Source of the DNA: an uncultured Prevotellaceae bacterium
GTDB taxonomy: Bacteria > Bacteroidota > Bacteroidia > Bacteroidales > Muribaculaceae
Direction of reading: 5' to 3'
Assembly: GCA_900316835.1 (NCBI GenBank)
Contig: ONEL01000007.1
Span: forward strand, 1 to 64,000
Length of the DNA stretch: 64,000 nt
Shown here: positions 1 to 64,000 of the stretch, piece by piece
Layout: every line of letters begins with the position of its first letter
Numbering within the stretch: the stretch's first letter is position 1
Notes under the pieces: generated by a model
Told to the model about the DNA's origin: nothing
Seen by the model: the letters and a program-made list of their open reading frames with translations, nothing else
Database searches by the model: none
Position numbers and translations under genes: made by a program

Positions 1-1
1 A

Positions 2-415
2 GTGATAGACGTTACCGGTTTCTGGCGTGCCAGCGATGGTGCTCTGCGTGCTTACTCATCAGGTGGCCAGAGCATGACCCTCAACACGTCGTGGGGAGCC
101 AGCAGCAACACCTTGGTAGATGGCAAGCGCTACACCGTTCGTTGCGCTATGAACATCAAGGAGGCTTGGAAGGTAAGCGCCGGTCTCATGCCCAAGGACT
201 ATGACTACGACTTCCAGAACTACCTGGGCTACGCCCTTCGTTTGCCCGATACTCCAACAGCTATCACCACCATTGGTGCTGACGGCAATGAAATTGTGAA
301 CGTCTACAATGTTCAGGGAATGCTACTCAAGCAGAACATCAAGGCCGCCGACGCTCTCAAGGAGTTGCCACGTGGCATCTACATCATTGGCAACCGCAAG
401 GTCATCGTCAAGTGA
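2..415 (+). CDS. C-terminal part of a secreted protein with T9SS type A sorting domain
   Basis: The gene is cut by the window start; 137 residues are visible and the frame is open at base 2. The last ~45 residues carry the pattern of a type IX secretion C-terminal signal: a beta-strand pair (VNVYNVQGMLLKQ), then LPRGIYIIGNRKVIVK at the very end. Proteins with this tail are moved across the outer membrane by T9SS and then released or anchored to the surface. The visible upstream part has no catalytic motif I recognise, so the enzyme or adhesin function is unknown. A strong hairpin terminator follows 47 bp after the stop. The sorting-domain call is solid; the function of the protein is open. 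Confidence 0.75.
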   Translation: MIDVTGFWRASDGALRAYSSGGQSMTLNTSWGASSNTLVDGKRYTVRCAMNIKEAWKVSAGLMPKDYDYDFQNYLGYALRLPDTPTAITTIGADGNEIVNVYNVQGMLLKQNIKAADALKELPRGIYIIGNRKVIVK

Positions 416-462
416 TAGAGTAGAGATATTTACTTGAGCTAAGCTCAACAATAAAACTAAAA

Positions 463-491
463 AACAGCACGTGGATGCGTGCTGTTTTTTT
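463..491 (+). terminator. Rho-independent terminator
   Basis: A perfect 9-bp stem AACAGCACG/CGTGCTGTT with a 6-base loop is followed by a T-run. It ends the upstream T9SS-tail gene. Confidence 0.85.
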
Positions 492-719
492 ATTACCCAA
501 TTCTAATGACCGATTTGATTTTAATTTAATTGTATTTAAGTTATCCAAATTTGATTCCTTGTTATCCTTGTCATCCCACCTTTTTTGGTAAAAAGTGGAA
601 AGAATAATTGCCAGTTAAAGAAAAAATGTTTAAATTTGAAGGTTATTTGTATAATTATTATCGTTGTTGACTTAAAAATACATAAAACAATCTATATTTT
701 TATTCTTAACTCCTTTAAT
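492..719. other. AT-rich intergenic region before the dockerin protease
   Basis: No gene seen. The frame of the following protease stays open upstream to base 585, but those codons are AT-rich and unlike a signal peptide, so they are treated as leader. I could not place a confident TAnnTTTG promoter here. Confidence 0.4.
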
Positions 720-3700
720 ATGAAAAAATTACTTCTTTTGTTGATGGCGCTGAGTTTGTCACTGGCCCTTACTGCCAATGACAAACTCAGTCCAGGCACA
801 AAGGTGTTCTTGCAGCAACGGGCGCAAGGCATCAATGTGCCAGCCGATGCCAAGACTCCTCTTGCTAAACCCAAGGCGATGAACGGCACCGAGTTTATTG
901 AATGCTTTATCTCGCTCAATGGCTCTTCCTACTCCGAGCTTCAGGCTAATGGAGTGCAGGTGACTGGCAAATATGACGAGTTCATTACTGCTAGTGTGCC
1001 AGTACAAAAGCTGGAGCAGATTGCTAAGCTAAGCAGTGTTAAGATGGTTGCAATTGCACGCAATGCCAGGCATCACACCGATGTCGCAAAAGGCATCGTC
1101 AATGCCGACAAGGCTTGGAATGGCACTAACTATGGCCTGCCACAAGGTTTCAAGGGCGAGGATATAGTGCTTGGTATCATCGACGATGGTATTGAGTTCA
1201 ATCATCGCGCCTTCCTCAAGGCCGATGGAACCTCGCGTGTGAAGGCCGTGTACATGCCTAACGCTTCAAGTGCCAATGGTGGCACTCGCGCCGTTATTGA
1301 TGGCGTGCAACTCAGTGGCTATCAGTATACCACTCCAAGCCAAATCGCCGCACTCACATGCGACGATAGCAGTGAGAGTCATGGTACACACACCACCGGT
1401 TGTGCTGCGGGATCTCAAGTAGGCAACTATGCCGGTATGGCTCCCGAGGCCGACCTTGTGCTTGCCGGATGTGGTGCCAGCCTTACCGAGACGGCTATTC
1501 TTAATAGTGCCAAGTACATTGGCAACTATGCTAAGAACGTGCTGGGCAAGCCCTGCGTTATCAGCATTAGCCTTGGTAGCGACACTGGACCTCACGACGG
1601 CAAGAGTAGCATTTGCTTGGGATATAACCAGGTGGCAGAACAATATGGTGCCGTTATTCTGCTAGCGGCAGGTAACGAGGCCGACATCTTTGGTCATGCC
1701 ACTAAGACTCTCTCAAGCGATGATGATTACATGACTGTCATCTGCAATGTGTCAGGTGGATGGTGGGGCGGTGGTGGTACTGGTGCTTGTGACATTTGGA
1801 ATAGCACTAGCGATCCATTGCAAGTAAAGGTTCTTATCATGAGTGGTAGTAGCGTTACCTCACAGAGTGACTGGATGTCGAGTGGCTCATTCAATGGCGT
1901 GACTGTTCAAGGAGCAGTTGATCCTAATAATGGTCGCTACCAGCTCTATATCGAGTCTTCGGCTTCTAAAGCAGCTTTCGTTATAAAAGGAAAATCAGGG
2001 AATGAAATTCATGTTTACACCGACGACTACTATGCTTCACTGGCGTCGTCGGGCTCAGTGAGTGGCTACACATTGACTCCAGGCACCTATGACGGCACAA
2101 TGTGCGACGACATGACAGCCGAGAAGGTGATTAGCGTTGGCGCTCAGGCATCGCGTTCGACCGATGGCTATGGCCAGGGCGATGTGGCCTATTTCTCTAG
2201 CTATGGTACCGACTTCAATGGCGTCAACCACCCGCTGGTTACAGCTCCCGGGCACTATGTGATCTCGTCGATCAACGACTATGACTCTTATCAGTCTTCT
2301 ACTTGGTCTACAACCTTCAACGGTAAAACCTACAAGTGGGGCGAGATGAGTGGTACTTCAATGGCAACTCCGGTTACCGCTGGTGTGGTGGTGCTTTATC
2401 TTCAGGCCGACCCCACTCTCGATGTAGACCGTGTTAAGGAGATTATTACCGAAACAGCGACTCCTTATCCCGCTTCGAGCACTAGTCCTGTTAAGGCTCG
2501 TGGAGCTGGTATTATCAATGCGCTGGGCGGTATTGAATATATCCTCCAACATCAAGGTCCCACTATCATTGCTAAGCCTTCCGAGCTAGCTTTTGAGGGA
2601 TATGCCGGTGAAACTTATACTCAAACGTTAACTGTCAAGGGTTACAATCTCACCACTCCCATCACCATTGAGCCTAGTGGTGATGAGTGCTACACCGTGA
2701 CCCCAACAACCATTACTCCTGAGGAGGCTTATAATGGTGTGACTGTTACGGTGACTTATGCACCCACCGAGGCTGGCACCACTAGTGGTACACTCACTCT
2801 CTCGAGCGATGAGGCCGAGACCCAAACGGTGACCATGAGTGGCGTTGCCAAGCCACGTGTGCCCACTCTCATTGCCGACCCACAGCAGCTTTCGTTCTCG
2901 GCTAAGCTCAACAGGCCCATGAGCAAGACTATCAACCTCAAAGGCTTGTTCCTCACCAGCGATGTTACCATCACTCTCGATAACCCAAGCAACGTCTTTG
3001 CGGTGACACCCACTACTATAGCTCCTGACAGCTTCGAGGGTGAAACACCATTGCAGCTGACAGTAACATTCACTTCTGCTCAAGAAGGCAATTTCACGGG
3101 TTCTATAACCATCGCCAGCGAGGGTGCCGAGACACAAACCATTCAGCTCACCGCCAACTGCAGCGATAATGGCACTGCCAGTGATCCGTTCCTGGATCTC
3201 GCTAAGTATGAGTCAATCGACGAGGCCGGCTTCACAGGCATCTCTAAGCTCTACAAGTACACCGAGTATCCTGAGCAGGATTGCGCTTGGCTCACCGTGT
3301 CAAACTATGGCATGATGAACAACACCGCCACTCAAAAGTGGTTTACTCACGGAGGTGAGAAGAAATATGGAACAGAAAACTGGAACGCGACCGACGTGTT
3401 CTTAGGCAATACCGCCTACTTTAACGGCAGCGGTTATTACGCTAACTGGAACGAGGATTACCAGACATTCTATGTCACTAACTGTTCGCAAGTTAAGCAG
3501 TTTGCCTACAATAGTGGCTCTACCTATCCACTGCTCATGGACATCTATGAGTGCACTCTCAATGCCGATGGCTCAATCACAGCAGGCAATACTTCTATTG
3601 ACCACAAGACTAGCACTCAGTATAGCACTACCGAGATAATATCGTCGATTGAGCTTAATCCTGAGAAGATCTACAAGATTGCAATCTACAATGACTATTC

Positions 3701-4670
3701 TAGACTCTATGAGATTGGTTTCCGCATGCCTCTTGAGACAGTGGCTACTCCTGTGGCTACCGAGGCCACCAAGATTGGTGCCACTAGCTTCATTGCCAAC
3801 TGGCTACCATGCGATGGCGCTTTGAACTACACACTGCGTGTGCAGCCGGTTGTTGCGCAAGGTCTCTTTACCGAGACGTTTGCTAAATGTGAAACCGCCG
3901 GTTCGCAAAACATTGGTAACAAACTTGATGAATATACCGACAATGCTGGCTGGACAGGTTCTTCGGTCTACAGTGCCGTGGGTGGACTTCGCCTAGGTAC
4001 TGGTGCTAATGTGGGTACTATCACCACTCCAGCTATCGACCTGAGCACCTCGCCAGGTAAAGTGTATGTGAAGTTCAGCGCTAAGACTTTCACTAACAAT
4101 AGTGGTAAGAGCGATGCCGATTGCGAGTTCAAGATTTCATGTGGCGACGCTAGCGAGACAGTTGTAATTCCTGGTGCTGAAGAGAATAGCTACATGGTGG
4201 CTCTTGATTGTGCTTCGGCAGCTGGACAAAATATTAAGTTTGAAACAACTGCTGGTGGCAAGCGTGTGATTGTTACTAAGGTTGAGATTTATAACACTGA
4301 GCCTGCTACCGGTGCCGCTGTTGAGCCTATTATCATTACTAATATTGCCGACACCACAGCCTATGCCGTTACAGGTCTCTTGCCTGAGACTAGCTATAGC
4401 TTCGATGTGAAAGCAATCTACGATCCACAAGTGTTTGGTAAGGCCGAATCAAGCTGGAGCAACATGATCTTCTTCAAGACATTGAGCGCGTCTGGAATAG
4501 TTGGCGATGTTAATGGCGATGGTGAAGTAACTGGTAGTGATGTTACCGCACTCTATAACGCAATTCTTTTCAACGACTTCAGCGCGATTGTCAATGGTGA
4601 CCAAAACGGAGATGGTGAAATCACAGGTAGTGATGTCACAGCAGTCTACAACATTATATTGGGACTGTAG
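720..4670 (+). CDS. Secreted S8 (subtilisin-like) serine protease with dockerin C-terminus
   Basis: A 1316-residue protein. The start at the ATG of MKKLLLLLMALSLSLA gives a clean signal peptide. The catalytic triad is visible: Asp155 in IIDDGIEF, His221 in SHGTHTTG, Ser547 in SGTSMATP. A large insert lies between His and Ser. After the protease domain come two Ig-like beta-sandwich repeats (~630-820, each closing with TVTYAPTEAGTTSGTL-like strands), a ~185-residue module beginning DPFLDLAKYESIDEAG (~821-1004) that recurs twice in the protease at 8620-14487, a fibronectin-III-like segment (~1010-1260), and a two-repeat type I dockerin (last ~58 residues, DVNGDGEVTGSD and DQNGDGEITGSD calcium loops). 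It lacks the T9SS tail of its neighbours. A role in extracellular protein breakdown is inferred. Confidence 0.9.
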   Translation: MKKLLLLLMALSLSLALTANDKLSPGTKVFLQQRAQGINVPADAKTPLAKPKAMNGTEFIECFISLNGSSYSELQANGVQVTGKYDEFITASVPVQKLEQIAKLSSVKMVAIARNARHHTDVAKGIVNADKAWNGTNYGLPQGFKGEDIVLGIIDDGIEFNHRAFLKADGTSRVKAVYMPNASSANGGTRAVIDGVQLSGYQYTTPSQIAALTCDDSSESHGTHTTGCAAGSQVGNYAGMAPEADLVLAGCGASLTETAILNSAKYIGNYAKNVLGKPCVISISLGSDTGPHDGKSSICLGYNQVAEQYGAVILLAAGNEADIFGHATKTLSSDDDYMTVICNVSGGWWGGGGTGACDIWNSTSDPLQVKVLIMSGSSVTSQSDWMSSGSFNGVTVQGAVDPNNGRYQLYIESSASKAAFVIKGKSGNEIHVYTDDYYASLASSGSVSGYTLTPGTYDGTMCDDMTAEKVISVGAQASRSTDGYGQGDVAYFSSYGTDFNGVNHPLVTAPGHYVISSINDYDSYQSSTWSTTFNGKTYKWGEMSGTSMATPVTAGVVVLYLQADPTLDVDRVKEIITETATPYPASSTSPVKARGAGIINALGGIEYILQHQGPTIIAKPSELAFEGYAGETYTQTLTVKGYNLTTPITIEPSGDECYTVTPTTITPEEAYNGVTVTVTYAPTEAGTTSGTLTLSSDEAETQTVTMSGVAKPRVPTLIADPQQLSFSAKLNRPMSKTINLKGLFLTSDVTITLDNPSNVFAVTPTTIAPDSFEGETPLQLTVTFTSAQEGNFTGSITIASEGAETQTIQLTANCSDNGTASDPFLDLAKYESIDEAGFTGISKLYKYTEYPEQDCAWLTVSNYGMMNNTATQKWFTHGGEKKYGTENWNATDVFLGNTAYFNGSGYYANWNEDYQTFYVTNCSQVKQFAYNSGSTYPLLMDIYECTLNADGSITAGNTSIDHKTSTQYSTTEIISSIELNPEKIYKIAIYNDYSRLYEIGFRMPLETVATPVATEATKIGATSFIANWLPCDGALNYTLRVQPVVAQGLFTETFAKCETAGSQNIGNKLDEYTDNAGWTGSSVYSAVGGLRLGTGANVGTITTPAIDLSTSPGKVYVKFSAKTFTNNSGKSDADCEFKISCGDASETVVIPGAEENSYMVALDCASAAGQNIKFETTAGGKRVIVTKVEIYNTEPATGAAVEPIIITNIADTTAYAVTGLLPETSYSFDVKAIYDPQVFGKAESSWSNMIFFKTLSASGIVGDVNGDGEVTGSDVTALYNAILFNDFSAIVNGDQNGDGEITGSDVTAVYNIILGL

Positions 4671-4691
4671 GCAGTGCTCTAGACATTAAAT

Positions 4692-4731
4692 GAAAAGAGG
4701 AACGGGATTGAGCCTGTTCCTCTTTTCTTGT
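4692..4731. terminator. Bidirectional terminator between converging genes
   Basis: A 12-bp perfect stem GAAAAGAGGAAC/GTTCCTCTTTTC has T-rich sequence on the right and A-rich sequence on the left. It can serve both the protease (+) and rsmD (-). Confidence 0.75.
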
Positions 4732-4760
4732 TCTGTTATATTATTATTGATTCTCTTTTT

Positions 4761-5300
4761 TTACTCTGGCACGACGAAAAAAGAGAAATTCACTTTGCCA
4801 TAGGTGCGCAACTGCGTGAACTGTGGCAGATGGCTGAAGTCGTTGGTACGGGAGTGCTCCACTACCACCATGGTGCCAGGCTTTACCATCTTGCTCTCAA
4901 GGATGAGTCGGGGCAAGTCGGGAAGCTGTGGCAGGTCGTAGGGTGGGTCGGCAAAGATGAGGTCAAACTGCTGCGTGCACGAGCCAATAAAGCGGAACAC
5001 ATCGCCTTTCACCTGGCGCAGATTTTTCTCGCCAAGTTTTTCTTTCACCTTACTAATGAAGTTGTACTGAGTGGAAGCCTTCTCCACGCTCGTGACGCTG
5101 GCGCACCCACGCGACAGTAACTCAAAGCTGATGGCTCCGGTGCCTGAGAACAAGTCGAGTGCTACAAGTCCGTCGAAGTCAACTAGATTATTGAGCACAT
5201 TAAACAGGTTCTCTCGGGCCATGTCGGTGGTGGGGCGAGCTGTGATGTTGCCGGGCACGTCAAAGCGACGACGTCCATATTTTCCGCTAATTATTCTCAT
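4761..5300 (-). CDS. rsmD: 16S rRNA (guanine(966)-N2)-methyltransferase RsmD
   Basis: A 179-residue protein of the usual RsmD length. It opens with MRIISGKYGRRRFDVP, the typical RsmD start. The SAM-binding motif I is LDLFSGTGAISFE (~48-60) and the catalytic amino-methylase motif is DPPYDLP (~118-124). It methylates G966 of 16S rRNA during 30S assembly. The start codon overlaps the stop of the upstream DUF3822 gene by 14 bp, so the two are translated from one transcript, an arrangement common in Bacteroidota. Confidence 0.95.
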   Translation of the reverse strand: MRIISGKYGRRRFDVPGNITARPTTDMARENLFNVLNNLVDFDGLVALDLFSGTGAISFELLSRGCASVTSVEKASTQYNFISKVKEKLGEKNLRQVKGDVFRFIGSCTQQFDLIFADPPYDLPQLPDLPRLILESKMVKPGTMVVVEHSRTNDFSHLPQFTQLRTYGKVNFSFFVVPE

Positions 5301-6108
5301 AGAGCGCTAACAAGATTAAGTTAAACGGAATAGAGGCAGCGTTGCGGCTCACTGCCAGAGCTTGAGCAGGAATGACCTCGGGCATAGCATATTTCAACCA
5401 CTGCCGTAGATTTTGTGCCAGCTGCTGTCGCAATTCGTTGTCGCCACTGGTCAGAAACTTGTCGCTATTGTTATTCATTTTGCAACTTTGCCAAGCATTG
5501 AGCACAAAGTAGGCGAGGTCGTCGAGGGTGCGGTATCGCAATGTGTTAGCAAGTAGCAATTTCCCTTGCCTGGTAGCTACCACATGCGCTTCACTTTTCT
5601 CAACCAGCACATGCATGCAACCATTTTCCTCGGCGTAGGCACTGTGGCAGTAGTGGCACAGTGGCGCTAAGTGGTGAAGCAGGGTGGGGGAGTTGAAGGT
5701 GCGTTGCAAGAAGGGCACAACCGCTTGTGGCACATCGCTAGCAATCACGGCATCAAGTCCTTTAATAGAGCTGGTGAACACCTCGCCATCCACGCTCGAG
5801 AACGACTCTTCAAGCACGCGCTTAGCAAGGCCTGCCTCAGCAACCTCTTGTGGCATGAGCGCAAAGTGCTGAGCGTGAAGCGCTATAATGCAACTATTGA
5901 ACTCCTCAAGCAAGAACGGGTTGTCGTAGACCGCATTTTCCAGTGCCTTGCACCACTCATCCTGGTTACTGGCATTTATTAATATTTGCCCCACGGTGGC
6001 AGGTTCATTGCCACGTGGATGATAAATCATATAGCTCAGTCGCTGGGCATCGATGTCGATTACCAGCGACTGTTGCTGTGTGGGTGATGTGTTATTGTCG
6101 TGAATCAT
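5287..6108 (-). CDS. DUF3822 family protein
   Basis: A 273-residue protein from the ATG of MIHDNNTSPTQQ; an upstream in-frame TTG at 6147 lies upstream of the probable -7 box and is rejected. DUF3822 proteins are Bacteroidota-specific, of unknown biochemical function, and sit next to rsmD, as here (14-bp overlap). Family features seen are an early LSYMIYHP strand, an internal LLANTLRYRTLDDLAYFVLNAW segment and a short C-terminal SIPFNLILLALYE. No catalytic motif is recognised. I assign the family from sequence style plus the rsmD linkage. Confidence 0.8.
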   Translation of the reverse strand: MIHDNNTSPTQQQSLVIDIDAQRLSYMIYHPRGNEPATVGQILINASNQDEWCKALENAVYDNPFLLEEFNSCIIALHAQHFALMPQEVAEAGLAKRVLEESFSSVDGEVFTSSIKGLDAVIASDVPQAVVPFLQRTFNSPTLLHHLAPLCHYCHSAYAEENGCMHVLVEKSEAHVVATRQGKLLLANTLRYRTLDDLAYFVLNAWQSCKMNNNSDKFLTSGDNELRQQLAQNLRQWLKYAMPEVIPAQALAVSRNAASIPFNLILLALYENN

Positions 6109-6135
6109 TAGAGTGAGTGCTTTTTTTATAGGTTG

Positions 6136-6143
6136 CAAAATTA
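6136..6143 (-). promoter_or_regulatory. Probable -7 box (TAATTTTG) for DUF3822-rsmD
   Basis: TAATTTTG on the minus strand matches the Bacteroidota TAnnTTTG consensus, 28 bp before the DUF3822 ATG. There is no good TTTG at -33, so strength is uncertain. It places the start at 6108. Confidence 0.5.
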
Positions 6144-6192
6144 ACAATAAATTTTGAATTTTGCACTAAATCCTTAATCTCACTCTCAAATC

Positions 6193-6510
6193 TCACTCTC
6201 GAAACATTGCCACAAGTGGCGTGAACACAAGGATAAGAGTTACTATTGCGGCTATAGTGGTATAAAGCAGGTCGCGGATGGTGATAACCGATGTGTCGCT
6301 AAAGAATAGCAGCCATGTCCACACTCCGGCGCACACCAGCACCGCCGCCACGTAGAAACCCCATGCCATGTGCCTAGCGCTGTTGTCTTGCTTGGCTGGC
6401 AACTTGTTCAGCACGCGAGGTGTGAACCACTCGTTGGTGTTCTCTTTATAAGACTGCTGCTTGAGCAACTTGTTCAACTCAACATCTATTTTGTCTTTTT
6501 TCTCTTTCAT
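6193..6510 (-). CDS. Small membrane protein, putative anti-sigma partner of the ECF factor
   Basis: A 105-residue protein with a charged cytoplasmic N-terminal half (MKEKKDKIDVELNKLLKQQ, then EWFTPRVLNKLP) and two transmembrane helices (~48-70 and ~78-100). Its ATG overlaps the stop of the sigma factor gene by 4 bp (ATGA), so the products are made in a coupled way. The overlap, the size and an N-terminal cytoplasmic segment followed by membrane helices fit an anti-sigma factor that holds its sigma at the membrane. No zinc-binding anti-sigma motif (HxxxCxxC) is present, so the role is inferred from context only. Confidence 0.6.
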   Translation of the reverse strand: MKEKKDKIDVELNKLLKQQSYKENTNEWFTPRVLNKLPAKQDNSARHMAWGFYVAAVLVCAGVWTWLLFFSDTSVITIRDLLYTTIAAIVTLILVFTPLVAMFRE

Positions 6511-7046
6511 AGTTGGTCGGTTTTGAGCATTTTTGTCATCTTCTCTTTAGCACGATGCAGGTGCGACCGCAGTGTGCTCTGGTTCATGCCAGTGATTACC
6601 GCTATGTTTTTCATGGGCAGGTCATCAATGTAGAAAAGCGTCACCACGGTGCGCTCTATCTCGCTAAGATGCGACAGTGCCACCTTCACATCCATCTGAG
6701 CCTCGGAGGCTGCTGTGCCGGCTTCGCTCACTGGCTGAGCGACAAGTGTGCTGATGTCGCTTGTTTCGTGCATGCTACGCTTGTGGCTATAGAACTCGTT
6801 GTAGCCTATGCGATAGAGCCATGTGCTAAACTTCGACATGCCCCTGAAACTGCGCAGTTCAATATAGGCCTTGATAAACGTTTCTTGCGCCAAGTCGTCG
6901 CTCAAGTACTCATCGCCCAGAGTCAAGTTCATGAAGAACCGTCGCAATCGTGGCTGGTAGGCCTCGACGAGTGTCCCGAAGGCTTGCCGGTCGTCGGCAA
7001 GCACACATCGGGAAATCAGTTTTAGTTCTTCAATTTTACTTAACAT
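6507..7046 (-). CDS. ECF-type RNA polymerase sigma factor
   Basis: A 179-residue sigma-70 family protein. Region 2 includes FGTLVEAYQPRLRRFFMNL, the DLAQETFIKAY segment and FSTWLYRIGYNEFYSHKR. Region 4 is the C-terminal HLSEIERTVVTLFYIDDLPMKNIAVITGMNQSTLRSHLHRAKEKM helix-turn-helix. Region 3 is absent, as expected for the ECF group. It sits between a membrane protein (30 bp upstream) and an overlapping small membrane protein downstream, so it probably relays an envelope signal. The GCAACAAC direct repeat ahead of this run is a candidate regulatory site. Confidence 0.93.
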   Translation of the reverse strand: MLSKIEELKLISRCVLADDRQAFGTLVEAYQPRLRRFFMNLTLGDEYLSDDLAQETFIKAYIELRSFRGMSKFSTWLYRIGYNEFYSHKRSMHETSDISTLVAQPVSEAGTAASEAQMDVKVALSHLSEIERTVVTLFYIDDLPMKNIAVITGMNQSTLRSHLHRAKEKMTKMLKTDQL

Positions 7047-7076
7047 CGCTGGGGATTACTATTTCAAGATGGTCTA

Positions 7077-8057
7077 TTACCTGAGGGGCTCGTTTACTTG
7101 CTGGCTGGCTGGCATGCTGCCTAGGTCTTGAGGCATGGGTGGCACGGAGCCTTGATAGGGCTCTTGTTGCTGTGGCATGGGAGGCACGGGCACTTGTTGT
7201 TGAGCCTGTTGTGTCCATTGCTGCTGTTGCCAGTACTGCTTCATGCTCTGCTGAGTTTGATAGGTGGTGAAAAGCTTCCACATGCCAATGAACACTATTA
7301 TCAGCATCAGCGCTGCCATTGCTTCGGCATTATTAATCAAGAAAAAGAGCATCAGGCACAAGCCCACTGCGGTGGTGATAAAGCCACTCTTGTAGGGCGC
7401 CCAGTCGGTGATGTTGTTCAGTGGATTAGAGCTGCTTGTCTGCATCACAGGAGCCGCATTAGTTGCGCTGGCATCGTTGCTGGGGGTGATTTGGTTGATA
7501 TACACAGTGGTGGGTTGTGGCACATGGGGGGTGCGCTTGCCGTAGAACTCGTTGGGTAGCGGATAGCCTGCCTGGATGGCGCGATCCACAGTCTTGTACT
7601 TGCGGCGACGATGCATGTAGTAGAACAGTAGCGCCAGGAACACTACCGTTATTGTTACCCAACCAAAGGTGATGCAAATGTCGCGTGCCAGTTCCATGCC
7701 ATCTTGAACAGGGTTGTATTCCTCCCTATAGAAGTGATCGCTACTTTCGCCGTCAACGTTTTCGTCAACATCGGCCATGCCGTCGATACTGAGCAACGTG
7801 TCGTCGAGGTGCTCGCTCACGATGCGGCTCACGTCACCAAATTTTACTTCCACCTGCTTGCCGTCGTTGTCGCGCACTACAATGCCATGCTTGGTCATGG
7901 CGAGTCGTGAGGTGGCGCTGTCAGCTAATGTTTTATCTCCTGCTGTCATTTGCTCGGTGGTGTCGGGTTTAGCGACGGCTTTTTTGTGTACCCGGGCACT
8001 TGCCGCTGGCGCTATTGCCAGCAATGTCACTAACAGTAAAATAATTGTCTTTTTCAT
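7077..8057 (-). CDS. Membrane protein with signal peptide, first gene of the ECF sigma run (DUF6249-like)
   Basis: A 326-residue protein from the ATG of MKKTIILLLVTLLAIAPAASA; the in-frame codons upstream precede the -7 box and are rejected. After the signal peptide comes a periplasmic, acidic region (~20-125), a transmembrane helix (~133-155, VTITVVFLALLFYYM), a basic RRRKYKTVDRAIQAGYPLP stretch typical of DUF6249-type proteins, one long or two short hydrophobic segments (~228-270), and a Gln/Pro-rich tail. It precedes the sigma factor by 30 bp. A sensor or effector in the sigma pathway is plausible; the DUF6249 link is from memory of the RRRKYK...GYPLP pattern. Confidence 0.65.
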   Translation of the reverse strand: MKKTIILLLVTLLAIAPAASARVHKKAVAKPDTTEQMTAGDKTLADSATSRLAMTKHGIVVRDNDGKQVEVKFGDVSRIVSEHLDDTLLSIDGMADVDENVDGESSDHFYREEYNPVQDGMELARDICITFGWVTITVVFLALLFYYMHRRRKYKTVDRAIQAGYPLPNEFYGKRTPHVPQPTTVYINQITPSNDASATNAAPVMQTSSSNPLNNITDWAPYKSGFITTAVGLCLMLFFLINNAEAMAALMLIIVFIGMWKLFTTYQTQQSMKQYWQQQQWTQQAQQQVPVPPMPQQQEPYQGSVPPMPQDLGSMPASQQVNEPLR

Positions 8058-8116
8058 ATTCTTATAGGGTGTTTTGTTTTTATACTCTAGACATTTATTT
8101 TTTAGGAATTTCACGT

Positions 8117-8174
8117 CAAAATTAATTGTTTTCATGTATTAGACGCAACAACTCACCCAAAATGTTGCAACAAC
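8117..8174 (-). promoter_or_regulatory. Promoter and GCAACAAC direct repeat ahead of the ECF sigma run
   Basis: On the minus strand TAATTTTG (8117-8124) forms a -7 box with GTTG (8146-8149) 21 bp upstream. GCAACAAC occurs twice on the plus strand (8145-8152 and 8167-8174), 22 bp apart, about two helical turns; the upstream copy is part of the palindrome GTTGCAAC. The repeats overlap the -33 region, so they may bind a regulator or define a sigma-specific promoter. Confidence 0.5.
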
Positions 8175-8237
8175 CCATGATTTTTTTTCAAAGATTATTA
8201 AGGTCTAATAGTTGTCAGTAGCCAGTTTCGTTTTTTT

Positions 8238-8315
8238 AAAGACAAAAATGCGATTAAGCGAGACAAAGCATGAGCTTGCTCAATGCGTTGCGAGCGTGAG
8301 CATTTTATTTAATTA
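8238..8315. repeat. REP-like palindromic repeat, copy A
   Basis: A 78-bp element with ends AAAATGCG...GAGCATTTT and a central hairpin GCATGAGC/GCTCAATGC. It is nearly identical in its outer parts to copies at 8351-8430 and 17491-17567. Confidence 0.8.
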
Positions 8316-8350
8316 CGGACTAATGATTCGTGCGTTAGATGGGTTTTATT

Positions 8351-8430
8351 AAAGACAAAAATGCGATTAAGCGAGACAAAGTTTTAGCCACAGCTAAAAA
8401 CCTTGCGAGCGTGAGCATTTTATTTAATTG
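8351..8430. repeat. REP-like palindromic repeat, copy B
   Basis: The same outer sequence as copy A, but the central hairpin is GTTTTAGC-caca-GCTAAAAAC. Both arms have changed together relative to copy A. Confidence 0.8.
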
Positions 8431-8543
8431 CTGGTATAACTTTTTTCAGACACTTACTAACAATTACTAACTAACAATTATATTAACCCTCGCAGCTTGG
8501 TCCTTGATGAAGAGTGTCAATTCGTGAAAATTAGTGGTTACTA

Positions 8544-8586
8544 AACAAGAGTCGCTCCCCGTCATGCGAGAGGAGCGACTCTTGTT
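8544..8586. terminator. Terminator of the giant S8 protease
   Basis: A perfect 15-bp stem AACAAGAGTCGCTCC/GGAGCGACTCTTGTT lies 33 bp past the protease stop. The minus-strand side continues TTTAG, a weak T-run. Confidence 0.7.
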
Positions 8587-8619
8587 ATTAATTAGTTTTA
8601 ATTAGTCAAACTGAAGTTT

Positions 8620-11600
8620 TTATTTAAAAACTTTCTTCACTGTAGTGCGGCTACCATCGCTGTAGCGAGTGACGATGATGTTCACGCCCTGGAATGGAGT
8701 CTTGCTCATCAAGCCAGTCGAATTCACATAGTAAACATCAACCACGTCAACACTAGCCTTCACTGTGCCAATGGCTGTGGGGATGTCGGCCTTGCTGGTC
8801 GAGGTCAAGTTGAGTGGTGCCACCTTGTAGGCTCCACCCTCGGCCTTGAGAGCGGGCAACGAAGTGGTAGCGCCAGTGCGCTGAACAATAGTCTTGAACC
8901 TGTAAACGTTATCGGCATTGAGTTGGCTGGTAACATTCCCCGCCTCGTTATAGGTCCAGTCGAGACTCAGCGATCCCACAAAGCCACTGGTTGTGGGAAC
9001 GATGAAGTTCTCGGCATTCCAGTAGGCATAAGTTATCTCGCAAACCTCCTGAACCTTAGGAGTCATGAAGAAATAAACATTACCATTGTCCTTCAACTGT
9101 GCTCCGTCCTCGGTCAGGTAAGCAGGATTGAAGTTTGCCACACAATATACATTGGGGGTATAGGTGAATTTATCACCCACAGCACCCGTGGGCAGCCCTT
9201 CGCCCTCGGGCATTGCGATGGTGTAGTTGGTGGCATCGCTGTATACTCCAGTGATAGTGCCGGCATTGATCTTGTGACCCTTAGCACTGGTGATTGAAGT
9301 TACAGCCGTTTGTACTGAGCCAACTGAGAACTTTAGAGCCACCCAGTTGCTCTCGTCCCATGCTCTGCCATTTTGAGCATACTGGTCATTGCCCAGGTAG
9401 TCAATCTTGTCGCCAACGGCGGGAGCGGGAGCTATCGCATTACCCTGGTCTTTACACCACAGGTAAATAGCATCATCAACGATAGCATAATCCACAGCCA
9501 CCAGCTCATCGCTAACGGTGTAGCGATTACCTATGTGACCTTCGCTCTCAATCTGGGCTAGAGTAGCCTCGGAGGTCAAAGGCGTGCGGAAACCAATCTC
9601 TAACAAGTCGGGATAAGAGCCACCTCCAGTGAGCTGAACCTTGTAAACTTTGGTAGCATCGAGGGTCGTTGAGCTGATCACTCCATTAGAGCCTGTCTTT
9701 GTGTCAAAAGCGCTACTTGATGCGGTGACTGAACCATTAGCGTTGACGGTGCACTCATAGATTGATAGACTTGCACTGCTACTGCTATAACTATAACTAC
9801 TGCCCTTTACATAGGCCTTCACTTGAATACAGTTAGTAACATAGAATGATTGACTATTACTGCCGTAAACCGAATAAGCCGAACTGCTACCAAAGTAAGG
9901 AGTCTGGCCAAGGAAAATATCACTTGAACTCCAGCTATTGCCATATTGAGTTAGTGAGCCACTCTCAAACCAGTTCTGGTTAGCGTCGGCCTGCTTTACG
10001 CCATAGTTTGACAAGGTGAGCCATCCACATTCTTGGTCGGCATACTCGGTATACTTATAAATAGTTTGCATACCACTCACGCTGGCACCTGCCTCATCAA
10101 TAGTCTCATATTTAGCAATGTCGAGATAAGGATCGCTGGCAGTGCCACCGTCGGCACTTACACCAATCAATGTTATCGTTTCAACAAGGTCTCCACTTGC
10201 AACTGTCACTGTGCCGGTGAAAGTGCCCTCGGTTTCGGAGCTGAAAGAAATAGTAACGTCGCTGCCCGCCAGGGCATCGCTAATGCTTATGCTCGCAGGA
10301 TTAACGGCAAATACGCCATGCTGGTCATTGAGGGTCACTATTACATTATCATTCAACAATCTTCCTTTCACATTGAATGTAGCAGTTGTAGTTTCTCCTG
10401 GAGCAGCACGCATCGAGAGTTCGGTTGGTGCCACATTTAGAGATGGCTTGTTGAGCGGAGTCTTGAAACCTATCTCATAGAGATCAGAGTAATCATTGTA
10501 AACACTTACTTTATATATCTTGCTTGCATCCAACGTCCCAGAAGTAAGCACTTCGGTAGATTTAGTTGTGTTTTGAAGTGTCTCAATAGCTGTTGTTGCA
10601 GCTGTGAGTGTACCATCAGCGTTCTCGGTGCACTCATAAATGTAAATTTTCAAGGGATATGTAGTATTGCTTCGGTTGTAGGCATATTGCTTAATCTGAG
10701 TGCAATTAGTCACATAGAAGTGTTGATAAGCTTCAACCCACCCTGCGGCGTAACTTGTATTACTACCAAAGTAACTATCGTCACCTAAAAATACATCATT
10801 AGCATTCCATGATGTTGAAGTATTTTTAGTTTTCTCTATGCTAAACCAGTTTTGGTTAGCATCGGCTTGCTGCGCTCCGTAGTTCGATACGGTAAGCCAT
10901 GCACAAGCATCGTCGGCGTACTCGGTGTATTTGTAGATACTACTCATGCCACTGACAGTGGCACCTGCCTCGTCGATAGTGGCATACTTAGCGATGTTAA
11001 GGTAAGCATCGCTTGCAGTACCACCATTGCTGATACTTGCATTCAAGTTTACAGTTTGACTTGCTGCGCCATCACTGGCTACTGTTACCGTGCCGGTATA
11101 GTCGCCTTCTTCCTCGGCAGTGAAGTTAACTGTGACATTCACCGCATTAGTCTCGCTAATGCTTGAAGCAGGAATAGTAGCCGAACCAAGAGCGAATGCT
11201 CCACTTGCATCATTGAGGGTTAGAGTCACATCCTCGTTGATAAAACGACCAGTAACAGCAAATGTTTTAGTTCTATCACTATCGGTAAACGAAAGTGCCG
11301 ATGGGCTAACTATCAAAGTTGGTGTAGCGGCTTGGGCTGTGCCAGTGATGGGCACGGTTACCGAGCTTGCGCCGTTGCTGCTCAGGGTGAGGGTGGCATT
11401 GGTGGTGCCTGCCGCGATAGGAGCGTAGGTCACAGTGATTGTGCCACCGGTCGTGGTGAGCGAAGTCTTGTCGATGCTGTAAACATTGGCTCCGCTAATT
11501 GCCGCAGTGATGTTCTGCGTCAGGTTAGTACCGGTCACGGTCACAGCCTGAGTGTAGGTGCGAGTAGCGTAGGCACCGGTGAAGGTCACCGATGTTGGGT

Positions 11601-14487
11601 TGGCTGTGATTGCCGGGCCTTGTGCCGTACCTGTGATGGGTACTGTCACGCTGCTTGCGCCGGTGCCTGTGGTGGTGAGCACGAGGTTGGCGGTCGATGT
11701 GCCACCTGCGGTGGGTGCCCATGTCACGGTAACGGTGCGTGATGCCGAGCCGTTGCTGCTTGTGATTGTTGTGGGCGACACGCTGTAGAAGCCGTTGGCA
11801 TCGCCACTGATTGCAGCGGTGATATTGCCTTGCAGGTTAGTACCGGTCACGGTCACGGTCTTGGTGTAGGTGGTGCCACTGTTGCCGGTGAAGCTCAGGC
11901 TAGTGGGGCTAGCGGTGATTGCAGGGGCGGTGTAAACACCCTTACCGGTGAGCGAAACAGTCACGCTCGAGGCATTGCTGCTGGTGAGAGTCACGATGCC
12001 GGTGTAAGTTTGCGACACATTGGCAGTGGGAGCGAATGTTACGGTAACTGTTGCACTCGCGCTTCCGTCGCTGTTTTTAGAGATTGATGTTTTGTCGATA
12101 GTGTAGTTATTTCCACTCTTGCTTAGGGAGATATTACCCTCAAGGTTCTCACCAGTGACGGTGAAAGTTTGAGTAGTAGTAGTTCCAGCAGTCACATTGC
12201 CAAAGTCGATGCTGGTGGGAGTGGCAGTGATAGTGGGACCACTTGTGGCTCCTAAGATGTATTGGATACCTTTTATAGCATTGATTTTGCCGTGAGTTCC
12301 AAAAGTTTTTGCTCCATGTCCCGCGCCATTGGTCCACTGGTCGGTGTCCCAGGTGGCAGCCATTACCTCCTTGATATAATCGGGCGTTGGTGTCTTGCCT
12401 GCCTCAACACATGCCTGCAACCATTGAGCTATGATACCTGAAGCGCAAGGTGTTGCCATCGAGGTCCCTTCCATAGCGGCGTAGGGAGAAGTGCTACTAT
12501 TTACTACAAGGTCACTGTTGTAATTGCTACCATAATAGCTGTAGTTGTCGACTGATGTCGTGTGATAGTGGTTCACGCCAGCCACGATGCGAGCACCAGG
12601 AGCGTTGATGTGTGGAAGAGCAGTTCCTAAAGGTCCATACCCAGCAGTCTGCCAACTTGAGAACGATGCGTGATCACCAATGTTGGGATATTCGCTACTA
12701 TAATCATGTGATGTGCCGTTATAGTCAGTTATTGAATTCTTTGTGACATAGGCACCTACCGAGATGACCTTGCTGTAAGTAGCATTGTCGCTCACTGAGC
12801 ATTCGTCGTTACCTTGAACAAGGTTGTAACTATTAGCATAGGTACTACTCAAATTTAAGTCGGTACCGAACCAGCAATAAGTATTTTCCCACATGTCAAT
12901 GATGGTTGAAGAATTAGTGCTAGTGGGATATACCGACACACATAAGGCATAATTACTTGTTGCAACTGATCCACTCGTGCTACCACTTGTAGTTTGCATT
13001 GTTGGTGCATATATTTGCCAATAATATTTGTTGTTGTTAGAGTCTTGTGTGCGAGTAATTCTAATTTTTCCATAATCGCCATATTGATTATACCAACTAG
13101 TGCTTGATTTAAAATATTGTGCCAAACCTGTGCTTCCGGTAAGGCTTATTGTTGTTCCAGTAGTGTATGCGTCACTTGAATAGACAATTGCGCCAGTATT
13201 GACATTTACGACATGAAATCTCAATGAAGTAGCTACATTTGCGGTGCGGGCATAAGCCGTTATAGTTGGCATATATAATTGATAATTACCATCTGCATCA
13301 GAAAAAGAACGCTGAACGTTAGCTAGCATGGGCTTGCTACTTGTTGAAGTCCCGCTAGCGTACATTCCACCACCATTAGAAGTCCCCATCTCAACAAATG
13401 GAGTGGCACGCATTCCATCATTACTTGCGGCATAGACAATAATGTGGTTATTTCCGGCATATTGATTAACAATACTGGCTATAGTTCCTGTTCCGTCGTG
13501 TGGACCAACCTGAGAGCCAAGACTGAGGCTGATAACACAGGGCTTACCTACTTCGTCGGCATAGTTACAAATGTTCTGAATAGCGGTACCAATCGATGTT
13601 GTGTAAAGACTGCTTAAACCTGCAAGCACGAGGTCGGCCTCGGGTGCCATACCGCCATAGGTTGCATTGGCATGATCGTCGGTAACAGTTACTGTGGAGC
13701 CATTTACTATTACACTCGAACCACCTGCTGTGGTGCTGGTGTGCGTGCCGTGATCTTCAGCATTCGTGTCGTAGGTGAGGCTGGCAATCTGAGAAGCCGA
13801 AGAGTAAGTTGTCAAGCTTGTGCTATTGCTACCACTCAATTTATAAGCACGCTTAATACGCGTGTTGCCGTTCTTGTCCTTAAAAGCGATGTGAGTGAAG
13901 TCAATACCAGTGTCGATCACACCAAGGATAACGTCCTTACCAGTGTACTGCTTTGTCAATCCTAGAGCTCGCGCGGCTGCACTATTGCTAATAGCATCAC
14001 CAGCCTGGGTTACTGAGCGTTGTAGGTCGTTTAGGGGCTGCAAAACCTCGGCAACCTCAATGCCAATGACATTGTCCAAGTCGGCAATTTTCTCAATTTT
14101 GTCGGCTGGCAACATCATTGCCGCAAGGTTGTCGTTGAACTTAGTTTGCATCACAGCGCCCATTGCCTCAATGGCACTAAATCCACCACTTTTGACCTTG
14201 ACGAAAGCCGAGATCATTTCCACTCCGTTCACCATTTCGGCCTCGGCAATTTTGCGGTCGACTCGTTTTTTCATTAATTGCTCGTCCTTGAATAGAATCA
14301 AAGAATCTCCTGCTGCCTGCTGTAAGTCGGCAACGGTCATTTTGTCTTTAAGCCTTGGTAGCTTGATTTCTCCCCTTCGCTCACTTAGGAACATCTGAGT
14401 CCCTGCCGACAGCTTGTCGATGTTATCGGCAAATGCTATCGATGTCGCGAAGATTGCGACAAGGAAAATTAATAATGATTTTCTCAT
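8620..14487 (-). CDS. Giant secreted S8 serine protease with Ig-like repeats and T9SS-like tail
   Basis: A 1955-residue protein with signal peptide MRKSLLIFLVAIFATSIAFA. The S8 triad is Asp192 (VIDTGIDF), His246 (DHGTHTS) and Ser676 (GTSMATP). After ~residue 750 come four Ig-like repeats of about 95-105 residues (ITATPTS-IDF / ITASPTS-LSF / ITANPTS-VTF / LIVSPSA-LSF), then a ~185-residue module (~1157-1344), a fifth Ig-like repeat, a second copy of the module (~1452-1634), an OB-fold-like region, and a final FQGVNIIVTRYSDGSRTTVKKVFK that resembles a T9SS type A tail. The same module occurs in the protease at 720-4670, but that paralogue ends in a dockerin instead. The family is certain; the substrate is unknown. 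Confidence 0.9.
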   Translation of the reverse strand: MRKSLLIFLVAIFATSIAFADNIDKLSAGTQMFLSERRGEIKLPRLKDKMTVADLQQAAGDSLILFKDEQLMKKRVDRKIAEAEMVNGVEMISAFVKVKSGGFSAIEAMGAVMQTKFNDNLAAMMLPADKIEKIADLDNVIGIEVAEVLQPLNDLQRSVTQAGDAISNSAAARALGLTKQYTGKDVILGVIDTGIDFTHIAFKDKNGNTRIKRAYKLSGSNSTSLTTYSSASQIASLTYDTNAEDHGTHTSTTAGGSSVIVNGSTVTVTDDHANATYGGMAPEADLVLAGLSSLYTTSIGTAIQNICNYADEVGKPCVISLSLGSQVGPHDGTGTIASIVNQYAGNNHIIVYAASNDGMRATPFVEMGTSNGGGMYASGTSTSSKPMLANVQRSFSDADGNYQLYMPTITAYARTANVATSLRFHVVNVNTGAIVYSSDAYTTGTTISLTGSTGLAQYFKSSTSWYNQYGDYGKIRITRTQDSNNNKYYWQIYAPTMQTTSGSTSGSVATSNYALCVSVYPTSTNSSTIIDMWENTYCWFGTDLNLSSTYANSYNLVQGNDECSVSDNATYSKVISVGAYVTKNSITDYNGTSHDYSSEYPNIGDHASFSSWQTAGYGPLGTALPHINAPGARIVAGVNHYHTTSVDNYSYYGSNYNSDLVVNSSTSPYAAMEGTSMATPCASGIIAQWLQACVEAGKTPTPDYIKEVMAATWDTDQWTNGAGHGAKTFGTHGKINAIKGIQYILGATSGPTITATPTSIDFGNVTAGTTTTQTFTVTGENLEGNISLSKSGNNYTIDKTSISKNSDGSASATVTVTFAPTANVSQTYTGIVTLTSSNASSVTVSLTGKGVYTAPAITASPTSLSFTGNSGTTYTKTVTVTGTNLQGNITAAISGDANGFYSVSPTTITSSNGSASRTVTVTWAPTAGGTSTANLVLTTTGTGASSVTVPITGTAQGPAITANPTSVTFTGAYATRTYTQAVTVTGTNLTQNITAAISGANVYSIDKTSLTTTGGTITVTYAPIAAGTTNATLTLSSNGASSVTVPITGTAQAATPTLIVSPSALSFTDSDRTKTFAVTGRFINEDVTLTLNDASGAFALGSATIPASSISETNAVNVTVNFTAEEEGDYTGTVTVASDGAASQTVNLNASISNGGTASDAYLNIAKYATIDEAGATVSGMSSIYKYTEYADDACAWLTVSNYGAQQADANQNWFSIEKTKNTSTSWNANDVFLGDDSYFGSNTSYAAGWVEAYQHFYVTNCTQIKQYAYNRSNTTYPLKIYIYECTENADGTLTAATTAIETLQNTTKSTEVLTSGTLDASKIYKVSVYNDYSDLYEIGFKTPLNKPSLNVAPTELSMRAAPGETTTATFNVKGRLLNDNVIVTLNDQHGVFAVNPASISISDALAGSDVTISFSSETEGTFTGTVTVASGDLVETITLIGVSADGGTASDPYLDIAKYETIDEAGASVSGMQTIYKYTEYADQECGWLTLSNYGVKQADANQNWFESGSLTQYGNSWSSSDIFLGQTPYFGSSSAYSVYGSNSQSFYVTNCIQVKAYVKGSSYSYSSSSASLSIYECTVNANGSVTASSSAFDTKTGSNGVISSTTLDATKVYKVQLTGGGSYPDLLEIGFRTPLTSEATLAQIESEGHIGNRYTVSDELVAVDYAIVDDAIYLWCKDQGNAIAPAPAVGDKIDYLGNDQYAQNGRAWDESNWVALKFSVGSVQTAVTSITSAKGHKINAGTITGVYSDATNYTIAMPEGEGLPTGAVGDKFTYTPNVYCVANFNPAYLTEDGAQLKDNGNVYFFMTPKVQEVCEITYAYWNAENFIVPTTSGFVGSLSLDWTYNEAGNVTSQLNADNVYRFKTIVQRTGATTSLPALKAEGGAYKVAPLNLTSTSKADIPTAIGTVKASVDVVDVYYVNSTGLMSKTPFQGVNIIVTRYSDGSRTTVKKVFK

Positions 14488-14559
14488 AAAATTTGGTTAT
14501 TTAGTTAAACTTTTTAGGTCAAAAGATATGTTTGGTTATAAACTGCATATTGTGATTTG

Positions 14560-14591
14560 CAAATTTATGCAATTTTAATATGGTGTGCAAT
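14560..14591 (-). promoter_or_regulatory. Promoter of the giant S8 protease
   Basis: The minus strand has TAAATTTG (14560-14567) as -7 box and ATTG (14588-14591) 20 bp upstream. It lies 73 bp before the ATG. Confidence 0.55.
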
Positions 14592-14769
14592 ATTTTTGTA
14601 ACAATTTAGTGCTGAAAAAAAGTCGATTCGTGGTCTGGAAAAAGCCATTGGGTGAAAACCTTCTAGGGGGTGGAGCAATGAATGCGATCCTAATGACCGA
14701 ATAGGGTTAAACAATGTGCGCAATCCCTACCCCGAGAAGCATTAATAATGTATATGTGACATTTATTTT
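14592..14769. other. Intergenic region with an imperfect long hairpin
   Basis: No gene seen. Around 14670-14743 CTTCT-A-GGGG can pair with CCCC-G-AGAAG, with a smaller CCTA/TAGG stem inside. There is no T-run, so it is not a standard terminator. Confidence 0.35.
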
Positions 14770-14938
14770 AACGTGAGTTCGATGAAAATAAATGGCTGTA
14801 TATCAGGCTGCTCCTCTAAGATAGAGGAGCTGTCGCGGAGCGACTGAGGAGTATGATAACTATCAAATGAGGTGACATACTCGAGGGGGAGTTGCTAACG
14901 CAATGATTATCAAATAATAAATTCATCGAACTCACGTT
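14770..14938. mobile_element. Putative MITE (169 bp) with 17-bp perfect inverted repeats
   Basis: The ends are AACGTGAGTTCGATGAA (14770-14786) and its exact reverse complement (14922-14938). Both sides are flanked by ATTTT (14765-14769 and 14939-14943), a possible 5-bp target duplication, though the site is AT-rich. Inside are two more hairpins: CTCCTC/GAGGAG and GAGTATG/CATACTC. There is no coding capacity. A non-autonomous transposable element is the simplest reading; a structured regulatory RNA is the alternative. Confidence 0.55.
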
Positions 14939-15051
14939 ATTTTAGTAAAACTTTTTTTATGAGCCTAAATGCCAGCCGGTTGCGAAATTGTGTGCCCGGC
15001 AACGACGAAATTTGAGCAAGAAAGAAGGTTATCTATTTAAATAATTTTTAC

Positions 15052-15059
15052 TACCTTTG
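15052..15059 (+). promoter_or_regulatory. -7 box (TACCTTTG) of the MFS transporter
   Basis: TACCTTTG fits TAnnTTTG and lies 59 bp before the chosen ATG. No clear TTTG is found at -33. Confidence 0.55.
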
Positions 15060-15118
15060 CAGCCGATTTCGAAAAACGACTCTATAGCTTGGTAGAGCTT
15101 ACAACTCCACTTTATTAT

Positions 15119-16300
15119 ATGGAAAAGAAAAACGTCTCTCAGAAGGTGACGGCTACCATCCTATCGATGTCGCTACTCACCGTGATGGCTGGAGCCGCCA
15201 TCGCCCCCGCTTTGGGCATCATTAAGGCTCATTTCAGTGACGCACCCGCCATGCTGGTGCAGTTCATCATCAGCTTGCCCGCTCTGCTAATTATCATTAC
15301 CAATCTTCTCTTCTTGCCATTGAGCCGTCTCATGCGCACACGGGCGATTGCCACCACTGGTTTATTGCTCTATGTCTTGGCGGGTGCAGGCTGTTATTTT
15401 ATAGATGACATCTATGTGCTGTTGCTGTTGCGAGCTGTTTTAGGCATCAGCGTTGGGCTTATCATGCCTCTCTCTACAGGGCTCTTGTCCTATTATTTCC
15501 CTCCCGAGGAGCAAGCACGGCTTATGGGGCTCTCGGCAGCCATGAACCAAATGGGTGGCGTGGTGGCCACGTTGCTGGCAGGGCTGCTGGCAACAATAGA
15601 GTGGAACTGTGCTTTCCTGGTCTATCTGCTTGGGTTGATAACGCTGGTGATGGTGTGGCTTTGGCTTCCTGATGAGCAGTTGGAGTCGGCCAACAAGCGA
15701 GGCATTCCCTTCCAGCCACGCCAGTTGCTGAAGTTTCACCCCTCGGTAATAGGCATGTTGTTGCTGATGATGATTTTTTTTGTTTTCCCCACCAACTTTG
15801 CCGTTGTGGCTAGCGAACAGTTAAAACTTACTACTGAGCTTACGACTTTCATCATGGTAGGTCTTGATGTTGTAGCTTTCTTTGCCGGTTTAGTATTTGG
15901 CGAGGTGATGCATAGGTTCAGGCACAGTGTAAAATACTTCGCGCCAGTGCTCTTCTTATTGGGCTATGTGTCCTATCTTGTGCCCAATGTGCCGATGGTT
16001 GCACTTGGTTCTGCTTTCATTGGTATAGCCAATGGTATAGGCGTACCTTATCTCAATACTATTGCAAGCATCAAGGGCGGTAAGAACTCTGCCACAACGG
16101 TGATGCCCATGCTTTCGGCGGCTCTATATCTTGGTCAGTTTATCTCTCCTGTCGTAGTGATACCAGTGTCGCGTATGCTGTTTGGAAATGCCGACTTGTC
16201 AGGGCCTTACAAAGTGGCTATACTTCTCAGTCTGCTATTTGTCGCCCAAGTATACCTTACTCGCCATTTCCAAAGCTTACCACCGGAGCGAAAGCCATAG
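15119..16300 (+). CDS. MFS transporter
   Basis: A 393-residue, highly hydrophobic protein with about 12 predicted transmembrane segments. The start is the ATG of MEKKNVSQKV; an in-frame TTG 30 bp upstream is less likely. Family signs are a loop-2/3 motif LFLPLSRLMRTRAI, an MGLSAAMNQMGGVVATLLAGLL segment in helix 5 typical of drug/proton antiporters, and a basic-acidic central loop around 195-210. It acts in the inner membrane as a secondary transporter. The substrate cannot be told; the helix-5 signature hints at export. Its own promoter and isolation suggest a single-gene unit. Confidence 0.88.
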   Translation: MEKKNVSQKVTATILSMSLLTVMAGAAIAPALGIIKAHFSDAPAMLVQFIISLPALLIIITNLLFLPLSRLMRTRAIATTGLLLYVLAGAGCYFIDDIYVLLLLRAVLGISVGLIMPLSTGLLSYYFPPEEQARLMGLSAAMNQMGGVVATLLAGLLATIEWNCAFLVYLLGLITLVMVWLWLPDEQLESANKRGIPFQPRQLLKFHPSVIGMLLLMMIFFVFPTNFAVVASEQLKLTTELTTFIMVGLDVVAFFAGLVFGEVMHRFRHSVKYFAPVLFLLGYVSYLVPNVPMVALGSAFIGIANGIGVPYLNTIASIKGGKNSATTVMPMLSAALYLGQFISPVVVIPVSRMLFGNADLSGPYKVAILLSLLFVAQVYLTRHFQSLPPERKP

Positions 16301-16414
16301 TTTTTGCCTCAGCAGGTTGGCAAATAGCGAGACTTGAGCTATTATTTTTTATTGTTAGTGATTGCAGTGGGTAGGCAAGGCTGTTGAGAAGATATTCACA
16401 ATTTAGTGTGAAGT

Positions 16415-16446
16415 GTTGCAGTAAATGAAATAATGTATTACTTTTG
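16415..16446 (+). promoter_or_regulatory. Promoter of phoH
   Basis: The -7 box TACTTTTG (16439-16446) and a GTTG (16415-16418) are 20 bp apart. The ATG follows 27 bp after the -7 box. Confidence 0.6.
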
Positions 16447-16473
16447 TTGCACAAAAAGCACAAATAGTTTTTA

Positions 16474-17436
16474 ATGATAGAACGTCACATTATCATCGAC
16501 ACTGTTGACCCTGTTGTGTTCTATGGGGTTAATAATAGCAACATTCAGTTAATTCGCAACCTCTTTCCTAAGCTGCGCATGGCGGCTAGGGGCTCGGTTA
16601 TCACGGTCATTGGCGATGAGCAGGAGACCTTGAAGTTTGAGCACGACATCAAGCAGCTGGAGGAATACTGCGCAACCTACAACACACTGCCCGAGGACGT
16701 GATCCTCGATACCATCAAGGGGCTTCCACCCAAGGAACTCAAGATGGACGACGTGATAATCTACGGTGTGAACGGCAAGCCCATCAAGGGGCGTACTCCC
16801 AACCAGCAACTCATGGTGAAGACTTTCAACGAGAACGACTTGACCTTTGCTCTGGGACCTGCCGGCACCGGCAAGACCTATCTGGCAGTGGCGCTGGCGG
16901 TGCGCGCGCTAAAAAATCGCGAGGTGCGCAAGATTATTTTGTCGCGCCCTGCGGTAGAGGCTGGAGAGAAACTGGGGTTCTTGCCCGGCGACATGCGCGA
17001 CAAGATTGACCCTTATCTGCAACCTCTCTACGACGCCCTTGAGGATATGATTCCTGGTGCAAAACTAAAGGAATACATGGATGGTAACGTGATACAAATA
17101 GCACCACTGGCTTTCATGCGCGGTCGCACTCTCAACGATGCCATCATTGTGCTTGACGAGGCTCAGAACACCACTACTCACCAAATCAAGATGTTCCTCA
17201 CGCGCCTGGGTATGGGGTCGAAGATGGTGATAACAGGCGACACCACTCAAATTGACCTGCCACGCAGTGTGCGCTCGGGCTTGATTCAAGCCTTGCGTGT
17301 GCTTGATGGAGTGAAGGGAATAGGCATGATTGAGTTTGGCAAGAAGGACATTGTGCGTCACCAGCTGGTGCAACGCATAGTGGAGGCCTATGAGCGTCAT
17401 GATGCCCTGCTGCAAGCAGGCCTTGAAGAAGAATAA
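16474..17436 (+). CDS. phoH: PhoH family ATPase
   Basis: A 320-residue protein of the normal PhoH size. The N-terminal ~100 residues form a KH-like domain; the P-loop is GPAGTGKT at 128-135; Walker B is IIVLDEAQ with Asp228-Glu229; the downstream MVITGDTTQIDLP motif matches superfamily 1 helicase-like PhoH ATPases. PhoH/YbeZ proteins work with YbeY in rRNA processing and ribosome quality control in other bacteria; ybeY is not in this window. A TACTTTTG promoter just upstream suggests transcription as a single unit, and a repeat-rich region follows. Confidence 0.93.
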   Translation: MIERHIIIDTVDPVVFYGVNNSNIQLIRNLFPKLRMAARGSVITVIGDEQETLKFEHDIKQLEEYCATYNTLPEDVILDTIKGLPPKELKMDDVIIYGVNGKPIKGRTPNQQLMVKTFNENDLTFALGPAGTGKTYLAVALAVRALKNREVRKIILSRPAVEAGEKLGFLPGDMRDKIDPYLQPLYDALEDMIPGAKLKEYMDGNVIQIAPLAFMRGRTLNDAIIVLDEAQNTTTHQIKMFLTRLGMGSKMVITGDTTQIDLPRSVRSGLIQALRVLDGVKGIGMIEFGKKDIVRHQLVQRIVEAYERHDALLQAGLEEE

Positions 17437-17490
17437 TCACCCGCCGCCACTTTTTTCAAACAATTGCCGGGATTTATTTTCAAACAATTA

Positions 17491-17567
17491 CAAACAAAAA
17501 TGCGATTAAGCGAGACAAAGTTTTAGCTTGCTAAAAACGTTGAGAGCGTGAGCATTTTATTTAATTA
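17491..17567. repeat. REP-like palindromic repeat, copy C
   Basis: The third copy of the element seen at 8238 and 8351. The central hairpin is GTTTTAGC-tt-GCTAAAAAC. Confidence 0.8.
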
Positions 17568-17599
17568 TAAACAATTTTAATTTATCCCTTAGCTAGTGA

Positions 17600-17760
17600 G
17601 GCGTTATGCGCCATGCTGCGCATGGAAATTGAAGAGCTCCGCTCTAAAATTTAAAATGCGCTTCGCGCTAAAATTCTCCTAAAATGAAAAATATATTTTA
17701 GCGCGACAGCGCTTTCATTTTGAAATAAATTTTAGCGAAGCTTTAACCTTAAGCTCGAGG
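17600..17760. repeat. Cluster of short palindromes
   Basis: Several small inverted repeats built on AAAATT/TTTTAGCG words: GAGCTCCGCTC, GCGCTTCGCGC and AGCGCGACAGCGCT, the last inside AAAATGAAA/TTTCATTTT. No coding capacity. This is typical of Bacteroidales intergenic palindrome clusters; function unknown. Confidence 0.6.
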
Positions 17761-17867
17761 GAGTGAGCAGCATAAGTCGTGCCATAGGCACGGTGTGCGA
17801 ACAGCGAACCTCCCTCAATTTTAAGTGCGAAGCACGCCCCCCCCTTCCCATGCAGGGACTAGCCTAA

Positions 17868-17967
17868 CTGAAAACTGAAGACTGAAAACTGAAGACTGAG
17901 AACTGAAGACTGAGAACTGAAGACTGAGAACTGAAGACTGAGAACTGAAGACTGAGAACTGAAAACT
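17868..17967. repeat. 14-bp tandem repeat
   Basis: About seven copies of a GAACTGAAGACTGA unit, with A/G variation in the first copies. It lies just downstream of the patatin gene (minus strand). Confidence 0.9.
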
Positions 17968-18002
17968 TATTATTAGCAATTATCTTTGAAATAATTGGCT
18001 CG

Positions 18003-20060
18003 CTAGAAATCGAATCCTAGGGTTAGGAAGAAATTGAGGCGATGAGTGTGGTTGCTCCAGCGCAGAGCGGCACCCAGCGGGCCTGCAAAGCGTGTGTTGT
18101 AGAAATAAGCTAACTGAACTCCGCACAGAGGCCGGCGGTCGAATATTTTCTCGATGTCGTTATTGTGCTCAGCGATGGCAGCATCAAGGATGATGTAATG
18201 CTGACTTGTGATGCGCTGCTGCAGTCTCAGCGATGCGCTCACAAACTTGCTGTCCATAGCCTCAGTGTGTCCTATTCCCACCATTGATAGTTGCTGCGGG
18301 AAGAACCTGCCATTAGTCATGCCTCCCACCACGTTGCTGGCGGTGATAGGGATGTCGTCGCCAAAGAGCAGGCGGCCTTGCACGGTGGGGCGCAGGTGAG
18401 TGGTGCGAGTCAATGGAATCGTCATTTGCCACATCGCTGTTACAGCGCTGATGCCCGAGTGTCCTTTCATTTGGGCAAAGTTGTCGGTATAGTAAGCATA
18501 CTGTGCCTCGACTCTCATGCCCTTGGTAGTGAAATAACGTGAGTTCTCGCTGTTATATCGCAAGCGCAAGTGATAGTTGAAATAGTGCTCGTTAGGGTTG
18601 AACTTAATCTTTGTGCCATCGTTCCACAGTATGTCAAAGATGTGATAATGTTCCCATCCCAGCCCTAGCTCGCAGTCAAAATTCATAGCCTCGAGCGAGA
18701 ATAGCCTGGCATTAGCATGCTGGTAGATGAGTGAGATGTTGTTAGTGCGCTTGCCGTGAGTGTAAAGGTTATTATACTTATACCAGAACTGGTAGCTGAG
18801 TCCCATCTTCTTGTGGCGCCACGGCTCAATGTTGAAGTCGAGCCGCAACATCGAGCGCAATCCCAGTCGAGCTGTGAGTTCGAGCTCCTTGTTGAGGCGT
18901 CCTCCCATGTAGTAACGCCCATTAAGTTGAGCCGCCACAAGGTCCTCGGTGTCGAAACGCAGTCCCACCGAGGCTTGCATGGTGCTCACCTTGCGAGTAT
19001 CGATTAATGTGACAGGTTCTTGGGCGGCTTCATCTTCCATGTCTTGAATGTTGCGCAAGTGGATGCTATAGTTCTTGCCGGCGATGGCTCCCGCTTGCTC
19101 CTTTAGTAGCATGAGCGAGTCCATCTTCTCGCGCATTGCTTTTTCTCCACGCTCCATGAGAGTGTTGAGCGCGCCAGTGGTGAAACTGCCGCTGGTCATG
19201 CCACGCACAGGCACCTTAACTAGCAGGTCGCAATATTTCTCGTTCTCGCTGGCGCGACGGCTCACATCACTGCCAGCCGAACGCTCCATCACATCCATGA
19301 GTGCACGGTACTGGCTATCGGTGCCCAAACCTAGGTCAAACTTCACGCCTATCACAATGTCGGCTCCAAGTTCTCGTGCTACATCGGCGGCAAAGTTATT
19401 CTTGGCACCTCCGTCAACGAGAACCATGTCGCCCATGTGCACAGGTGTGAAAACCCCTGGAATCGACATGCTGGAACGAATGCTCTTAACCAGCGAGCCA
19501 TGTGTGAGCACCACACCCTTGTCGGTAACCAAGTCGGTCGCCACACACGCAAACTCGCGTGGCAAGTCGCGCAGGAAGTTGATGCTGTCGGTATATCCAC
19601 GTAGGTATCGCTCGAAGGTGTTTTCCACACGCGTGCCACGAATCACACCACCAGGCTGGGGGTCGATGCCTCCGCGAATGTAGAAGTCGCGCTCGTAGAT
19701 ATAGGTGTCTTGCGCCTCGCGGTCGGCAAGAGTGAGACGTCGATAGTCGCTACGGTCGAGGAAAAGTTGTGCCCAGTCCATGGTGCGGAACATGGTGGCA
19801 ATGTCCTGGCTGTTGTAGCCTACGCTGTAGAGCGCTCCCACAATGCTTCCCATGCTGGTTCCCACCACCATGTCGACAGGAATACCTGCCTCCTCAATGA
19901 CCTTGAGGGCTCCCACGTGGATAGCACCCAGAGCACCTCCACCGCTTAGCACCACCGCCACCTTCTTGCGGTGTTGTAAACTGTCGCTCATGCCCTGTTG
20001 AGCCGGCAATTGCATCACCACCAACAATATAGCAAAAATGGATATTATAAATCTTTTCAT
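18003..20060 (-). CDS. Patatin-like phospholipase with C-terminal outer-membrane beta-barrel
   Basis: A 685-residue protein with a signal peptide (MKRFIISIFAILLVVMQLPA). The patatin domain spans ~33-235: oxyanion glycine run LSGGGALGA (38-46), nucleophile Ser69 in GTSMG, and catalytic Asp216 in VDGGAKNN. After a linker (~235-340) the C-terminal half (~350-685) has alternating aromatic beta-strands and ends in Phe, as in BamA/Omp85-type barrels. This is the PlpD-like layout, a lipase carried by its own outer-membrane barrel. Phospholipase or acyl-hydrolase activity at the cell surface or periplasm is inferred from the family. Confidence 0.9.
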   Translation of the reverse strand: MKRFIISIFAILLVVMQLPAQQGMSDSLQHRKKVAVVLSGGGALGAIHVGALKVIEEAGIPVDMVVGTSMGSIVGALYSVGYNSQDIATMFRTMDWAQLFLDRSDYRRLTLADREAQDTYIYERDFYIRGGIDPQPGGVIRGTRVENTFERYLRGYTDSINFLRDLPREFACVATDLVTDKGVVLTHGSLVKSIRSSMSIPGVFTPVHMGDMVLVDGGAKNNFAADVARELGADIVIGVKFDLGLGTDSQYRALMDVMERSAGSDVSRRASENEKYCDLLVKVPVRGMTSGSFTTGALNTLMERGEKAMREKMDSLMLLKEQAGAIAGKNYSIHLRNIQDMEDEAAQEPVTLIDTRKVSTMQASVGLRFDTEDLVAAQLNGRYYMGGRLNKELELTARLGLRSMLRLDFNIEPWRHKKMGLSYQFWYKYNNLYTHGKRTNNISLIYQHANARLFSLEAMNFDCELGLGWEHYHIFDILWNDGTKIKFNPNEHYFNYHLRLRYNSENSRYFTTKGMRVEAQYAYYTDNFAQMKGHSGISAVTAMWQMTIPLTRTTHLRPTVQGRLLFGDDIPITASNVVGGMTNGRFFPQQLSMVGIGHTEAMDSKFVSASLRLQQRITSQHYIILDAAIAEHNNDIEKIFDRRPLCGVQLAYFYNTRFAGPLGAALRWSNHTHRLNFFLTLGFDF

Positions 20061-20084
20061 TAGACCGTAGTATTTAAATTAACG

Positions 20085-20092
20085 CAAAGTTA
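20085..20092 (-). promoter_or_regulatory. -7 box (TAACTTTG) of the patatin gene
   Basis: TAACTTTG on the minus strand lies 24 bp before the ATG. The -33 region is AT-rich without a clear TTTG. Confidence 0.55.
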
Positions 20093-20250
20093 ATGATTTT
20101 TTTTAGATATTTACATATTTTTATACCACGTAATTGTTTTTTTACGGATAAACTTTTCAAAAAAATCCCAATAGGATATTCAGGTTGATACCATGATAAT
20201 TCTTTCTTCTTTCAGGGTAATATTCCGGTGCTAGTTTTGTGGTTTGAGGT

Positions 20251-20282
20251 TTTGGAATATTAATGATTTTTTTATATCTTTG
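20251..20282 (+). promoter_or_regulatory. Promoter of pruA
   Basis: TTTG (20251-20254), 20 bp, then TATCTTTG (20275-20282): a full match to the Bacteroidota -33/-7 consensus. It leaves a 5' leader of about 65 nt before the ATG. Confidence 0.8.
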
Positions 20283-20352
20283 CGCCCAGAACCATTACAG
20301 AAACTTATTTCACAATTACATACAGATACACACAATAAAACTAAAACTAATC

Positions 20353-21978
20353 ATGAACAATTCAATCATCAATTTTCCCCTTCCTGCCAATGAGCCAGTA
20401 AAGGCCTACATGGAAGGTAGTCCCGAGCGTGTAGCATTAGAGAAAGAACTTGAACGCCAGAGCAAGATGGTGGTGGAAATTCCCATTATCATCGGCGGTA
20501 AAGAAATTCGCACTGGCGACATGGGAGAGGTTACTTGCCCCCACGACCACAAGCACGTGATTGCACGCTACCACAAGGTGGGCAAGAAGGAAGTGGAAAT
20601 GGCCGTTGAAGCAGCCATGAAAGCATGGAAACAGTGGAGCCGTACTCCCTGGACCACCCGCGCAGCCATCGTGATGAAGATGGCCGAGCTACTTGCTACC
20701 AAGTATCGTCCCATCATGAATGCAGCCACAATGCTAGGTCAGAGCAAGAATTTCTATCAGGCGGAGATTGACTCGGCTTGCGAGACAATCGACTTCTTCC
20801 GTTACAATGTGCACTACGCGTCAAAGATATATGCCATGCAGCCCAAGGACGGCAATGGCCAATTGAATCACACCGAGTATCGCCCTCTCGAGGGATTTAT
20901 CCTGGCAGTGACCCCATTCAACTTCACATCTATTGCCAGCAACCTGTGCATGACACCCGTGCTGATGGGTAACGTGGCACTGTGGAAGCCATCGACCACT
21001 GCCTTGCTGAGCAACTATTACCTAATGCAACTTTACAAAGAGGCTGGCTTGCCCGATGGCGTTGTGAACTTCCTGCCTGGCAGTGGCGCGCTCATTGGCG
21101 AGGTTGCCACTAGCTCTAAATATTTCTCAGGAATACACTTCACCGGTAGCACTGCCACCTTCCAGTCGCTATGGAAACAAGCGAGCATGAACGTCGACAA
21201 GTACATTTCTTACCCCCGCCTCGTGGGCGAGACTGGTGGCAAGGACTTCATCTTCGTTCACCCCAGTGCCGACCCCAAGGCTGTGGCTACTGCCGCCTTC
21301 TGTGGAGCTTATGAGTTCCAGGGACAAAAGTGCTCGGCAGCTTCACGCATGTACATTCCCAAGAGCCTGTGGGCAGGTGTCCTCGAGGATATGAAAGCCA
21401 TGGCAGCCGAAGTTAAGATGGGCGATGTGATGGAACCCAAGAACTTTATCAATGCCGTTATCGACAAAGCCTCGTTCGACAAAGCTAAATCTTACATCGA
21501 CTATGCTAACGACGCTAATGATGCCCAGGTGGTGATGGGTGGCAAGTGCGATTGCAGCAAGGGCTGGTTTGTTGAGCCCACTGTTATCGAGACCAGCAAT
21601 CCTCACTTCAAGTCGATGGAAGAGGAAATCTTTGCTCCTGTGCTCACTGTTTACCCCTACGACGACGAGAAGTGGGAAGAGATAGCTGGCATTTGCAACG
21701 AGACTTCTCCTTATGGCTTGACAGGAGCCGTGTTTGGCCGCGACCGCATGGCGGTAGAGAAGATTACCGAAATCCTGAGCTACGCCGCCGGAAACTTCTA
21801 CATCAACGACAAGCCAACTGGTGCAGTGGTTGGTATGCAACCCTTCGGTGGTGCTCGCGCTAGTGGTACTAACGACAAGGCTGGTGGTGAGTTTAACCTC
21901 ATTCGCTGGATTATCCCGCGCGTTATTAAGGAGACCTTGGTATCGCCTACCGACTACCGCTACACCTATATGAAATAA
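20353..21978 (+). CDS. pruA: L-glutamate gamma-semialdehyde dehydrogenase (P5C dehydrogenase)
   Basis: A 541-residue aldehyde dehydrogenase of the eukaryote-like PruA length. The start is the ATG of MNNSIINFPLP; the in-frame codons upstream overlap the promoter. The catalytic Cys327 lies in GQKCSAASR, the general base Glu293 in VGETGGKD, and the NAD-site motifs VTPFNFTSI and FTGSTATF are present. It oxidises glutamate semialdehyde (open form of P5C) to glutamate with NAD+, the last step of proline and ornithine/arginine breakdown. The arginine-deiminase-like gene 113 bp downstream supports a role in amino acid catabolism. No proline dehydrogenase is seen nearby. Confidence 0.95.
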   Translation: MNNSIINFPLPANEPVKAYMEGSPERVALEKELERQSKMVVEIPIIIGGKEIRTGDMGEVTCPHDHKHVIARYHKVGKKEVEMAVEAAMKAWKQWSRTPWTTRAAIVMKMAELLATKYRPIMNAATMLGQSKNFYQAEIDSACETIDFFRYNVHYASKIYAMQPKDGNGQLNHTEYRPLEGFILAVTPFNFTSIASNLCMTPVLMGNVALWKPSTTALLSNYYLMQLYKEAGLPDGVVNFLPGSGALIGEVATSSKYFSGIHFTGSTATFQSLWKQASMNVDKYISYPRLVGETGGKDFIFVHPSADPKAVATAAFCGAYEFQGQKCSAASRMYIPKSLWAGVLEDMKAMAAEVKMGDVMEPKNFINAVIDKASFDKAKSYIDYANDANDAQVVMGGKCDCSKGWFVEPTVIETSNPHFKSMEEEIFAPVLTVYPYDDEKWEEIAGICNETSPYGLTGAVFGRDRMAVEKITEILSYAAGNFYINDKPTGAVVGMQPFGGARASGTNDKAGGEFNLIRWIIPRVIKETLVSPTDYRYTYMK

Positions 21979-22026
21979 AAAGCAATTAAAATATCAACAC
22001 TATTAATCTATAAAACAACAATTTTA

Positions 22027-22080
22027 ACCCTTAGCTCTGCAATCATGTCACACGTGTGGCGTGATTGCCGACGCTAGGGT
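22027..22080 (+). promoter_or_regulatory. Nested hairpin between pruA and the deiminase gene
   Basis: An outer stem ACCCTTAGC/GCTAGGGT (one bulge) encloses a perfect GCAATCA/TGATTGC stem and an inner CACACGTGTG palindrome. It ends 11 bp before the deiminase ATG and has no T-run, so it is more likely a leader element, processing site or operator than a terminator. Confidence 0.55.
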
Positions 22081-22091
22081 GAAAAAACTGT

Positions 22092-23339
22092 ATGGACACA
22101 AAACAACTAACTCCCTGTGAGGTAAATGTAAGTTCCGAAACTGGTCGCCTGCGGGCTGTGCTGTTGCATCGCCCTGGAGTGGAAATAGAGCGCATGACAC
22201 CACTTAATGCCGCCCAAGCTCTCTATAGCGATATCCTAAACAAGCCTATTGTAGACAATGAGTATTCCAACTTTTGTGGAGTTCTAGAGCGCTGGACTCA
22301 GGTCTACTATGTTCAAGACATCCTGGAACAACTGCTCAAAGATGAAGACGTGAGAAATCGCTTGCTGAATGACAGCCTGAAAGGATGTGATCAAAAAACA
22401 GCTCGTGTGATAGAAGAAATGACTGGTGGTGATCCCAAGCGTCTGGCTCAGGTGCTAATCGAGGGTTGTGAGAACCCATCGTGGGATGGCGAGAGCGAGA
22501 ATCGCTACCTGCTCAAGCCGCTTTACAACTTGTTCTTCACACGCGACGCATCGTCGACTGTCTATAACCGCGTGCTCATCAACTCCATGAGCTTTGAGGT
22601 TAGAGAGCGTGAGTCGCTCATCTATGAGGCTATCTTCCGCCACTTCTTTGGGGTTGAGACTCTCAATGCCATGGCATGGAACCCCTATGCTCGCACTGAG
22701 GGTGGGGATGTGCAGATTGCTAGTCCCGACACGCTGTGCATAGGTCAGGGCATTCGCACCAACCGCAAGGGCATCGACTATCTTGCGCAGACCTTTGCCC
22801 GCGAGCGCGAGCACTTTAACATTGTGGTGCAAGAGTTGCCCATGGAGCCGGAGTCGTTCATCCACCTCGACATGGTGTTTACTTTCCTGGGTAAGCACCA
22901 GTGCATGGCTTTTGAGCCCATGCTTACCAAGAAAGGACTCTTTGCAGGTAAAAACACCGTTGTTATCAATATTGACCACGGTAAGATAAGCTACAAAAAT
23001 GTGCCTAATATCGTTGACGCACTCAACGGGCTAGGTTGGGACATTGAGCCAGTGATAGGTGGCGGTAGTGACCCCTGGACACAGTTGCGAGAGCAGTGGC
23101 ACAGTGGCGCCAACTTCTTCTCAATGGGCGATGGTAAGGTACTGGGTTATCGACGCAACACCCACACCATCGACGCCCTTGATCGTGCGGGATTTGCCGT
23201 GCTCAATGCCGAGGACATCGTCGCTGGCAAGGTTGACATGAATAGCTACGACAAGTTTGTGGCAGCCTTCCCTGGCAGTGAGCTTCCCCGCGCTGGCGGT
23301 GGCGCACGTTGCATGACAATGCCCATCCTGCGTGATTAA
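22092..23339 (+). CDS. Arginine deiminase family protein
   Basis: A 415-residue guanidino-group-modifying enzyme. Motifs of arginine deiminase are in the usual order: FFTRDAS (148-154), EGGDV (203-207), HLDMVFT (258-264, catalytic His258) and a C-terminal Cys407 in GGARCMTMP that would be the nucleophile. Arginine deiminases turn L-arginine into citrulline and ammonia. Next to PruA it may feed an arginine-to-ornithine-to-glutamate route, although no ornithine aminotransferase or carbamoyltransferase is present here. A related guanidino substrate cannot be excluded. It lies 113 bp after pruA, separated by a strong hairpin, and ends at a terminator. Confidence 0.85.
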   Translation: MDTKQLTPCEVNVSSETGRLRAVLLHRPGVEIERMTPLNAAQALYSDILNKPIVDNEYSNFCGVLERWTQVYYVQDILEQLLKDEDVRNRLLNDSLKGCDQKTARVIEEMTGGDPKRLAQVLIEGCENPSWDGESENRYLLKPLYNLFFTRDASSTVYNRVLINSMSFEVRERESLIYEAIFRHFFGVETLNAMAWNPYARTEGGDVQIASPDTLCIGQGIRTNRKGIDYLAQTFAREREHFNIVVQELPMEPESFIHLDMVFTFLGKHQCMAFEPMLTKKGLFAGKNTVVINIDHGKISYKNVPNIVDALNGLGWDIEPVIGGGSDPWTQLREQWHSGANFFSMGDGKVLGYRRNTHTIDALDRAGFAVLNAEDIVAGKVDMNSYDKFVAAFPGSELPRAGGGARCMTMPILRD

Positions 23340-23364
23340 TCACTATTCAAGACTTACAATAAAA

Positions 23365-23400
23365 TAACCCGAGTTGTCTATTCTATGACAACTCGGGTTA
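23365..23400. terminator. Bidirectional terminator
   Basis: A perfect 14-bp stem TAACCCGAGTTGTC/GACAACTCGGGTTA with an 8-base loop lies between converging genes. T-runs are short on both sides. Confidence 0.7.
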
Positions 23401-23422
23401 AATGTTTGTGTGCGTGACGATA

Positions 23423-25447
23423 TTACCAGATGATGGTGCGGTCTTTCTCATCGAGCCACATCTTGGCACCAGGCTTGATGTCGAAAGCCTTAAAGAAGGT
23501 GTCGATGTTGCGCAGAGTTTGGTTTACACGATATTCACCCAGTGAGTGAGGGTCGCTCTTGGTTTGCTGATAGGCGGCCTCGGGAGTGATATTCTCGGCC
23601 CAGATGCGGCCATAGCTCAGGTAGAAGCGCTGCACGGGAGTGAAGCCGTCAATCTTCTTGCCTTCTTGAGCTTGGGTAGTCTTCATGAAAGCATCGTAGG
23701 CGATGCGAAGACCACCTTGGTCGGCGATATTCTCACCAAGAGTGAGGTGACCATTGGCGTGCTCGCCGTTGCCCAAGTCGATGGCATCGAACTGAAGAGC
23801 GAGCTTCTCGGCGGCAGTATTGAATTTTTCGGCATCCTCAGCAGTCCACCAGTCGGTGTAATTACCTTGATAATCGAAAGTGCGTCCCTGGTCGTCAAAG
23901 CCGTGAGTCATCTCATGACCAATCACAACACCAATGGCGCCGTAGTTAGTGGCATCGTCGGCCTTGGGGTCAAAGAAAGGCGCTTGCAGGATGGCTGCAG
24001 GGAAGACGATTTCGTTATTCTGTGGGTTATAGTAAGCATTCACGGTTTGTGGAGTCATTCCCCACTCCTCGCGGTCAACAGGCTTGCCATATTTTTCAAG
24101 ATTGCGCTTAGTAGCCCACAGCGAGGCGGCCTTCATGTTGTCATAGAGTGTGAGGCTAGGATCGATATTAAGCTTGCTATAGTCTTTCCACTTGTCGGGG
24201 TAGCCCACCTTTACAGTGAAAGAGTTGAGCTTAACCAGGGCATTAACCTTAGTTTGGTCGCTCATCCAGTCAAGGTTAGCAATGCGTTCGGCAAGAGCTT
24301 TGCGCAGGTCGCCAATGAGTTTCACCATCTTCTCCTTGCTGTCGCCAGCGAAGTATTTCTCTACGTAGAGCTGACCCACAGCCTCGCCCACAACACCGCT
24401 GGGCACACCCATAGCACGTTTCCAGCGAGCTTGGCGCTCCTGCTGGCCACTGAGGGTGCGACCATAGAAATCGAAGCGGGTCTCAGCAACCTCGTCGCTT
24501 AGGTATCCTGCGGCACTGGTAATGATGCCACCAGCCACGTAGTCTTTAATCTCCTGGTCTTTGAGGTTAGTCATCAGCTCGTTAGCAACAGCCATCACCT
24601 TGGGTTGCTCGAGGATGAGCTGTTTCATGTTGCTGATGCCCATGAGATTAAAATACTTTTTCCAGTCGATGGCAGGATAATCGGCCTGAAGCTGGTCGAT
24701 AGTGCGCAGGTTATAGAGCTTGGCGATATCGCGTTGCTCGGCACGAGTCATACTTGCCTCGGCAAACTTGTATTCAATGTTGTAAATAGTTTTAGTAGCA
24801 CGCTGAGCGTCTTTCTTTTTATATCCGGCAAGCATGAACATCTTAGTCAAGTAGTCGCGATACTTTTGCTGAATTTTCTTGCTCTCGGCGTCGGTCTTGA
24901 GGTAATAATCGCGGTCGGGGAGCGACATTGAGCCTGCACTCATGTACATTGTGTTCACGGCGCTGTTGGCAAGGTCGGCCTCTACACCAATGCCAAAGAA
25001 TGGATTACCCAGATGCATGTGCTGATAAGCGATGAACTCGGTGAGCTGCGCGCGGTTAAAGTTCTTGAGGTCGTTAAGATCCTTCATAATGGGAGCTGTA
25101 CCCTCGCGGTTGAGACGCACACTGTCCATAGCCATAGCATAGAGGTCGGTAACCTTCTGCCCATTGCTACCCTTTGCATGATGTTCGTTGGCGAGATTGT
25201 CAAAGAGCTCCTTGAGCTGGTCACGATTCTTCTCGGCGAGTTCGTGGAACACACCATAGCTTGAATACTCGGCTGTGAGGGGGTTAGCCTTCATCCATCC
25301 ACCGCCAGCATAGCGATAAAAGTCATCACCTGGGTTTACGGTAAGGTCCATGTCGGCACGGCTTAGGCCATGCTTCTCGCTCTTAGCCACCATGCACAAT
25401 GGCAGTAGTGCGGCAGCAAGAACGAGCATTGTTTTCAGTTTAGTCAT
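23423..25447 (-). CDS. M13 family zinc metallopeptidase (neprilysin/PepO-like)
   Basis: A 674-residue protein with signal peptide MTKLKTMLVLAAALLPLCMVA. The N-terminal M13 region opens DLTVNPGDDFYRYAGGGWMKANP. The zinc site is VVIGHEMTHGFDDQG (about residues 506-520, two His and Glu), with the third ligand and family motif in GENIADQGGLRIAYDAF. The usual C-terminal cysteine motif is absent and the protein ends DRTIIW. M13 enzymes cut peptides of moderate length in the periplasm or outside. It faces the deiminase gene across a shared terminator and sits alone, so it is probably a housekeeping oligopeptidase for imported peptides. Confidence 0.95.
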   Translation of the reverse strand: MTKLKTMLVLAAALLPLCMVAKSEKHGLSRADMDLTVNPGDDFYRYAGGGWMKANPLTAEYSSYGVFHELAEKNRDQLKELFDNLANEHHAKGSNGQKVTDLYAMAMDSVRLNREGTAPIMKDLNDLKNFNRAQLTEFIAYQHMHLGNPFFGIGVEADLANSAVNTMYMSAGSMSLPDRDYYLKTDAESKKIQQKYRDYLTKMFMLAGYKKKDAQRATKTIYNIEYKFAEASMTRAEQRDIAKLYNLRTIDQLQADYPAIDWKKYFNLMGISNMKQLILEQPKVMAVANELMTNLKDQEIKDYVAGGIITSAAGYLSDEVAETRFDFYGRTLSGQQERQARWKRAMGVPSGVVGEAVGQLYVEKYFAGDSKEKMVKLIGDLRKALAERIANLDWMSDQTKVNALVKLNSFTVKVGYPDKWKDYSKLNIDPSLTLYDNMKAASLWATKRNLEKYGKPVDREEWGMTPQTVNAYYNPQNNEIVFPAAILQAPFFDPKADDATNYGAIGVVIGHEMTHGFDDQGRTFDYQGNYTDWWTAEDAEKFNTAAEKLALQFDAIDLGNGEHANGHLTLGENIADQGGLRIAYDAFMKTTQAQEGKKIDGFTPVQRFYLSYGRIWAENITPEAAYQQTKSDPHSLGEYRVNQTLRNIDTFFKAFDIKPGAKMWLDEKDRTIIW

Positions 25448-25687
25448 AATTAGTTGTTTTTTGTTATGTTATATTTAAATCAATAATGAGTTCTTTAATA
25501 TTAGACGCACAAAGTGGTAAAAAATTTCAGTATTTTTCTTCTTTTTTTACAAAGAAATCACCTGCAAACTAAAAAAAGAGTGGTATGTGCTGTAATGCTC
25601 GCTGTTTAACGACACTGCAAAAATACTCATTATTGCCGAAAAATCACCGCTTTTAAGCATTTTTTCACCGGGATGTCATTTTTTTGT
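25448..25687. other. AT-rich intergenic region, M13 peptidase to tRNA
   Basis: No gene seen. It contains the minus-strand leader of the peptidase, where only a degenerate -7 box (CCACTTTG) is visible. Confidence 0.4.
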
Positions 25688-25717
25688 TTTGTACTTTAAA
25701 AAAAATCACTAACTTTG
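25688..25717 (+). promoter_or_regulatory. Promoter of tRNA-Leu
   Basis: TTTG (25688-25691), 18 bp, then TAACTTTG (25710-25717). The tRNA starts 54 bp further on. Confidence 0.7.
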
Positions 25718-25771
25718 CACCCGCTAATCGCTAGAACAACTCCGGTTGTCGCAATGCAATTAATGCCACCT

Positions 25772-25856
25772 GCGCCTGTGGCGAAATTGGTAGACGCGCT
25801 AGACTTAGGATCTAGTAACGCAAGTTGTGTAGGTTCGAGTCCTATCAGGCGCACCA
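25772..25856 (+). tRNA. tRNA-Leu (anticodon UAG)
   Basis: 85 nt including an encoded CCA. The acceptor stem is GCGCCTG/CAGGCGC; the anticodon arm is CTAGA-CTTAGGA-TCTAG with anticodon TAG, reading CUA/CUN leucine codons; the long variable arm TAACGCAAGTTGTG fits a class II tRNA; the T-loop is GGTTCGAGTCC. Its 3' end is duplicated at 32307-32321. Confidence 0.97.
25840..25854 (+). repeat. Putative attachment site (left), inside tRNA-Leu 3' end
   Basis: TCCTATCAGGCGCAC is repeated exactly at 32307-32321. The pair bounds a 6.5-kb, mostly AT-rich block, the usual result of site-specific insertion at a tRNA 3' end. Confidence 0.65.
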
Positions 25857-25860
25857 CAAT

Positions 25861-25918
25861 AACCTCATCATTTGTTTGGAAATCAAAGATTTAACCAACT
25901 TTTGATGAGGTTGTTTTA
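25861..25918 (+). terminator. Terminator after tRNA-Leu
   Basis: A 10-bp perfect stem AACCTCATCA/TGATGAGGTT is followed by GTTTTATTT. Confidence 0.75.
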
Positions 25919-26113
25919 TTTGATTTTGTCCTGTGTTTTGAGGGTCTGTACTTTTTAACGTTTTTAATTTATGCAATGGTGTGTTTTGGGATTTCAATGA
26001 TGTCAGTTTCACAACATCGAGACATAGAATCTTTCTTTTCTTTCAATGATTAAGAATAATGACATGTAATTATACTTTTATAAAGTGATTTAAAAGAAAA
26101 GGTTTTTTGATTT

Positions 26114-27610
26114 TCAATATCTTTTTATTTTTATTCCAAGTTCCTGTGTTTTTTGAAAGAATTTTTCCATATTCAAATGACTCCAGCTGCTACATAAGTA
26201 TAAATAACCATCTGAGCATGAAATAATGTTTTCAGGATCATATACTTTGCCGTAATAATTTGTCATTTGCAATTTTTCTTTTTCCCATACTTCTGCAAAA
26301 ACATCATAATTTTCATTCAAAGATGATGGAAAAACAGACTTAAGTTGTGAACGTGTTATGCTTTGATGTGAACTAACCCAGTCATATATGACAAAAAACA
26401 CTAAATCTCTAGGAGAATAAATAATACCATTATATGAACATGAAAATGTCGGCTTATCTGGTTGTCCTGCATTATTTTTAGAAAATGCTAGTTTATATAA
26501 CTCTAACTTTTCATGATCAAAAATAGATGCAAATATACAATACTCTGTCATATCTCTCATTGCCTCATAGCATCTTCTCCAACATATGTATTCCCCAAGT
26601 TTAAGATCTATCAACAAATTCATGCAAGAATCGATAACAAACTCTCTATTATATTTAAAATTATAATTAGATTTACAATAATAGAGGTCCACTCCTTTTT
26701 GATATTGAATTGGTTTACTTCTCAAATAATTAGTTAGCTTATTTATTTCTTCTTCAGTCCATATATTCTCCATCAACAGCAAAGAATAAGCAGTAACTAT
26801 CATTTCCTCTAAAAAATCATGAAATTGTCTTGGTAAACAATTAAGAACATCAGTATTATCGGGTTTAAAGCCATATAGCTGTGTATCCAAAAGAGCATGT
26901 ATTAGACTATGGATAATAGAATATGATAGAATTAATCTATAATCATCTAAATCCCGATAATTATCTTTTAACTTATCTATCCATATAAAAATTTTGGGGC
27001 TTATTTTATCTAAAGACACAAAACCTGGTTCATCTGGCCTTGCTCCAACATATACAGAATACTCATCGCGACAGAAACTAATACGATAATAACCTCCCAA
27101 ATGTTTGTTTTTAGATTGCAAATAACAGATGTTTAGTTCATCATATGCTTGATCTTTAAACATCTGAATTTCTTCTTTATTTCCATCTAGATATGAATCT
27201 ATTTCAGTTGAGATATTGTCGAATAAATCTTCTTTTATTATTATATCGTTAATGAATTTGTCGTGTGGGGTATGTATTGATTCTTTTGATCCAATGAAAT
27301 CAACTTGAAATGGCATTCCTGCCATTTTTTTATTAATAAGATAGATAGGAATTTGATTTATTATTCTTAATGAATCTGTAAATCTATATTCTTCATCTTC
27401 ATATATGTTATCTAATGTTATGCCAGCCATATGTCCATGTATTCTTTTGTAATCATTCATACATGTACTATTACGCCATAAAGACATAAGATCCATATTT
27501 AATGGTTTCTCAAGAAAAACTCTATATAGTTTTTTTGTTAACTCCATAGTTGGATACTCATAATTGTACAAAAATGGAGAATCATTTTCAATTAAGTTTA
27601 TTATCTGCAT
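26114..27610 (-). CDS. Unknown protein of the tRNA-Leu island, with a divergent C-terminal module
   Basis: A 498-residue AT-rich gene; the start is the ATG of MQIINLIENDSPF, since the next in-frame codon upstream is a TTG. I do not recognise a family over the full length. In the middle, YSIIHSLIHALLDT (~245-258) followed by EEMIVTAYSLLL resembles an HExxH zinc-peptidase helix in which Glu is replaced by Ser, so it is either degenerate or coincidental. The C-terminal ~100 residues (SPRDLVFFVIYDWVSSHQSI, LKSVFPSSLNE, SDGYLYLCSSW, MEKFFQKTQELGIKIK) recall a C-terminal module common in Bacteroidota accessory proteins. No signal peptide or membrane helix is seen. A defence or stress role is possible but unproven. 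Confidence 0.6.
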   Translation of the reverse strand: MQIINLIENDSPFLYNYEYPTMELTKKLYRVFLEKPLNMDLMSLWRNSTCMNDYKRIHGHMAGITLDNIYEDEEYRFTDSLRIINQIPIYLINKKMAGMPFQVDFIGSKESIHTPHDKFINDIIIKEDLFDNISTEIDSYLDGNKEEIQMFKDQAYDELNICYLQSKNKHLGGYYRISFCRDEYSVYVGARPDEPGFVSLDKISPKIFIWIDKLKDNYRDLDDYRLILSYSIIHSLIHALLDTQLYGFKPDNTDVLNCLPRQFHDFLEEMIVTAYSLLLMENIWTEEEINKLTNYLRSKPIQYQKGVDLYYCKSNYNFKYNREFVIDSCMNLLIDLKLGEYICWRRCYEAMRDMTEYCIFASIFDHEKLELYKLAFSKNNAGQPDKPTFSCSYNGIIYSPRDLVFFVIYDWVSSHQSITRSQLKSVFPSSLNENYDVFAEVWEKEKLQMTNYYGKVYDPENIISCSDGYLYLCSSWSHLNMEKFFQKTQELGIKIKRY

Positions 27611-27693
27611 TTGCAAAAAAATCCTTTTTTATAAAAAGTTCTTTTATGGTTATTTCACGAAAAAAGAGTCCAGTTTATATCAAACAAAATCGT

Positions 27694-27707
27694 GTAAACA
27701 TGTTTAC
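27694..27707. promoter_or_regulatory. Perfect 14-bp palindrome GTAAACATGTTTAC
   Basis: It lies in the 5' leader of the 26114-27610 gene, about 50 bp downstream of its -7 box, and could bind a dimeric regulator, for example the winged-helix protein encoded next door. Confidence 0.45.
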
Positions 27708-27750
27708 GCAAAAAACTCTGACTATAAAACGGCGTTATTATTTTCATCTA

Positions 27751-27758
27751 CAAAAGTA
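27751..27758 (-). promoter_or_regulatory. -7 box (TACTTTTG) for the island gene 26114-27610
   Basis: The minus-strand TACTTTTG matches TAnnTTTG. The implied leader is about 135 nt and contains the GTAAACATGTTTAC palindrome. The -33 box is poor. Confidence 0.45.
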
Positions 27759-27775
27759 ATAAAAAAAGTGACATA

Positions 27776-27893
27776 GGGGAGCGTGCGCTCCCCCTTTTTT
27801 TTGCAGTTCATGACATTTTATGACACAATAAGATATTTTGAGACACTTCAAATGCCTGAAAATGAACAGTCGTTATGTCTTATTATTTTTTGT
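27776..27893. repeat. Hairpin-plus-tail repeat, copy 1
   Basis: GGGGAGC-gtgc-GCTCCCC and a T-run are followed by ~90 bp containing ATGACATTTTATGACA. The tail is very similar to copy 3 (33617-33733) and less so to copy 2 (32173-32280). Confidence 0.85.
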
Positions 27894-27981
27894 TGTGCAA
27901 CTTCTCACTTTATTAGGCACAATAGAAGAGATAACCAATTGAAAAACAAATTGGTTATCTCTTTTCTGGTCAACTATCAAA

Positions 27982-28299
27982 TTACTCGTAGTCGAATAGT
28001 GATAGTTGCTGAGCATCTTGAGACTTCCACTGGTTAGGGTCTGCGCTATAATGCTTCGCCATATACCCAGTGGTGAGGTCACTCTTAATACAAACCACTT
28101 GTATGAGCCCATCTTTCTTTAGACGGGCAACATGCCATGTAATAGAGTTACGAAGTATACCTGTTGCTTTTGCCGCATCTAATGTTGAGCCAACATTATA
28201 GCGGTAGTACTCAAGAACCCTGTTAAGGTCAGTGCAATTGTTTGTCTCAACTAAATTAGGACATACTTTTGAAAGTTGAACAAAATTAGTGTAGTTCAT
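27982..28299 (-). CDS. Winged-helix DNA-binding protein of the island
   Basis: A 105-residue protein from the ATG of MNYTNFVQLSKVCP; in-frame ATGs at 28323-28326 are possible and would add 8-9 residues. The core LEYYRYNVGSTLDAAKATGILRNSITWHVARLKKDGLIQVV is a winged helix: helix-turn-helix, then a basic HVARLKKDG wing. The C-terminal part TTGYMAKHYSADPNQWKSQ, with the ending LSLFDYE, recurs in Bacteroidota phage and mobile-element proteins. A transcription or replication control role in the element is likely. It sits 162 bp from the next gene upstream and has its own promoter and a structured leader. Confidence 0.65.
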   Translation of the reverse strand: MNYTNFVQLSKVCPNLVETNNCTDLNRVLEYYRYNVGSTLDAAKATGILRNSITWHVARLKKDGLIQVVCIKSDLTTGYMAKHYSADPNQWKSQDAQQLSLFDYE

Positions 28300-28304
28300 A
28301 GTCA

Positions 28305-28425
28305 ATATTGTTGGGGAACGCATCATTTTTGTTTTATGCGTTGTTGCTCACGCAATCCGCTCCCCGATGGCTCATGTTAAGGTCGTTGCAACAATGCGCC
28401 TCAACAGAACGACACGGCAAAAGTA
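28305..28425 (-). promoter_or_regulatory. Promoter and structured leader of the winged-helix gene
   Basis: The minus-strand TACTTTTG (28418-28425) is the -7 box. In the leader, GGGGAGCG can pair with CGTTCCCC, around an inner TGCGT/ACGCA hairpin that would hold the upstream ATG codons. Translation control is possible. Confidence 0.4.
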
Positions 28426-28488
28426 CAGTTGAGGCGAAAAGTGAGAAAATATTTGAAATGGTCTTTAATTGCCGACAACTAAAAACCA

Positions 28489-29817
28489 CTAATGACCATC
28501 GACAAACGGCAAAATATGCTCTTCAATTCCCATAATTTCTGTATCAGTATAAACGCTTAATCCCTTTTTGTAATAGTTGTTATAACCGCTTTTACTGCCT
28601 ATTTCACCGAATATTGGCGTTAACAAATTGTGTGTTGGTTTGCTAATCAAGCCATATTTCTCACAAATAAGGAAGACTAATGCAACGTATTTCCCTTTCT
28701 TTTTCTTCCCATCAATAAGTGAGTGTAATGTTGCAAGCAATTTTTGTTTCTGCCCATCGCTATCAAGCAACATTAAATCCATGATGGTTGATGTGTCGGG
28801 GTGTGTAACATCATCATCAGCTTTGCCAGAAGAAGACAATGGTTGCGGTTCTGGTATTTCCGTTGCGTTCCCATTGCGTTGCTTGATTGTGGACTCAATG
28901 GCATTGTCTAAAAAATATGCGATGTCGCTGAACAACTGTAATACTACGGCATCATTGCCAACAATCGAACTCCAATTGTCAAAGCTCTCAATAAGAGTGG
29001 TCGCCAATACACTCAAATCTTCAACATCTTTTAAAAGTGGGAAATTGAGCAATTGAAATTTGAAATCTTTGTCGTGTGACTTGCACCACTCAATGGCGTT
29101 GAATAAACGTGTTGTCACCTCGACTCTGTTGTGGTGCGATGGTATGGGCGAAATGTTGGTTGTATGATTGAAAAACGTTATAAAATCTGCCATAGCCTGA
29201 TACAATTCACTTATTACATCATCATCACATTTGTGCCAATCCAAATGTTTGTGCAATTCACGTTTGATTTGCTCATTTTGGCATTTGCCAATCAAGTAAT
29301 TCAATCGTCTAACAATTGCAATATGGGTAAGGTCTTTAATGATATATTCTTTCACAAAATCATCAAACGCAATGTCACCATAACCACCACAACAATACAA
29401 ATTCAATTTTTCAAAAGCTTGTTCATCATCTTGTGTCGGGTCGGTGTAACAGCGTGATTTCAATTTTTCAAGTTCATCTCTCAACACATTGTTCACCTCT
29501 TTGCAGAACCGAAAGACATTGCCAACCTCGGGGTCTATCTCTTTGATTATTTTGGGCATATTGTTGCCAATCTCTTTTATCAAATTGTCAATGATATTCA
29601 ATGTTGGTCCAATACCCTCGTTGATAATCAGGGTTTTATTGACATTGAAACGTGACATCACTTTGCCAATCTCATTCAGTTTGACATTCGCAATAGCCTT
29701 ATGTAGTCGATTGACACTCTCATTGGTGGGTTCGTTATAACCAAAATTATGGTTTTGCAATAAAAACAAATATGCGTTTGCGCATTCCCTTAATTCGCTT
29801 ATGTGATGATATTCCAT
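28489..29817 (-). CDS. Unknown cytoplasmic protein of the island
   Basis: A 442-residue protein; no signal peptide or membrane helix. I do not recognise a named family. The N-terminal ~300 residues are predicted to be mainly alpha-helical with no visible catalytic motif. A linker rich in Pro/Ser/Asp (~320-345) precedes a C-terminal ~95-residue region, LLDSDGQKQKLLATLHSLI through YVALVFLICEKYGLISKP to SGYNNYYKKGLSVY, that reads like a small helical DNA-binding-type domain seen at the end of many Bacteroidota accessory proteins. It has its own consensus promoter and lies between hicB and the winged-helix gene. Confidence 0.6.
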   Translation of the reverse strand: MEYHHISELRECANAYLFLLQNHNFGYNEPTNESVNRLHKAIANVKLNEIGKVMSRFNVNKTLIINEGIGPTLNIIDNLIKEIGNNMPKIIKEIDPEVGNVFRFCKEVNNVLRDELEKLKSRCYTDPTQDDEQAFEKLNLYCCGGYGDIAFDDFVKEYIIKDLTHIAIVRRLNYLIGKCQNEQIKRELHKHLDWHKCDDDVISELYQAMADFITFFNHTTNISPIPSHHNRVEVTTRLFNAIEWCKSHDKDFKFQLLNFPLLKDVEDLSVLATTLIESFDNWSSIVGNDAVVLQLFSDIAYFLDNAIESTIKQRNGNATEIPEPQPLSSSGKADDDVTHPDTSTIMDLMLLDSDGQKQKLLATLHSLIDGKKKKGKYVALVFLICEKYGLISKPTHNLLTPIFGEIGSKSGYNNYYKKGLSVYTDTEIMGIEEHILPFVDGH

Positions 29818-29865
29818 AGTTTGTATATTCTTTTTTTAATATAAAACTAGTAGTAAAATGGTTTT

Positions 29866-29897
29866 CAAAATTACGAAATGTTTTTACTTTGTGCAAG
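29866..29897 (-). promoter_or_regulatory. Promoter of the 28489-29817 gene
   Basis: CTTG (29894-29897), 20 bp, then TAATTTTG (29866-29873), read on the minus strand, 48 bp before the ATG. Confidence 0.65.
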
Positions 29898-29963
29898 AGA
29901 AATAATGAGACACATAATATTGATTATAAAATTGTATTTTTTGCCAATTAATATGTACAAGAA

Positions 29964-29990
29964 ACCAGGGCTTATCGCCCTGGTAATTCT
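29964..29990 (-). terminator. Terminator-like hairpin after hicB
   Basis: ACCAGGGC/GCCCTGGT with a 5-base loop and moderate T content on both sides, 27 bp past the hicB stop. Confidence 0.55.
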
Positions 29991-30017
29991 TTCGTGTCAT
30001 GCTGTTAAACGGTAAGG

Positions 30018-30431
30018 CTAAGCAAACGCCATCAGCTCGCGACCGATTTTGTGAAGCCCTTCCACGATGCGCTGACGCTGCTTGGGGCGTGGAGTCTTTA
30101 GCCCGGTAGCGTAGTGGCTCAGCTGTCGCTGGTTGATGCCTGTGGCGCGGCTTATCGCTGCCATCGAGGCGAAACGCTCGCTACTACGCAGCAGGGCGGC
30201 AGTATCGACATAGTTAAAAACAAACTCATAGTCGCCATCGGCAAGCCACTGGGGCACCTCGTCGCCATCGGCAAGCATACCCTGAACGTGGAACTCCAGC
30301 GAGGCGCGAGCCTCGCGTTGCAACTCCTCGAAGCTGTCGGCGGTAAATACCACCGCCCCAGGTACGTTGTCACCAAGGCTTGCGGCGAAATTCTTGTTAC
30401 ACCACGACACGTTTACGGTAATTGTCTCCAT
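30018..30431 (-). CDS. hicB: HicB-family antitoxin
   Basis: A 137-residue protein. The N-terminal ~85 residues are a HicB partial RNase-H-like fold: an ITVNVSWCNKNFAASLG strand pair, then the FEELQREARASLEFHV helix. The C-terminal ISRATGINQRQLSHYATGLKTPRPKQRQRI is an Xre-type helix-turn-helix. It would block the HicA toxin and repress the pair through its DNA-binding domain. It lies 66 bp after hicA. Its base composition is clearly more G+C-rich than its island neighbours, suggesting separate acquisition. Confidence 0.9.
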   Translation of the reverse strand: METITVNVSWCNKNFAASLGDNVPGAVVFTADSFEELQREARASLEFHVQGMLADGDEVPQWLADGDYEFVFNYVDTAALLRSSERFASMAAISRATGINQRQLSHYATGLKTPRPKQRQRIVEGLHKIGRELMAFA

Positions 30432-30497
30432 TTTCCTGTTGTTTTGTTATTAGGTAATTAATTGTTTTGTTCTGATGCTGCAGGGAAGTTGCCGGGA

Positions 30498-30692
30498 TCA
30501 TTTCCACCCTGCCTGTTTCCAAATGCTGTTCAAAATGAATTGGTCTAACTCTTTGCTCTCTTTTCCGTTGACCGTCACTTTGCCCGGCTTGCTGGGATGC
30601 TTGAACTGGCGGTGGCTGCCGCGGATAGCCACCAGTACCCATCCGTCACGCTTCAGCATTTTTATAACATCTATAACTTTATATGTTTTCAT
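30498..30692 (-). CDS. hicA: HicA-family mRNA interferase toxin
   Basis: A 64-residue protein from the ATG of MKTYKVIDVIKML; a codon 9 bp upstream is an alternative. The HicA double-stranded-RNA-binding-like fold is clear: VIKMLKRDGWVLVAIRGSHRQF with the catalytic His in GSHRQF, then HPSKPGKVTVNGK. HicA cleaves mRNA independently of ribosomes and is neutralised by HicB encoded just downstream. It is the first gene of the pair, behind a strong promoter that overlaps a palindromic operator. Confidence 0.92.
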   Translation of the reverse strand: MKTYKVIDVIKMLKRDGWVLVAIRGSHRQFKHPSKPGKVTVNGKESKELDQFILNSIWKQAGWK

Positions 30693-30713
30693 ATAAATCA
30701 ATTTTTAATAATG

Positions 30714-30745
30714 CAAAGGTAGTAATTTTACTACTTTTACACAAG
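30714..30745 (-). promoter_or_regulatory. hicAB promoter with overlapping operator
   Basis: CTTG (30742-30745), 20 bp, then TACCTTTG (30714-30721) on the minus strand. GTAGTAA-2 bp-TTACTAC (30719-30734), a perfect 7-bp-arm inverted repeat, overlaps the -7 box and the spacer, the expected place for HicB autorepression. Confidence 0.7.
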
Positions 30746-30882
30746 TTTTCTGGCGTTTTTTTTAAAAAAAGTCTAAAAAAATCCACAGGATGCTGATTTA
30801 TAGGTAGAACATATTATTGAGGAGGGACTAAACAGACTGAATATAAGCCTTATGAATTATTCATCGCACATTGACATTAATA

Positions 30883-32007
30883 CTATTTTACCAATTTCTT
30901 GTAGCAACTTGATAGGGCTTCATTAAAACTATTAATGAGACCTTGATAGAATTCTTCATTCTTATACTTTTCTAAGATTTTTTTCCCTATTGTATAAGTT
31001 TCTATAGCCTCATCATATCTGTGTGAGTCTTCTAATATGCATCCTTTAGTAAAAAATGATAGGACATAATCCCATGCTTCATTGGTATCTAATTTTCTTT
31101 TTTTAAGTATAGACTTATAAGTCTTTATTGATTTATCGGAATATGATAATCCTTCTGTATAATTGTCCAATTGATAATAATTAGAAGCTAGATCATTATA
31201 AGATACTGCTCTTTCTGAATCATTGATAGCATATTTTAGCTTTAACCGCGCATATTCCAATGACTTATAATAATCTTTTCTCATACTAAAAAGTGCAGAT
31301 AATTTCTCATAAGCTTCATAAAGAATGTTGTCATTATTTAGACCGGCATCTAATTCTATTGCTTTCAAGTGACATTTTATAGATGAATCAATATCTTTAA
31401 GATTTTTATAACAAATACCCATATAAAATAGTATCCATGGATTTGTGTCTTCTCCCGCAAAATCATATACAATTTTATAATAGTTTAATGCTTCTGAGAA
31501 AACCTTATTATTAAACATATCATCTGCTTTTTTTAAGATGATGTCAATTTCTTTTTCTGTATAAATGTTCGCATTATGAATAACAAGGTCTTCACCATCT
31601 ATAGAAACTCTACCTAATTGTTGTATTACTGATTGTCCGAGAAGAAGTGGAGCATTCTGAGTAGGGACAACAATAGCAGGAACATTCTCAATGGTTAGGC
31701 CAGCGATTTCAACTTTTCTCAAGTTGATTACAACATTGTCAATAACGCTTCCGTCTGCAATAGTTGACTGGGAAGTTCCTTTAATATCAGATTTATCAAG
31801 ATATCCATTCTCAAGCATCATCTCTGCGTATGTTGATGATATACAAACCTTAGCTGCACCAGTATCAAAAATGAATTTCATTTTTAATCCATTAACTGTG
31901 CATGGCACTTTATAAACACCACTCTCCTTCTCCATATGAATTCTCACCTCAGCATTTAAAGAGAAGCAGATCAGAAAAGCGAGTATTAATGTAATGATAT
32001 GTTTCAT
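30883..32007 (-). CDS. Secreted retropepsin-like aspartyl protease with TPR repeats
   Basis: A 374-residue protein with signal peptide MKHIITLILAFLICFSLNAE. Residues ~22-150 form a retropepsin-like domain: MKFIFDTGAAKVCIS holds the catalytic Asp-Thr-Gly (~50-52), and LLLGQSVIQQLGRVSID matches the second half of such folds. Residues ~155-374 are TPR-type helix pairs (FSEALNYYKIVYDFA, YKSLEYARLKLKYA, YTEGLSYSDKSIKTY, YDEAIETYTIGKKIL). Proteins of this layout are frequent in Bacteroidota and of unknown substrate. It is the promoter-distal end of the island from the tRNA and has its own -7 box. Confidence 0.85.
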   Translation of the reverse strand: MKHIITLILAFLICFSLNAEVRIHMEKESGVYKVPCTVNGLKMKFIFDTGAAKVCISSTYAEMMLENGYLDKSDIKGTSQSTIADGSVIDNVVINLRKVEIAGLTIENVPAIVVPTQNAPLLLGQSVIQQLGRVSIDGEDLVIHNANIYTEKEIDIILKKADDMFNNKVFSEALNYYKIVYDFAGEDTNPWILFYMGICYKNLKDIDSSIKCHLKAIELDAGLNNDNILYEAYEKLSALFSMRKDYYKSLEYARLKLKYAINDSERAVSYNDLASNYYQLDNYTEGLSYSDKSIKTYKSILKKRKLDTNEAWDYVLSFFTKGCILEDSHRYDEAIETYTIGKKILEKYKNEEFYQGLINSFNEALSSCYKKLVK

Positions 32008-32030
32008 GTTCTTTTTAGTTTATTTTTTTG

Positions 32031-32038
32031 CAAAGATA
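32031..32038 (-). promoter_or_regulatory. -7 box (TATCTTTG) of the aspartyl protease gene
   Basis: A minus-strand TATCTTTG lies 23 bp before the ATG. No clear -33 TTTG. Confidence 0.55.
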
Positions 32039-32172
32039 GTAATTTATTTTATTAATAATATTATCTCACCACTATATTCATTATTAATTTCATCTTAATT
32101 TTTCAGTTGACTTTTGAAGAAAAAATACTGAATTTATGATATATAAAGTAGCATATTTATACCTTTGACAAA

Positions 32173-32280
32173 GGGGGAGCGTGCGCTCCCCCTTTTTTTA
32201 CAGTTTATGACAGTTTATGACACAGTAAGACATTTCAATATTTTGTAATTGCCTGATATTCAACAATCATTTGTGTCATG
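32173..32280. repeat. Hairpin-plus-tail repeat, copy 2
   Basis: GGGGGAGC-gtgc-GCTCCCCC and a T-run, then a diverged tail with ATGACAGTTTATGACA. Related to copies at 27776 and 33617. Confidence 0.8.
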
Positions 32281-32306
32281 ATGAATCATGAGATGTCATA
32301 TTAAAA

Positions 32307-32321
32307 TCCTATCAGGCGCAC
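32307..32321 (+). repeat. Putative attachment site (right)
   Basis: TCCTATCAGGCGCAC is an exact copy of bases 25840-25854 in tRNA-Leu. The rest of the tRNA is missing. Confidence 0.65.
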
Positions 32322-32326
32322 TGATG

Positions 32327-32363
32327 AGTATCTTGTTGAATTTCAGCAAGATACTTGTTTTTT
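32327..32363 (+). terminator. Terminator directly after the right tRNA-end copy
   Basis: A 9-bp stem AGTATCTTG/CAAGATACT is followed by TGTTTTTT. It may be the original tRNA-Leu terminator displaced by insertion. Confidence 0.7.
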
Positions 32364-32673
32364 AACCTTCAGTTAATTATTATGACGGTATCACCCAATC
32401 CTGGAAAAAAACACAGAAATGACTACGTTTGTTAAACCAAATGAGATACAAATCACTTAAATGTCTTCTGTTATAAATTTATTCATCTAAAAATCATTTT
32501 CAGTGTCTACTTAAACAATCTGGTGCAACTACCTTTTTTTAATAATGATTGATGATAATTCATAAACTATAACTGCGATTAAAGGGGGAGGTTTGCGTGC
32601 CCTGCACGCATCCCCCCCCTTGCACTAAACAGTTTTTTGTATTATGAATTGTGCATTATGAATTGTGCATTAA
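32364..32673. other. Intergenic region with a G/C hairpin and short repeats
   Basis: No gene seen. A hairpin TGCGTGC-cct-GCACGCA between GGGGGA and TCCCCCC runs lies at 32585-32619. A 16-bp direct repeat ATTATGAATTGTGCAT follows at 32641-32670. Confidence 0.5.
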
Positions 32674-33354
32674 TCATAGTCCCAAAATGATGTTGTAGAC
32701 GGCGGTGACGTCGCTACCGGTCACTTCGCCATCGCCATTTTGGTCGCCATTAAAAATCTCGGTATCTTGACCAAAGAGAATGTGGTTGTAGAGAGCCGTT
32801 ACGTCACTGCCTGTAACCTCACCATCGCCGTTTACATCGCCGGCAACAGGCACATTATCACCTTCTACAAAAACTTCATTAACATTAAAGATACTAGTCG
32901 ATAACGCTGCTGAAGCTGAACTTAAAAAATCATGTCCGTCACCAATATACTCATAAAGATAATAATACCTACCATCACCGGTATGATAATAGCGGATAAA
33001 GAAACCGCCAGCTGCTCTCTCCACAACGTGGCATAGATATGAACTGTTTATGTCAGAAGTAACGAATTGGGCCTCCTCAAGATATCCGTGGGCGGCTCTG
33101 TTATAAATCAGAATCTTGTCAGATGAGACTTGTACAAAGCACCAAAGGAAATTATCTTCGGTTGATGCCGTGGGAGTTAATTTAATCTGATCGAAAATGC
33201 TTGCGTTTGGGTCAAAATAAACATACTTGCCGTTAATTATCAGCTGATACCAGTGGATGGGAAGAGTGGTGGAGCTGGGTGTTGTCACAAATGGCAATGC
33301 CCGCGCTGCAAACGTCACCATCAGCAATGAGACAATGAGTAAGATTTTTTTCAT
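32674..33354 (-). CDS. Small secreted protein with dockerin C-terminus
   Basis: A 226-residue protein with signal peptide MKKILLIVSLLMVTFAARA. Residues ~30-165 are beta-rich with many aromatics (WYQLIINGKYVYFDPNA, DNFLWCFVQVSSDKILIYN, YYHTGDGRYYYLYEYIGDG), in the style of small carbohydrate- or ligand-binding beta domains, but I do not recognise the family. The last 58 residues are a two-loop type I dockerin (DVNGDGEVTGSD, DQNGDGEVTGSD) ending NIILGL. Its 3' end and the bases past its stop are almost identical to those of the next gene (33753-37574), which suggests recent exchange. A -7 box lies 45 bp upstream. Confidence 0.8.
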   Translation of the reverse strand: MKKILLIVSLLMVTFAARALPFVTTPSSTTLPIHWYQLIINGKYVYFDPNASIFDQIKLTPTASTEDNFLWCFVQVSSDKILIYNRAAHGYLEEAQFVTSDINSSYLCHVVERAAGGFFIRYYHTGDGRYYYLYEYIGDGHDFLSSASAALSTSIFNVNEVFVEGDNVPVAGDVNGDGEVTGSDVTALYNHILFGQDTEIFNGDQNGDGEVTGSDVTAVYNIILGL

Positions 33355-33398
33355 ACACTATAAGTTTATGAAGTTAATAATATAGTTATTTCAATTTG

Positions 33399-33406
33399 CA
33401 AATTTA
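33399..33406 (-). promoter_or_regulatory. -7 box (TAAATTTG) of the small dockerin gene
   Basis: The minus-strand TAAATTTG fits TAnnTTTG. The -33 region is weak. Confidence 0.5.
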
Positions 33407-33616
33407 GCCATTATTTCTCAATTATAATTATAAAAACTAAAAAACTCATAGATCCCTTTCGGTTCTCCAAAGTTCATTTATCTTCTTATTCCATCGAACA
33501 ACAAATGAGATAGTGTAAACATTAGCATGCTTACGCAAGATAGTTCTGACGCTATAGTTAAACGTTATCATGGTGTTTTCAATTGCGACTACAAAGGAAA
33601 AAAATAATTATGATAT

Positions 33617-33733
33617 GGGGGAGCGTGCGCTCCCCCTTTTTTGAAGTTCATGACATTTTATGACACAATAAGATATTTTGAGACACCCCAAGTGCCTGAA
33701 AATCAACAATTGTTATGTCTTATCGTTTTTTGT
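33617..33733. repeat. Hairpin-plus-tail repeat, copy 3
   Basis: GGGGGAGC-gtgc-GCTCCCCC, a T-run and a ~90-bp tail almost the same as copy 1 at 27776, although this copy lies outside the tRNA-Leu island. Confidence 0.85.
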
Positions 33734-33752
33734 ATTATGAATTGTGCATTAA

Positions 33753-36700
33753 TCATAGTCCCAAAATGATGTTGTAGACGGCGGTGACGTCGCTACCGGT
33801 CACTTCGCCATCGCCATTTTGGTCGCCGTTAAAAATCTCGGTATCTTGACCAAAGAGAATGTGGTTGTAGAGCGCGGTTACGTCACTGCCTGTTACCTCG
33901 CCATCGCCGTTTACATCGCCAGCCACTGCAGGAGTCACCTCGGTCACAGTGGTGCTGGTGAGCCTGAAGAAGAAGTCGCGAGTGGCAGTGATGTCGTAGT
34001 CGGGCAACTGCTGTCCGTTGTTCCAGTTGTTGAAGATGAGATGGTAGTTGCCTCCCTCGGTGTCGAGCAAGAACACTTTGTAGCTTTTTCCAGCCACGAT
34101 AGAGTCGCCCACGGTTGCCTCACCAGGCCAAGCGCCAAAGAGCTCGCTATCACCCCAGGCATAAAGTCCCAGAGCATCCCATCCTGTTTGGTCATCGACA
34201 AAGACGTAGTGTTTAGAAGCTGGAATCTTGGGTAGCTCTCCGCTCACGGCGAAGTCATCGATGCCAATGGCCATAGCACTCTGAGCAGCGGTCCCGCTTG
34301 CCACACTGATGTTCCATGCAAGGTAAAGATCGCATCCTCGTGCAATGGGCACTTCAAGCACATCGCTCACCGCTACTGTCTCACCAGGCACGCTGGCATA
34401 GCCTGCTGTCTCGCTGTCGGGGGCCAGATAGGTGTGGAACTTGTCGCCCGCGCTAGTCCAGTTGCGTCCGTCAATAGAGTAGTAGAGTTGAACCGCAAAG
34501 CCAGCGGTATTTGAGCCCTTGCGGTATTTCTCCACGTTGTAGCTCACGTTCACGTTCTCGATATTCTTCTTGCCAGTGTTGAGCAAGTGAGTATAGAGGT
34601 TCACACAACGGGTGCCGTCGGCCACGCCGGTGGAAATGCCACCCAGTGCGCGGTCCTCGGTGTCGTCGGCACCAAAGTTCCAAGTACCATTCTTGGCATT
34701 GCTGGGCAGGTTCACACCACCGCTGTACATCGTGTTGGCATCGGCTTGGTCGAAGCGTCCCACAGTGCGTGGAGCCGTTGTGATGCGGTCAATGCGCCAA
34801 GCCTCGGGCAGGGTGGCGGTTGCGGCGTCACCCATGGTGTTGAATGCCTCGCTGGCATTAAGGGTTTCCTCGTTGAATTCGATTGCGGGATAAACTACTA
34901 CCTCGGTGGTAGCGGTAGCTACTGTAACGGTAGCATCGGCGCTGAAGTTGCCAGTTGTGGCATTAACGTTGAATGTGCCATTAGTGCCATCGCTGGTAAA
35001 GGTGTTGTTCTCATTGATAGCACCACCACCACTCAGCGTCATCACTACAGGACTCTCGGGCTCAATTTCCATGTCATACTGGTCGCGTACTGTAACCTTG
35101 TAGTTCACTTGGGCAGCAGTGTGGTCGACATAGTTGGTAAAGCCATTCAAGGCATTGCTGGCATAGGTGCGCATGCTAGCCGCGTCGGTAGCGCTGAGGC
35201 TACTTGGCGCATAAGTTATTGAGGCGGGATCCTCGCCGAAGATTAAGCCATATTCCATTGCAGCGGCCATGTAGGTAGCCTTGAGTGTGGGGTGACGGTC
35301 GTCGAGGAACCATGTGTTAGTGCCCTCGCTTCCCTCAGCGTCGTAGACAGCCTGATAGGCCACACCCACAGGGCATAGTGTCACGCCCAGGTCGGCAGCC
35401 ACATCTTGATAATTCTTTACGAAAGTGCTGTTGAAAGCCGTGTAGTTGCTCCAGTCTCCACTGTAGGCCCAGTTCACGGGCACAATGATGATGGCATTGG
35501 GGTTAGGGCAATAATCACGTATGTAGTCTACCCATCGCTTCACGTTGGCACGGAAAGTCTCTATGTCGGTTCGTGGTAGCGAGCTTTGCTCTTGCAGGAT
35601 AATGTGGCTCCATGCCTGGCTACGCACAAGCATCTTGGCGCCAGGATTGCCATCCTCGGCCACTCCATCGCCCTCATCCCAATGAGCCTTTAGCGACTTG
35701 CCAAGCAGTGTGTGCTTGGTCCAGTTGGCGTTCTTGCCCATAGCAGTGGCAATGTCGTTAAACACAGCATCCTGGTCGTTGTAGTAGATTAAACTATTGT
35801 TGAGCGAGAGCACTTTCACCTGCTCGGGCAATTCTGGCACAAGCACCACGTTAGCGGGTTGTAGAGTCATGGTAGTAGCTACCGAGGCACTCTTCACGAG
35901 CGAGAATTCGCCAGTGTTGAGGTTGAAGGTAACGTCATAGGTTCCTGGAGCTGTCGACACCATTCCAGTCTCTCCCTTGATGAGTGTGCCACTGGTGTTG
36001 TCGCCTGCGAGGTCGCTCTCGGCTCCCCACACGCCCACCATGCCCAGCTTCTGGTATATGCGCCAGTGGCTGAAGCCATCGCTTCCGGCAGGCATAGTCA
36101 CCATGCCTGTGAAGACGCCCTCGGCTGTGAGAGTGAGTTTGCCACTGGCATCCATGTAGTCCCAGCCAGTGTTGTCGCCAATGACGTAGACCTCGGTCAG
36201 GTCGCCCTCATCGTCATTGCCCTGTAGTAATAGCGTAGCCTCGCCATTGGCAATGGTGAGGACAATGCGCTTGCATTCGTAGGTGTTACCGCCACACGAG
36301 ATGTTGTCGTTAGTGCCAAGCACCAGAGCATAGGGTGTGTCGAGCAGTGCCATGGAGCCGTTGCTACCATAGTTGCATGCCGAGCTCCAGCTGGCATCGG
36401 CCACCTTGAAGGCTCCGCTCAGCGTCTTGTCATAGAGAGCATACACTCCCTCGCCCTCGTCGCTGAATTCCCACTCGGCTACAGCACCCCAGCTGTTCAC
36501 CTCGCCACGCAAGTAGATACCTGAAGCCACAAAGGGAGGTCGCGATGGGTCTACCCATCCTGTGTAGTTTTGCGGGTCGGTAATCTCGGTCACCTCACTA
36601 GCGGTGAGGCACAGGTAATAGTCGCGGTTGGCGCTGATGCTGTAAGTCAAGTTCTTGGAGCCACCGTCGGTGAAGTTGAGAGTGTGGCTGTTGCCATCCA

Positions 36701-37574
36701 TGTCGATAGCCCACACTTTGTAGGGAACACCATTTACAACGGCGCTGCTTTGGGGCAAATCACCGTTAAGGTAGAGGTTACTCCACTTGGTCACGTCTTC
36801 CACATAGATGTAGGCACTCTGGTCTTGCGAGGCAAAAGTGGCGTCAATCACCACATTGTCGAGTGCCAAACCCATGGCCTTGCTGGGGCTAGAGCCGGCA
36901 GCCACGCTGATGTTCCATGCCAGATACATCACCTCGCCGGCAGCAAGGTTCACCTTGAGTTGCTTGCCGGCAACCGCTGTGGTGGTGATGGGCACTGTGG
37001 CGGCGCCTGCCGTGGCAGCGTCGGGTGCGAAATAGTTGTAGAAATCAGTCCCGGCACTGGTCCAGTTAGTGCCATCGGTCGAAGTGTAGAGTTGCACAGC
37101 AAAGCCCTCGGGGTTGTCGCCATTGCGATACTTCTCGATGTCGTAGCTAAAGGTGAGCTTACTCAGTGGCTCGCTAGCGGCATTCTTGATGCTTGTCATC
37201 ACGTTGATGCATCGCGTGCCGTCGGCAACTGTGGTTGATAGTCCTCCCACCGAGCAATCGCTGGGCTCGGCACTCGACTGGAAGTTCCAAGTGCCATTCT
37301 TGGCATTGCTGGCAAGGTTAGTGCCGCCAGTGTACATCACCGTGCTTGACGCGCTGGCAAAACTGCCCACGGTACGCGCGGCTGTGAGATTGCGGTCCAC
37401 ACGCCATCCCTCGGGCATGGTGAGAGTGGCTGCAGTGCCGTCCCACATACTGTCGAAGTTCTGCGTGATGTGTGCTTGAGAAGCCGTCACCTCAAGCGCA
37501 TCTTGTGCCTGCAAGGCATTGCTCCAACCAGTGAGCAATGTGGCAGCCACAATCAGTAAGAAATGCTTTTTCAT
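33753..37574 (-). CDS. Multi-domain secreted protein: DUF4886/SGNH-like domain, CBM26-like modules, dockerin
   Basis: A 1273-residue protein with a signal peptide (MKKHFLLIVAATLLTGWSNALQA). A ~210-residue beta module occurs twice (~25-245 and ~925-1135; landmarks GWRVDR, RTVGSF, NAKNGTWNF, GFAVQLY, YLAWNISVA). A CBM26-like starch-binding module is clear near the end (TGWDALGLYAWGDSELFGAWPG) and a degenerate copy lies at ~250-340. SusE/SusF-like segments (IYLRGEVNSWG, VYVIGDNTGW) follow. The middle (~600-790) resembles DUF4886, an SGNH-hydrolase-like family: VKVLSLNNSLIYYND as block I, HIILQEQSS, and DDRHPTLKATYMAA with the Asp-x-x-His pair. It ends in the same dockerin as its neighbour. A surface carbohydrate esterase or binding protein is the best guess. 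Confidence 0.8.
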   Translation of the reverse strand: MKKHFLLIVAATLLTGWSNALQAQDALEVTASQAHITQNFDSMWDGTAATLTMPEGWRVDRNLTAARTVGSFASASSTVMYTGGTNLASNAKNGTWNFQSSAEPSDCSVGGLSTTVADGTRCINVMTSIKNAASEPLSKLTFSYDIEKYRNGDNPEGFAVQLYTSTDGTNWTSAGTDFYNYFAPDAATAGAATVPITTTAVAGKQLKVNLAAGEVMYLAWNISVAAGSSPSKAMGLALDNVVIDATFASQDQSAYIYVEDVTKWSNLYLNGDLPQSSAVVNGVPYKVWAIDMDGNSHTLNFTDGGSKNLTYSISANRDYYLCLTASEVTEITDPQNYTGWVDPSRPPFVASGIYLRGEVNSWGAVAEWEFSDEGEGVYALYDKTLSGAFKVADASWSSACNYGSNGSMALLDTPYALVLGTNDNISCGGNTYECKRIVLTIANGEATLLLQGNDDEGDLTEVYVIGDNTGWDYMDASGKLTLTAEGVFTGMVTMPAGSDGFSHWRIYQKLGMVGVWGAESDLAGDNTSGTLIKGETGMVSTAPGTYDVTFNLNTGEFSLVKSASVATTMTLQPANVVLVPELPEQVKVLSLNNSLIYYNDQDAVFNDIATAMGKNANWTKHTLLGKSLKAHWDEGDGVAEDGNPGAKMLVRSQAWSHIILQEQSSLPRTDIETFRANVKRWVDYIRDYCPNPNAIIIVPVNWAYSGDWSNYTAFNSTFVKNYQDVAADLGVTLCPVGVAYQAVYDAEGSEGTNTWFLDDRHPTLKATYMAAAMEYGLIFGEDPASITYAPSSLSATDAASMRTYASNALNGFTNYVDHTAAQVNYKVTVRDQYDMEIEPESPVVMTLSGGGAINENNTFTSDGTNGTFNVNATTGNFSADATVTVATATTEVVVYPAIEFNEETLNASEAFNTMGDAATATLPEAWRIDRITTAPRTVGRFDQADANTMYSGGVNLPSNAKNGTWNFGADDTEDRALGGISTGVADGTRCVNLYTHLLNTGKKNIENVNVSYNVEKYRKGSNTAGFAVQLYYSIDGRNWTSAGDKFHTYLAPDSETAGYASVPGETVAVSDVLEVPIARGCDLYLAWNISVASGTAAQSAMAIGIDDFAVSGELPKIPASKHYVFVDDQTGWDALGLYAWGDSELFGAWPGEATVGDSIVAGKSYKVFLLDTEGGNYHLIFNNWNNGQQLPDYDITATRDFFFRLTSTTVTEVTPAVAGDVNGDGEVTGSDVTALYNHILFGQDTEIFNGDQNGDGEVTGSDVTAVYNIILGL

Positions 37575-37627
37575 GTTGTAATAGGGTTATTAAAAATTGG
37601 TTTTTAATGAGTTGATATTTTTCTGCA

Positions 37628-37635
37628 CAAAATTA
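37628..37635 (-). promoter_or_regulatory. -7 box (TAATTTTG) of the 33753-37574 gene
   Basis: The minus-strand TAATTTTG lies 53 bp before the ATG. A TTTC about 17 bp upstream is a poor -33. Confidence 0.5.
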
Positions 37636-37808
37636 CCACATTAATAATATAAGAAAAATACATCTCAAGGAAAATCAAAACATGATGAAAGCATATAATA
37701 CTGTTCCTCAATTATTTAGAAATAAAATACCAGTTCAAAAATCAAACCTAATCCCACCTTGTGTGTGGGTCAAACTATGAAATCCTGTCTGTTGAGAAAG
37801 ACAATTAT

Positions 37809-37885
37809 AGAGCGAGGCATGACCCGTATATTGAAGCAAAGCTCTTCAATTTACAGGTGTAACTTAATGCCACTCTCGTCTCTTG
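37809..37885. other. Long imperfect hairpin after the antiporter gene
   Basis: GCAT/ATGC-based outer pairing encloses TATTGAAG/CTTCAATTTA around a 6-base loop. The region 37636-37912 holds no gene. There is no T-run; it may be a weak terminator or RNA end for the antiporter gene. Confidence 0.4.
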
Positions 37886-37912
37886 TCTAGTCGTTTGCTG
37901 GAACTTATTGTG

Positions 37913-40153
37913 TTACTTGAGCTTTCTCATGAGAGTTTTGTCACCCACAATCCACACTATGTCGCCTGCGAGGAACATGATGTTTGGGTCGGGGGAGAGG
38001 TAGTCATCGTCACGTTCCACTGCTACCAGTAGCGACTTGTAATCTTCGCGCAAACGAGCCTCGGCGAGCCTCTTGCCCACCAGTGGTGACCGCTCGGTGA
38101 GGACAAAATGCTTGAAACTAACCTCGCTAGATGTTGTCTCGGCCTTCGAGGGCTTAGCTTCGAGTAGTGGTAGCAGAGCTTGTATTTGGTCGTCGGTGCC
38201 AATGACACCTATTTGGTCGCCAGGGAAGATGCGCATGTTGCCGGTGGGTACAGGGTAACGCACCGAGTTGCGCTGAATGTCAACCACATTAATGCCATAT
38301 TTACGCCTAAGGTCGGCATTGCGTAGTCGTTCACCCACAAATGGGCAGTCGTAGCCCACAGTCATGTAGGCGAGGTGCATGTCGCTCACCAGGTTGTGTC
38401 CCTTTCCCGTGCGGCGGTTTTCACGCTCATTGACGTTGCTCATGAATCGTTTCTCCACATTCTCCAGCTGCTTGCGTGCCATGGGGGCGAGCAGCAATAG
38501 CAGCACCACAATGTAGATGAGTGCTACCACCACTGAGGTAACGCTAGAGTAGAAGCCGTAGAGCAAAGCAGTGATAAATGCCACTGTGAGCATTCCACCC
38601 ACCAGCATCATCACCACGCGTGGCATCACCACCACGCCATTGGCGTGGGCCTGTTGTAATTCCTTGCGCTCACGACGGTCGAAGCTGGGAGTGATGATGG
38701 CATAGAAGAATGGCGACAGCAGCACCAGTGCTCCAACCATGCTCAGCAATACCGCCACGTGGTGGTTGGTCATGGTGGTGAGCAGCTTTATGACTAATGG
38801 CAGCAGGTAGCTTCGCAGCAAGAATATCGCAGCCACGATTACCGCCGAGTAGAGCACCAGTCTGAGGGCATGACGTTTGACAATGCTCACCCACATGTTT
38901 CGGTGCGAGGGCTTGACATCGGCATTAGCGGTACGGCTATATCCGTCAAGGATGATGTTCCATTTCTTGGGCAAGAGTTTCTCCACGCGGTTGTAGCATG
39001 GCAACGCGCTCTTGATGAAGAATGGGGTGGTAAAGGTGGTTATCACGCTCACCGTCACAATTATGGGATACACGCTATCGTCGAGTACGCCCAGCGTTGT
39101 GCCCAGCGTGGCGATGATAAACGAGAATTCACCTATCTGTGTGAGGCTGAAACCGCTCTCCATTGCTATCTTGAGTGGCTGGCCAGTGGCAAGCATGCCT
39201 GTTGTGCCAAACACTATCATTCCCACTATCACTACCACCGACAGTAGCGTGATAGTGCCGGCATACTGCACAATCACTTCGGGATTAACCATCATGCCCA
39301 CCGAGATGAAGAAGACTGCGCCAAAGAGGTCCTTCACAGGACTCACGATGCGCTCAATGCGCTCGGCATCGGGGGTGCCGGCAAGAATCGAACCCATGAC
39401 AAAAGCTCCAAGCGCTAGCGAAAAACCACTCTCGACCGAGAATATCGCCATCAGGAAGCATAGCCCCATGGAAATGATGAGCATCATCTCGTCGCTAATG
39501 ACACGCCTGAAACGACGGAAGATGGTGGGTATAACGAATACTCCCACCACAAACCAAATGATGAGGAAGAACCCTAACTTGAGGATGCTCTTGAGCATCT
39601 CGCCACCCTCGACAGTCTTGTTGATAGCTATCGACGAGAGGAGCACCATCATCACCACGGCAAAAAGGTCCTCAACAATGAGTACCGCAAACACACCCGG
39701 CACAAAACGGCGGTGACGAAGGTTGAGGTCGGTGAGTGCTTTCAGGATAATCGTGGTCGACGACATCGAGAGCATAGCTCCCAGGAAGATACTGTTAATC
39801 GACGTGAAGCCCATGGTCTTGCCTATGATAAATCCCGTTAGCATCATGCCCATCACTATTATCAGTGCCGTGGCTATGGCGGTGCCACCGGCATTTATGA
39901 GCTTCTTGAAACTAAACTCAAGACCCAGCGAGAACAAGAGGACTATAATGCCCAGCTGAGCCCAAAACTCGATGTTGGCCTCGTTGCCAACCGATGGCAG
40001 GAAGACGAAGTGTGGACTGGCAATAAAGCCCGCTACAATGTAGCCTAGCACCACAGGTTGCTTGAGTAGCTTAAAGATTATTGTTGCTGCCGCTCCCAGC
40101 GTCAATATCAGCGCCAGGTCATAGATTAATGCTTGTATTTGAACTTCATCCAT
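37913..40153 (-). CDS. CPA2-family cation:proton antiporter with regulatory C-terminal domains
   Basis: A 746-residue inner-membrane protein. The N-terminal ~400 residues are a Na+/H+ exchanger domain with ~12 helices (VVLGYIVAGFIASPH; LLFSLGLEFSFKKL; SMSSTTIILKAL; SVESGFSLALGAFVMG). A basic linker and four more hydrophobic segments follow (~430-560), longer than in KefB/KefC. Two RCK_C-like domains close the protein (~605-665, IFPGDQIGVIGTDDQIQAL; ~675-746, LAGDIVWIVGDKTLMRKL). No full Rossmann RCK_N domain is seen. It probably exchanges K+ or Na+ for H+ under ligand control. It is transcribed alone from a consensus promoter. Confidence 0.9.
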   Translation of the reverse strand: MDEVQIQALIYDLALILTLGAAATIIFKLLKQPVVLGYIVAGFIASPHFVFLPSVGNEANIEFWAQLGIIVLLFSLGLEFSFKKLINAGGTAIATALIIVMGMMLTGFIIGKTMGFTSINSIFLGAMLSMSSTTIILKALTDLNLRHRRFVPGVFAVLIVEDLFAVVMMVLLSSIAINKTVEGGEMLKSILKLGFFLIIWFVVGVFVIPTIFRRFRRVISDEMMLIISMGLCFLMAIFSVESGFSLALGAFVMGSILAGTPDAERIERIVSPVKDLFGAVFFISVGMMVNPEVIVQYAGTITLLSVVVIVGMIVFGTTGMLATGQPLKIAMESGFSLTQIGEFSFIIATLGTTLGVLDDSVYPIIVTVSVITTFTTPFFIKSALPCYNRVEKLLPKKWNIILDGYSRTANADVKPSHRNMWVSIVKRHALRLVLYSAVIVAAIFLLRSYLLPLVIKLLTTMTNHHVAVLLSMVGALVLLSPFFYAIITPSFDRRERKELQQAHANGVVVMPRVVMMLVGGMLTVAFITALLYGFYSSVTSVVVALIYIVVLLLLLAPMARKQLENVEKRFMSNVNERENRRTGKGHNLVSDMHLAYMTVGYDCPFVGERLRNADLRRKYGINVVDIQRNSVRYPVPTGNMRIFPGDQIGVIGTDDQIQALLPLLEAKPSKAETTSSEVSFKHFVLTERSPLVGKRLAEARLREDYKSLLVAVERDDDYLSPDPNIMFLAGDIVWIVGDKTLMRKLK

Positions 40154-40271
40154 TGGTTTATCTTATAGTGGGGGAGTTAAGCCCGGTTTTAAATTTTGCC
40201 ACAACCTCCTTACACGAGGATGCGCTTTCATGAGATACATTATTTTTTGCACACTCTCATCTTATAAACTG

Positions 40272-40303
40272 CAAAAATAGAGATAAAATTGCATTTTGCC
40301 AAA
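40272..40303 (-). promoter_or_regulatory. Promoter of the antiporter gene
   Basis: TTTG (40300-40303), 20 bp, then TATTTTTG (40272-40279) on the minus strand; a full consensus match, giving a ~110-nt leader. Confidence 0.7.
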
Positions 40304-40387
40304 CGAAAACATAGAAGTGGCACCACGGCGCAAAAAAGTTGCTCATTTACCCCTTGTCCCTTGGTTACACGGGCTCATAACTACATA

Positions 40388-40428
40388 AAAAAAAGGAAAG
40401 GCTGACGCTTTAGGTGGTCAGCCTTTCA
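40388..40428 (-). terminator. Terminator of the BACON/OB lipoprotein operon
   Basis: An 11-bp stem GAAAGGCTGAC/GTCAGCCTTTC is followed on the minus strand by CTTTTTTTT. Confidence 0.9.
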
Positions 40429-40456
40429 GAGTTAATTATGATAATTGGGTTTAGTA

Positions 40457-41986
40457 TTATTCACCCTTGCTGTGTGAGAAGTAGATGCCACCACACAGCT
40501 CAATCTTGTCATTGAAGGTGTCCTTGTAACCAATCATGGTGAGTTCATCTTCCACTTCGATTCCTGCTGTAGCAATCCAGTTCTTGCGGTTGTCGCCGGT
40601 GGCGCCATAGCCAGGATAGCAACCGTAGACGTAGAGGCTGTTAGAGCCATCGGTCAAGTAGAGGTTGCCATAGGTTGGGTTGTCGATGCTCTCGATGATG
40701 CCAGAGACGCGGTAGTACACGTTCTTATCGTCGGGCTTAGTGAGGAACTCGGCGATGCTAATGTCGGTGACGGGGATGTGAGACTCGTAAACGCCACCCT
40801 TCGACATCTGTGGGTTACCATTGAAAGAGCCACGCTTGCCCACTATGGTAACGATATCACCTTCCTTGAGTCCCAGGCTCTCAAACTCTCCTTGAGCACC
40901 CATGTGGTAGATAGCCACCTCGCCACTGTAATCGCGCAGTGTAAAGTCGCCCGACGAAGCCTTGGTAACCTTTTGGATTACACCTGTGAGGCGATATTGA
41001 GTGTTGTCCTCGGCAGCTGCCAGGAACTCAGCAACTGTTGCGGCTACGATAGCGCCGGTTTGCTTGATAGTTGCGGTTACAGCGCTCTCTTGCGAGCCAT
41101 TGCTGGTCTTGAAGGTAACCTCAGCGCTGCGGTCGCCACCGGCGTTAGCGCCAGCGTGGAAGGTTACGGTGGGGTTGCTGCCACCGGTAATGTTGCTGAT
41201 AGAGAGCCAGCTCTTGGCAGCCTCAGGAATCTCAACGCTCACGCCGTTGCCCTTGCTGGTGAGGTTAACTGTTACGTTACCACCCTCGAGAGGAATAGTT
41301 GCGTTCTCAGGATCGATGCTCTCAACCTTGAGAAGTGATTTCACCAGTTTAATAACAGTAACTTTCTCCAGCTCAGCAGCACCATTGTAGAACTTCAATG
41401 GACCCTCAACGGTGATGATGTCGCCTTCCTCGATGCCCCAGTCGGCAATGGGGAAGCCCTTTTCCTTACCACTCTTGTTGAGAGTGCCATAAATTTGAAG
41501 ATTGCCGGTGCCATCGTTGATGTAGAAGTTACCGTACTCCAAGTTGTAGATGTTGTTAACGGCACCAGTCACACGGTAGGTCATGCCCTCGTTGCCAGCG
41601 GCAACCTCGGCGCAAGTGGCAGTCTTAATTTCCGACAGGCCTTGAAGCACCTTGATGTGTTGCTTGCGTCCTGCGCAAGAGATGGTAAGGTCGGCGTTGC
41701 GTCCGTTGAGAGCTGCATCGGCTTTAAATGTTACCTCAGTCTCGCCGGCACCACCCTGCTGGGGAGTGATAGTGAGCCAAGAAGGAATTTTCTCAATATC
41801 ATCAAAGCTCCACGCGTCTTTGGCAGTGACAATGATAGATGTAGAGCCACCTTCCTTGTCAATGGCTACATAGGAGCGCGAAACCTGAATCTCGTCGAGC
41901 AATGTAATCTTGTCGTCGTCGGAGCAACTAACCAGCATTGCACCTAGCAGTGCGATAAATGCGGGAATAAAATATCTTAGTTTCAT
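40457..41986 (-). CDS. Surface lipoprotein with BACON and OB-fold-like domains
   Basis: A 509-residue protein. The N-terminus MKLRYFIPAFIALLGAMLVSCSDDD is a lipoprotein signal with Cys21; SDDD after the Cys is a typical Bacteroidota surface-export signal. Two BACON-type beta-sandwich domains (~30-115, WLTITPQQGGAGETEVTF; ~225-315, WLSISNITGGSNPTVTF) alternate with three OB-fold-like repeats (~120-215, ~320-400, ~405-505; landmarks YRVTGAVNNIYN, GNFYINDGTGNLQIYG, EVEDELTMIGYKD). It begins 23 bp after the TonB-dependent receptor gene, so the two probably form one outer-membrane unit. It is not a SusD homologue. The ligand is unknown; OB folds can bind sugars or nucleic acids. Confidence 0.85.
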   Translation of the reverse strand: MKLRYFIPAFIALLGAMLVSCSDDDKITLLDEIQVSRSYVAIDKEGGSTSIIVTAKDAWSFDDIEKIPSWLTITPQQGGAGETEVTFKADAALNGRNADLTISCAGRKQHIKVLQGLSEIKTATCAEVAAGNEGMTYRVTGAVNNIYNLEYGNFYINDGTGNLQIYGTLNKSGKEKGFPIADWGIEEGDIITVEGPLKFYNGAAELEKVTVIKLVKSLLKVESIDPENATIPLEGGNVTVNLTSKGNGVSVEIPEAAKSWLSISNITGGSNPTVTFHAGANAGGDRSAEVTFKTSNGSQESAVTATIKQTGAIVAATVAEFLAAAEDNTQYRLTGVIQKVTKASSGDFTLRDYSGEVAIYHMGAQGEFESLGLKEGDIVTIVGKRGSFNGNPQMSKGGVYESHIPVTDISIAEFLTKPDDKNVYYRVSGIIESIDNPTYGNLYLTDGSNSLYVYGCYPGYGATGDNRKNWIATAGIEVEDELTMIGYKDTFNDKIELCGGIYFSHSKGE

Positions 41987-42009
41987 AGTTAGGATATTGC
42001 TTTAATTAA

Positions 42010-45000
42010 TTAGTTGAAAATATACTTAACACCAATTGCTACGCTCCAGCACTGACCAATGGCATGGTTAGGAGCCCAAGTCTTAGTGTCGCCATTGATA
42101 GCGGCGGGAGTAGAGAACAATGGATAACCCTGTGCGTCAACGCCCTCATACTTGAGAATGCGAGCCTCGCTGCCAATCTCGGGGTTCAGGTACTTGCTCA
42201 CGCCCCAGCTCGAGTTGAAGAAGTTGAGAACGTTCTTCATGTCGAAGCTCAGCTGGATAGTGTGCTTGGTAGAGCCGGCACGGAAGTTGAAGTCGTGCTT
42301 GTAACCCAGGTCGATGCGGTGTACCCATGGGCTGTAAACGCTATAGGCCTCGGCATACTTGCCCTGATGGTTCTTCAGGTAGCTATCGTTGTGAACGAAA
42401 CTCATGAAACGGTCGCGGTCGTCAGCGCTCTTGAAGCGGAACTCGCCAGCCTCAACTTGTGCGTCGGTGGGAACGTAAATTGCATCGTAAGCGTAGCCGT
42501 CGCCGTTCATGTCGTTGGTGGTCATGTAAGAGTAGTTGTAGCCGCCACGCCAGGTCTCATAGATGAGGCTGTAGTGGTTGCCACTGCGGTCGTGCAGTGT
42601 AGCGCTAGCGATGAAGCGGTCGGGGGTAACATACTGCGAGTTGTGCAGCTTGATGTTGTTGGGACCCTCGGTAGTGGGAACATAGGTGAAAGCACTCTCG
42701 GCTGCCGAACCTGGCATACCAGTGATTTCCTTCGACACGGTGTGAGTGTAAGAAGCCATGAGGCTTACCCAGTCGGCAGGCTTAGCGGTTGCCATGAGGT
42801 TAGCGCTCCAGCCGTAGCCCTTGCTAGTGTTCTCGAGGACGAATGCCTTAGTGTTAGTGCGGAATCCTGCAGGATAGATGGGACGGTTGTCAATACCATT
42901 GAAGCGGGCAAAGCCACCCACGTTAGGAATTGACCAGTCGCTGATGGTAACGGCGTTGATAGTCTTGTTGAAGATTGCCTCGGCTGTTACAGTGAATGGG
43001 AACGAAACGGGCAGTGCATAGTCGATAGCAAGTGAAGATTTCCACACCTGTGGCATCTTGAACTTGGGATCTACACCATTAACAGCCGAGGGAACTGTAC
43101 CGTCCTCGGGCTTAACAGTTTGGGGATAACCCATGTCGAAGAGTTTCTGCTGCAGGGCAGCGATAGTTGCATGACCTTCGCTGTCGGTAACGAGACCGCC
43201 GGCAAACTGGTTCATGTCGGTGTTCTTAGCATTGAGCTGTGCTTGGTATTGAACCATACCGCCATTGGTGGGCATGTTGGTGAAGAATACCAGTGGCAGA
43301 CGGCCCGAGAAGAGACCTGTACCACCACGCAACTTGAAGCTCTTGTCGCCAAATACATCATAAACGAAGCCCACGCGTGGCGAGAATGTAACGCTGCTGT
43401 TAGGCCACTTGCCAGTGTCGATGTTGCGAACGTTACCATCTTTGTCGTAGTAGTCAAGTGCAAGGATTTTATTGTTGGTCATGAGGTCCTTGTTGTTGAA
43501 GAAGAGACCGTCGATGCGCAAGCCATAAGTGAGTTTGAACTTTTCGTTAACGTTCCACTCGTCCTGACCATAGATGCCAGCCTTGTTGAATTGTACGCGG
43601 GCGGCTGGATGGGTCTCACCATCGTAGCCGTAGGTCAAGCACACTACCTCGGGAGCGGCGCCATTGATGAAGTCGTCAACGCTAGCGTAGCGGTAGTAAC
43701 CTGTACCGTTGCGCATGTACTGGTTGTCGGCCATTTGGTGCTCGAAGTTGATACCGGCAGTGATTTTGTGGTTTCCGGCATAGTAAGTGATATCGTCCTT
43801 GATGTTCCAGATGGTGTTGTGCACGGCGTTGTTCCAGGTGAAGAGCTCATAACCTAGAGCCATGTAGTTGCCGTTGTTGCCAGTGCCATCCTGGATGTCG
43901 ATGAATGGGAACTCGTTAGAGTTAGTGCCACGCACGTCGTCGAGTTTTGACCAGGTGGCGAGGAACTGGTTAGAGAGATTGTCACCCAAGCGGCTGTTGA
44001 GGTCGAAAGAGAGTGAGTGAACCAGATTCTTCATCGAGTACATAGAGTTGGCAAATATCATTGAGTATTGCGAAGCGCGACCGTAGGACGAGCGAGTGCC
44101 TCCGTCCATTGAGGTTGCGTTGGCGGCGTTCCACACATTATTTTTAGTGTAGTTGTAGCGCAGTGCCAAGTGGTGATCGTTAGTGATGTTCCAGTCGATG
44201 CGGGCAAGCAACTTGTAGTTACTCTCGTCGGCAGGGAAGCTGGTGTATGAACCAGTGTCGTAACCGTACTTATCCATCACGTGTTTTTGAACGCGTTGCA
44301 TGTCGGCGATAGTGGTGCGTGAGAGGTAGTTGTCGGGATCGGCAACTCCGTCCTCTGAGGCGCGCCAGCGGTTGGCAACGGTAGGCACTTTCGACATCTC
44401 ACCATTGACAAAGAAGAACAATTTGTTCTTGATGATGGGACCACCTAGGGTGAAGCCGTAGGTAGTAACACGGTCCTTGGCGCGAGCGCCGGCGATTTGC
44501 TCGCCATCCACAGCGTCGCCACGCATGTTCTCGTTGCGGTGATAGATGTAGGCACTGCCCTTGAAGGTGTTGTTACCACTCTTGGTAATGGCATTTACAC
44601 CACCGCCAATGAAGTTGGTTTGACGCACGTCGTAGGGCGAGATTACCACTTGCATTTCCTCGATAGCATCGAGCGAGATGGGGTTTCCACCACCAGGCAG
44701 GTTGCTGCTAAGACCGAAGTTGTTGTTGAAGTTGGCACCATCCACGGTGAAGTTGGCGGTACGTCCATCGGCACCGGCAAAACTCATTCCGTTGCCTCCA
44801 TAAGGCGAGAGGCGAGTAACGTCGGTGATACTGCGAGTTACAGTAGGCAGGCTGGTAATCTGCACGTTGGTGATGTTGGTCGAGGCACCAGTTTTCTCAG
44901 TAGCGAATTTAGACCCTGAGCCTAGCACAACCACCTCTTCGAGCTGATTAGCGTCGGCACTCATCTGCACTGGCAAGTTGTAGGTCTCACCAAGTGAGAG

Positions 45001-45288
45001 TGCGATTTCGGTCATCACCTTGGTTTTGTAACCGATGTAAGACACTGTAGTGGTGTAAGGACCGCCGGTACGCATACCCTGAATGTTGAAACGTCCATCC
45101 AGGTTGGTAACGGCATTGTACTCAGTGCCCGAGGGCATGTGTACAGCTTTTACCACTGCGCCAATGAGTGGCTCATTAGCTTCGTCGGTGATTACACCCG
45201 TCATCGACGAGGTTGTAATCTGCGCATTCAATGACATTGCCGCACAGAGCAACATCATCAACGTTGATAAGTAAAATCTTTTAAGCAT
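42010..45288 (-). CDS. TonB-dependent receptor (Oar-like) with carboxypeptidase-like N-terminal domain
   Basis: A 1092-residue outer-membrane protein. After the signal peptide (MLKRFYLSTLMMLLCAAMSLNA) comes a carboxypeptidase-regulatory-like domain (~25-105, GVITDEANEPLIGAVVKAV), then a plug domain (~110-240; LEEVVVLGSG, a TSLPTVTRSITDVTRLSPYGG segment) and a C-terminal barrel of ~22 strands ending in a short SVAIGVKYIFN. The Oar-like subtype is suggested by DGANFNNNFGLSSNLPGGGNPISLDAIEE-type text (key residues NFG, LPGG, PISLDAIEE, ~183-210). It imports a large substrate with TonB energy, or transports a peptide/protein. Its partner is the lipoprotein gene 23 bp downstream. Confidence 0.92.
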   Translation of the reverse strand: MLKRFYLSTLMMLLCAAMSLNAQITTSSMTGVITDEANEPLIGAVVKAVHMPSGTEYNAVTNLDGRFNIQGMRTGGPYTTTVSYIGYKTKVMTEIALSLGETYNLPVQMSADANQLEEVVVLGSGSKFATEKTGASTNITNVQITSLPTVTRSITDVTRLSPYGGNGMSFAGADGRTANFTVDGANFNNNFGLSSNLPGGGNPISLDAIEEMQVVISPYDVRQTNFIGGGVNAITKSGNNTFKGSAYIYHRNENMRGDAVDGEQIAGARAKDRVTTYGFTLGGPIIKNKLFFFVNGEMSKVPTVANRWRASEDGVADPDNYLSRTTIADMQRVQKHVMDKYGYDTGSYTSFPADESNYKLLARIDWNITNDHHLALRYNYTKNNVWNAANATSMDGGTRSSYGRASQYSMIFANSMYSMKNLVHSLSFDLNSRLGDNLSNQFLATWSKLDDVRGTNSNEFPFIDIQDGTGNNGNYMALGYELFTWNNAVHNTIWNIKDDITYYAGNHKITAGINFEHQMADNQYMRNGTGYYRYASVDDFINGAAPEVVCLTYGYDGETHPAARVQFNKAGIYGQDEWNVNEKFKLTYGLRIDGLFFNNKDLMTNNKILALDYYDKDGNVRNIDTGKWPNSSVTFSPRVGFVYDVFGDKSFKLRGGTGLFSGRLPLVFFTNMPTNGGMVQYQAQLNAKNTDMNQFAGGLVTDSEGHATIAALQQKLFDMGYPQTVKPEDGTVPSAVNGVDPKFKMPQVWKSSLAIDYALPVSFPFTVTAEAIFNKTINAVTISDWSIPNVGGFARFNGIDNRPIYPAGFRTNTKAFVLENTSKGYGWSANLMATAKPADWVSLMASYTHTVSKEITGMPGSAAESAFTYVPTTEGPNNIKLHNSQYVTPDRFIASATLHDRSGNHYSLIYETWRGGYNYSYMTTNDMNGDGYAYDAIYVPTDAQVEAGEFRFKSADDRDRFMSFVHNDSYLKNHQGKYAEAYSVYSPWVHRIDLGYKHDFNFRAGSTKHTIQLSFDMKNVLNFFNSSWGVSKYLNPEIGSEARILKYEGVDAQGYPLFSTPAAINGDTKTWAPNHAIGQCWSVAIGVKYIFN

Positions 45289-45359
45289 AAAATTTGAAAA
45301 TTAATAAAAAATTAATTGCAATAAATGTAATTTTAAGTTCATTCACAGAGTGTCGTGGT

Positions 45360-45552
45360 TTTATACAAAAAAACGCACACCGTTATTAGACAATGTGTTC
45401 TAATAGCGGTGCGCGGTCTCTATACTCTAAGCTCACAGTCTTTACACTTGGCGATATCAAGTCCCCAGCAGTATAAGGCTGACTGCTAGGGTAGTTACCT
45501 TCAAATATTAAGTACTGTAATAGAGCCATTTGTTGGATTATGCACAAAATTA
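45360..45552 (-). ncRNA. Candidate structured non-coding RNA, 6S-like shape
   Basis: On the minus strand a TACCTTTG -7 box (45558-45565) would start a transcript near 45552; a strong terminator ends it near 45367. In between, GGCTCTAT (from 45521 downward) can pair with ATAGAGACC (to 45415); ACAGT/ACTGT pairs inside; CCCTAGCAGT/ACTGCTGGGG caps the rod; and an ACTTG/CAAGT hairpin lies in the bubble on the 3' side. A rod with a central bubble and 3'-side hairpin is the 6S RNA layout. It could also be a leader with a terminator for the receptor gene, whose ATG lies ~75 bp past the terminator. Confidence 0.5.
45367..45414 (-). terminator. Strong terminator at the end of the RNA candidate
   Basis: GCGCACCGCTATTAGA/TCTAATAACGGTGTGCG (one wobble and one mismatch) with a short loop is followed on the minus strand by TTTTTTT. 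It faces the receptor gene at 45288 from upstream. Confidence 0.85.
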
Positions 45553-45557
45553 CGGTG

Positions 45558-45565
45558 CAAAGGTA
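45558..45565 (-). promoter_or_regulatory. -7 box (TACCTTTG) of the RNA candidate
   Basis: A minus-strand TACCTTTG with a T-run ending TTTC about 17 bp upstream. The transcript would begin near 45552. Confidence 0.55.
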
Positions 45566-45942
45566 TTGATATTTTCTCAATTGAAAAAAACTTCCAGCAA
45601 CAAGTTTTCAACATTAACCATTTTAACAAAAAGAGTGGTAATGGGCGTGTGTTGTTTATGGGCTGATTTACAGTGCCCTATGGTGAAAAGATGTTGTCGA
45701 TTTGTTAAATTCTTGCTTGAAATAACACTTTTCTCAGTGTGTTATGTTATTTCTTGTGATGAAATATATTTAGTCTTTTTTTATATTATTTTAATAAGTT
45801 GTGTAATGTGTTGATTTTCTTGTGGTTACTTCTTTTATGGGGTGTACTGTCATAAAAAAAGCTTTATTTTTTTGAAACATTTTGCCACCTTTGTGCGTCT
45901 AATGTGCAAAAACATTGCATCATACTTGAAAAAATAGAGAAA
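45566..45942. other. Intergenic region ahead of the plus-strand barrel gene
   Basis: No gene seen. Short open frames here are AT-rich and lack coding character. A degenerate -7 box CACCTTTG lies ~50 bp before the next ATG. Confidence 0.4.
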
Positions 45943-48441
45943 ATGAAGAAGTTTACAGCGTTTTTATTGATGATTGCATGCTCAATGGCAGCTCTTGCCC
46001 AGAGTTATAGCGTGCAATGCCTTGTGAACGACAGTGAAGGCGAGGGAGTACCCTTTGCGACAATCTACGTTTATAACAGTAACGACACCGCGACGGTAAT
46101 ATCAAGTGGCGTGAGCGATGCCTTTGGTAAGGTGAATCACAGCATCTCCAAGCCGGGAAGCTATGTGCTTAAGGTCAACTTCGTGGGAATGACCGAGGAG
46201 AAGCGAAACTTTGAGGTGTCGAAATCTCAACCAACATCTCAGTTGGGAACTATAGTGTTATCAACTTCGGCCACTATGCTTAAAGAGGTGGTGGTGAGTA
46301 CACAGCGCCAACTTGTCAAGACTGAGATCGACCGCCTGAGCTATGACGTGCAGGCCGATGCCGATAGCAAGACTAACAACGTGCTCGACATGCTCAAGAA
46401 AGTGCCCATGGTCACAGTCGACGGCCAGGATGATATTCGTGTGAAAGGCACTACTTCATTCAAAGTGTACCGCAACGGTCACCCCGACCCCGCACTCAGC
46501 GGACAGAACATGAAGGAGATACTCAAGGCGGTGCCGGCGAGCATGATTAAAAAAATTGAGGTGATTACCGACCCTGGAGCAAAATATGACGCCGAGGGCA
46601 CAAGCGCCATCCTCAACATTGTGATGGCCGACTTTGGAGGTGGCGGTGGAGCCACCATGAATGGTGTGACCGGCACTGTGGGCGCCGGCGTGAACAACAC
46701 CGGCAGCATTAATGGCAACGCTAACATCACCGCTCAGGTCAATAAGGTGGTGGCATCACTTAACTACGGCTATCATGGACAGAACCGTCACGGCTCTCAC
46801 AACCTGAGCGAGAGCGAGTACACCTATGCCAACACAGGCAACGTGCTCAGCACCGACAACGACTCCCGTGCCAGCGTCAATGTACACTACGGCGAGCTCA
46901 GCGCCAGTTGGGAACCCGACACCATCAACCTGGTGTCGCTCTCGTTTGGTGGCTTCTACTACGACTATCATGGCGACGGTATCAACCATGCCCGCATGAC
47001 CGACGCAAGCGGTAACGTCCTGTATCGCTACACTACCAATGGTCACGCGCCCAAGGGCGACTTCTACGACCTGCATGGGCGCCTCGACTATCAGCGCAAG
47101 TTGCGTCACCCAGGCGAACTGCTCACATTGAGCTATATGCTCTCGACTAACCACAACGCGGCTAAGACCATCTCCACCTTCAGCGACATGCTCAACTGCC
47201 CGTTCCCCTACACCGGGCAAACCAACGACACCAAGGAGAACTTTGCCGAGCACACTTTCCAGCTCGACTGGACACGCCCCTTTGCCAAGTATCACCAGAT
47301 TGAAACTGGTGTAAAATATATCAACCGCCTCAACAAGAGCGAGGCGGCATTCGACTACACTGGCACGCCCGAGATGAACAACACCACGCTCTTCAACCAT
47401 CGCACTCATGTGGCTGCCGCCTATCTGAGCTATCGCTTCAGCAAGAACAACTGGACTACTCGCGCCGGACTGCGCTACGAGTACAGTCGCCTCAACGCCG
47501 AGTTCCCCGATGGCAAGCAAGAGAACTACCATCGCAACCTTAGCGACCTGGTGCCCGACCTGAGCGTGGAATATAAGTTTGACTGGGCGCACAGTCTCAA
47601 GATCAACTACTCGACAACCATTCAGCGACCTGGCATCAGCTATCTGAATCCAGCCGTTGACGAGAGCCCAACCAGTCGCTCATTTGGCAATCCCCACCTG
47701 AGCAGCTCACGCAACCACAGCATAACACTGACCTATATGCAGATAGGCTCTAAGCTCACTTTCAGCCTTAGTCCAAGCATCTCGTTCAGCACTAATCAAA
47801 TTACTGGCGTGCAATACACCGAGGGCGACATCTTCGTCTCGACCTATGCTAATACCCTCAAGAGTCGCAATCTTGGGCTGAGCGGATTCATGCAGTGGAC
47901 CATCAGCAAGAATACCAGTTTTACCTTCAATGGCAACGTGGGCCACAGTCGCTACAAGAGCGAAGAACTGGGCCTGGAGAACAAGCGATGGAACTCATTC
48001 TTCTATGCCCAACTTAACCAGCAGCTGCCATGGAAGCTGCGCCTGAGCGTGAGCGGTGGCGAGTGGAGTGGCGGCATCAGCGGTCTTTATGGCTATTACA
48101 CCGGTAGCTGGTTCTACAACCTGGGCTTGCAGCGCTCGTTCCTCAAGGAGGACCGACTCACTGTGCGCCTGAGTGCCGACAACTTCCTCAATTCGAGCAA
48201 GTTCAATACCATGAAGAGCTACATCAGTCAGGGCGATTACACCGGCTGGAGCAAGAATAAATGGCTATCGCGCGGATTCCGCATTAGCTTCAGCTACCGT
48301 TTTGGCTCGCTCAAGGCCCATGTTAAGCGCACCGACAAGACCATCGAGAACAACGACGTGGTGGGCGGCTCGCAGCAGGGCGGAGCTGGTGGCTCCGGAG
48401 GCACCGGTGGCTCTGGTGGTCAGCAAGGGACCGGGATGTAG
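45943..48441 (+). CDS. Outer-membrane beta-barrel receptor (TonB-dependent-like) with Gly-rich tail
   Basis: An 832-residue protein starting at the ATG of MKKFTAFLLMIACSMAALAQ; the in-frame ATG 39 bp upstream would spoil the signal peptide. A carboxypeptidase-like domain (~20-105) and a plug (~110-210; LKEVVVSTQRQLVKTEIDRL, VLDMLKKVPMVTVDGQ, KIEVITDPGAKYDAEGTSAI) lead into an OMP_b-brl_3-type barrel to ~805 (GFRISFSYRFGSL). Past the barrel, the last ~28 residues are almost only Gly, Ser and Gln, an odd extension for this family, whose proteins normally end at the last strand. The substrate is unknown. It is divergent from the Oar-like receptor gene. Confidence 0.9.
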   Translation: MKKFTAFLLMIACSMAALAQSYSVQCLVNDSEGEGVPFATIYVYNSNDTATVISSGVSDAFGKVNHSISKPGSYVLKVNFVGMTEEKRNFEVSKSQPTSQLGTIVLSTSATMLKEVVVSTQRQLVKTEIDRLSYDVQADADSKTNNVLDMLKKVPMVTVDGQDDIRVKGTTSFKVYRNGHPDPALSGQNMKEILKAVPASMIKKIEVITDPGAKYDAEGTSAILNIVMADFGGGGGATMNGVTGTVGAGVNNTGSINGNANITAQVNKVVASLNYGYHGQNRHGSHNLSESEYTYANTGNVLSTDNDSRASVNVHYGELSASWEPDTINLVSLSFGGFYYDYHGDGINHARMTDASGNVLYRYTTNGHAPKGDFYDLHGRLDYQRKLRHPGELLTLSYMLSTNHNAAKTISTFSDMLNCPFPYTGQTNDTKENFAEHTFQLDWTRPFAKYHQIETGVKYINRLNKSEAAFDYTGTPEMNNTTLFNHRTHVAAAYLSYRFSKNNWTTRAGLRYEYSRLNAEFPDGKQENYHRNLSDLVPDLSVEYKFDWAHSLKINYSTTIQRPGISYLNPAVDESPTSRSFGNPHLSSSRNHSITLTYMQIGSKLTFSLSPSISFSTNQITGVQYTEGDIFVSTYANTLKSRNLGLSGFMQWTISKNTSFTFNGNVGHSRYKSEELGLENKRWNSFFYAQLNQQLPWKLRLSVSGGEWSGGISGLYGYYTGSWFYNLGLQRSFLKEDRLTVRLSADNFLNSSKFNTMKSYISQGDYTGWSKNKWLSRGFRISFSYRFGSLKAHVKRTDKTIENNDVVGGSQQGGAGGSGGTGGSGGQQGTGM

Positions 48442-48466
48442 AAAACATGATTTTAAGTCGTGTGAC

Positions 48467-48517
48467 GGTGTGCCAAAAAAGGGGTGACTAGATACTAAAG
48501 CCTCATTTTGGCACACC
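48467..48517 (+). terminator. Terminator-like hairpin
   Basis: A perfect 12-bp stem GGTGTGCCAAAA/TTTTGGCACACC with a 27-base loop, followed by TGCTTTAA. Confidence 0.6.
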
Positions 48518-48592
48518 TGCTTTAACATTAATTGTGGAAATATTTTAGTGTTGTTTAAACTAAAATGTTTATCTTCGCAGTTAATTATTTAA

Positions 48593-48611
48593 GGGGTTTG
48601 GGTTAAACCCC
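48593..48611 (+). promoter_or_regulatory. Small hairpin in the leader of the next gene
   Basis: GGGGTTT-gggtt-AAACCCC, 61 bp before the ATG at 48673 and just after a TATCTTCG near-match to the -7 consensus. Confidence 0.4.
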
Positions 48612-48672
48612 AATCGGCCATTAGGGTGCGAAACATTTTTTTAATTGGCTGTAAACAAAAAGAGTAAATGCT

Positions 48673-49422
48673 ATGAAACCTATTACCAATATATTGCTAT
48701 TGCTGGCACTTGTGTGCTATGTGTTCTTGCCTTTGTTTGAGATTTCCTTTATTGGGAGCTTGTCGGGCTTGAATTTTACCGCTAGCATGATTACTGAGAA
48801 CAAAGGATTTCAATACACATTCTTTGCGCTTATCCCTTTCATCACGTTGTTCCTTGCCATTGGCTTCAACTGCCTGAAAAATCGCTACTGGGGAATAGTG
48901 GTGGCAGTAATTATATTCTTTGCCATCTATTTCTTTGTAAACTTGAGCACCATGTTCCATGGGTTCTCGCTCACTCACGACCCACAGGTGGCTCCAAGTG
49001 CCGAGATGGGTGAAGGTATGCCCGTTGCCGGGCTGGGAATAGGGTACTATGCTAGTTTTGCTCTAACGGTGTTGTCGCTATTGTCGGCTCTGGTGTCGAT
49101 GATGCCTTTCAAGTTTAACAAGCGCCTGGAGGAAAGCATTGATAAGCGTTTTGAGACTAGCAAGAAACAAATTTCAAAGGTGGGTCATGGCATCAACGAC
49201 GAGATACACAAGATAGGTCACAGGCAAGACAAGCATGAGAAAGCAGTTGCGACCGATGCTGCCACCACTACACCCGAAGAAGAAAAAGTGAATGTGGAGG
49301 ATGAGTCTCGATTTATGCCCAAGGGTGAAGACGCTTCAACATCCGTTGCGGGCGATGATAGTCGCTTCATGCCTGCGCGGTCACCCCAGGAGGAGAAGTA
49401 TAGCGACTACATGCCTAAGTAG
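48673..49422 (+). CDS. Four-helix membrane protein with repeated SRFMP/DYMP tail motif
   Basis: A 249-residue protein, family not recognised. Four transmembrane helices lie at ~5-25, ~50-70, ~75-98 and ~125-147, with a loop rich in Gly/Met/Pro between the third and fourth. The remaining ~100 residues are hydrophilic, with a Lys-rich helix (~150-195) and an acidic stretch. Three short related motifs close it: EDESRFMPKGED, DDSRFMPARSP and YSDYMPK. These repeats at regular spacing look like docking peptides for a soluble partner. No close operon partner: the next gene starts 136 bp later from its own promoter. Confidence 0.7.
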   Translation: MKPITNILLLLALVCYVFLPLFEISFIGSLSGLNFTASMITENKGFQYTFFALIPFITLFLAIGFNCLKNRYWGIVVAVIIFFAIYFFVNLSTMFHGFSLTHDPQVAPSAEMGEGMPVAGLGIGYYASFALTVLSLLSALVSMMPFKFNKRLEESIDKRFETSKKQISKVGHGINDEIHKIGHRQDKHEKAVATDAATTTPEEEKVNVEDESRFMPKGEDASTSVAGDDSRFMPARSPQEEKYSDYMPK

Positions 49423-49474
49423 CTCATCAAGTTTATCAAGGCAGTAAAAAAAACTTTCATTTTTTTAGAAATCG

Positions 49475-49506
49475 CTTGTTAGGATGCATTTTTTTAAATA
49501 TATTTG
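49475..49506 (+). promoter_or_regulatory. Promoter of the 49559-53365 gene
   Basis: CTTG (49475-49478), 20 bp, then TATATTTG (49499-49506), 52 bp before the ATG. Confidence 0.65.
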
Positions 49507-49558
49507 CATCCTAATCATTTTATGCCTAAAAAATAGTAATACTTAAACATTGATATTT

Positions 49559-52500
49559 ATGAAACAGAACAATTACTCATTTCTTAAGTGCAAGTTGCGG
49601 TCTTGGTGGCTGCTAGTGTTGCTCATGCTCTTCATGGGTTCGGGAGTGGCACAAGCTGTCGACTACGTCACGCTCAACACCGGCGCAGGCTACACCCATT
49701 CCTACCTGGTGAGCAACTGCAGTGGCAAGCATGTGACGGTGAATGGCACCGGCACGGTGACGCTCAACGTGAGTGGCGAACTCAACATCAAGGAACTTTT
49801 TGCTCCAACTGCAACTGTCAACATCGTGCTGAGCAATAGCGCCATGTTCCGTATTGAGCAAGATGCCGACAACGAGAATGCCGCCGTTAATTGCAAGAAC
49901 ATCACTATCACCAACAGTAGCGGTGCCAGCCAGGGGCACGTGATTGTCACCGCTCCCCACACCGGCATCGCCATTCAGGAAGGCGGCAAGGTGCAGGTGA
50001 ACTATCTCTCGCTATTGAGCGTGACCTCTCACACAGCGAGTGCGGTGATTGCTCAAAACAATTCTGTGCTTGAGGTAAACAATGGTTTGCTTTCACTCAA
50101 GGGTGCTACCCATGCGTTCAGACCTTGGGATAAGAATTTTGTAACTGGCATATTTACTGTTAAGGGTTCTTATAGCAATGTGGAAGTGCGTGGCAGCATT
50201 GGTGGTGATTGCACCATCCAGTCGTTTAACGTGGAGGGCTGCAGCTACATGAACATCATTGGCAATAACCGGGAAACGGCGGTTCATGCCCACGATGTGA
50301 ACATTACTGGTGGCAAGGTTTATGTAACCCAAACTGGTGGCACACCGCAATATACCGACGCTCACGGTCTTTTTGCCACTGAAAATGCCACTATCTCTTA
50401 TTGCCAGCTCGAAGCCAACTCGGCTGCCGGCCATGCCATTAGGGTGCAAGGCCCGCTGGTGATTAACAATGCCAATGTGAGGGCTATTGGCGGCAAGAAT
50501 GGTGTCATGACGTGGAGTGCCCAGTTGCTTGGCAATGCCGAGAATAGCAATGTCTTGGCTGTGGGTAATGAGTATGGGTTCTATAGCCAATCGACCATCG
50601 ACATCGCCAGCCACTCGCTCATTGGTCGCGGTGCCACCAGCGGCGTCACGGCATCGGTCATCAATGTCACCCCACAGCCTGGTTGCTCCTACCAGGCCTA
50701 TGGCACCTACCCTTTCCTGGCTTTGAAGCAGTACAACCTGTCACCAGCAATCAATTTGCTCAGGCCAACGAGGATTATCGGCTCGCTGTCGACTAGCAAC
50801 ACCAACTACAAGTTTGAGGGCGGTAGCGCTATCAATTACAACATCCCCAGCGTGTCGAGCGACCCTTGTAAAGTCTTTGCCCGCCCCAATGGCACAACTC
50901 TCTATAGTGGCCTTGTGGAGCTCAAGCAGCCACACATATACAACATTTCGGGCAATGATGCCTATGGCGACTTTGGATTGCTGAAAAGCGGACAAACCCA
51001 GATTACCTCGCCCGGCAAGACCGAGACGTTCGACTTCTCGGCATTGAACCCCTATCTCACCTACGACAATCCTACCAAGACGGTCAAGCTATACAAGAAG
51101 CAACACAACGGGAATAGTAATGAGCAAATACTAGTGCAGGAGTGGGTGGGAACCACCATGAACAGCCTCAGTCGCACTTTCTATGATAACGATGTGGAAT
51201 ATTTGTTCTGGTGTGAGGTCTCGCTCGACGCCTACGAGGGCTATCTGGAGACAAGTCATTATCTTGTGCGCAAGGGTGCCAACGCGGCCACTCCCGTTAA
51301 GCCTATCCTGATACTTAGCAACAACACCATTCGCGTGACCAACGGTCGCGCCGATCAGGAATATGCCGTTGTGCCACAATCACAGTGGAGCGCCTACCTG
51401 AGCGACATCACCTCGCCCGGGCCGTCGCTGGAGACGTGGTGGGTCAACTCAGTTAAACCCACTGCCAATGGCGCTGTCAGCCTCACCGGCTTGGGCACGC
51501 AGGGAGTTGTCAACCATGTGATCACTCGCTACAAGGAAACCGCGGGAATGCTCGCCGGCTCAATACACCGCAACAGCGAGATATTCTACGGCTCATCGGT
51601 ACAAGTGCGAGGCGCCGAGCTGGAGCTCACTGCCGTGGGTAATAACTTTGTCACCCCCGACTTTGAGAACACCTACAGCACCAAACTCAATGGTGTGATA
51701 AAGGTTGAGGCAAAGCCCGTTCCTGCCAATGCCACCAACTATCAGGGTGTGCTTGGCAGCAGCTGGGGATGCACCTACATGCAAGATGGTGTGCTGCCAT
51801 TCAAGTTCTATGCCAACGCAGCATGCACAACGCCGCTCGATAACAACACCCTATACACTACAGTCTATGCCAAGGCCAACCGCGAGGGCTACAAGTGGAG
51901 TTTGTTTGCCGACGTATATAGTGAAGACCCCGAGAATGATAACATCGCTACCTCTAAGGCCGAGGTGAACATCAGCGATGCCAACGGCGTGTTCCGCCCC
52001 TATAAGCTCATTGTGAACCACGGCGAGGATCTCACCACTCACTCCACGACGGTGACCGGCATCCCGTTTGAGATAGTGCCTGCTAATGCTACATTCGATG
52101 GTGATGTGACAGTGAATCTGGTAACCGCGATTGGCCCATTCCCGAGCTGGGCACAGCAAGCTAACCGCATCCCCACCTTTGTCGTTGACAAAACCAACCG
52201 CACCATCGACATGATACCAAACACCCAGCCGATGCTCTATGATCACAATTACCGCTTTACCGTGCGCCACATGGTGAATGGCACTACCTATGGCTCGGGC
52301 GGGCTCAGCGTGCAAGTGGTGAGGGCGCCCCTCAGTAGCTTCAATATCTCACCGGCACAGGCCACTCTCAACTTGGGTCAGTCGCTGCCACTCGAAATCA
52401 CCAGCGACCTGCCCGAAGCCTGGAGGGAATACGAGAACCCCACCATGGCAAGCAGCAACGAGCAAGTGGCTACAGTGACCTACGACAATAGTCTGCGCAC

Positions 52501-53365
52501 CTTCGTGGTCACTGCCACCGACGACCCGGCAATGATTGGCAAGTCGGCAACTATCACCATCACCATCAACGGCATTGAGGAAACATGCCAGGTGACGGTG
52601 GGTGGCGAGGTCTACCCCATCACAATTGCGGGAACCAAGGTGAATTCGGTCAATCAAGACGACGTGCTGGGCGACGGCAAGGTGCGATATGCCGCCGGCA
52701 CACTCTACCTCAATGGTGTGCAAGCAGTCATGGGAAGCCAAGACGCTTTGCGCTTCACTGCAAGTGAGACACTGCCTGTGCTCAACATCGATGTTGAGGG
52801 CGAAAATATGCTTCATTCTAATAATGGTGTAGGTATTTCGCTGCAAGGTGACGCAATAGTTTCGGGCTCTGGAACACTAATTGGTAGTGGCGCTATCTAC
52901 GGACTTCTCGGCTCAAGTGCCAACCTTACAGTGACCGGAGATGCCCTTGTTCACACCGTAGCCAATTCCATTGGTATGCGCATAGGTTCACTTTATGTAA
53001 ATAGCAAGAATGCGCAGGTTAAAACAAATGGTTTTAACAACAGCTCACTATTAGTAGTTAATAAAGACATGTGGGGCAACATCACCGAGCCGGCAGGTGC
53101 CTATCTTGATGCCGACGGCTACGTGAGCCTGGGTGGCAACGTGGTTAAAAACCAGTATGTTGTTATCAATGGCATGGCTGGGCAATCGGTAGTTCCCGGC
53201 GATGTGAACGGCGATGGCGAGTGCACCGGTAGTGATGTTACCGCCCTCTACAACCACATCCTCTTTGGCGAGGATACTCCCATCTTTAATGGTGATCAAA
53301 ATGGTGATGGAGAAGTTACCGGTAGCGATGTGACAGCTGTTTACAATATCATTTTGGGACTGTAA
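49559..53365 (+). CDS. Large secreted beta-rich protein with dockerin C-terminus
   Basis: A 1268-residue protein from the ATG of MKQNNYSFLKCKLRSWW, giving a long signal peptide that ends MGSGVAQAVD. The N-terminal ~330 residues have the irregular strand-turn rhythm of a right-handed parallel beta-helix (GNNRETAVHAHDVNITGGKVYVTQ). The middle is a series of beta-sandwich-like segments; ~915-1000 (LNLGQSLPLEITSD, ATVTYDNSLRTFVVTATDD) resembles a Big_2-like domain, and ~1005-1200 again looks beta-helical. The last 58 residues are the shared dockerin (DVNGDGECTGSD, DQNGDGEVTGSD, ending NIILGL). No catalytic site is recognised. A surface adhesin or polysaccharide-binding role is a guess. Confidence 0.8.
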   Translation: MKQNNYSFLKCKLRSWWLLVLLMLFMGSGVAQAVDYVTLNTGAGYTHSYLVSNCSGKHVTVNGTGTVTLNVSGELNIKELFAPTATVNIVLSNSAMFRIEQDADNENAAVNCKNITITNSSGASQGHVIVTAPHTGIAIQEGGKVQVNYLSLLSVTSHTASAVIAQNNSVLEVNNGLLSLKGATHAFRPWDKNFVTGIFTVKGSYSNVEVRGSIGGDCTIQSFNVEGCSYMNIIGNNRETAVHAHDVNITGGKVYVTQTGGTPQYTDAHGLFATENATISYCQLEANSAAGHAIRVQGPLVINNANVRAIGGKNGVMTWSAQLLGNAENSNVLAVGNEYGFYSQSTIDIASHSLIGRGATSGVTASVINVTPQPGCSYQAYGTYPFLALKQYNLSPAINLLRPTRIIGSLSTSNTNYKFEGGSAINYNIPSVSSDPCKVFARPNGTTLYSGLVELKQPHIYNISGNDAYGDFGLLKSGQTQITSPGKTETFDFSALNPYLTYDNPTKTVKLYKKQHNGNSNEQILVQEWVGTTMNSLSRTFYDNDVEYLFWCEVSLDAYEGYLETSHYLVRKGANAATPVKPILILSNNTIRVTNGRADQEYAVVPQSQWSAYLSDITSPGPSLETWWVNSVKPTANGAVSLTGLGTQGVVNHVITRYKETAGMLAGSIHRNSEIFYGSSVQVRGAELELTAVGNNFVTPDFENTYSTKLNGVIKVEAKPVPANATNYQGVLGSSWGCTYMQDGVLPFKFYANAACTTPLDNNTLYTTVYAKANREGYKWSLFADVYSEDPENDNIATSKAEVNISDANGVFRPYKLIVNHGEDLTTHSTTVTGIPFEIVPANATFDGDVTVNLVTAIGPFPSWAQQANRIPTFVVDKTNRTIDMIPNTQPMLYDHNYRFTVRHMVNGTTYGSGGLSVQVVRAPLSSFNISPAQATLNLGQSLPLEITSDLPEAWREYENPTMASSNEQVATVTYDNSLRTFVVTATDDPAMIGKSATITITINGIEETCQVTVGGEVYPITIAGTKVNSVNQDDVLGDGKVRYAAGTLYLNGVQAVMGSQDALRFTASETLPVLNIDVEGENMLHSNNGVGISLQGDAIVSGSGTLIGSGAIYGLLGSSANLTVTGDALVHTVANSIGMRIGSLYVNSKNAQVKTNGFNNSSLLVVNKDMWGNITEPAGAYLDADGYVSLGGNVVKNQYVVINGMAGQSVVPGDVNGDGECTGSDVTALYNHILFGEDTPIFNGDQNGDGEVTGSDVTAVYNIILGL

Positions 53366-53393
53366 GGTCTGGTTACATCCGCTAGAAAATTTT

Positions 53394-53435
53394 GCAATGC
53401 CATGCCGTGAAATAAAGGGCATGGCATTGCTTTTT
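53394..53435 (+). terminator. Rho-independent terminator
   Basis: A perfect 13-bp stem GCAATGCCATGCC/GGCATGGCATTGC is followed by TTTTT. Confidence 0.9.
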
Positions 53436-53479
53436 ACCGGCTATGACTCTTAATAAATTATAATTAAAGAGTGAAACTT

Positions 53480-53510
53480 TTTGCTGTGTGAGTGCTTTTG
53501 CGTAATTTTG
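53480..53510 (+). promoter_or_regulatory. Promoter of folD-ftcD-hutU
   Basis: TTTG (53480-53483), 19 bp, then TAATTTTG (53503-53510): exact consensus and spacing, 22 bp before the folD ATG. Confidence 0.85.
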
Positions 53511-53532
53511 CAGATTAAATAAAAAATACTAT

Positions 53533-54411
53533 ATGCAGATAATAGACGGAAAGAAAATATCGGCTCAAATCAAGGAGGAGATTGCCGAGCAAGTAAAAGA
53601 AGTTGTTGCACGTGGCGGTCGTCGCCCCAACTTGGTGGGACTGCTCGTGGGTCATGATGGTGGTAGCGAGAGCTATATGGCATCTAAGACCAAAGCGTGT
53701 GAGCAATGCGGGTTTGACTCGTCGCTAATTCGCATGGACGATACAGTGACTCAAGAGGAACTCATCGCCAAGATTGAGGAACTTAATAACGATAAAGGCG
53801 TTGACGGTTTTATTGTCCAGCTACCATTGCCCAAGCACATCAATGAGCAGGACGTGATCGAGGCTATTGACTATCGCAAGGACGTGGATGGTTTCCATCC
53901 CATTAATGTGGGACGCATGATGATAGGGCTCCCTTGCTTCAAGCCAGCAACTCCCTCGGGTATCGTGATGCTACTTGACCGTTATGGCATTGAGACCCGT
54001 GGCAAGCACTGCGTGGTGCTTGGCCGCAGTAACATCGTGGGTAAGCCCATAGCCAACATGCTCATGCAAAAATCTCAGCCTGGCAACTGCACCGTTACAG
54101 TGTGCCACAGCGCCACTCCCAACATCAAGGAGTTGTGCCTGCAGGCCGATATACTAATTGCCGCCCTAGGTAGTCCTGAGTTTGTGAAGGAAGACATGGT
54201 GAAAGAAGGTGCCGTAGTAATCGACGTGGGAACAACTCGCGTTGAGGACAAAACTCGCGAGCGTGGCTGGCGCTTGTGTGGCGATGTAGACTTTGAGCAT
54301 GTGGCTCCCAAGTGCAGCTACATCACTCCCGTGCCTGGCGGTGTGGGACCCATGACCATCGTGTCGCTCATGCACAACACCTTGCTAGCCGCCACTGGTC
54401 AAGCCTACTAG
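53533..54411 (+). CDS. folD: Bifunctional methylene-THF dehydrogenase / methenyl-THF cyclohydrolase
   Basis: A 292-residue protein of normal FolD length. Family signatures are [15 protein letters not shown] (~50-64; Lys in the YxxxK active site), [15 protein letters not shown] (~94-108), the Rossmann motif [12 protein letters not shown] (~162-173) and the C-terminal [18 protein letters not shown] (~266-283). It interconverts 5,10-methylene-, methenyl- and 10-formyl-THF in the cytosol. Here it is followed by ftcD and hutU: FtcD makes 5,10-methenyl-THF from histidine-derived formimino-THF, which FolD then uses, so the gene order has a clear metabolic logic. Confidence 0.97.
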
Positions 54412-54426
54412 CAAAGCTCAATGCAC

Positions 54427-54476
54427 GAATCTAGAACTTCTAGAACCTCTAGAAAATCTAGAATTTCTAGAATAAT
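54427..54476. repeat. ~10-bp tandem repeat (TCTAGAAxxT) between folD and ftcD
   Basis: Five imperfect TCTAGAA-based units. A different 10-bp repeat occupies the next gap of the same operon (56240-56305). Confidence 0.8.
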
Positions 54477-54520
54477 CGAGAAAAAATAACACAATTAACT
54501 ATAAAACCTAAAAAAACAAC

Positions 54521-56212
54521 ATGAACCGACTTATTGAATGCGTGCCTAACTTTAGTGAAGGCCGCAACATGGACGTGATTAACCAAATTACCGACGTTAT
54601 TCGTCAGTCAAAGGGCGTTAAACTGCTTGACGTGGACCCAGGTGAGGCAACCAATCGCACTGTGGTGACATTCGTTGGCAACCCCGAGGCAGTGGTAGAG
54701 ACAGCTTTCCAGGCGGTGAAACGTGCTGGCGAACTCATCGACATGCGTCAACATCATGGTGCTCACCCACGCATGGGTGCCACCGATGTGTGCCCGCTCA
54801 TCCCAATCGCCGGCATCACCCTAGAGGAGTGTGCCGAACTGGCTCGCAAGCTTGCTGAACGCATTGCCAAGGAAGCTGAGATTCCTTGCTATTGCTACGA
54901 GGCAGCAGCGTTCACACCCGAGCGTCGCAACCTGGCAGTGTGCCGCAAGGGTGAATATGAGGCACTAGCCGAGAAGCTGGCTTCGAAAGATGGCGCCCCC
55001 GACTTTGGCGCTCGCCCCATGGATGAGAAGGTCGCTCGCACTGGCTGCACCGCGGTTGGCGCTCGCGATTTCCTCATCGCCACCAATTTCAACCTGAATA
55101 CTACCAGCACTCGTCGTGCCAACGCCATCGCATTTGACGTTCGTGAGAAGGGTCGCCCCGTGCGTGAAGGAAACCCCATCACCGGCACTCCCAAGAAGGA
55201 CGAGAACGGTAACACCATCATGCAGCCTGGCACCCTTAAGGGAACAAAAGCCATTGGCTGGTATATCGATGAATATAAGATTGCACAGGTGTCGATGAAC
55301 ATTACCGACATCAACACCACTCCACTACACGTGGCATTTGACGAAGTGAGCCGCTGTGCCCAAAACCGTGGCATCCGTGTCACCGGTACTGAGATTGTGG
55401 GCTTGCTTCCCAAGCGTTGCTTGATTGAGGCTGGCAAGTACTTCCTTGAGAAGCAACATCGCTCTACTGGAATCCCCGAGGGCGACATCATTGAGATTGC
55501 GATCCACTCGCTGGGTCTTGACGACCTCAAGCCATTCGACCCCAAGGAAAAGGTGATTGAATACATGATTCAAGACGATAGCGCCAAGAAACTTGTCGAC
55601 CTCACAGTTACTGGATTTGCCGAGGAGACTTCGCGCGAATCACCAGCTCCTGGCGGCGGCACTATCTCGGCTTACATGGGTGCTCTGGGAGCTGCCCTAG
55701 GCACAATGGTTGCCAACCTGTCGAGTCACAAGCCCGGTTGGGACGACCGCTGGCACGAGTTCAGCGAGTGGGCCGATAAGGGGCAAGCTATTTCTAAGGA
55801 ACTTCTTCATCTCGTTGATGAGGACACCGAGGCTTTCAACCGCATCATGGCAGCCTTTGGTATGCCCAAGAAGACCGACGAGGAGAAGGTTGCTCGCAGC
55901 GCAGCCATTCAGGATGCCACACTCTATGCCGCTCAAGTGCCCTTGCGCACCATGAAGGAGTCGTTCAAGGTATTTGAGATTTGTCGCGCTATGGTAATGG
56001 AAGGCAATCCCAATAGCGTTAGCGACGCGGGAGTTGGTGTTCTTGCTGCCCGTGCAGCAGTGCTTGGCGCCGGCATGAATGTTAAAATCAACGCCGGTTC
56101 GCTCAAGGACCGCGCCACAGCCGATGCCCTCATCGCCGAGGCCAATGAGCTCATCAAGAAAGCCAATGCCGAGGAAGCCGACATCACCGCAATAGTAGAG
56201 ACCAAATTATAA
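54521..56212 (+). CDS. ftcD: Bifunctional glutamate formimidoyltransferase / formimino-THF cyclodeaminase
   Basis: A 563-residue fusion. The N-terminal formiminotransferase (~1-325) opens LIECVPNFSEGRN and includes DMRQHHGAHPRMGATDVCPL with the active-site His. The C-terminal cyclodeaminase (~345-563) includes SPAPGGGTISAYMGALGAALGTMVANLS. It moves the formimino group of N-formimino-glutamate to THF, then releases ammonia to give 5,10-methenyl-THF. It lies between folD and hutU. The two halves are encoded as separate genes in some bacteria; the fused form, as in animals, is usual in Bacteroidota. Confidence 0.96.
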   Translation: MNRLIECVPNFSEGRNMDVINQITDVIRQSKGVKLLDVDPGEATNRTVVTFVGNPEAVVETAFQAVKRAGELIDMRQHHGAHPRMGATDVCPLIPIAGITLEECAELARKLAERIAKEAEIPCYCYEAAAFTPERRNLAVCRKGEYEALAEKLASKDGAPDFGARPMDEKVARTGCTAVGARDFLIATNFNLNTTSTRRANAIAFDVREKGRPVREGNPITGTPKKDENGNTIMQPGTLKGTKAIGWYIDEYKIAQVSMNITDINTTPLHVAFDEVSRCAQNRGIRVTGTEIVGLLPKRCLIEAGKYFLEKQHRSTGIPEGDIIEIAIHSLGLDDLKPFDPKEKVIEYMIQDDSAKKLVDLTVTGFAEETSRESPAPGGGTISAYMGALGAALGTMVANLSSHKPGWDDRWHEFSEWADKGQAISKELLHLVDEDTEAFNRIMAAFGMPKKTDEEKVARSAAIQDATLYAAQVPLRTMKESFKVFEICRAMVMEGNPNSVSDAGVGVLAARAAVLGAGMNVKINAGSLKDRATADALIAEANELIKKANAEEADITAIVETKL

Positions 56213-56239
56213 TTGTTTAATTTAACACTATCGAATATC

Positions 56240-56305
56240 TAGCCATTCCTAGCAATTCCTAGTAGTTCCTAGTAATTCCTAGTAGTTCCTAGTAATTCCT
56301 AGCCA
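56240..56305. repeat. 10-bp tandem repeat (AGTAATTCCT) between ftcD and hutU
   Basis: Seven units of AGTAATTCCT/AGTAGTTCCT with few changes. It ends ~20 bp before the hutU ATG, so copy number could alter the distance or leader structure. Confidence 0.85.
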
Positions 56306-56323
56306 CTCTTAAAAACAACAACA

Positions 56324-58324
56324 ATGACAAGAGAAGAATTCATGGCCGACATCAGGGCAGGAATCCCCGATGTGCTACCCGAACCAATGCCTTACGACAC
56401 CGAGATTAACCATGCGCCCAAGCGCAAGGATATTCTCAACCCCGAGGAGAAGAAGCTCGCATTGCGCAACGCGCTGCGCTACTTCCCAGCTAAGCATCAT
56501 GCCACACTGCTGCCAGAGTTCCGCGAGGAGCTTGAGAAGTATGGCCGCATCTATATGTATCGTCTGCGTCCACGCTACGAGATGAAGGCGCGTCCCATCG
56601 ACGATTATCCACATCGCAGCCGCCAGGCAGCCGCCATCATGATGATGATACAGAACAATCTCGACAAGGCTGTCGCACAGCATCCTCATGAGCTCATTAC
56701 CTATGGAGGCAATGGTGCCGTGTTCCAGAACTGGGCACAATATCGCTTGGTGATGAAATACTTGAGCGAGATGACCGACGAGCAAACCCTCGTCATGTAC
56801 AGTGGTCATCCTCTGGGTCTTTTCCCATCTCACAAGGATGCTCCACGCGTGGTTGTGACTAATGGTATGGTCATCCCTAACTATAGCAAACCCGACGACT
56901 GGGAGCGCATGAACGCTCTGGGCGTTAGCCAGTATGGACAGATGACTGCAGGATCTTACATGTATATTGGTCCACAAGGCATTGTGCATGGCACCACTAT
57001 AACAGTGCTCAACGCTGCCCGCAAGGTGATGGGCGATGAGCGCAAGAAGCGCATCCCACTGTTTGTTACCGCAGGTCTTGGTGGCATGAGCGGTGCTCAG
57101 CCCAAGGCTGGTAACATCGCCGGTGTGGTTAGCGTTACTGCCGAGATCAACCCCCTTGCAGCACGCAAGCGCTACGACCAGGGCTGGGTTGACGAGTTAC
57201 ACGAGAACCTTGACGAGCTCATTCCCGCCATTCGCAAGGCTGTGGAAGAGAAGAAAGTTGTTTCTATGGCCTATGTGGGCAATGTGGTCGACCTGTGGGA
57301 ACGCCTTGCTGACGAGGGTATTCACGTAGATCTGGGTAGCGACCAAACTTCGTTGCACAACCCCTACGCTGGTGGCTACTATCCCGTGGGCTACAGCCTC
57401 GAGGAGTCGAAGCGCATGATGGCCGACGAGCCCGACCGCTTCAAGGAGTGTGTCTTTGAGTCGCTACGTCGCCAAGTGGCTGCTATCAACCGCCTGACAG
57501 CTCAGGGTATGTACTTCTTCGACTACGGCAATGCCTTCATGCTCATGGCTAGCCGTGCCGGAGCCGACATCATGAAAGATGAAACCCACTTCCGCTATCC
57601 AAGCTACGTGCAGGACATCATGGGTCCCATGTTCTTCGACTATGGTTTCGGTCCTTTCCGCTGGGTTTGCACCTCGTGCGACCCACACGACCTCGAAGTC
57701 ACCGACCGCCTCGCTGCCGAGGTACTCGACGGCATGATGGGCACCGTGACCCCCGACATCAAGGGACAGCTTGCCGACAACCTGCACTGGATTCGTGAGG
57801 CTGGCAAGAACCACCTGGTTGTGGGCTCGCAAGCCCGCATCCTCTATGCCGACTGCGAAGGTCGCACCAAGATTGCCTTGGCATTCAACGACGCCATTCG
57901 CCGTGGCGAGATTAGCAAGCCTGTCGTTCTGGGACGTGACCACCACGACGTGAGTGGTACCGACTCGCCCTTCCGCGAGACCAGCAACATCTACGACGGC
58001 TCGCAATTCTGCGCCGACATGGCAGTTCACAACGTGATTGGCGACGCATTCCGTGGCGCCACTTGGGTGAGTCTGCACAACGGTGGCGGTGTTGGCTGGG
58101 GCGAGGTCATCAATGGTGGCTTCGGTATGGTTATCGACGGTAGCGAAGAGGCCGACCGTCGCATTCGCCAGATGCTCCTGTGGGATGTGAACAACGGCAT
58201 CGCCCGCCGCTCATGGGCTCGCAATGGTGGCTCAATGGACGCCATCCGCCGCGAGATGGAGCGCACCCCAGGCCTCCAGGTAACCATGCCCAATCTCGTC
58301 GACGACGCTTTACTCGAAGATTAA
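56324..58324 (+). CDS. hutU: Urocanate hydratase
   Basis: A 666-residue protein of the longer urocanase type. Signatures are ITYGGNGAVFQNWAQYRL (~125-142), MYSGHPLGLFPS (~165-176), the tightly bound NAD+ region TAGLGGMSGAQPKA (~249-262), DQTSLHNPYAGGYYPVGY (~343-360) and FRWVCTSCDPHDLEVTD (~444-460; catalytic Cys region). It turns urocanate into imidazolone propionate, the second step of histidine breakdown. hutH and hutI are not in this window, although ftcD, which takes the final product of the route, is adjacent. A terminator follows. Confidence 0.96.
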   Translation: MTREEFMADIRAGIPDVLPEPMPYDTEINHAPKRKDILNPEEKKLALRNALRYFPAKHHATLLPEFREELEKYGRIYMYRLRPRYEMKARPIDDYPHRSRQAAAIMMMIQNNLDKAVAQHPHELITYGGNGAVFQNWAQYRLVMKYLSEMTDEQTLVMYSGHPLGLFPSHKDAPRVVVTNGMVIPNYSKPDDWERMNALGVSQYGQMTAGSYMYIGPQGIVHGTTITVLNAARKVMGDERKKRIPLFVTAGLGGMSGAQPKAGNIAGVVSVTAEINPLAARKRYDQGWVDELHENLDELIPAIRKAVEEKKVVSMAYVGNVVDLWERLADEGIHVDLGSDQTSLHNPYAGGYYPVGYSLEESKRMMADEPDRFKECVFESLRRQVAAINRLTAQGMYFFDYGNAFMLMASRAGADIMKDETHFRYPSYVQDIMGPMFFDYGFGPFRWVCTSCDPHDLEVTDRLAAEVLDGMMGTVTPDIKGQLADNLHWIREAGKNHLVVGSQARILYADCEGRTKIALAFNDAIRRGEISKPVVLGRDHHDVSGTDSPFRETSNIYDGSQFCADMAVHNVIGDAFRGATWVSLHNGGGVGWGEVINGGFGMVIDGSEEADRRIRQMLLWDVNNGIARRSWARNGGSMDAIRREMERTPGLQVTMPNLVDDALLED

Positions 58325-58350
58325 TTCTCCGAAAAAAGACTAAACATAAC

Positions 58351-58388
58351 GACCGCCATCAGAAACAATCCTGGTGGCGGTCATTATT
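58351..58388. terminator. Bidirectional terminator
   Basis: An 8-bp stem GACCGCCA/TGGCGGTC, with T-rich sequence on the right. It lies between hutU and the converging gene. Confidence 0.65.
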
Positions 58389-58409
58389 TATCTTAAGTGC
58401 CGTTTCCCC

Positions 58410-59693
58410 TTATCGGTCGCGCTTGTCAAGTATGTTGCGCACTTGGTCTAAAGTTTTGCCGCTGCCAGGAGAGACAATTTCTTCCATTGTCTTGGCATCA
58501 TAGGCTCCTAAACTGTTGCCGTCGCCAGCGATGAAATACATACCGCGACGCGTGAAATAAGTGTTGAGATAAGAAAATGCAGGTTGGATAATCACATCGC
58601 CACTGTCGGCATCCATAATGCCTATGCCTCCGTCAACTGTAATTTTTGCCAGAACACCGCGATTTGAAGGGCTGCGGTCAATCAGCTCAATGCGGTCGCA
58701 CGCGCAAGGGATAGTACGATTGTCACCGCTTACAATAGAACCATTAATTATGCCATGACGCAACATTCCTTGTCCGTCGCGCTGTGTCACATCATAAAAC
58801 TCTCTGGGTTCGCCATTGCCGCGAGCTATAAGCACCTTAACACTTTCATATATCGGTTCAACTATTGCGTAACCGCCAGCGTTGTAAACACCCCATTTGC
58901 CGTTGAGGTCTCGCACGATAAAGACATCCAAAGCGTCAGGTATCTGAGCAGTCTCAATCTTTGAGAATTGTCCCACCTCGTTGCCGTCTTGATCATAGAG
59001 AACCCACATCTCCTCGCCGCCGGGGAATGTCTTGCCATAGGCTGTGGCCCAATTGCCGTAACCGATTTTCTTGTCATAGCCGTTCTTGATGTCTACGCTC
59101 GACAGGTGCTGATAACTAGCGGGAGCGGGAGATGTGTTTTGCTGCGCTTGCTCTCTTTCCTTTTGCCTGGCTTCTTCCCGTTCTCTACGAAATTTGGCCA
59201 AGTTATATTCAAAGGATTCAAGCAAATTGTCCTCACAAACATGAAAACCGATGATCGCCTTTCTGCGTTCTTCGGGTGTGGTTGCCGCTAATGCTTTGGC
59301 CTTCGCTTCATTGGCCATCTTCTGAAAGATGGCAAGGGTGCACCATCCCTCATGAGCCACACTTCCACAAGCAGGACATGTAGTCATGTGCTCTCTATCA
59401 CCGGCTTGATACATTAAGCGATATATGTCGGGCGAAACGTCCAGCCTGCTTTTTACCTCGGGAAGAGGCTCATGGTCTTTCAACTTTGCTGAGCTTGTAA
59501 CTGATGATGAGCTGTAAGATGATGATTCTTCCTCTTTTGGCGCCTCATAATAGGGGCATGAGCTCTTGTGTGCTTCCCCAGTTTTTAGATTCACATTGCA
59601 ATAGGCGCAATGCGGATCGGAAACTTGTGGAATTTGTGCATGGGTTGCTGCTGCAAGCAACCCCAGAAATAATAATAGATAAATTCTTTTCAT
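58410..59693 (-). CDS. Secreted WG-repeat-like protein with paired-cysteine motifs
   Basis: A 427-residue protein from the ATG of MKRIYLLLFLGLLAAATHAQ; upstream in-frame codons are not signal-like. Two cysteine clusters resembling zinc ribbons lie near the N-terminus: DPHCAYCNVNLKTGE...SCPYY (~28-50) and CPACGSVAHEGWC (~104-116). A charged coiled-coil region (~165-190, RREREEARQKEREQAQQ) leads to a C-terminal half with WG-type repeats (GKWGVYNAGGYAIVEPIYESV; GILAKI-like GGIGIMDADSGDVIIQPAF). Function unknown; WG-repeat proteins are often envelope-associated. It is a single gene on the minus strand. Confidence 0.7.
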   Translation of the reverse strand: MKRIYLLLFLGLLAAATHAQIPQVSDPHCAYCNVNLKTGEAHKSSCPYYEAPKEEESSSYSSSSVTSSAKLKDHEPLPEVKSRLDVSPDIYRLMYQAGDREHMTTCPACGSVAHEGWCTLAIFQKMANEAKAKALAATTPEERRKAIIGFHVCEDNLLESFEYNLAKFRREREEARQKEREQAQQNTSPAPASYQHLSSVDIKNGYDKKIGYGNWATAYGKTFPGGEEMWVLYDQDGNEVGQFSKIETAQIPDALDVFIVRDLNGKWGVYNAGGYAIVEPIYESVKVLIARGNGEPREFYDVTQRDGQGMLRHGIINGSIVSGDNRTIPCACDRIELIDRSPSNRGVLAKITVDGGIGIMDADSGDVIIQPAFSYLNTYFTRRGMYFIAGDGNSLGAYDAKTMEEIVSPGSGKTLDQVRNILDKRDR

Positions 59694-59822
59694 AATCAGT
59701 TGGGTTTTTGTTCGCCGCAAATATACAACAAAAAACAACATTCCTTTGATTTGCCATGAATAATCACCACAAAATCATCAATTTAGATAGGCAACGCGGC
59801 TCAAAAAAATAACGACCTTTTT

Positions 59823-60740
59823 TTATGATTGGTGGGCGATAGCTTGTTTCACGCTTGCAATATTGCTGCGCGACACGGGAATGGAGTCGTTGCTGTGCTT
59901 GATGAGCAGCTGCATGTTACCAGCCCTAGAGAGAACCTTATCGACTTGTTGCAAATTCACCAAGAAAGCACGGTGACAACGCACAATTACATTATAATGC
60001 TGTAACTGCTCCTCTACTTGCTTTAAAGTGGCTCGGAGCATGTCGCTCACAACTTGTCCTTCACGGAGCTGTATTATTTTAACATAGTTGCCCACCGACT
60101 CCACATACAAGAGATTAGGAATATAGAGAGTCACCGTCTCACTGGTTGTACCCGTGAGTTCGATAGTCGATGTAGGTATGGCCTCAGCACTGACAAAGTT
60201 AGGAGTCTCATGCTCTTTGGCGCCACTTGTTGCCTGCTCAATAGTATGCTGCTGCAATCGCTGCAACTGCTCATTCATCTGCTTCATTTCCTCGAGCTCG
60301 GCTGCAAGATACATGCCACGGAACTTGAAACGCCAGTAAATGCCAATGAGAAATGAGCAAAATGCCATAATCACAAGTGTCTCAAAGAAATTGCCCCATG
60401 AGAGGTGATTACCGTCAACCTTGTCGCTGAGCACGAAATGACGATACAGGCATATCATGAGCGAGACGAGCGGTGTGTTGATGAGCTGGAACCATAGATT
60501 GCGCCTGATAATATAATCCACTCCACGGTCAAGGGAGCCAGGGCGCTTGAGCATGTAAACCAAGATTGCCTCGGTGAGAATGCAGGAAAGTATTCCCAGC
60601 CCTCCAACCACTACAAGATGTGCATAGGCTTGCCACTGCCATACATCAAGACCAAAAGGCTTGAAAACAGCCAGTACCACAACTGCAAAGCACACGCTGA
60701 TGATGCGAATCTTTATTGTTTGTCTCTTTTCTCCATTCAT
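59823..60740 (-). CDS. Membrane-bound LytTR-family transcription regulator
   Basis: A 305-residue protein from the ATG of MNGEKRQTIKIRI. This start is set by a perfect promoter just 9 bp upstream, so a longer reading frame would begin upstream of its own promoter. Four transmembrane helices lie in ~10-165, a coiled coil at ~170-200 (AAELEEMKQMNEQLQRLQQH), and a LytTR DNA-binding domain at ~205-300 (IPNLLYVESVGNYVKI, VIVRCHRAFLVNLQQVDKV, IPVSRSNIASVK). It resembles the LytTR regulators paired with LiaF-like proteins in Bacteroidota, and a LiaF-like gene is divergent 268 bp away. Confidence 0.88.
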   Translation of the reverse strand: MNGEKRQTIKIRIISVCFAVVVLAVFKPFGLDVWQWQAYAHLVVVGGLGILSCILTEAILVYMLKRPGSLDRGVDYIIRRNLWFQLINTPLVSLMICLYRHFVLSDKVDGNHLSWGNFFETLVIMAFCSFLIGIYWRFKFRGMYLAAELEEMKQMNEQLQRLQQHTIEQATSGAKEHETPNFVSAEAIPTSTIELTGTTSETVTLYIPNLLYVESVGNYVKIIQLREGQVVSDMLRATLKQVEEQLQHYNVIVRCHRAFLVNLQQVDKVLSRAGNMQLLIKHSNDSIPVSRSNIASVKQAIAHQS

Positions 60741-60748
60741 AACAATGA

Positions 60749-60779
60749 CAAAGGTAATATAAAACCACATTACTACAAA
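60749..60779 (-). promoter_or_regulatory. Consensus promoter of the LytTR gene, near-leaderless
   Basis: TTTG (60776-60779), exactly 19 bp, then TACCTTTG (60749-60756) on the minus strand. Transcription should begin ~60743, only about 3 nt before the ATG at 60740. Confidence 0.8.
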
Positions 60780-61008
60780 AACTTTCATCACATTTGTGCT
60801 GTTCGTCACACTATTATTACCGTTCGTCACAAAAGCGTGCAGAATATCCCAAATACTTGCTGTAACTGTGTTTTTGCCGCAATTTTGCAGTCAAAATCAG
60901 TGCAAGTCGAGTGCAGTGCCATGCTTGCATGAGCATTGCCGAGGCGCCGCCTGATTTATTTAAAATATCGCAGGCAATTCAGTGCTTCACGCAAAAAAAT
61001 ATACGATT

Positions 61009-61569
61009 ATGACCCGACGAACAATTATTGGAATCATTTTTATTTTAGCCGCCATGATGAAGCTGGTGAGTATGTGGGGGATTTTTCACCTTGACTGGTT
61101 TGACTGGGTGTGGCAACATCCTTGGGCGGAATATCTGGCTCCTGCTCTTTTGCTTATTATAGGCATTAAGCTCATTGTGAGCAGCTATCAGCGCAACCCC
61201 AGTCAGTGGCTACAGCGCCCAGTACCTCAAGACGAGAACGGCAAGCGAATTAACTGTGCCGTGAGGTTTGGAGGTGACGAGTATGTCTATCGCGGCGAGC
61301 AGTTTCATGGCGCATGCCTTGACGCTTTCTTCGGTGGCCTGAGGCTCGACTTGCGCCAAGCAGTCATTAATGAAGATGAGGAAATCGACATCCACACCTT
61401 TGCTGGTGGCGTAGAGTTGTTAGTACCAGCTGGTATCAACATTGAGGTAAAGAGCCGCAGTTTCATTGGCGGTGTAGGCAACGAAACTGTGGGCAAGGGT
61501 ATTTCAGGTGCTCCCTGCCTCCATATTATCGCCAGCAACTTCCTGGGTGGCGTGAGTGTAAAAAATTAG
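61009..61569 (+). CDS. LiaF-like membrane protein
   Basis: A 186-residue protein from the ATG of MTRRTIIGIIFILAA; an upstream in-frame codon at 60982 is not favoured. Two transmembrane helices (~5-25, ~42-62) precede a beta-rich C-terminal domain (~85-186) with the repeated pattern AFFGGLRLDLRQAVI, HTFAGGVELLVPAGI, SRSFIGGVGN and SNFLGGVSVKN, typical of the LiaF C-terminal (cell-wall-active antibiotic response) domain. LiaF-type proteins restrain envelope-stress signalling. The divergent LytTR gene is a likely partner. It heads a plus-strand run of four genes. Confidence 0.8.
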   Translation: MTRRTIIGIIFILAAMMKLVSMWGIFHLDWFDWVWQHPWAEYLAPALLLIIGIKLIVSSYQRNPSQWLQRPVPQDENGKRINCAVRFGGDEYVYRGEQFHGACLDAFFGGLRLDLRQAVINEDEEIDIHTFAGGVELLVPAGINIEVKSRSFIGGVGNETVGKGISGAPCLHIIASNFLGGVSVKN

Positions 61570-61607
61570 TGATTAAGGATTAGTGAAACATGTTAAAAAA
61601 TACAACA

Positions 61608-61934
61608 ATGAAAAATAGTATTATTATTCCAACCGTTGCAGCTATCATTATTACGATAGCTTTAAGCATGAGTTTATCAAGTTGCATTTCGACTCGCGAC
61701 ACAATTAAAATCAACAAAGTGGAGATGGGCATGACCAAGAGCGACATTCAGGAACTGCTTGGAACGCCACTCTTCAAAAACGCCAATGAGAGTGGTGAGG
61801 AATGGGGCTACCGCAAGCTAGTGGGCGAGATTGCAGGACCTGAGTCAATGATATTCGTCGTTACCTTCGACAACGACGGCAAAGTAATCGCCTACAACTC
61901 GGTCAAGGAGCATCCCTACTATCACCCTTATTGA
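61608..61934 (+). CDS. BamE/SmpA-like small lipoprotein
   Basis: A 108-residue protein from the ATG of MKNSIIIPTVAAIIITIA; an ATG 18 bp upstream is also possible. The lipobox is SLSSC (Cys ~26). The rest fits a SmpA/BamE-type fold: INKVEMGMTKSDIQELLGTPLF, then GEEWGYRKL and VVTFDNDGKVIAY. BamE assists outer-membrane protein assembly, but many small lipoproteins with this fold have other or unknown roles. It lies 38 bp after the LiaF-like gene and 4 bp before the CAT-like gene, so it is almost certainly co-transcribed. Confidence 0.75.
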   Translation: MKNSIIIPTVAAIIITIALSMSLSSCISTRDTIKINKVEMGMTKSDIQELLGTPLFKNANESGEEWGYRKLVGEIAGPESMIFVVTFDNDGKVIAYNSVKEHPYYHPY

Positions 61935-61938
61935 AACA

Positions 61939-62556
61939 ATGAAGACTGAGATAAATCCACAGGACAGCAATCGCCGAGATGCATTCAATCTCTGGATGTC
62001 ATCGCCTATGCCAATGGTCACTCTTGTGAAAACGCTTGATGTGACAAAGCTTCTGAAATATAGCAAAAAACATGGCATGAGTTTCAACATGCTACTCTGC
62101 TGGTGCATCGGTAAAGCGGCAAGTCAAGTTGAACAGTTCTATGTGCTGCCCGAGCATGGCAAGTTATATAAATATGACTGCCTAGCTGTCAATGTGATTG
62201 TGAAAAACAAAGAAGGCGGCATCAACTCATGCGACATTCCACACACACACGGCTTGAGCCGTTTTAACCACGATTACATGGCCCTGACGCGCTTGGCAAT
62301 CCAAAACTGTGAAAGCAGTTCCCACGAGCAGACAATGGTAATAGGCACATCGGCAATGATTGAAACTGAGTTAGATTGCATCGTTAAGCAATATGCCAAG
62401 GGACTTAACAATCCCATGGTCATGTGGGGGAAATATCGCAAAGGGTGGTTCAAAACCACGTTGCCCATCAGTTTTCAGTTTCATCATGTGCAGATGGATG
62501 GTGCCCATGCCGGGCGATTTTTCGCTAACTTGCAAGACGAAATAGATAAACTGTAA
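61939..62556 (+). CDS. Chloramphenicol acetyltransferase-like protein
   Basis: A 205-residue protein of the CAT family. It has RRDAFNLWMSSPMPMVTLVK near the N-terminus (~12-32) and the catalytic histidine motif FHHVQMDGAHAGRFF (~181-195; His in HHxxxDG). CAT enzymes transfer acetyl from acetyl-CoA; however, many chromosomal CAT-like genes in Bacteroidota have no proven link to chloramphenicol and the natural substrate is unknown. It is encoded 4 bp after a small lipoprotein and 78 bp before an outer-membrane barrel gene. An N-terminal signal peptide is absent, so it is cytosolic. Confidence 0.85.
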   Translation: MKTEINPQDSNRRDAFNLWMSSPMPMVTLVKTLDVTKLLKYSKKHGMSFNMLLCWCIGKAASQVEQFYVLPEHGKLYKYDCLAVNVIVKNKEGGINSCDIPHTHGLSRFNHDYMALTRLAIQNCESSSHEQTMVIGTSAMIETELDCIVKQYAKGLNNPMVMWGKYRKGWFKTTLPISFQFHHVQMDGAHAGRFFANLQDEIDKL

Positions 62557-62634
62557 CACTTGGCTATGTGGCGGTCATTACATCTAACGAGTGAACAAAG
62601 CAAACAATATGTATAATTAAAAAAATAAGGTAAA

Positions 62635-64000
62635 ATGAAAGATTTAGTTTTGAAATTTACAGCTCTAACAATTATCATGATGATAGCATTGAGCGCAGGT
62701 GCCAAAGCACCCGATGTTAACGGCAAAGTTGTTGACGAGAATGGCGACCCCATGCCTTATGTCAATGTTGTCATGTTATCGATGCCCGACTCAACCTATG
62801 TGCAAGGTGGAATCACCGACGAACAAGGCGTGTTTAACCTTTCCTCCTTGCAAAATGGCGGACTGGTAAAGATTTCTTACATTGGTTATCAAACATTGTT
62901 TTTCAATTCAAGTACAGGCGATTTGGGAACTATCACTTTGCTGCCCGAAGCCACACTGCTGGGCGAGGTGGTAGTGGTGAGCAAGCTGCCCAAAACGCGT
63001 GTTAAGGGTGACGCCATGCGCACCACCATCGAAGGCACTATCCTTGAGAAAGCAGGAACAGTGGCCGACGCACTAGCGAGGGTGCCATCGCTCGAGGCTG
63101 AGCGCGACGGCGGCGTGAAGGTGCTTGGCCGTGGCGATGCCGAGGTGTATATCAATGGTCGTAAGGTTCAAGACATGAGCGAACTCTCACGCCTGCGCTC
63201 CGACCAAATTGAGCACGTCGACGTGATTCAGAACCCTGGAGCACGCTATGCTGCCTCAACTAAGGCAGTAGTGCGCATCCAGCTCAAGAAAGCGCAAGGT
63301 GAGGGATTTAGTTTCCAGAACAACCTTAATGGAATGTACCAATATGGATACACCATTGCCAACAACCTCGACATGAACTACCGCATCGGTGGCTTAGACC
63401 TTACTGCCTCATTCTGGGCAGGACGTTACGGACACGCCAAGCAGTTGCAGGAAAACGAGCTTATCTACTACGTTGGTCCCGACCACATTAAGAGCGTGAC
63501 AACTCAGGAAGGGAAAAACATTTGGAAAGGCTGGTCACCACAATTGCAAGTGAACTATATGTTTAACGAGAACCATAGCTTGGGAGCGTTCTATAAATAT
63601 GACCGCCACCCAGGCACCGATTTCAGCGACATGTTCTATACCGACAATTATGTGAACGACATCCTGACAGAGCATTCCGAGAGCGACATCAGTCAAAGTG
63701 ACACCTTCAAGAAGCATATCTTCAACGCCTATTACAACGGCAAGATAGGCAAACTAGGCATCGACTTCAACGTGGACGGACTCTTCGACAAAACCGAGAC
63801 TCCGGGCAGCACATTTGAGACTGCAACATTGGACACAGGAGAGACCTCACAACGTAGCATTGAGAGCAACACCCGCAGCGGCAACGACTTCTGGGCCACA
63901 AAATTAATCTTTTCTTATCCCGTGTGGAAAGGCAACTTTTCGCTCGGCGGTGAGTACTCACACAATCATCGCACCGATGCTTACTCGTTCACTGCCACTG
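62635..64000 (+). CDS. Outer-membrane beta-barrel receptor, 3' end outside window
   Basis: 455 residues are visible; the frame is open to the window end. From the ATG of MKDLVLKFTALTIIMMIALS comes a signal peptide, then a carboxypeptidase-like domain (~27-100, VNGKVVDENGDPMPYVNVV; GVFNLSSLQNGG), a short plug (~105-215; LGEVVVVSKLPKTR, VADALARVPSLEAERDGGVK, VDVIQNPGARYAAST) and the beginning of a barrel. It is the same OMP_b-brl_3 type as the protein at 45943-48441. It follows the CAT-like gene by 78 bp on the same strand and may be part of the same transcript. Confidence 0.85.
   Translation, partial: MKDLVLKFTALTIIMMIALSAGAKAPDVNGKVVDENGDPMPYVNVVMLSMPDSTYVQGGITDEQGVFNLSSLQNGGLVKISYIGYQTLFFNSSTGDLGTITLLPEATLLGEVVVVSKLPKTRVKGDAMRTTIEGTILEKAGTVADALARVPSLEAERDGGVKVLGRGDAEVYINGRKVQDMSELSRLRSDQIEHVDVIQNPGARYAASTKAVVRIQLKKAQGEGFSFQNNLNGMYQYGYTIANNLDMNYRIGGLDLTASFWAGRYGHAKQLQENELIYYVGPDHIKSVTTQEGKNIWKGWSPQLQVNYMFNENHSLGAFYKYDRHPGTDFSDMFYTDNYVNDILTEHSESDISQSDTFKKHIFNAYYNGKIGKLGIDFNVDGLFDKTETPGSTFETATLDTGETSQRSIESNTRSGNDFWATKLIFSYPVWKGNFSLGGEYSHNHRTDAYSFTAT

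Follow-up and report, generated by a model that had tools for sequence, protein, structure and literature searches.

What could lead four secreted proteins with unrelated bodies to share nearly the same C-terminus? The question arises from a stretch of 64,000 nucleotides (hereafter the window) in the genome of an uncultured Bacteroidales bacterium (G000; 2.84 Mb in 38 contigs, 98.25% complete). The protein at 720..4670 on the forward strand (P0001) is an S8 subtilase (PF00082, 92.5 bits) with a signal peptide, beta modules and a C-terminal dockerin (PF00404, 34.7 bits, residues 1262-1313), which occupies 4500..4670 on the same strand including the stop codon and belongs to sub-type B. The other three are a small secreted protein of 226 aa (32674..33354, reverse strand; PF00404, 46.8 bits), a secreted protein of 1273 aa with an SGNH-like DUF4886 domain (33753..37574, reverse strand; PF16227, 30.8 bits; PF00404, 42.5 bits) and a large repetitive secreted protein (49559..53365, forward strand; PF00404, 37.9 bits). 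By tail parsing and pairwise comparison, their C-terminal dockerins, stop included, are all of sub-type A and lie at 32674..32844 (reverse), 33753..33923 (reverse) and 53195..53365 (forward). Neither the 226-aa protein nor the protein at 49559-53365 has any Pfam match besides the dockerin. All four translations finish with GSDVTAVYNIILGL-stop, and the original prediction of a shared end on unrelated bodies was borne out, general beta content aside.

The tails had been called dockerins from the letters alone, and this is what they are. All of them (4 of 4) match PF00404, the type I dockerin, at 34.7-46.8 bits, above the Pfam cut-off of 22.9. The P0001 tail has the duplicated 12-residue calcium loop (D1, N/D3, D5, D12), represented by DVNGDGEVTGSD and DQNGDGEITGSD, with a helix after each. 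Its AF2 model (pLDDT 96.6) places the helices at 14-26 and 45-55, and when it was compared with PDB by Foldseek, the best 32 matches were all dockerins (TM 0.64-0.84; E 0.005-0.7), the E-values being modest (best 5e-3) because the chain is short. In a profile search the same tail matched neither TIGR04183 nor PF18962, the type IX sorting domain. Over the last 57 codons (stop counted), pairs of window tails agree in 47-57 of 57 residues and in 124-165 of 171 bases. For example, the tails at 32674-32844 and 33753-33923 encode the same protein with 6 of 171 bases changed.

The tail is not restricted to these four proteins; such a restriction, together with a genome free of cohesins, would have spoken against a shared assembly system. 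When the first tail was searched against its own genome, it turned out that there were 71 matches on 25 contigs, and the PF00404 model likewise gave 71; about 50 of the 71 share 74-100% identity with the query over nearly the full tail length. Such abundance is far beyond chance, and contamination of the bin was rejected as its source, for the tails lie on 25 contigs, the window's own included. The copies fall into two main sub-types (...HILFGQDTEIFNGDQ... and ...YILYNDSSAIVNGDQ...) and a diverged group of about a dozen copies. We parsed both loops by profile in 64 copies and read the proteins in stretches around the matches. The dockerin is C-terminal in 50 of the 64, and 26 of the 50 finish exactly with YNIILGL. 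Conservation right up to the last residue, as had been proposed, is not general: the C-terminal endings vary (GL, GI, LD, LN, VE, LSD, HYD), and many tails continue 1-5 residues beyond ...GL. The remaining copies (14 of 64) are internal, near the N-terminus, or in frames incomplete within the stretch read. Internal or near-N-terminal dockerins exist, for instance, in L061, L064, L069 (two), L082 and L090, and proteins of this kind do not have type-IX-like C-termini by inspection (some frames being incomplete). In several proteins the dockerin directly follows the signal peptide. Such use at varied positions fits a docking module, not a C-terminal sorting signal. Separately, one contig (G000:C31:3000-36445) shares 98-99% DNA identity over about 17 kb with part of G016:C14, from the bin of another species (loci L050, L098, L096 and L163 for the two contigs). 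Three dockerin genes of the G000 type lie in the shared part, and by its sequence the contig may be a recent transfer or misbinned.

We next consider the cohesins. PF00963, the Pfam cohesin model, gave zero matches in this genome even at E 10, let alone at its curated cut-off, and taken alone it pointed to a cohesin-free genome, half of the outcome that would have spoken against a shared system. In the other genomes of the genus it gave weak matches in 23 of 36, some relatives lying above the curated cut-off. The cohesin-free reading fell once genus relatives supplied the profile: a first version, built solely from proteins of G010, G011 and G030, matched proteins of the own genome with 92 and 72 bits. 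Widened to 21 domains, three of them from the own genome, the profile found six domains there at 54-147 bits (three being rows of the profile) and one remnant. These six domains are in five proteins, two encoded on contig C20 and three on C11. When the 21-row profile was run against the PDB sequences, its matches were almost exclusively cohesins, and 13 of its 21 rows match PF00963. Besides, the model of a C11 cohesin (pLDDT 97.1) has cohesins as all of its best 27 PDB matches (best E 2.9e-7; TM up to 0.77). By genus profile and fold, the domains are thus filed as cohesin-like. A collection scan with a single protein gave three named loci, labelled Porphyromonadaceae, Prevotellaceae and Muribaculaceae.

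The five cohesin proteins differ in architecture. Contig C11 encodes an anchor-type protein of 1032 residues (BspA-LRR, 4xBig_2, Coh, Doc', Coh), an LRR–Coh protein of 471 residues with a dockerin-like end, and a Coh–Doc adaptor in a 228-residue frame. The dockerin of this adaptor shares its type with the enzyme tails. Contig C20 encodes two tandem LRR–Doc–Coh proteins with ends ...LPAGIYIVGGKKVMVK and similar. Profile search and reading around the matches gave at most two cohesins per chain in this genome. A whole-genome search had been proposed, in which many tagged proteins plus a few cohesins would support a surface complex, and the numbers fall out in this way, six cohesin-like domains against about 70 dockerins. 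The original prediction of a tag read by one surface cohesin is supported as to the cohesin and fails as to the number, which is at least six domains in five proteins.

In relatives the set is wider. SP–6xCoh–Doc proteins exist in G010, G011 and G030, scaffoldins of the 6xCoh-Doc and 3xCoh-Doc kinds in five relatives (the same three, G028 and G034), and LRR–Doc–Coh–tail and LRR–Coh–Doc'–Coh–tail proteins elsewhere among them. The anchor (Coh-Doc'-Coh) adjoins a Coh–Doc protein in G002, G018, G025, G032 and G036, where this was read directly (the Coh–Doc frame of G036 being incomplete or longer). In several further genomes such a pairing is suggested by match positions.

Several observations concern the cohesin proteins themselves. 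The Doc' between paired cohesins (VTVTDVV...NPxPF...ITVTDV) is alike from one species to the next and is not tied to the local dialect described below; it was seen at L145:2500-5598 (C11) and in L125, L128, L131, L132, L133 and L162, and is perhaps an intramolecular or structural module. The remnant (L070:660-959; C11:15162-15459) joins a piece of cohesin to the latter half of a dockerin, and has the look of a decayed duplicate of the cohesin genes around C11:24-26 kb. In another Bacteroidales family, G039:C25:208000-224000 (L127) contains frames of 2467 and 1239 residues with several cohesin-like domains each, the 1239-residue frame ending in a type-IX-like tail; this genome has 38 dockerin matches and apparently an independent large scaffoldin system.

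To see how widely the two modules go together, we summarized their distribution by profile searches. Within the genus, which is a gut/rumen Bacteroidales lineage, dockerins are present in 37 of 37 genomes, in dozens of copies each, and cohesins in 36 of 37, and the dockerin counts per genome range up to about 87 in the lists (the highest are at-least values). Among 159 genomes of the order Bacteroidales, cohesins exist in 13 and dockerins in 45, and all the 13 cohesin carriers have dockerins (Fisher p = 1.8e-8, kinship ignored). Genomes of independent families with many of both include G039 and G084. In two further genera of the family to which the own genus belongs, these searches found no cohesins and no dockerins, and three genomes (G130, G131, G152) have many PF00404 matches, mostly beginning inside the model, with no cohesin found by the wider profile.

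The dockerins also differ between species in a specific way. Within each loop unit we take positions 10/11 and 17/18 to be the contact positions, as in clostridial type I dockerins. In the own genome, positions 10/11 are GS/GS in 54 of 64 copies and positions 17/18 are YN/YN in 61 of 64. G015 has VS/VS and IN/IN respectively in 21 of 21 copies, G002 mostly IS or IT with IN, G006 mostly ID at 17/18, and G010 SA with TH, and the residues are more mixed in G025, G032, G011 and G030. The copies of the relatives come from the top of the match lists, and therefore their uniformity is possibly overstated. On these alignments, the predicted contact residues are uniform within the own genome and different between species.

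For the functions of the dockerin proteins, we ran a Pfam scan on roughly 60 of them from the own genome. The carbohydrate-related cargo includes four GH13 amylases, CBM26 starch-binding modules, GH53 and two GHL10, and the proteases include four C10, two S8 and two M6. Further annotations are three N-acetylmuramoyl amidases, FGE-sulfatase-like, non-specific endonuclease, NAGPA and Cthe_2159. CotH is carried by four dockerin proteins (L054, L073, L090, L091), and many carriers have BspA-type leucine-rich repeats (L050, L051, L052, L053, L055, L074, L088). Among the roughly 60 proteins scanned there is no cellulase family such as GH5, GH9 or GH48, which a cellulosome proper would have. Enzymes with dockerins and proteins with cohesins occur in one genome, as in cellulosomes and amylosomes, and the cargo profile recalls an amylosome that is also strongly proteolytic.

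How the complex might reach the surface was approached through the type IX tails (TIGR04183, cut-off 23 bits). The genome encodes a type IX machine with SprA and three PorU-like sortases; the latter lie in tandem at G000:C25:32310-43982 (first copy L228) with 944, 725 and 710 bits, all above the NCBIfam cut-off. For the two cohesin proteins of C20 the tail scores are 22.3 (L056) and 14.1 bits, for the C11 anchor there is no TIGR04183 match, and for L122, the G001 orthologue of a C20 cohesin protein, the score is 27.9 bits, above the cut-off. From these borderline tails on the own cohesin proteins we infer surface anchoring: judged by sequence, cohesin proteins with type-IX-like tails probably reach the surface and are held there via type IX secretion. 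The dockerin proteins have Sec-type N-termini, usually without a type IX tail, and no recognised outer-membrane export signal was found on them. The original prediction that the dockerin tail never occurs with a type IX tail holds in the window and fails in the genome, as L074 (C26) contains both a dockerin and a true type IX tail (33.8 bits) in one protein. The two window proteins said to have type IX tails, at 2-415 and 8620-14487, are below the cut-off (18.6 bits) or unmatched, and their tails are of this type by motif resemblance only. The latter is P0005 (8620..14487, reverse strand), an S8 protease without dockerin and a paralogue of P0001 (34-49% identity by BLASTP over the catalytic and beta modules). 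Its C-terminus is type-IX-like by motif resemblance, with no TIGR04183 match, and the two paralogues are a natural pair for comparing two delivery routes.

Explanations other than docking were weighed against these data. The likeness of the tails might follow from recent duplication of the domain, or from gene conversion, with no common partner, and some neighbouring pairs are indeed near-identical in DNA, such as the 6 changes in 171 bases between the tails starting at 32674 and 33753. However, in a comparison of 52 tails the mean difference at fourfold-degenerate sites is 56%. Saturation under the codon use of the tails would give 65%, so the sites have gone about 86% of that distance, yet protein identity stays at 85%; for sub-type A alone, the fourfold difference is 53% and the protein identity 96%. 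Fourfold sites this close to saturation in proteins so alike indicate that selection, not recent copying, keeps the tails alike: they are mostly old copies held alike by purifying selection at the protein level. Contact positions constant inside the own genome and the G015 sample, yet differing between species, also argue against recent copying, which is largely refuted by the fourfold divergence and as a full account is highly improbable. The original prediction had offered, as one option, a tail read by a sorting machine. The tail would then act in sorting or export, recognised in place of a type IX domain by machinery for secretion or surface attachment, with no part for cohesins. This would agree with the 50 of 64 copies in which the last helix is followed by only a few residues before the stop, with the Sec-type N-termini of tailed proteins that usually lack a type IX tail, and with paralogous S8 proteases bearing either the dockerin or a different tail. 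But the obligatory C-terminal position that marks a type IX domain is not seen here (14 of 64 copies internal or N-terminal, partly in incomplete frames), no single exact end residue is kept, the dockerin of L074 precedes a true TIGR04183 tail, and the two-helix fold is that of cohesin-binding dockerins, with which cohesins co-occur. A C-terminal sorting signal was rejected on the N-terminal copies, and we regard a machine-read tail of any kind as improbable.

Docking itself could also take place without a surface anchor, if the complex forms but stays periplasmic, or leaves via vesicles or as free complexes. The missing outer-membrane export signal on dockerin proteins fits this, as do the type IX tails of the own cohesin proteins, which are under the curated cut-offs. 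The cargo, in contrast, is typical of extracellular degradation (CBM26 amylases, S8, C10 and M6 proteases, BspA repeats), the type IX machine is encoded, and the orthologous cohesin protein of G001 is above the TIGR04183 cut-off; a complex confined to the periplasm or released seems unlikely to us.

The data are best explained by a calcium-dependent, probably surface-anchored degradative cohesin–dockerin complex of the cellulosome or amylosome kind, a reading that we consider likely on the strength of sequence comparison and structure models. In such a complex, the calcium-binding type I dockerin tail would dock some 65-70 secreted proteins, including amylases, starch-binding proteins, proteases, CotH, amidases and leucine-rich-repeat proteins, onto the bacterium's own diverged cohesins. 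The anchors, LRR-Doc-Coh-tail and LRR-Big2-Coh-Doc'-Coh-tail, would probably be held at the surface through type IX secretion, and the small Coh-Doc adaptor could lengthen the chain. The outcome would be a cellulosome- or amylosome-like surface complex in a Gram-negative gut bacterium, with species-specific contact residues. As for the crossing of the outer membrane, a question raised by cargo without a type IX tail, the Sec-exported dockerin proteins might bind cohesins in the periplasm and ride to the surface with the type-IX-tailed cohesin proteins. This is a tentative suggestion and somewhat doubtful, and titles and abstracts in the literature gave nothing relevant on passengers of type IX secretion that lack the C-terminal domain. 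If it is true, the species-specific dockerin would mark proteins for co-export and for assembly alike.

Cohesin–dockerin assemblies are a textbook trait of a few Gram-positive degraders of fibre and starch, and Bacteroidales are thought to rely on SusCD loci and single-protein type IX secretion. To our knowledge, cohesin–dockerin systems are known almost only from clostridia-type bacteria. If the docking reading is right, modular complexes on the surface are built in gut and rumen Bacteroidales too, and have been overlooked because the Pfam cohesin model often misses the cohesins. Dockerins of undefined role in rumen Bacteroidetes would become a directly testable system, and new cohesin–dockerin pairs with differing contact residues would be supplied.

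The original prediction that a system outside clostridia would be new is partly anticipated. Dockerins are known from rumen Bacteroidetes, their role being termed undefined (PMC7480376), and cohesins are noted in certain Bacteroidetes bins (PMC6071333). These bins are of the same phylum and habitat type, with dockerins on glycosidases and other modules, and the parts available describe no type-IX-linked anchors, adaptors or species dialects (PMC7480376, PMC6071333). One type-IX-rich rumen member of the Bacteroidetes is reported to have neither dockerins nor cohesins (PMC5831590), and a 2024 survey of cellulosome bacteria has 'Bacteroid-' in two reference titles only (PMC11557425). Judged against the open-access literature, the novelty of a Bacteroidales cohesin–dockerin system is provisional.

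Compared with known systems, the tail shares with the type IX domain (TIGR04183/PF18962) its place on secreted surface proteins of the same genome, some cohesin proteins included. The type IX domain, however, serves sorting and folds as a beta-sandwich; the tail is a calcium-binding dockerin with two helices, and L074 has both. With the cellulosomes of clostridia and Ruminococcus flavefaciens the system shares the folds of cohesin and type I dockerin, the Coh-Doc adaptor, multi-cohesin scaffoldins (here in genus relatives, 6xCoh-Doc), and dockerins on LRR and CotH proteins. It differs in being Gram-negative, in having no GH5, GH9 or GH48 among the roughly 60 proteins scanned and no SLH or sortase-type anchor seen, and in the conserved non-dialect Doc' between paired cohesins. 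As for the amylosome of Ruminococcus bromii (PMC9112005 and PMC5814915, as far as their available parts describe it; also PMC6118326), that bacterium is Gram-positive with other anchoring. The present system has anchors with type-IX-like tails, a cargo that is rich in LRR proteins and proteolytic as well, and cohesins that Pfam does not detect. Within the same limits, both systems have dockerins on starch-degrading enzymes and starch-binding proteins, and many dockerins for few cohesins; the amylosome is a cell-surface complex, to which the present system is likened on its genes and predicted location.

Follow-up and report, generated by a model that had tools for sequence, protein, structure and literature searches.

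Leader-peptide attenuation is a textbook form of control for biosynthesis genes in Proteobacteria. In E. coli a terminator is repressed when ribosomes are close to a stop codon, and pyrBI has its terminator inside a 135-bp leader gene; in amino-acid attenuators more than 20 bp separate the leader gene from the terminator (these statements come from the available part of PMC4824070). Tight coupling is needed to prevent termination at pyrBI, according to the accessible part of PMC5021804. For Bacteroides thetaiotaomicron, the part of PMC7366714 available describes short ORFs in long 5' UTRs as reminiscent of attenuating leader peptides, and leaves the validation of its example, BT_4401, to future work. 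Beyond this we found little on leader-peptide attenuation in Bacteroidota, and no account of the leader element analysed here, in the literature searched, outside which lay most subscription papers and all preprints. The element resembles the B. thetaiotaomicron case as far as that case is described there, and our analysis adds comparative evidence for one such module.

The leader is on the minus strand of the window, by which we mean the whole 64,000-nucleotide stretch of DNA that was analysed. Its promoter box, TACCTTTG (45558..45565), which we take to be of the Bacteroidales -7 type on the basis of the consensus TAnnTTTG, is kept in all 17 sequences of the closest group of relatives (group A, defined below), and transcription is likely to start downstream of it, near 45550. 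A leader ORF of 144 bp, 47 codons followed by TAA (MALLQYLIFEGNYPSSQPYTAGDLISPSVKTVSLEYRDRAPLLEHIV), occupies 45386..45529. In the minimum-energy fold most of it belongs to a rod (45415..45527), and its stop codon (45388-45386) falls within the hairpin of an intrinsic terminator (45367..45414, with arms at 45414-45399 and 45390-45374 and seven T at 45373-45367). The candidate regulated gene, at 42010..45288 on the same strand, encodes a TonB-type outer-membrane receptor of 1092 aa with CarboxypepD_reg and OMP_b-brl_4 domains, and its ATG, at 45288, is about 79 nt beyond the terminator T run. The original prediction saw here a 6S-like or other stand-alone RNA and offered an attenuator, with the terminator facing the receptor, as a second reading. 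On rereading the sequence, the box, the pairable RNA (about 150 nt) and the strong terminator were all found in that order on the minus strand; the leader ORF at 45529-45386 had been overlooked. A second TonB-type outer-membrane protein (OMP_b-brl_3) is encoded divergently at 45904-48441 of the window. The gene upstream of the leader and receptor is not constant between genomes, and elsewhere the same place is held by what are presumably, from their sequences, FolD, an MBL-fold ribonuclease-Z-like gene or others.

A search with the receptor (E<=1e-150) found it in 76 of 101 genomes of the same genus. Upstream DNA was taken from 68 of these, the other eight being mostly partial or contig-edge matches, and one stretch (L026) that ends at the gene was dropped, which left 67 readable stretches. 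Seventeen form group A, to which the window belongs, 34 form the more distant group B and 16 fall in neither. The receptor-bearing contigs are labelled uncultured Muribaculaceae, Prevotellaceae, Porphyromonadaceae or Bacteroidales, and several are from rumen or other animal gut. The group-A peptide was found in 17 of the 101 genomes, one copy in each, and in these 17 genomes the element in its group-A form was located only before one TonB-type receptor gene. A promoter box 10-110 nt before the receptor ATG occurs in 3 of the 67 stretches, where 5.0 are expected by chance; outside the genus the same box precedes 40 of 59 receptor genes (4.7 expected). Because the genus has no receptor-proximal box beyond chance, the leader promoter looks like the promoter of the receptor, and the receptor mRNA, having no nearer box, should have to pass the terminator. 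This ties the RNA to a protein gene and speaks against the stand-alone transcription unit first proposed. As in pyrBI, the structural gene would then be read only through the terminator, judging by the sequence. In many members of the genus the receptor match is split in two near residue 690 of the query, which would fit an insertion at that point.

An alignment of the relatives over the stretch between promoter and receptor revealed, at a constant spacing downstream of the box, an ATG followed by an open frame. Every group-A leader has an ATG 35-38 nt from the box start, an ORF of 39-47 codons and a stop codon within the terminator hairpin (17/17), and the other two frames are open as far as the hairpin in 0/17 and 2/17. 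The leader frame is open into the hairpin in all 34 group-B leaders, themselves chosen by a peptide pattern, and the other frames in one and none; the start codons, 28-44 nt after the box, are ATG (20), GTG (11) and TTG (3). Their stop codon is within the hairpin in three and beyond it in 31, five of which have no stop before the read stretch ends just inside the receptor gene. The ratio pN/pS is 0.62 in the leader frame of group A (0.84 and 1.12 in the other forward frames) and 0.36 in that of group B (1.22 and 1.17). The group-B set for this analysis, from which 2 of 31 rows were dropped for a one-codon insertion, was selected with a peptide anchor that required 25 or more open codons, and its lack of stops is therefore not independent evidence. 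Among the reverse frames one in group B is similar (0.40) and two in group A reach 0.72, as mirrored frames can give. Third codon positions are the most variable in both groups (p 0.025 in A, p 0.00075 in B). Group-B peptides share the core I-P-F-x-I-T-C-S-G-E-A-A-S-Q-F-Y-N-P-L-Q; 19 of these peptides are included in one alignment (A5), and 33 of the 34, together with 3 of the 11 second copies described below, in another (A6). In group A, F-x-I-F and P-G-S-Q recur. The C-terminal half of the leader product differs in length, sequence and frame. No similarity was detected between A and B peptides, and a shared register of F-x-I and S-Q-x-Y seen by eye was rejected when a profile comparison gave it no support.

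The RNA is also structured. The folding energy of the segment 45360-45552 is -67.9 kcal/mol, whereas dinucleotide-shuffled versions give -41.8 +/- 4.4 (z -5.9). Since none of 200 shuffles is as stable, its pairing is beyond chance, as had been proposed. The rod is closed by GGCTCTAT (45527-45520) with ATAGAGACC (45423-45415), followed by an inner helix of ACAGT (45518-45514) with ACTGT (45439-45435) and an inner bubble, and is capped by an apical hairpin inside the leader ORF (45463..45491), CCCTAGCAGT, a 9-nt loop and ACTGCTGGGG. These three helices are those of the original prediction; its small 3'-side ACTTG/CAAGT hairpin is not formed, CAAGT pairing instead with the 5'-strand AATATTTG in the minimum-energy fold. 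Pairing in group A is stronger when both strands come from one leader than when they come from two different ones (-19.2 versus -15.5 kcal/mol; 0/20,000 permutations as good), and three control stretches put to the same test gave no difference (p 0.44, 0.95, 0.27). The expected covariation was thus seen between the rod strands of group A; the corresponding test was not significant in group B (p 0.13), where several pairs of the terminator stem have changes on both sides. Mapped column by column, only 8-17 of the window's 28 rod pairs are kept in the other 16 group-A sequences, which at first looked like disproof; the rod emerged when the sequences were folded one by one and cognate strands were compared. 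This suggests that the shape of the rod persists and its register moves. Each of the 17 group-A sequences forms 8-10 of the 10 apical-hairpin pairs, with covariation measures not clearly above those of shuffles. The natural sequence folds more strongly than its synonymous recodings in 17/17 group-A leaders (mean z -2.0) and 33/34 group-B leaders (mean z -1.3). With the codon signal, this indicates that the RNA seems to have been shaped both as code and as structure.

A covariance model of group B found, besides the receptor copies, 11 complete copies and one fragment, as well as three weak opposite-strand matches that lie over receptor copies; 3 of the 11 had contributed to the model. All 11 second copies (L168-L170, L172-L179), which come from 11 genomes, have the promoter box, an ORF of 37-43 codons and a stop in the terminator. 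Ten of them are followed, 60-130 nt downstream, by the start of a gene whose secreted product has a dockerin-like stretch; the gene call at L172 is less certain, and the listed start at L177 is an upstream one. DUF5689 was found in both of the second-copy proteins that were scanned. The peptides of these leaders vary widely, are mostly unrelated and show no third-position signal (p 0.38), which suggests that the layout has been kept and the peptide sequence has not. Because a conserved leader ORF runs into the terminator of a receptor gene and the arrangement recurs at a second gene, for a secreted protein, the coupling of transcription to translation can be put to a direct test in this phylum. 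The fragment (L180:457-556, genome G007) is a 100-nt piece of group-B leader with neither promoter box nor adjoining gene, and is possibly a decayed copy. In the window's own genome (809,912 bases, window included, both strands), 44 terminators precede a gene start, six of these have an upstream box and two also have an ORF, with no second locus that has the stop-in-terminator plan. The DUF5689 gene of this genome (C22) has no box within 330 nt upstream.

We think it rather likely that the leader is a cis-acting, translation-coupled transcription attenuator of the receptor gene, working through ribosome occlusion. On the best reading this attenuator would be genus-specific, pyrBI-like and housed in a 6S-like rod. 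The supposed stand-alone RNA is then most likely the start of the receptor's own message, and the evidence favours the second reading of the original prediction. RNA polymerase would start at TACCTTTG and transcribe in turn a short 5' UTR, the 47-codon leader ORF in the rod, the terminator and the receptor gene. If no ribosome were close behind, the terminator would form and transcription would stop after about 180 nt, leaving a short RNA. A leader ribosome right behind the polymerase would cover the 5' arm of the terminator and block the hairpin, and the receptor would be transcribed. The sequences themselves show the promoter box, the ORF, its overlap with the terminator, the absence of a further promoter box and the conserved pairing; from there we infer that the ORF is translated, and that a ribosome on it probably decides whether the receptor is made. 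The rod would probably slow the polymerase or the ribosome and so couple or uncouple the two.

The likeness to pyrBI and its leader gene pyrL, as far as the available parts of the two E. coli papers describe them, is in a leader ORF of similar size (135 bp at pyrBI, 144 bp here) that lies over an intrinsic terminator, as it does in 17/17 group-A leaders, 34/34 group-B leaders and 11/11 second copies, and in that a ribosome translating right after the polymerase should keep the terminator from acting. This layout, unlike that of amino-acid attenuators, and the lack of an antiterminator favour occlusion of the terminator by a ribosome. However, the present locus belongs to another phylum, serves a surface receptor gene and has a structured rod within the ORF, and the usual position of the stop is inside the hairpin in group A and past it in group B. 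The pause at pyrBI is UTP-sensitive, whereas in this leader no pyrBI-like or UTP-linked pause sequence was identified, and the rod is a candidate for that part. Among translation-coupled attenuators it would also stand out by the kind of gene, for which the papers searched gave no example of this control. Several observations count against the attenuator. Sixteen of the 67 stretches are in neither group, eight of them with an ORF after a box and three (L031, L032, L035) with the box at about -124 and a shorter leader that has no ORF after it; these three may have lost the attenuator or never gained it and may serve as natural controls. Most group-B ORFs (31/34) end beyond the hairpin, the plan occurs at one locus in about 0.81 Mb of the window's genome, and the second copies lack a codon signal.

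A leader ORF and a terminator in the 5' leader are also what trp/his attenuators have, and the order of rod and then terminator, with the ORF in the first strand, would suit a trp-like device in which a stalled ribosome frees a rod strand to pair with the 5' arm of the terminator. Pairing of the leader strands with that arm, however, does not exceed that of shuffled strands (mean z +0.8, +0.1, +0.6), and none of the 17 group-A leaders is below z -2. The peptides contain no run of one amino acid's codons, and the stop codon is within the terminator, where the amino-acid attenuators described in the available part of PMC4824070 keep the two more than 20 bp apart. A trp/his-type attenuator was therefore rejected, both the mutually exclusive antiterminator and the regulatory codon run being absent, and we regard it as highly improbable; the lack of antiterminator pairing fits ribosome occlusion. 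A signal-sensing leader peptide, whose nascent chain would stall the ribosome so that the stall site sets termination, is possible but on balance unlikely. The purifying selection on the group-B peptide, with its conserved core, and the motifs that recur in group A argue for it; the lack of similarity between A and B peptides, the wide variation among second-copy peptides, the constraint that RNA pairing places on the same bases and the absence, in the scans made, of any Pfam or NCBIfam family scoring over the cut-off argue against it. More speculatively, and we hold this too to be unlikely, a family of sensing leader peptides in a 6S-like rod may control surface receptors and secreted dockerin/DUF5689 proteins in one genus of gut Bacteroidales. 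Nascent peptide and rod would jointly respond to translation state, a ligand or secretion stress as the signal, and a second gene would have received a re-coded copy of the module. The coding signal in pN/pS and third positions would also be expected if the ORF were a small protein gene that simply ends in an ordinary terminator and the receptor were transcribed from an unrecognised promoter. We consider this improbable, given the variable C-terminal half of the product, the absence of a protein family above cut-off and the association with the receptor; nor would a protein gene need its stop codon within the terminator (17/17, and 11/11 second copies).

The stand-alone reading, in which a 6S-like or other trans-acting RNA carries the ORF by accident, has in its favour a rod of closing stem, bubble and apical hairpin whose strands covary in group A and whose folding exceeds that of synonymous recodings, and the length and promoter-to-terminator layout are also those of 6S and 6S-Flavo RNAs (RF00013, RF01685). 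Neither of these models matched in the window or its own genome. RF00013 had no match in 21 genomes, and RF01685, over 61 genomes, gave four matches below cut-off and none in the genus. In the interval 45250-45650 the other Rfam families, Bacteroidales-1 included, gave only microRNA, snoRNA and sRNA hits that fall well short of the gathering scores, so the Rfam search proposed originally found no family at the locus that reaches its gathering score. The 6S models are insensitive in this order, and because they match there so rarely the absent match is weak evidence. Unlike a 6S RNA, though, the leader has one protein gene attached and contains a frame-conserved ORF. Nor does it look like a self-standing transcription unit, the group-A form being always before the receptor, a protein gene which has no other promoter box. 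Moreover, the A and B leaders are very different within one genus, which a housekeeping RNA would presumably not be. On present evidence it is not a 6S RNA, and a trans-acting role seems quite unlikely. The earlier interpretation as a whole is thus partly supported: as the outline of the rod is real and covaries in close relatives, 'structured' was correct and '6S' is a resemblance only. A coding leader can take on a rod shape resembling that of 6S RNA. The four RF01685 matches (L164-L167), in other genomes of the order, score 33-43 bits (gathering score 85) and are candidates for the true 6S RNA of the order.
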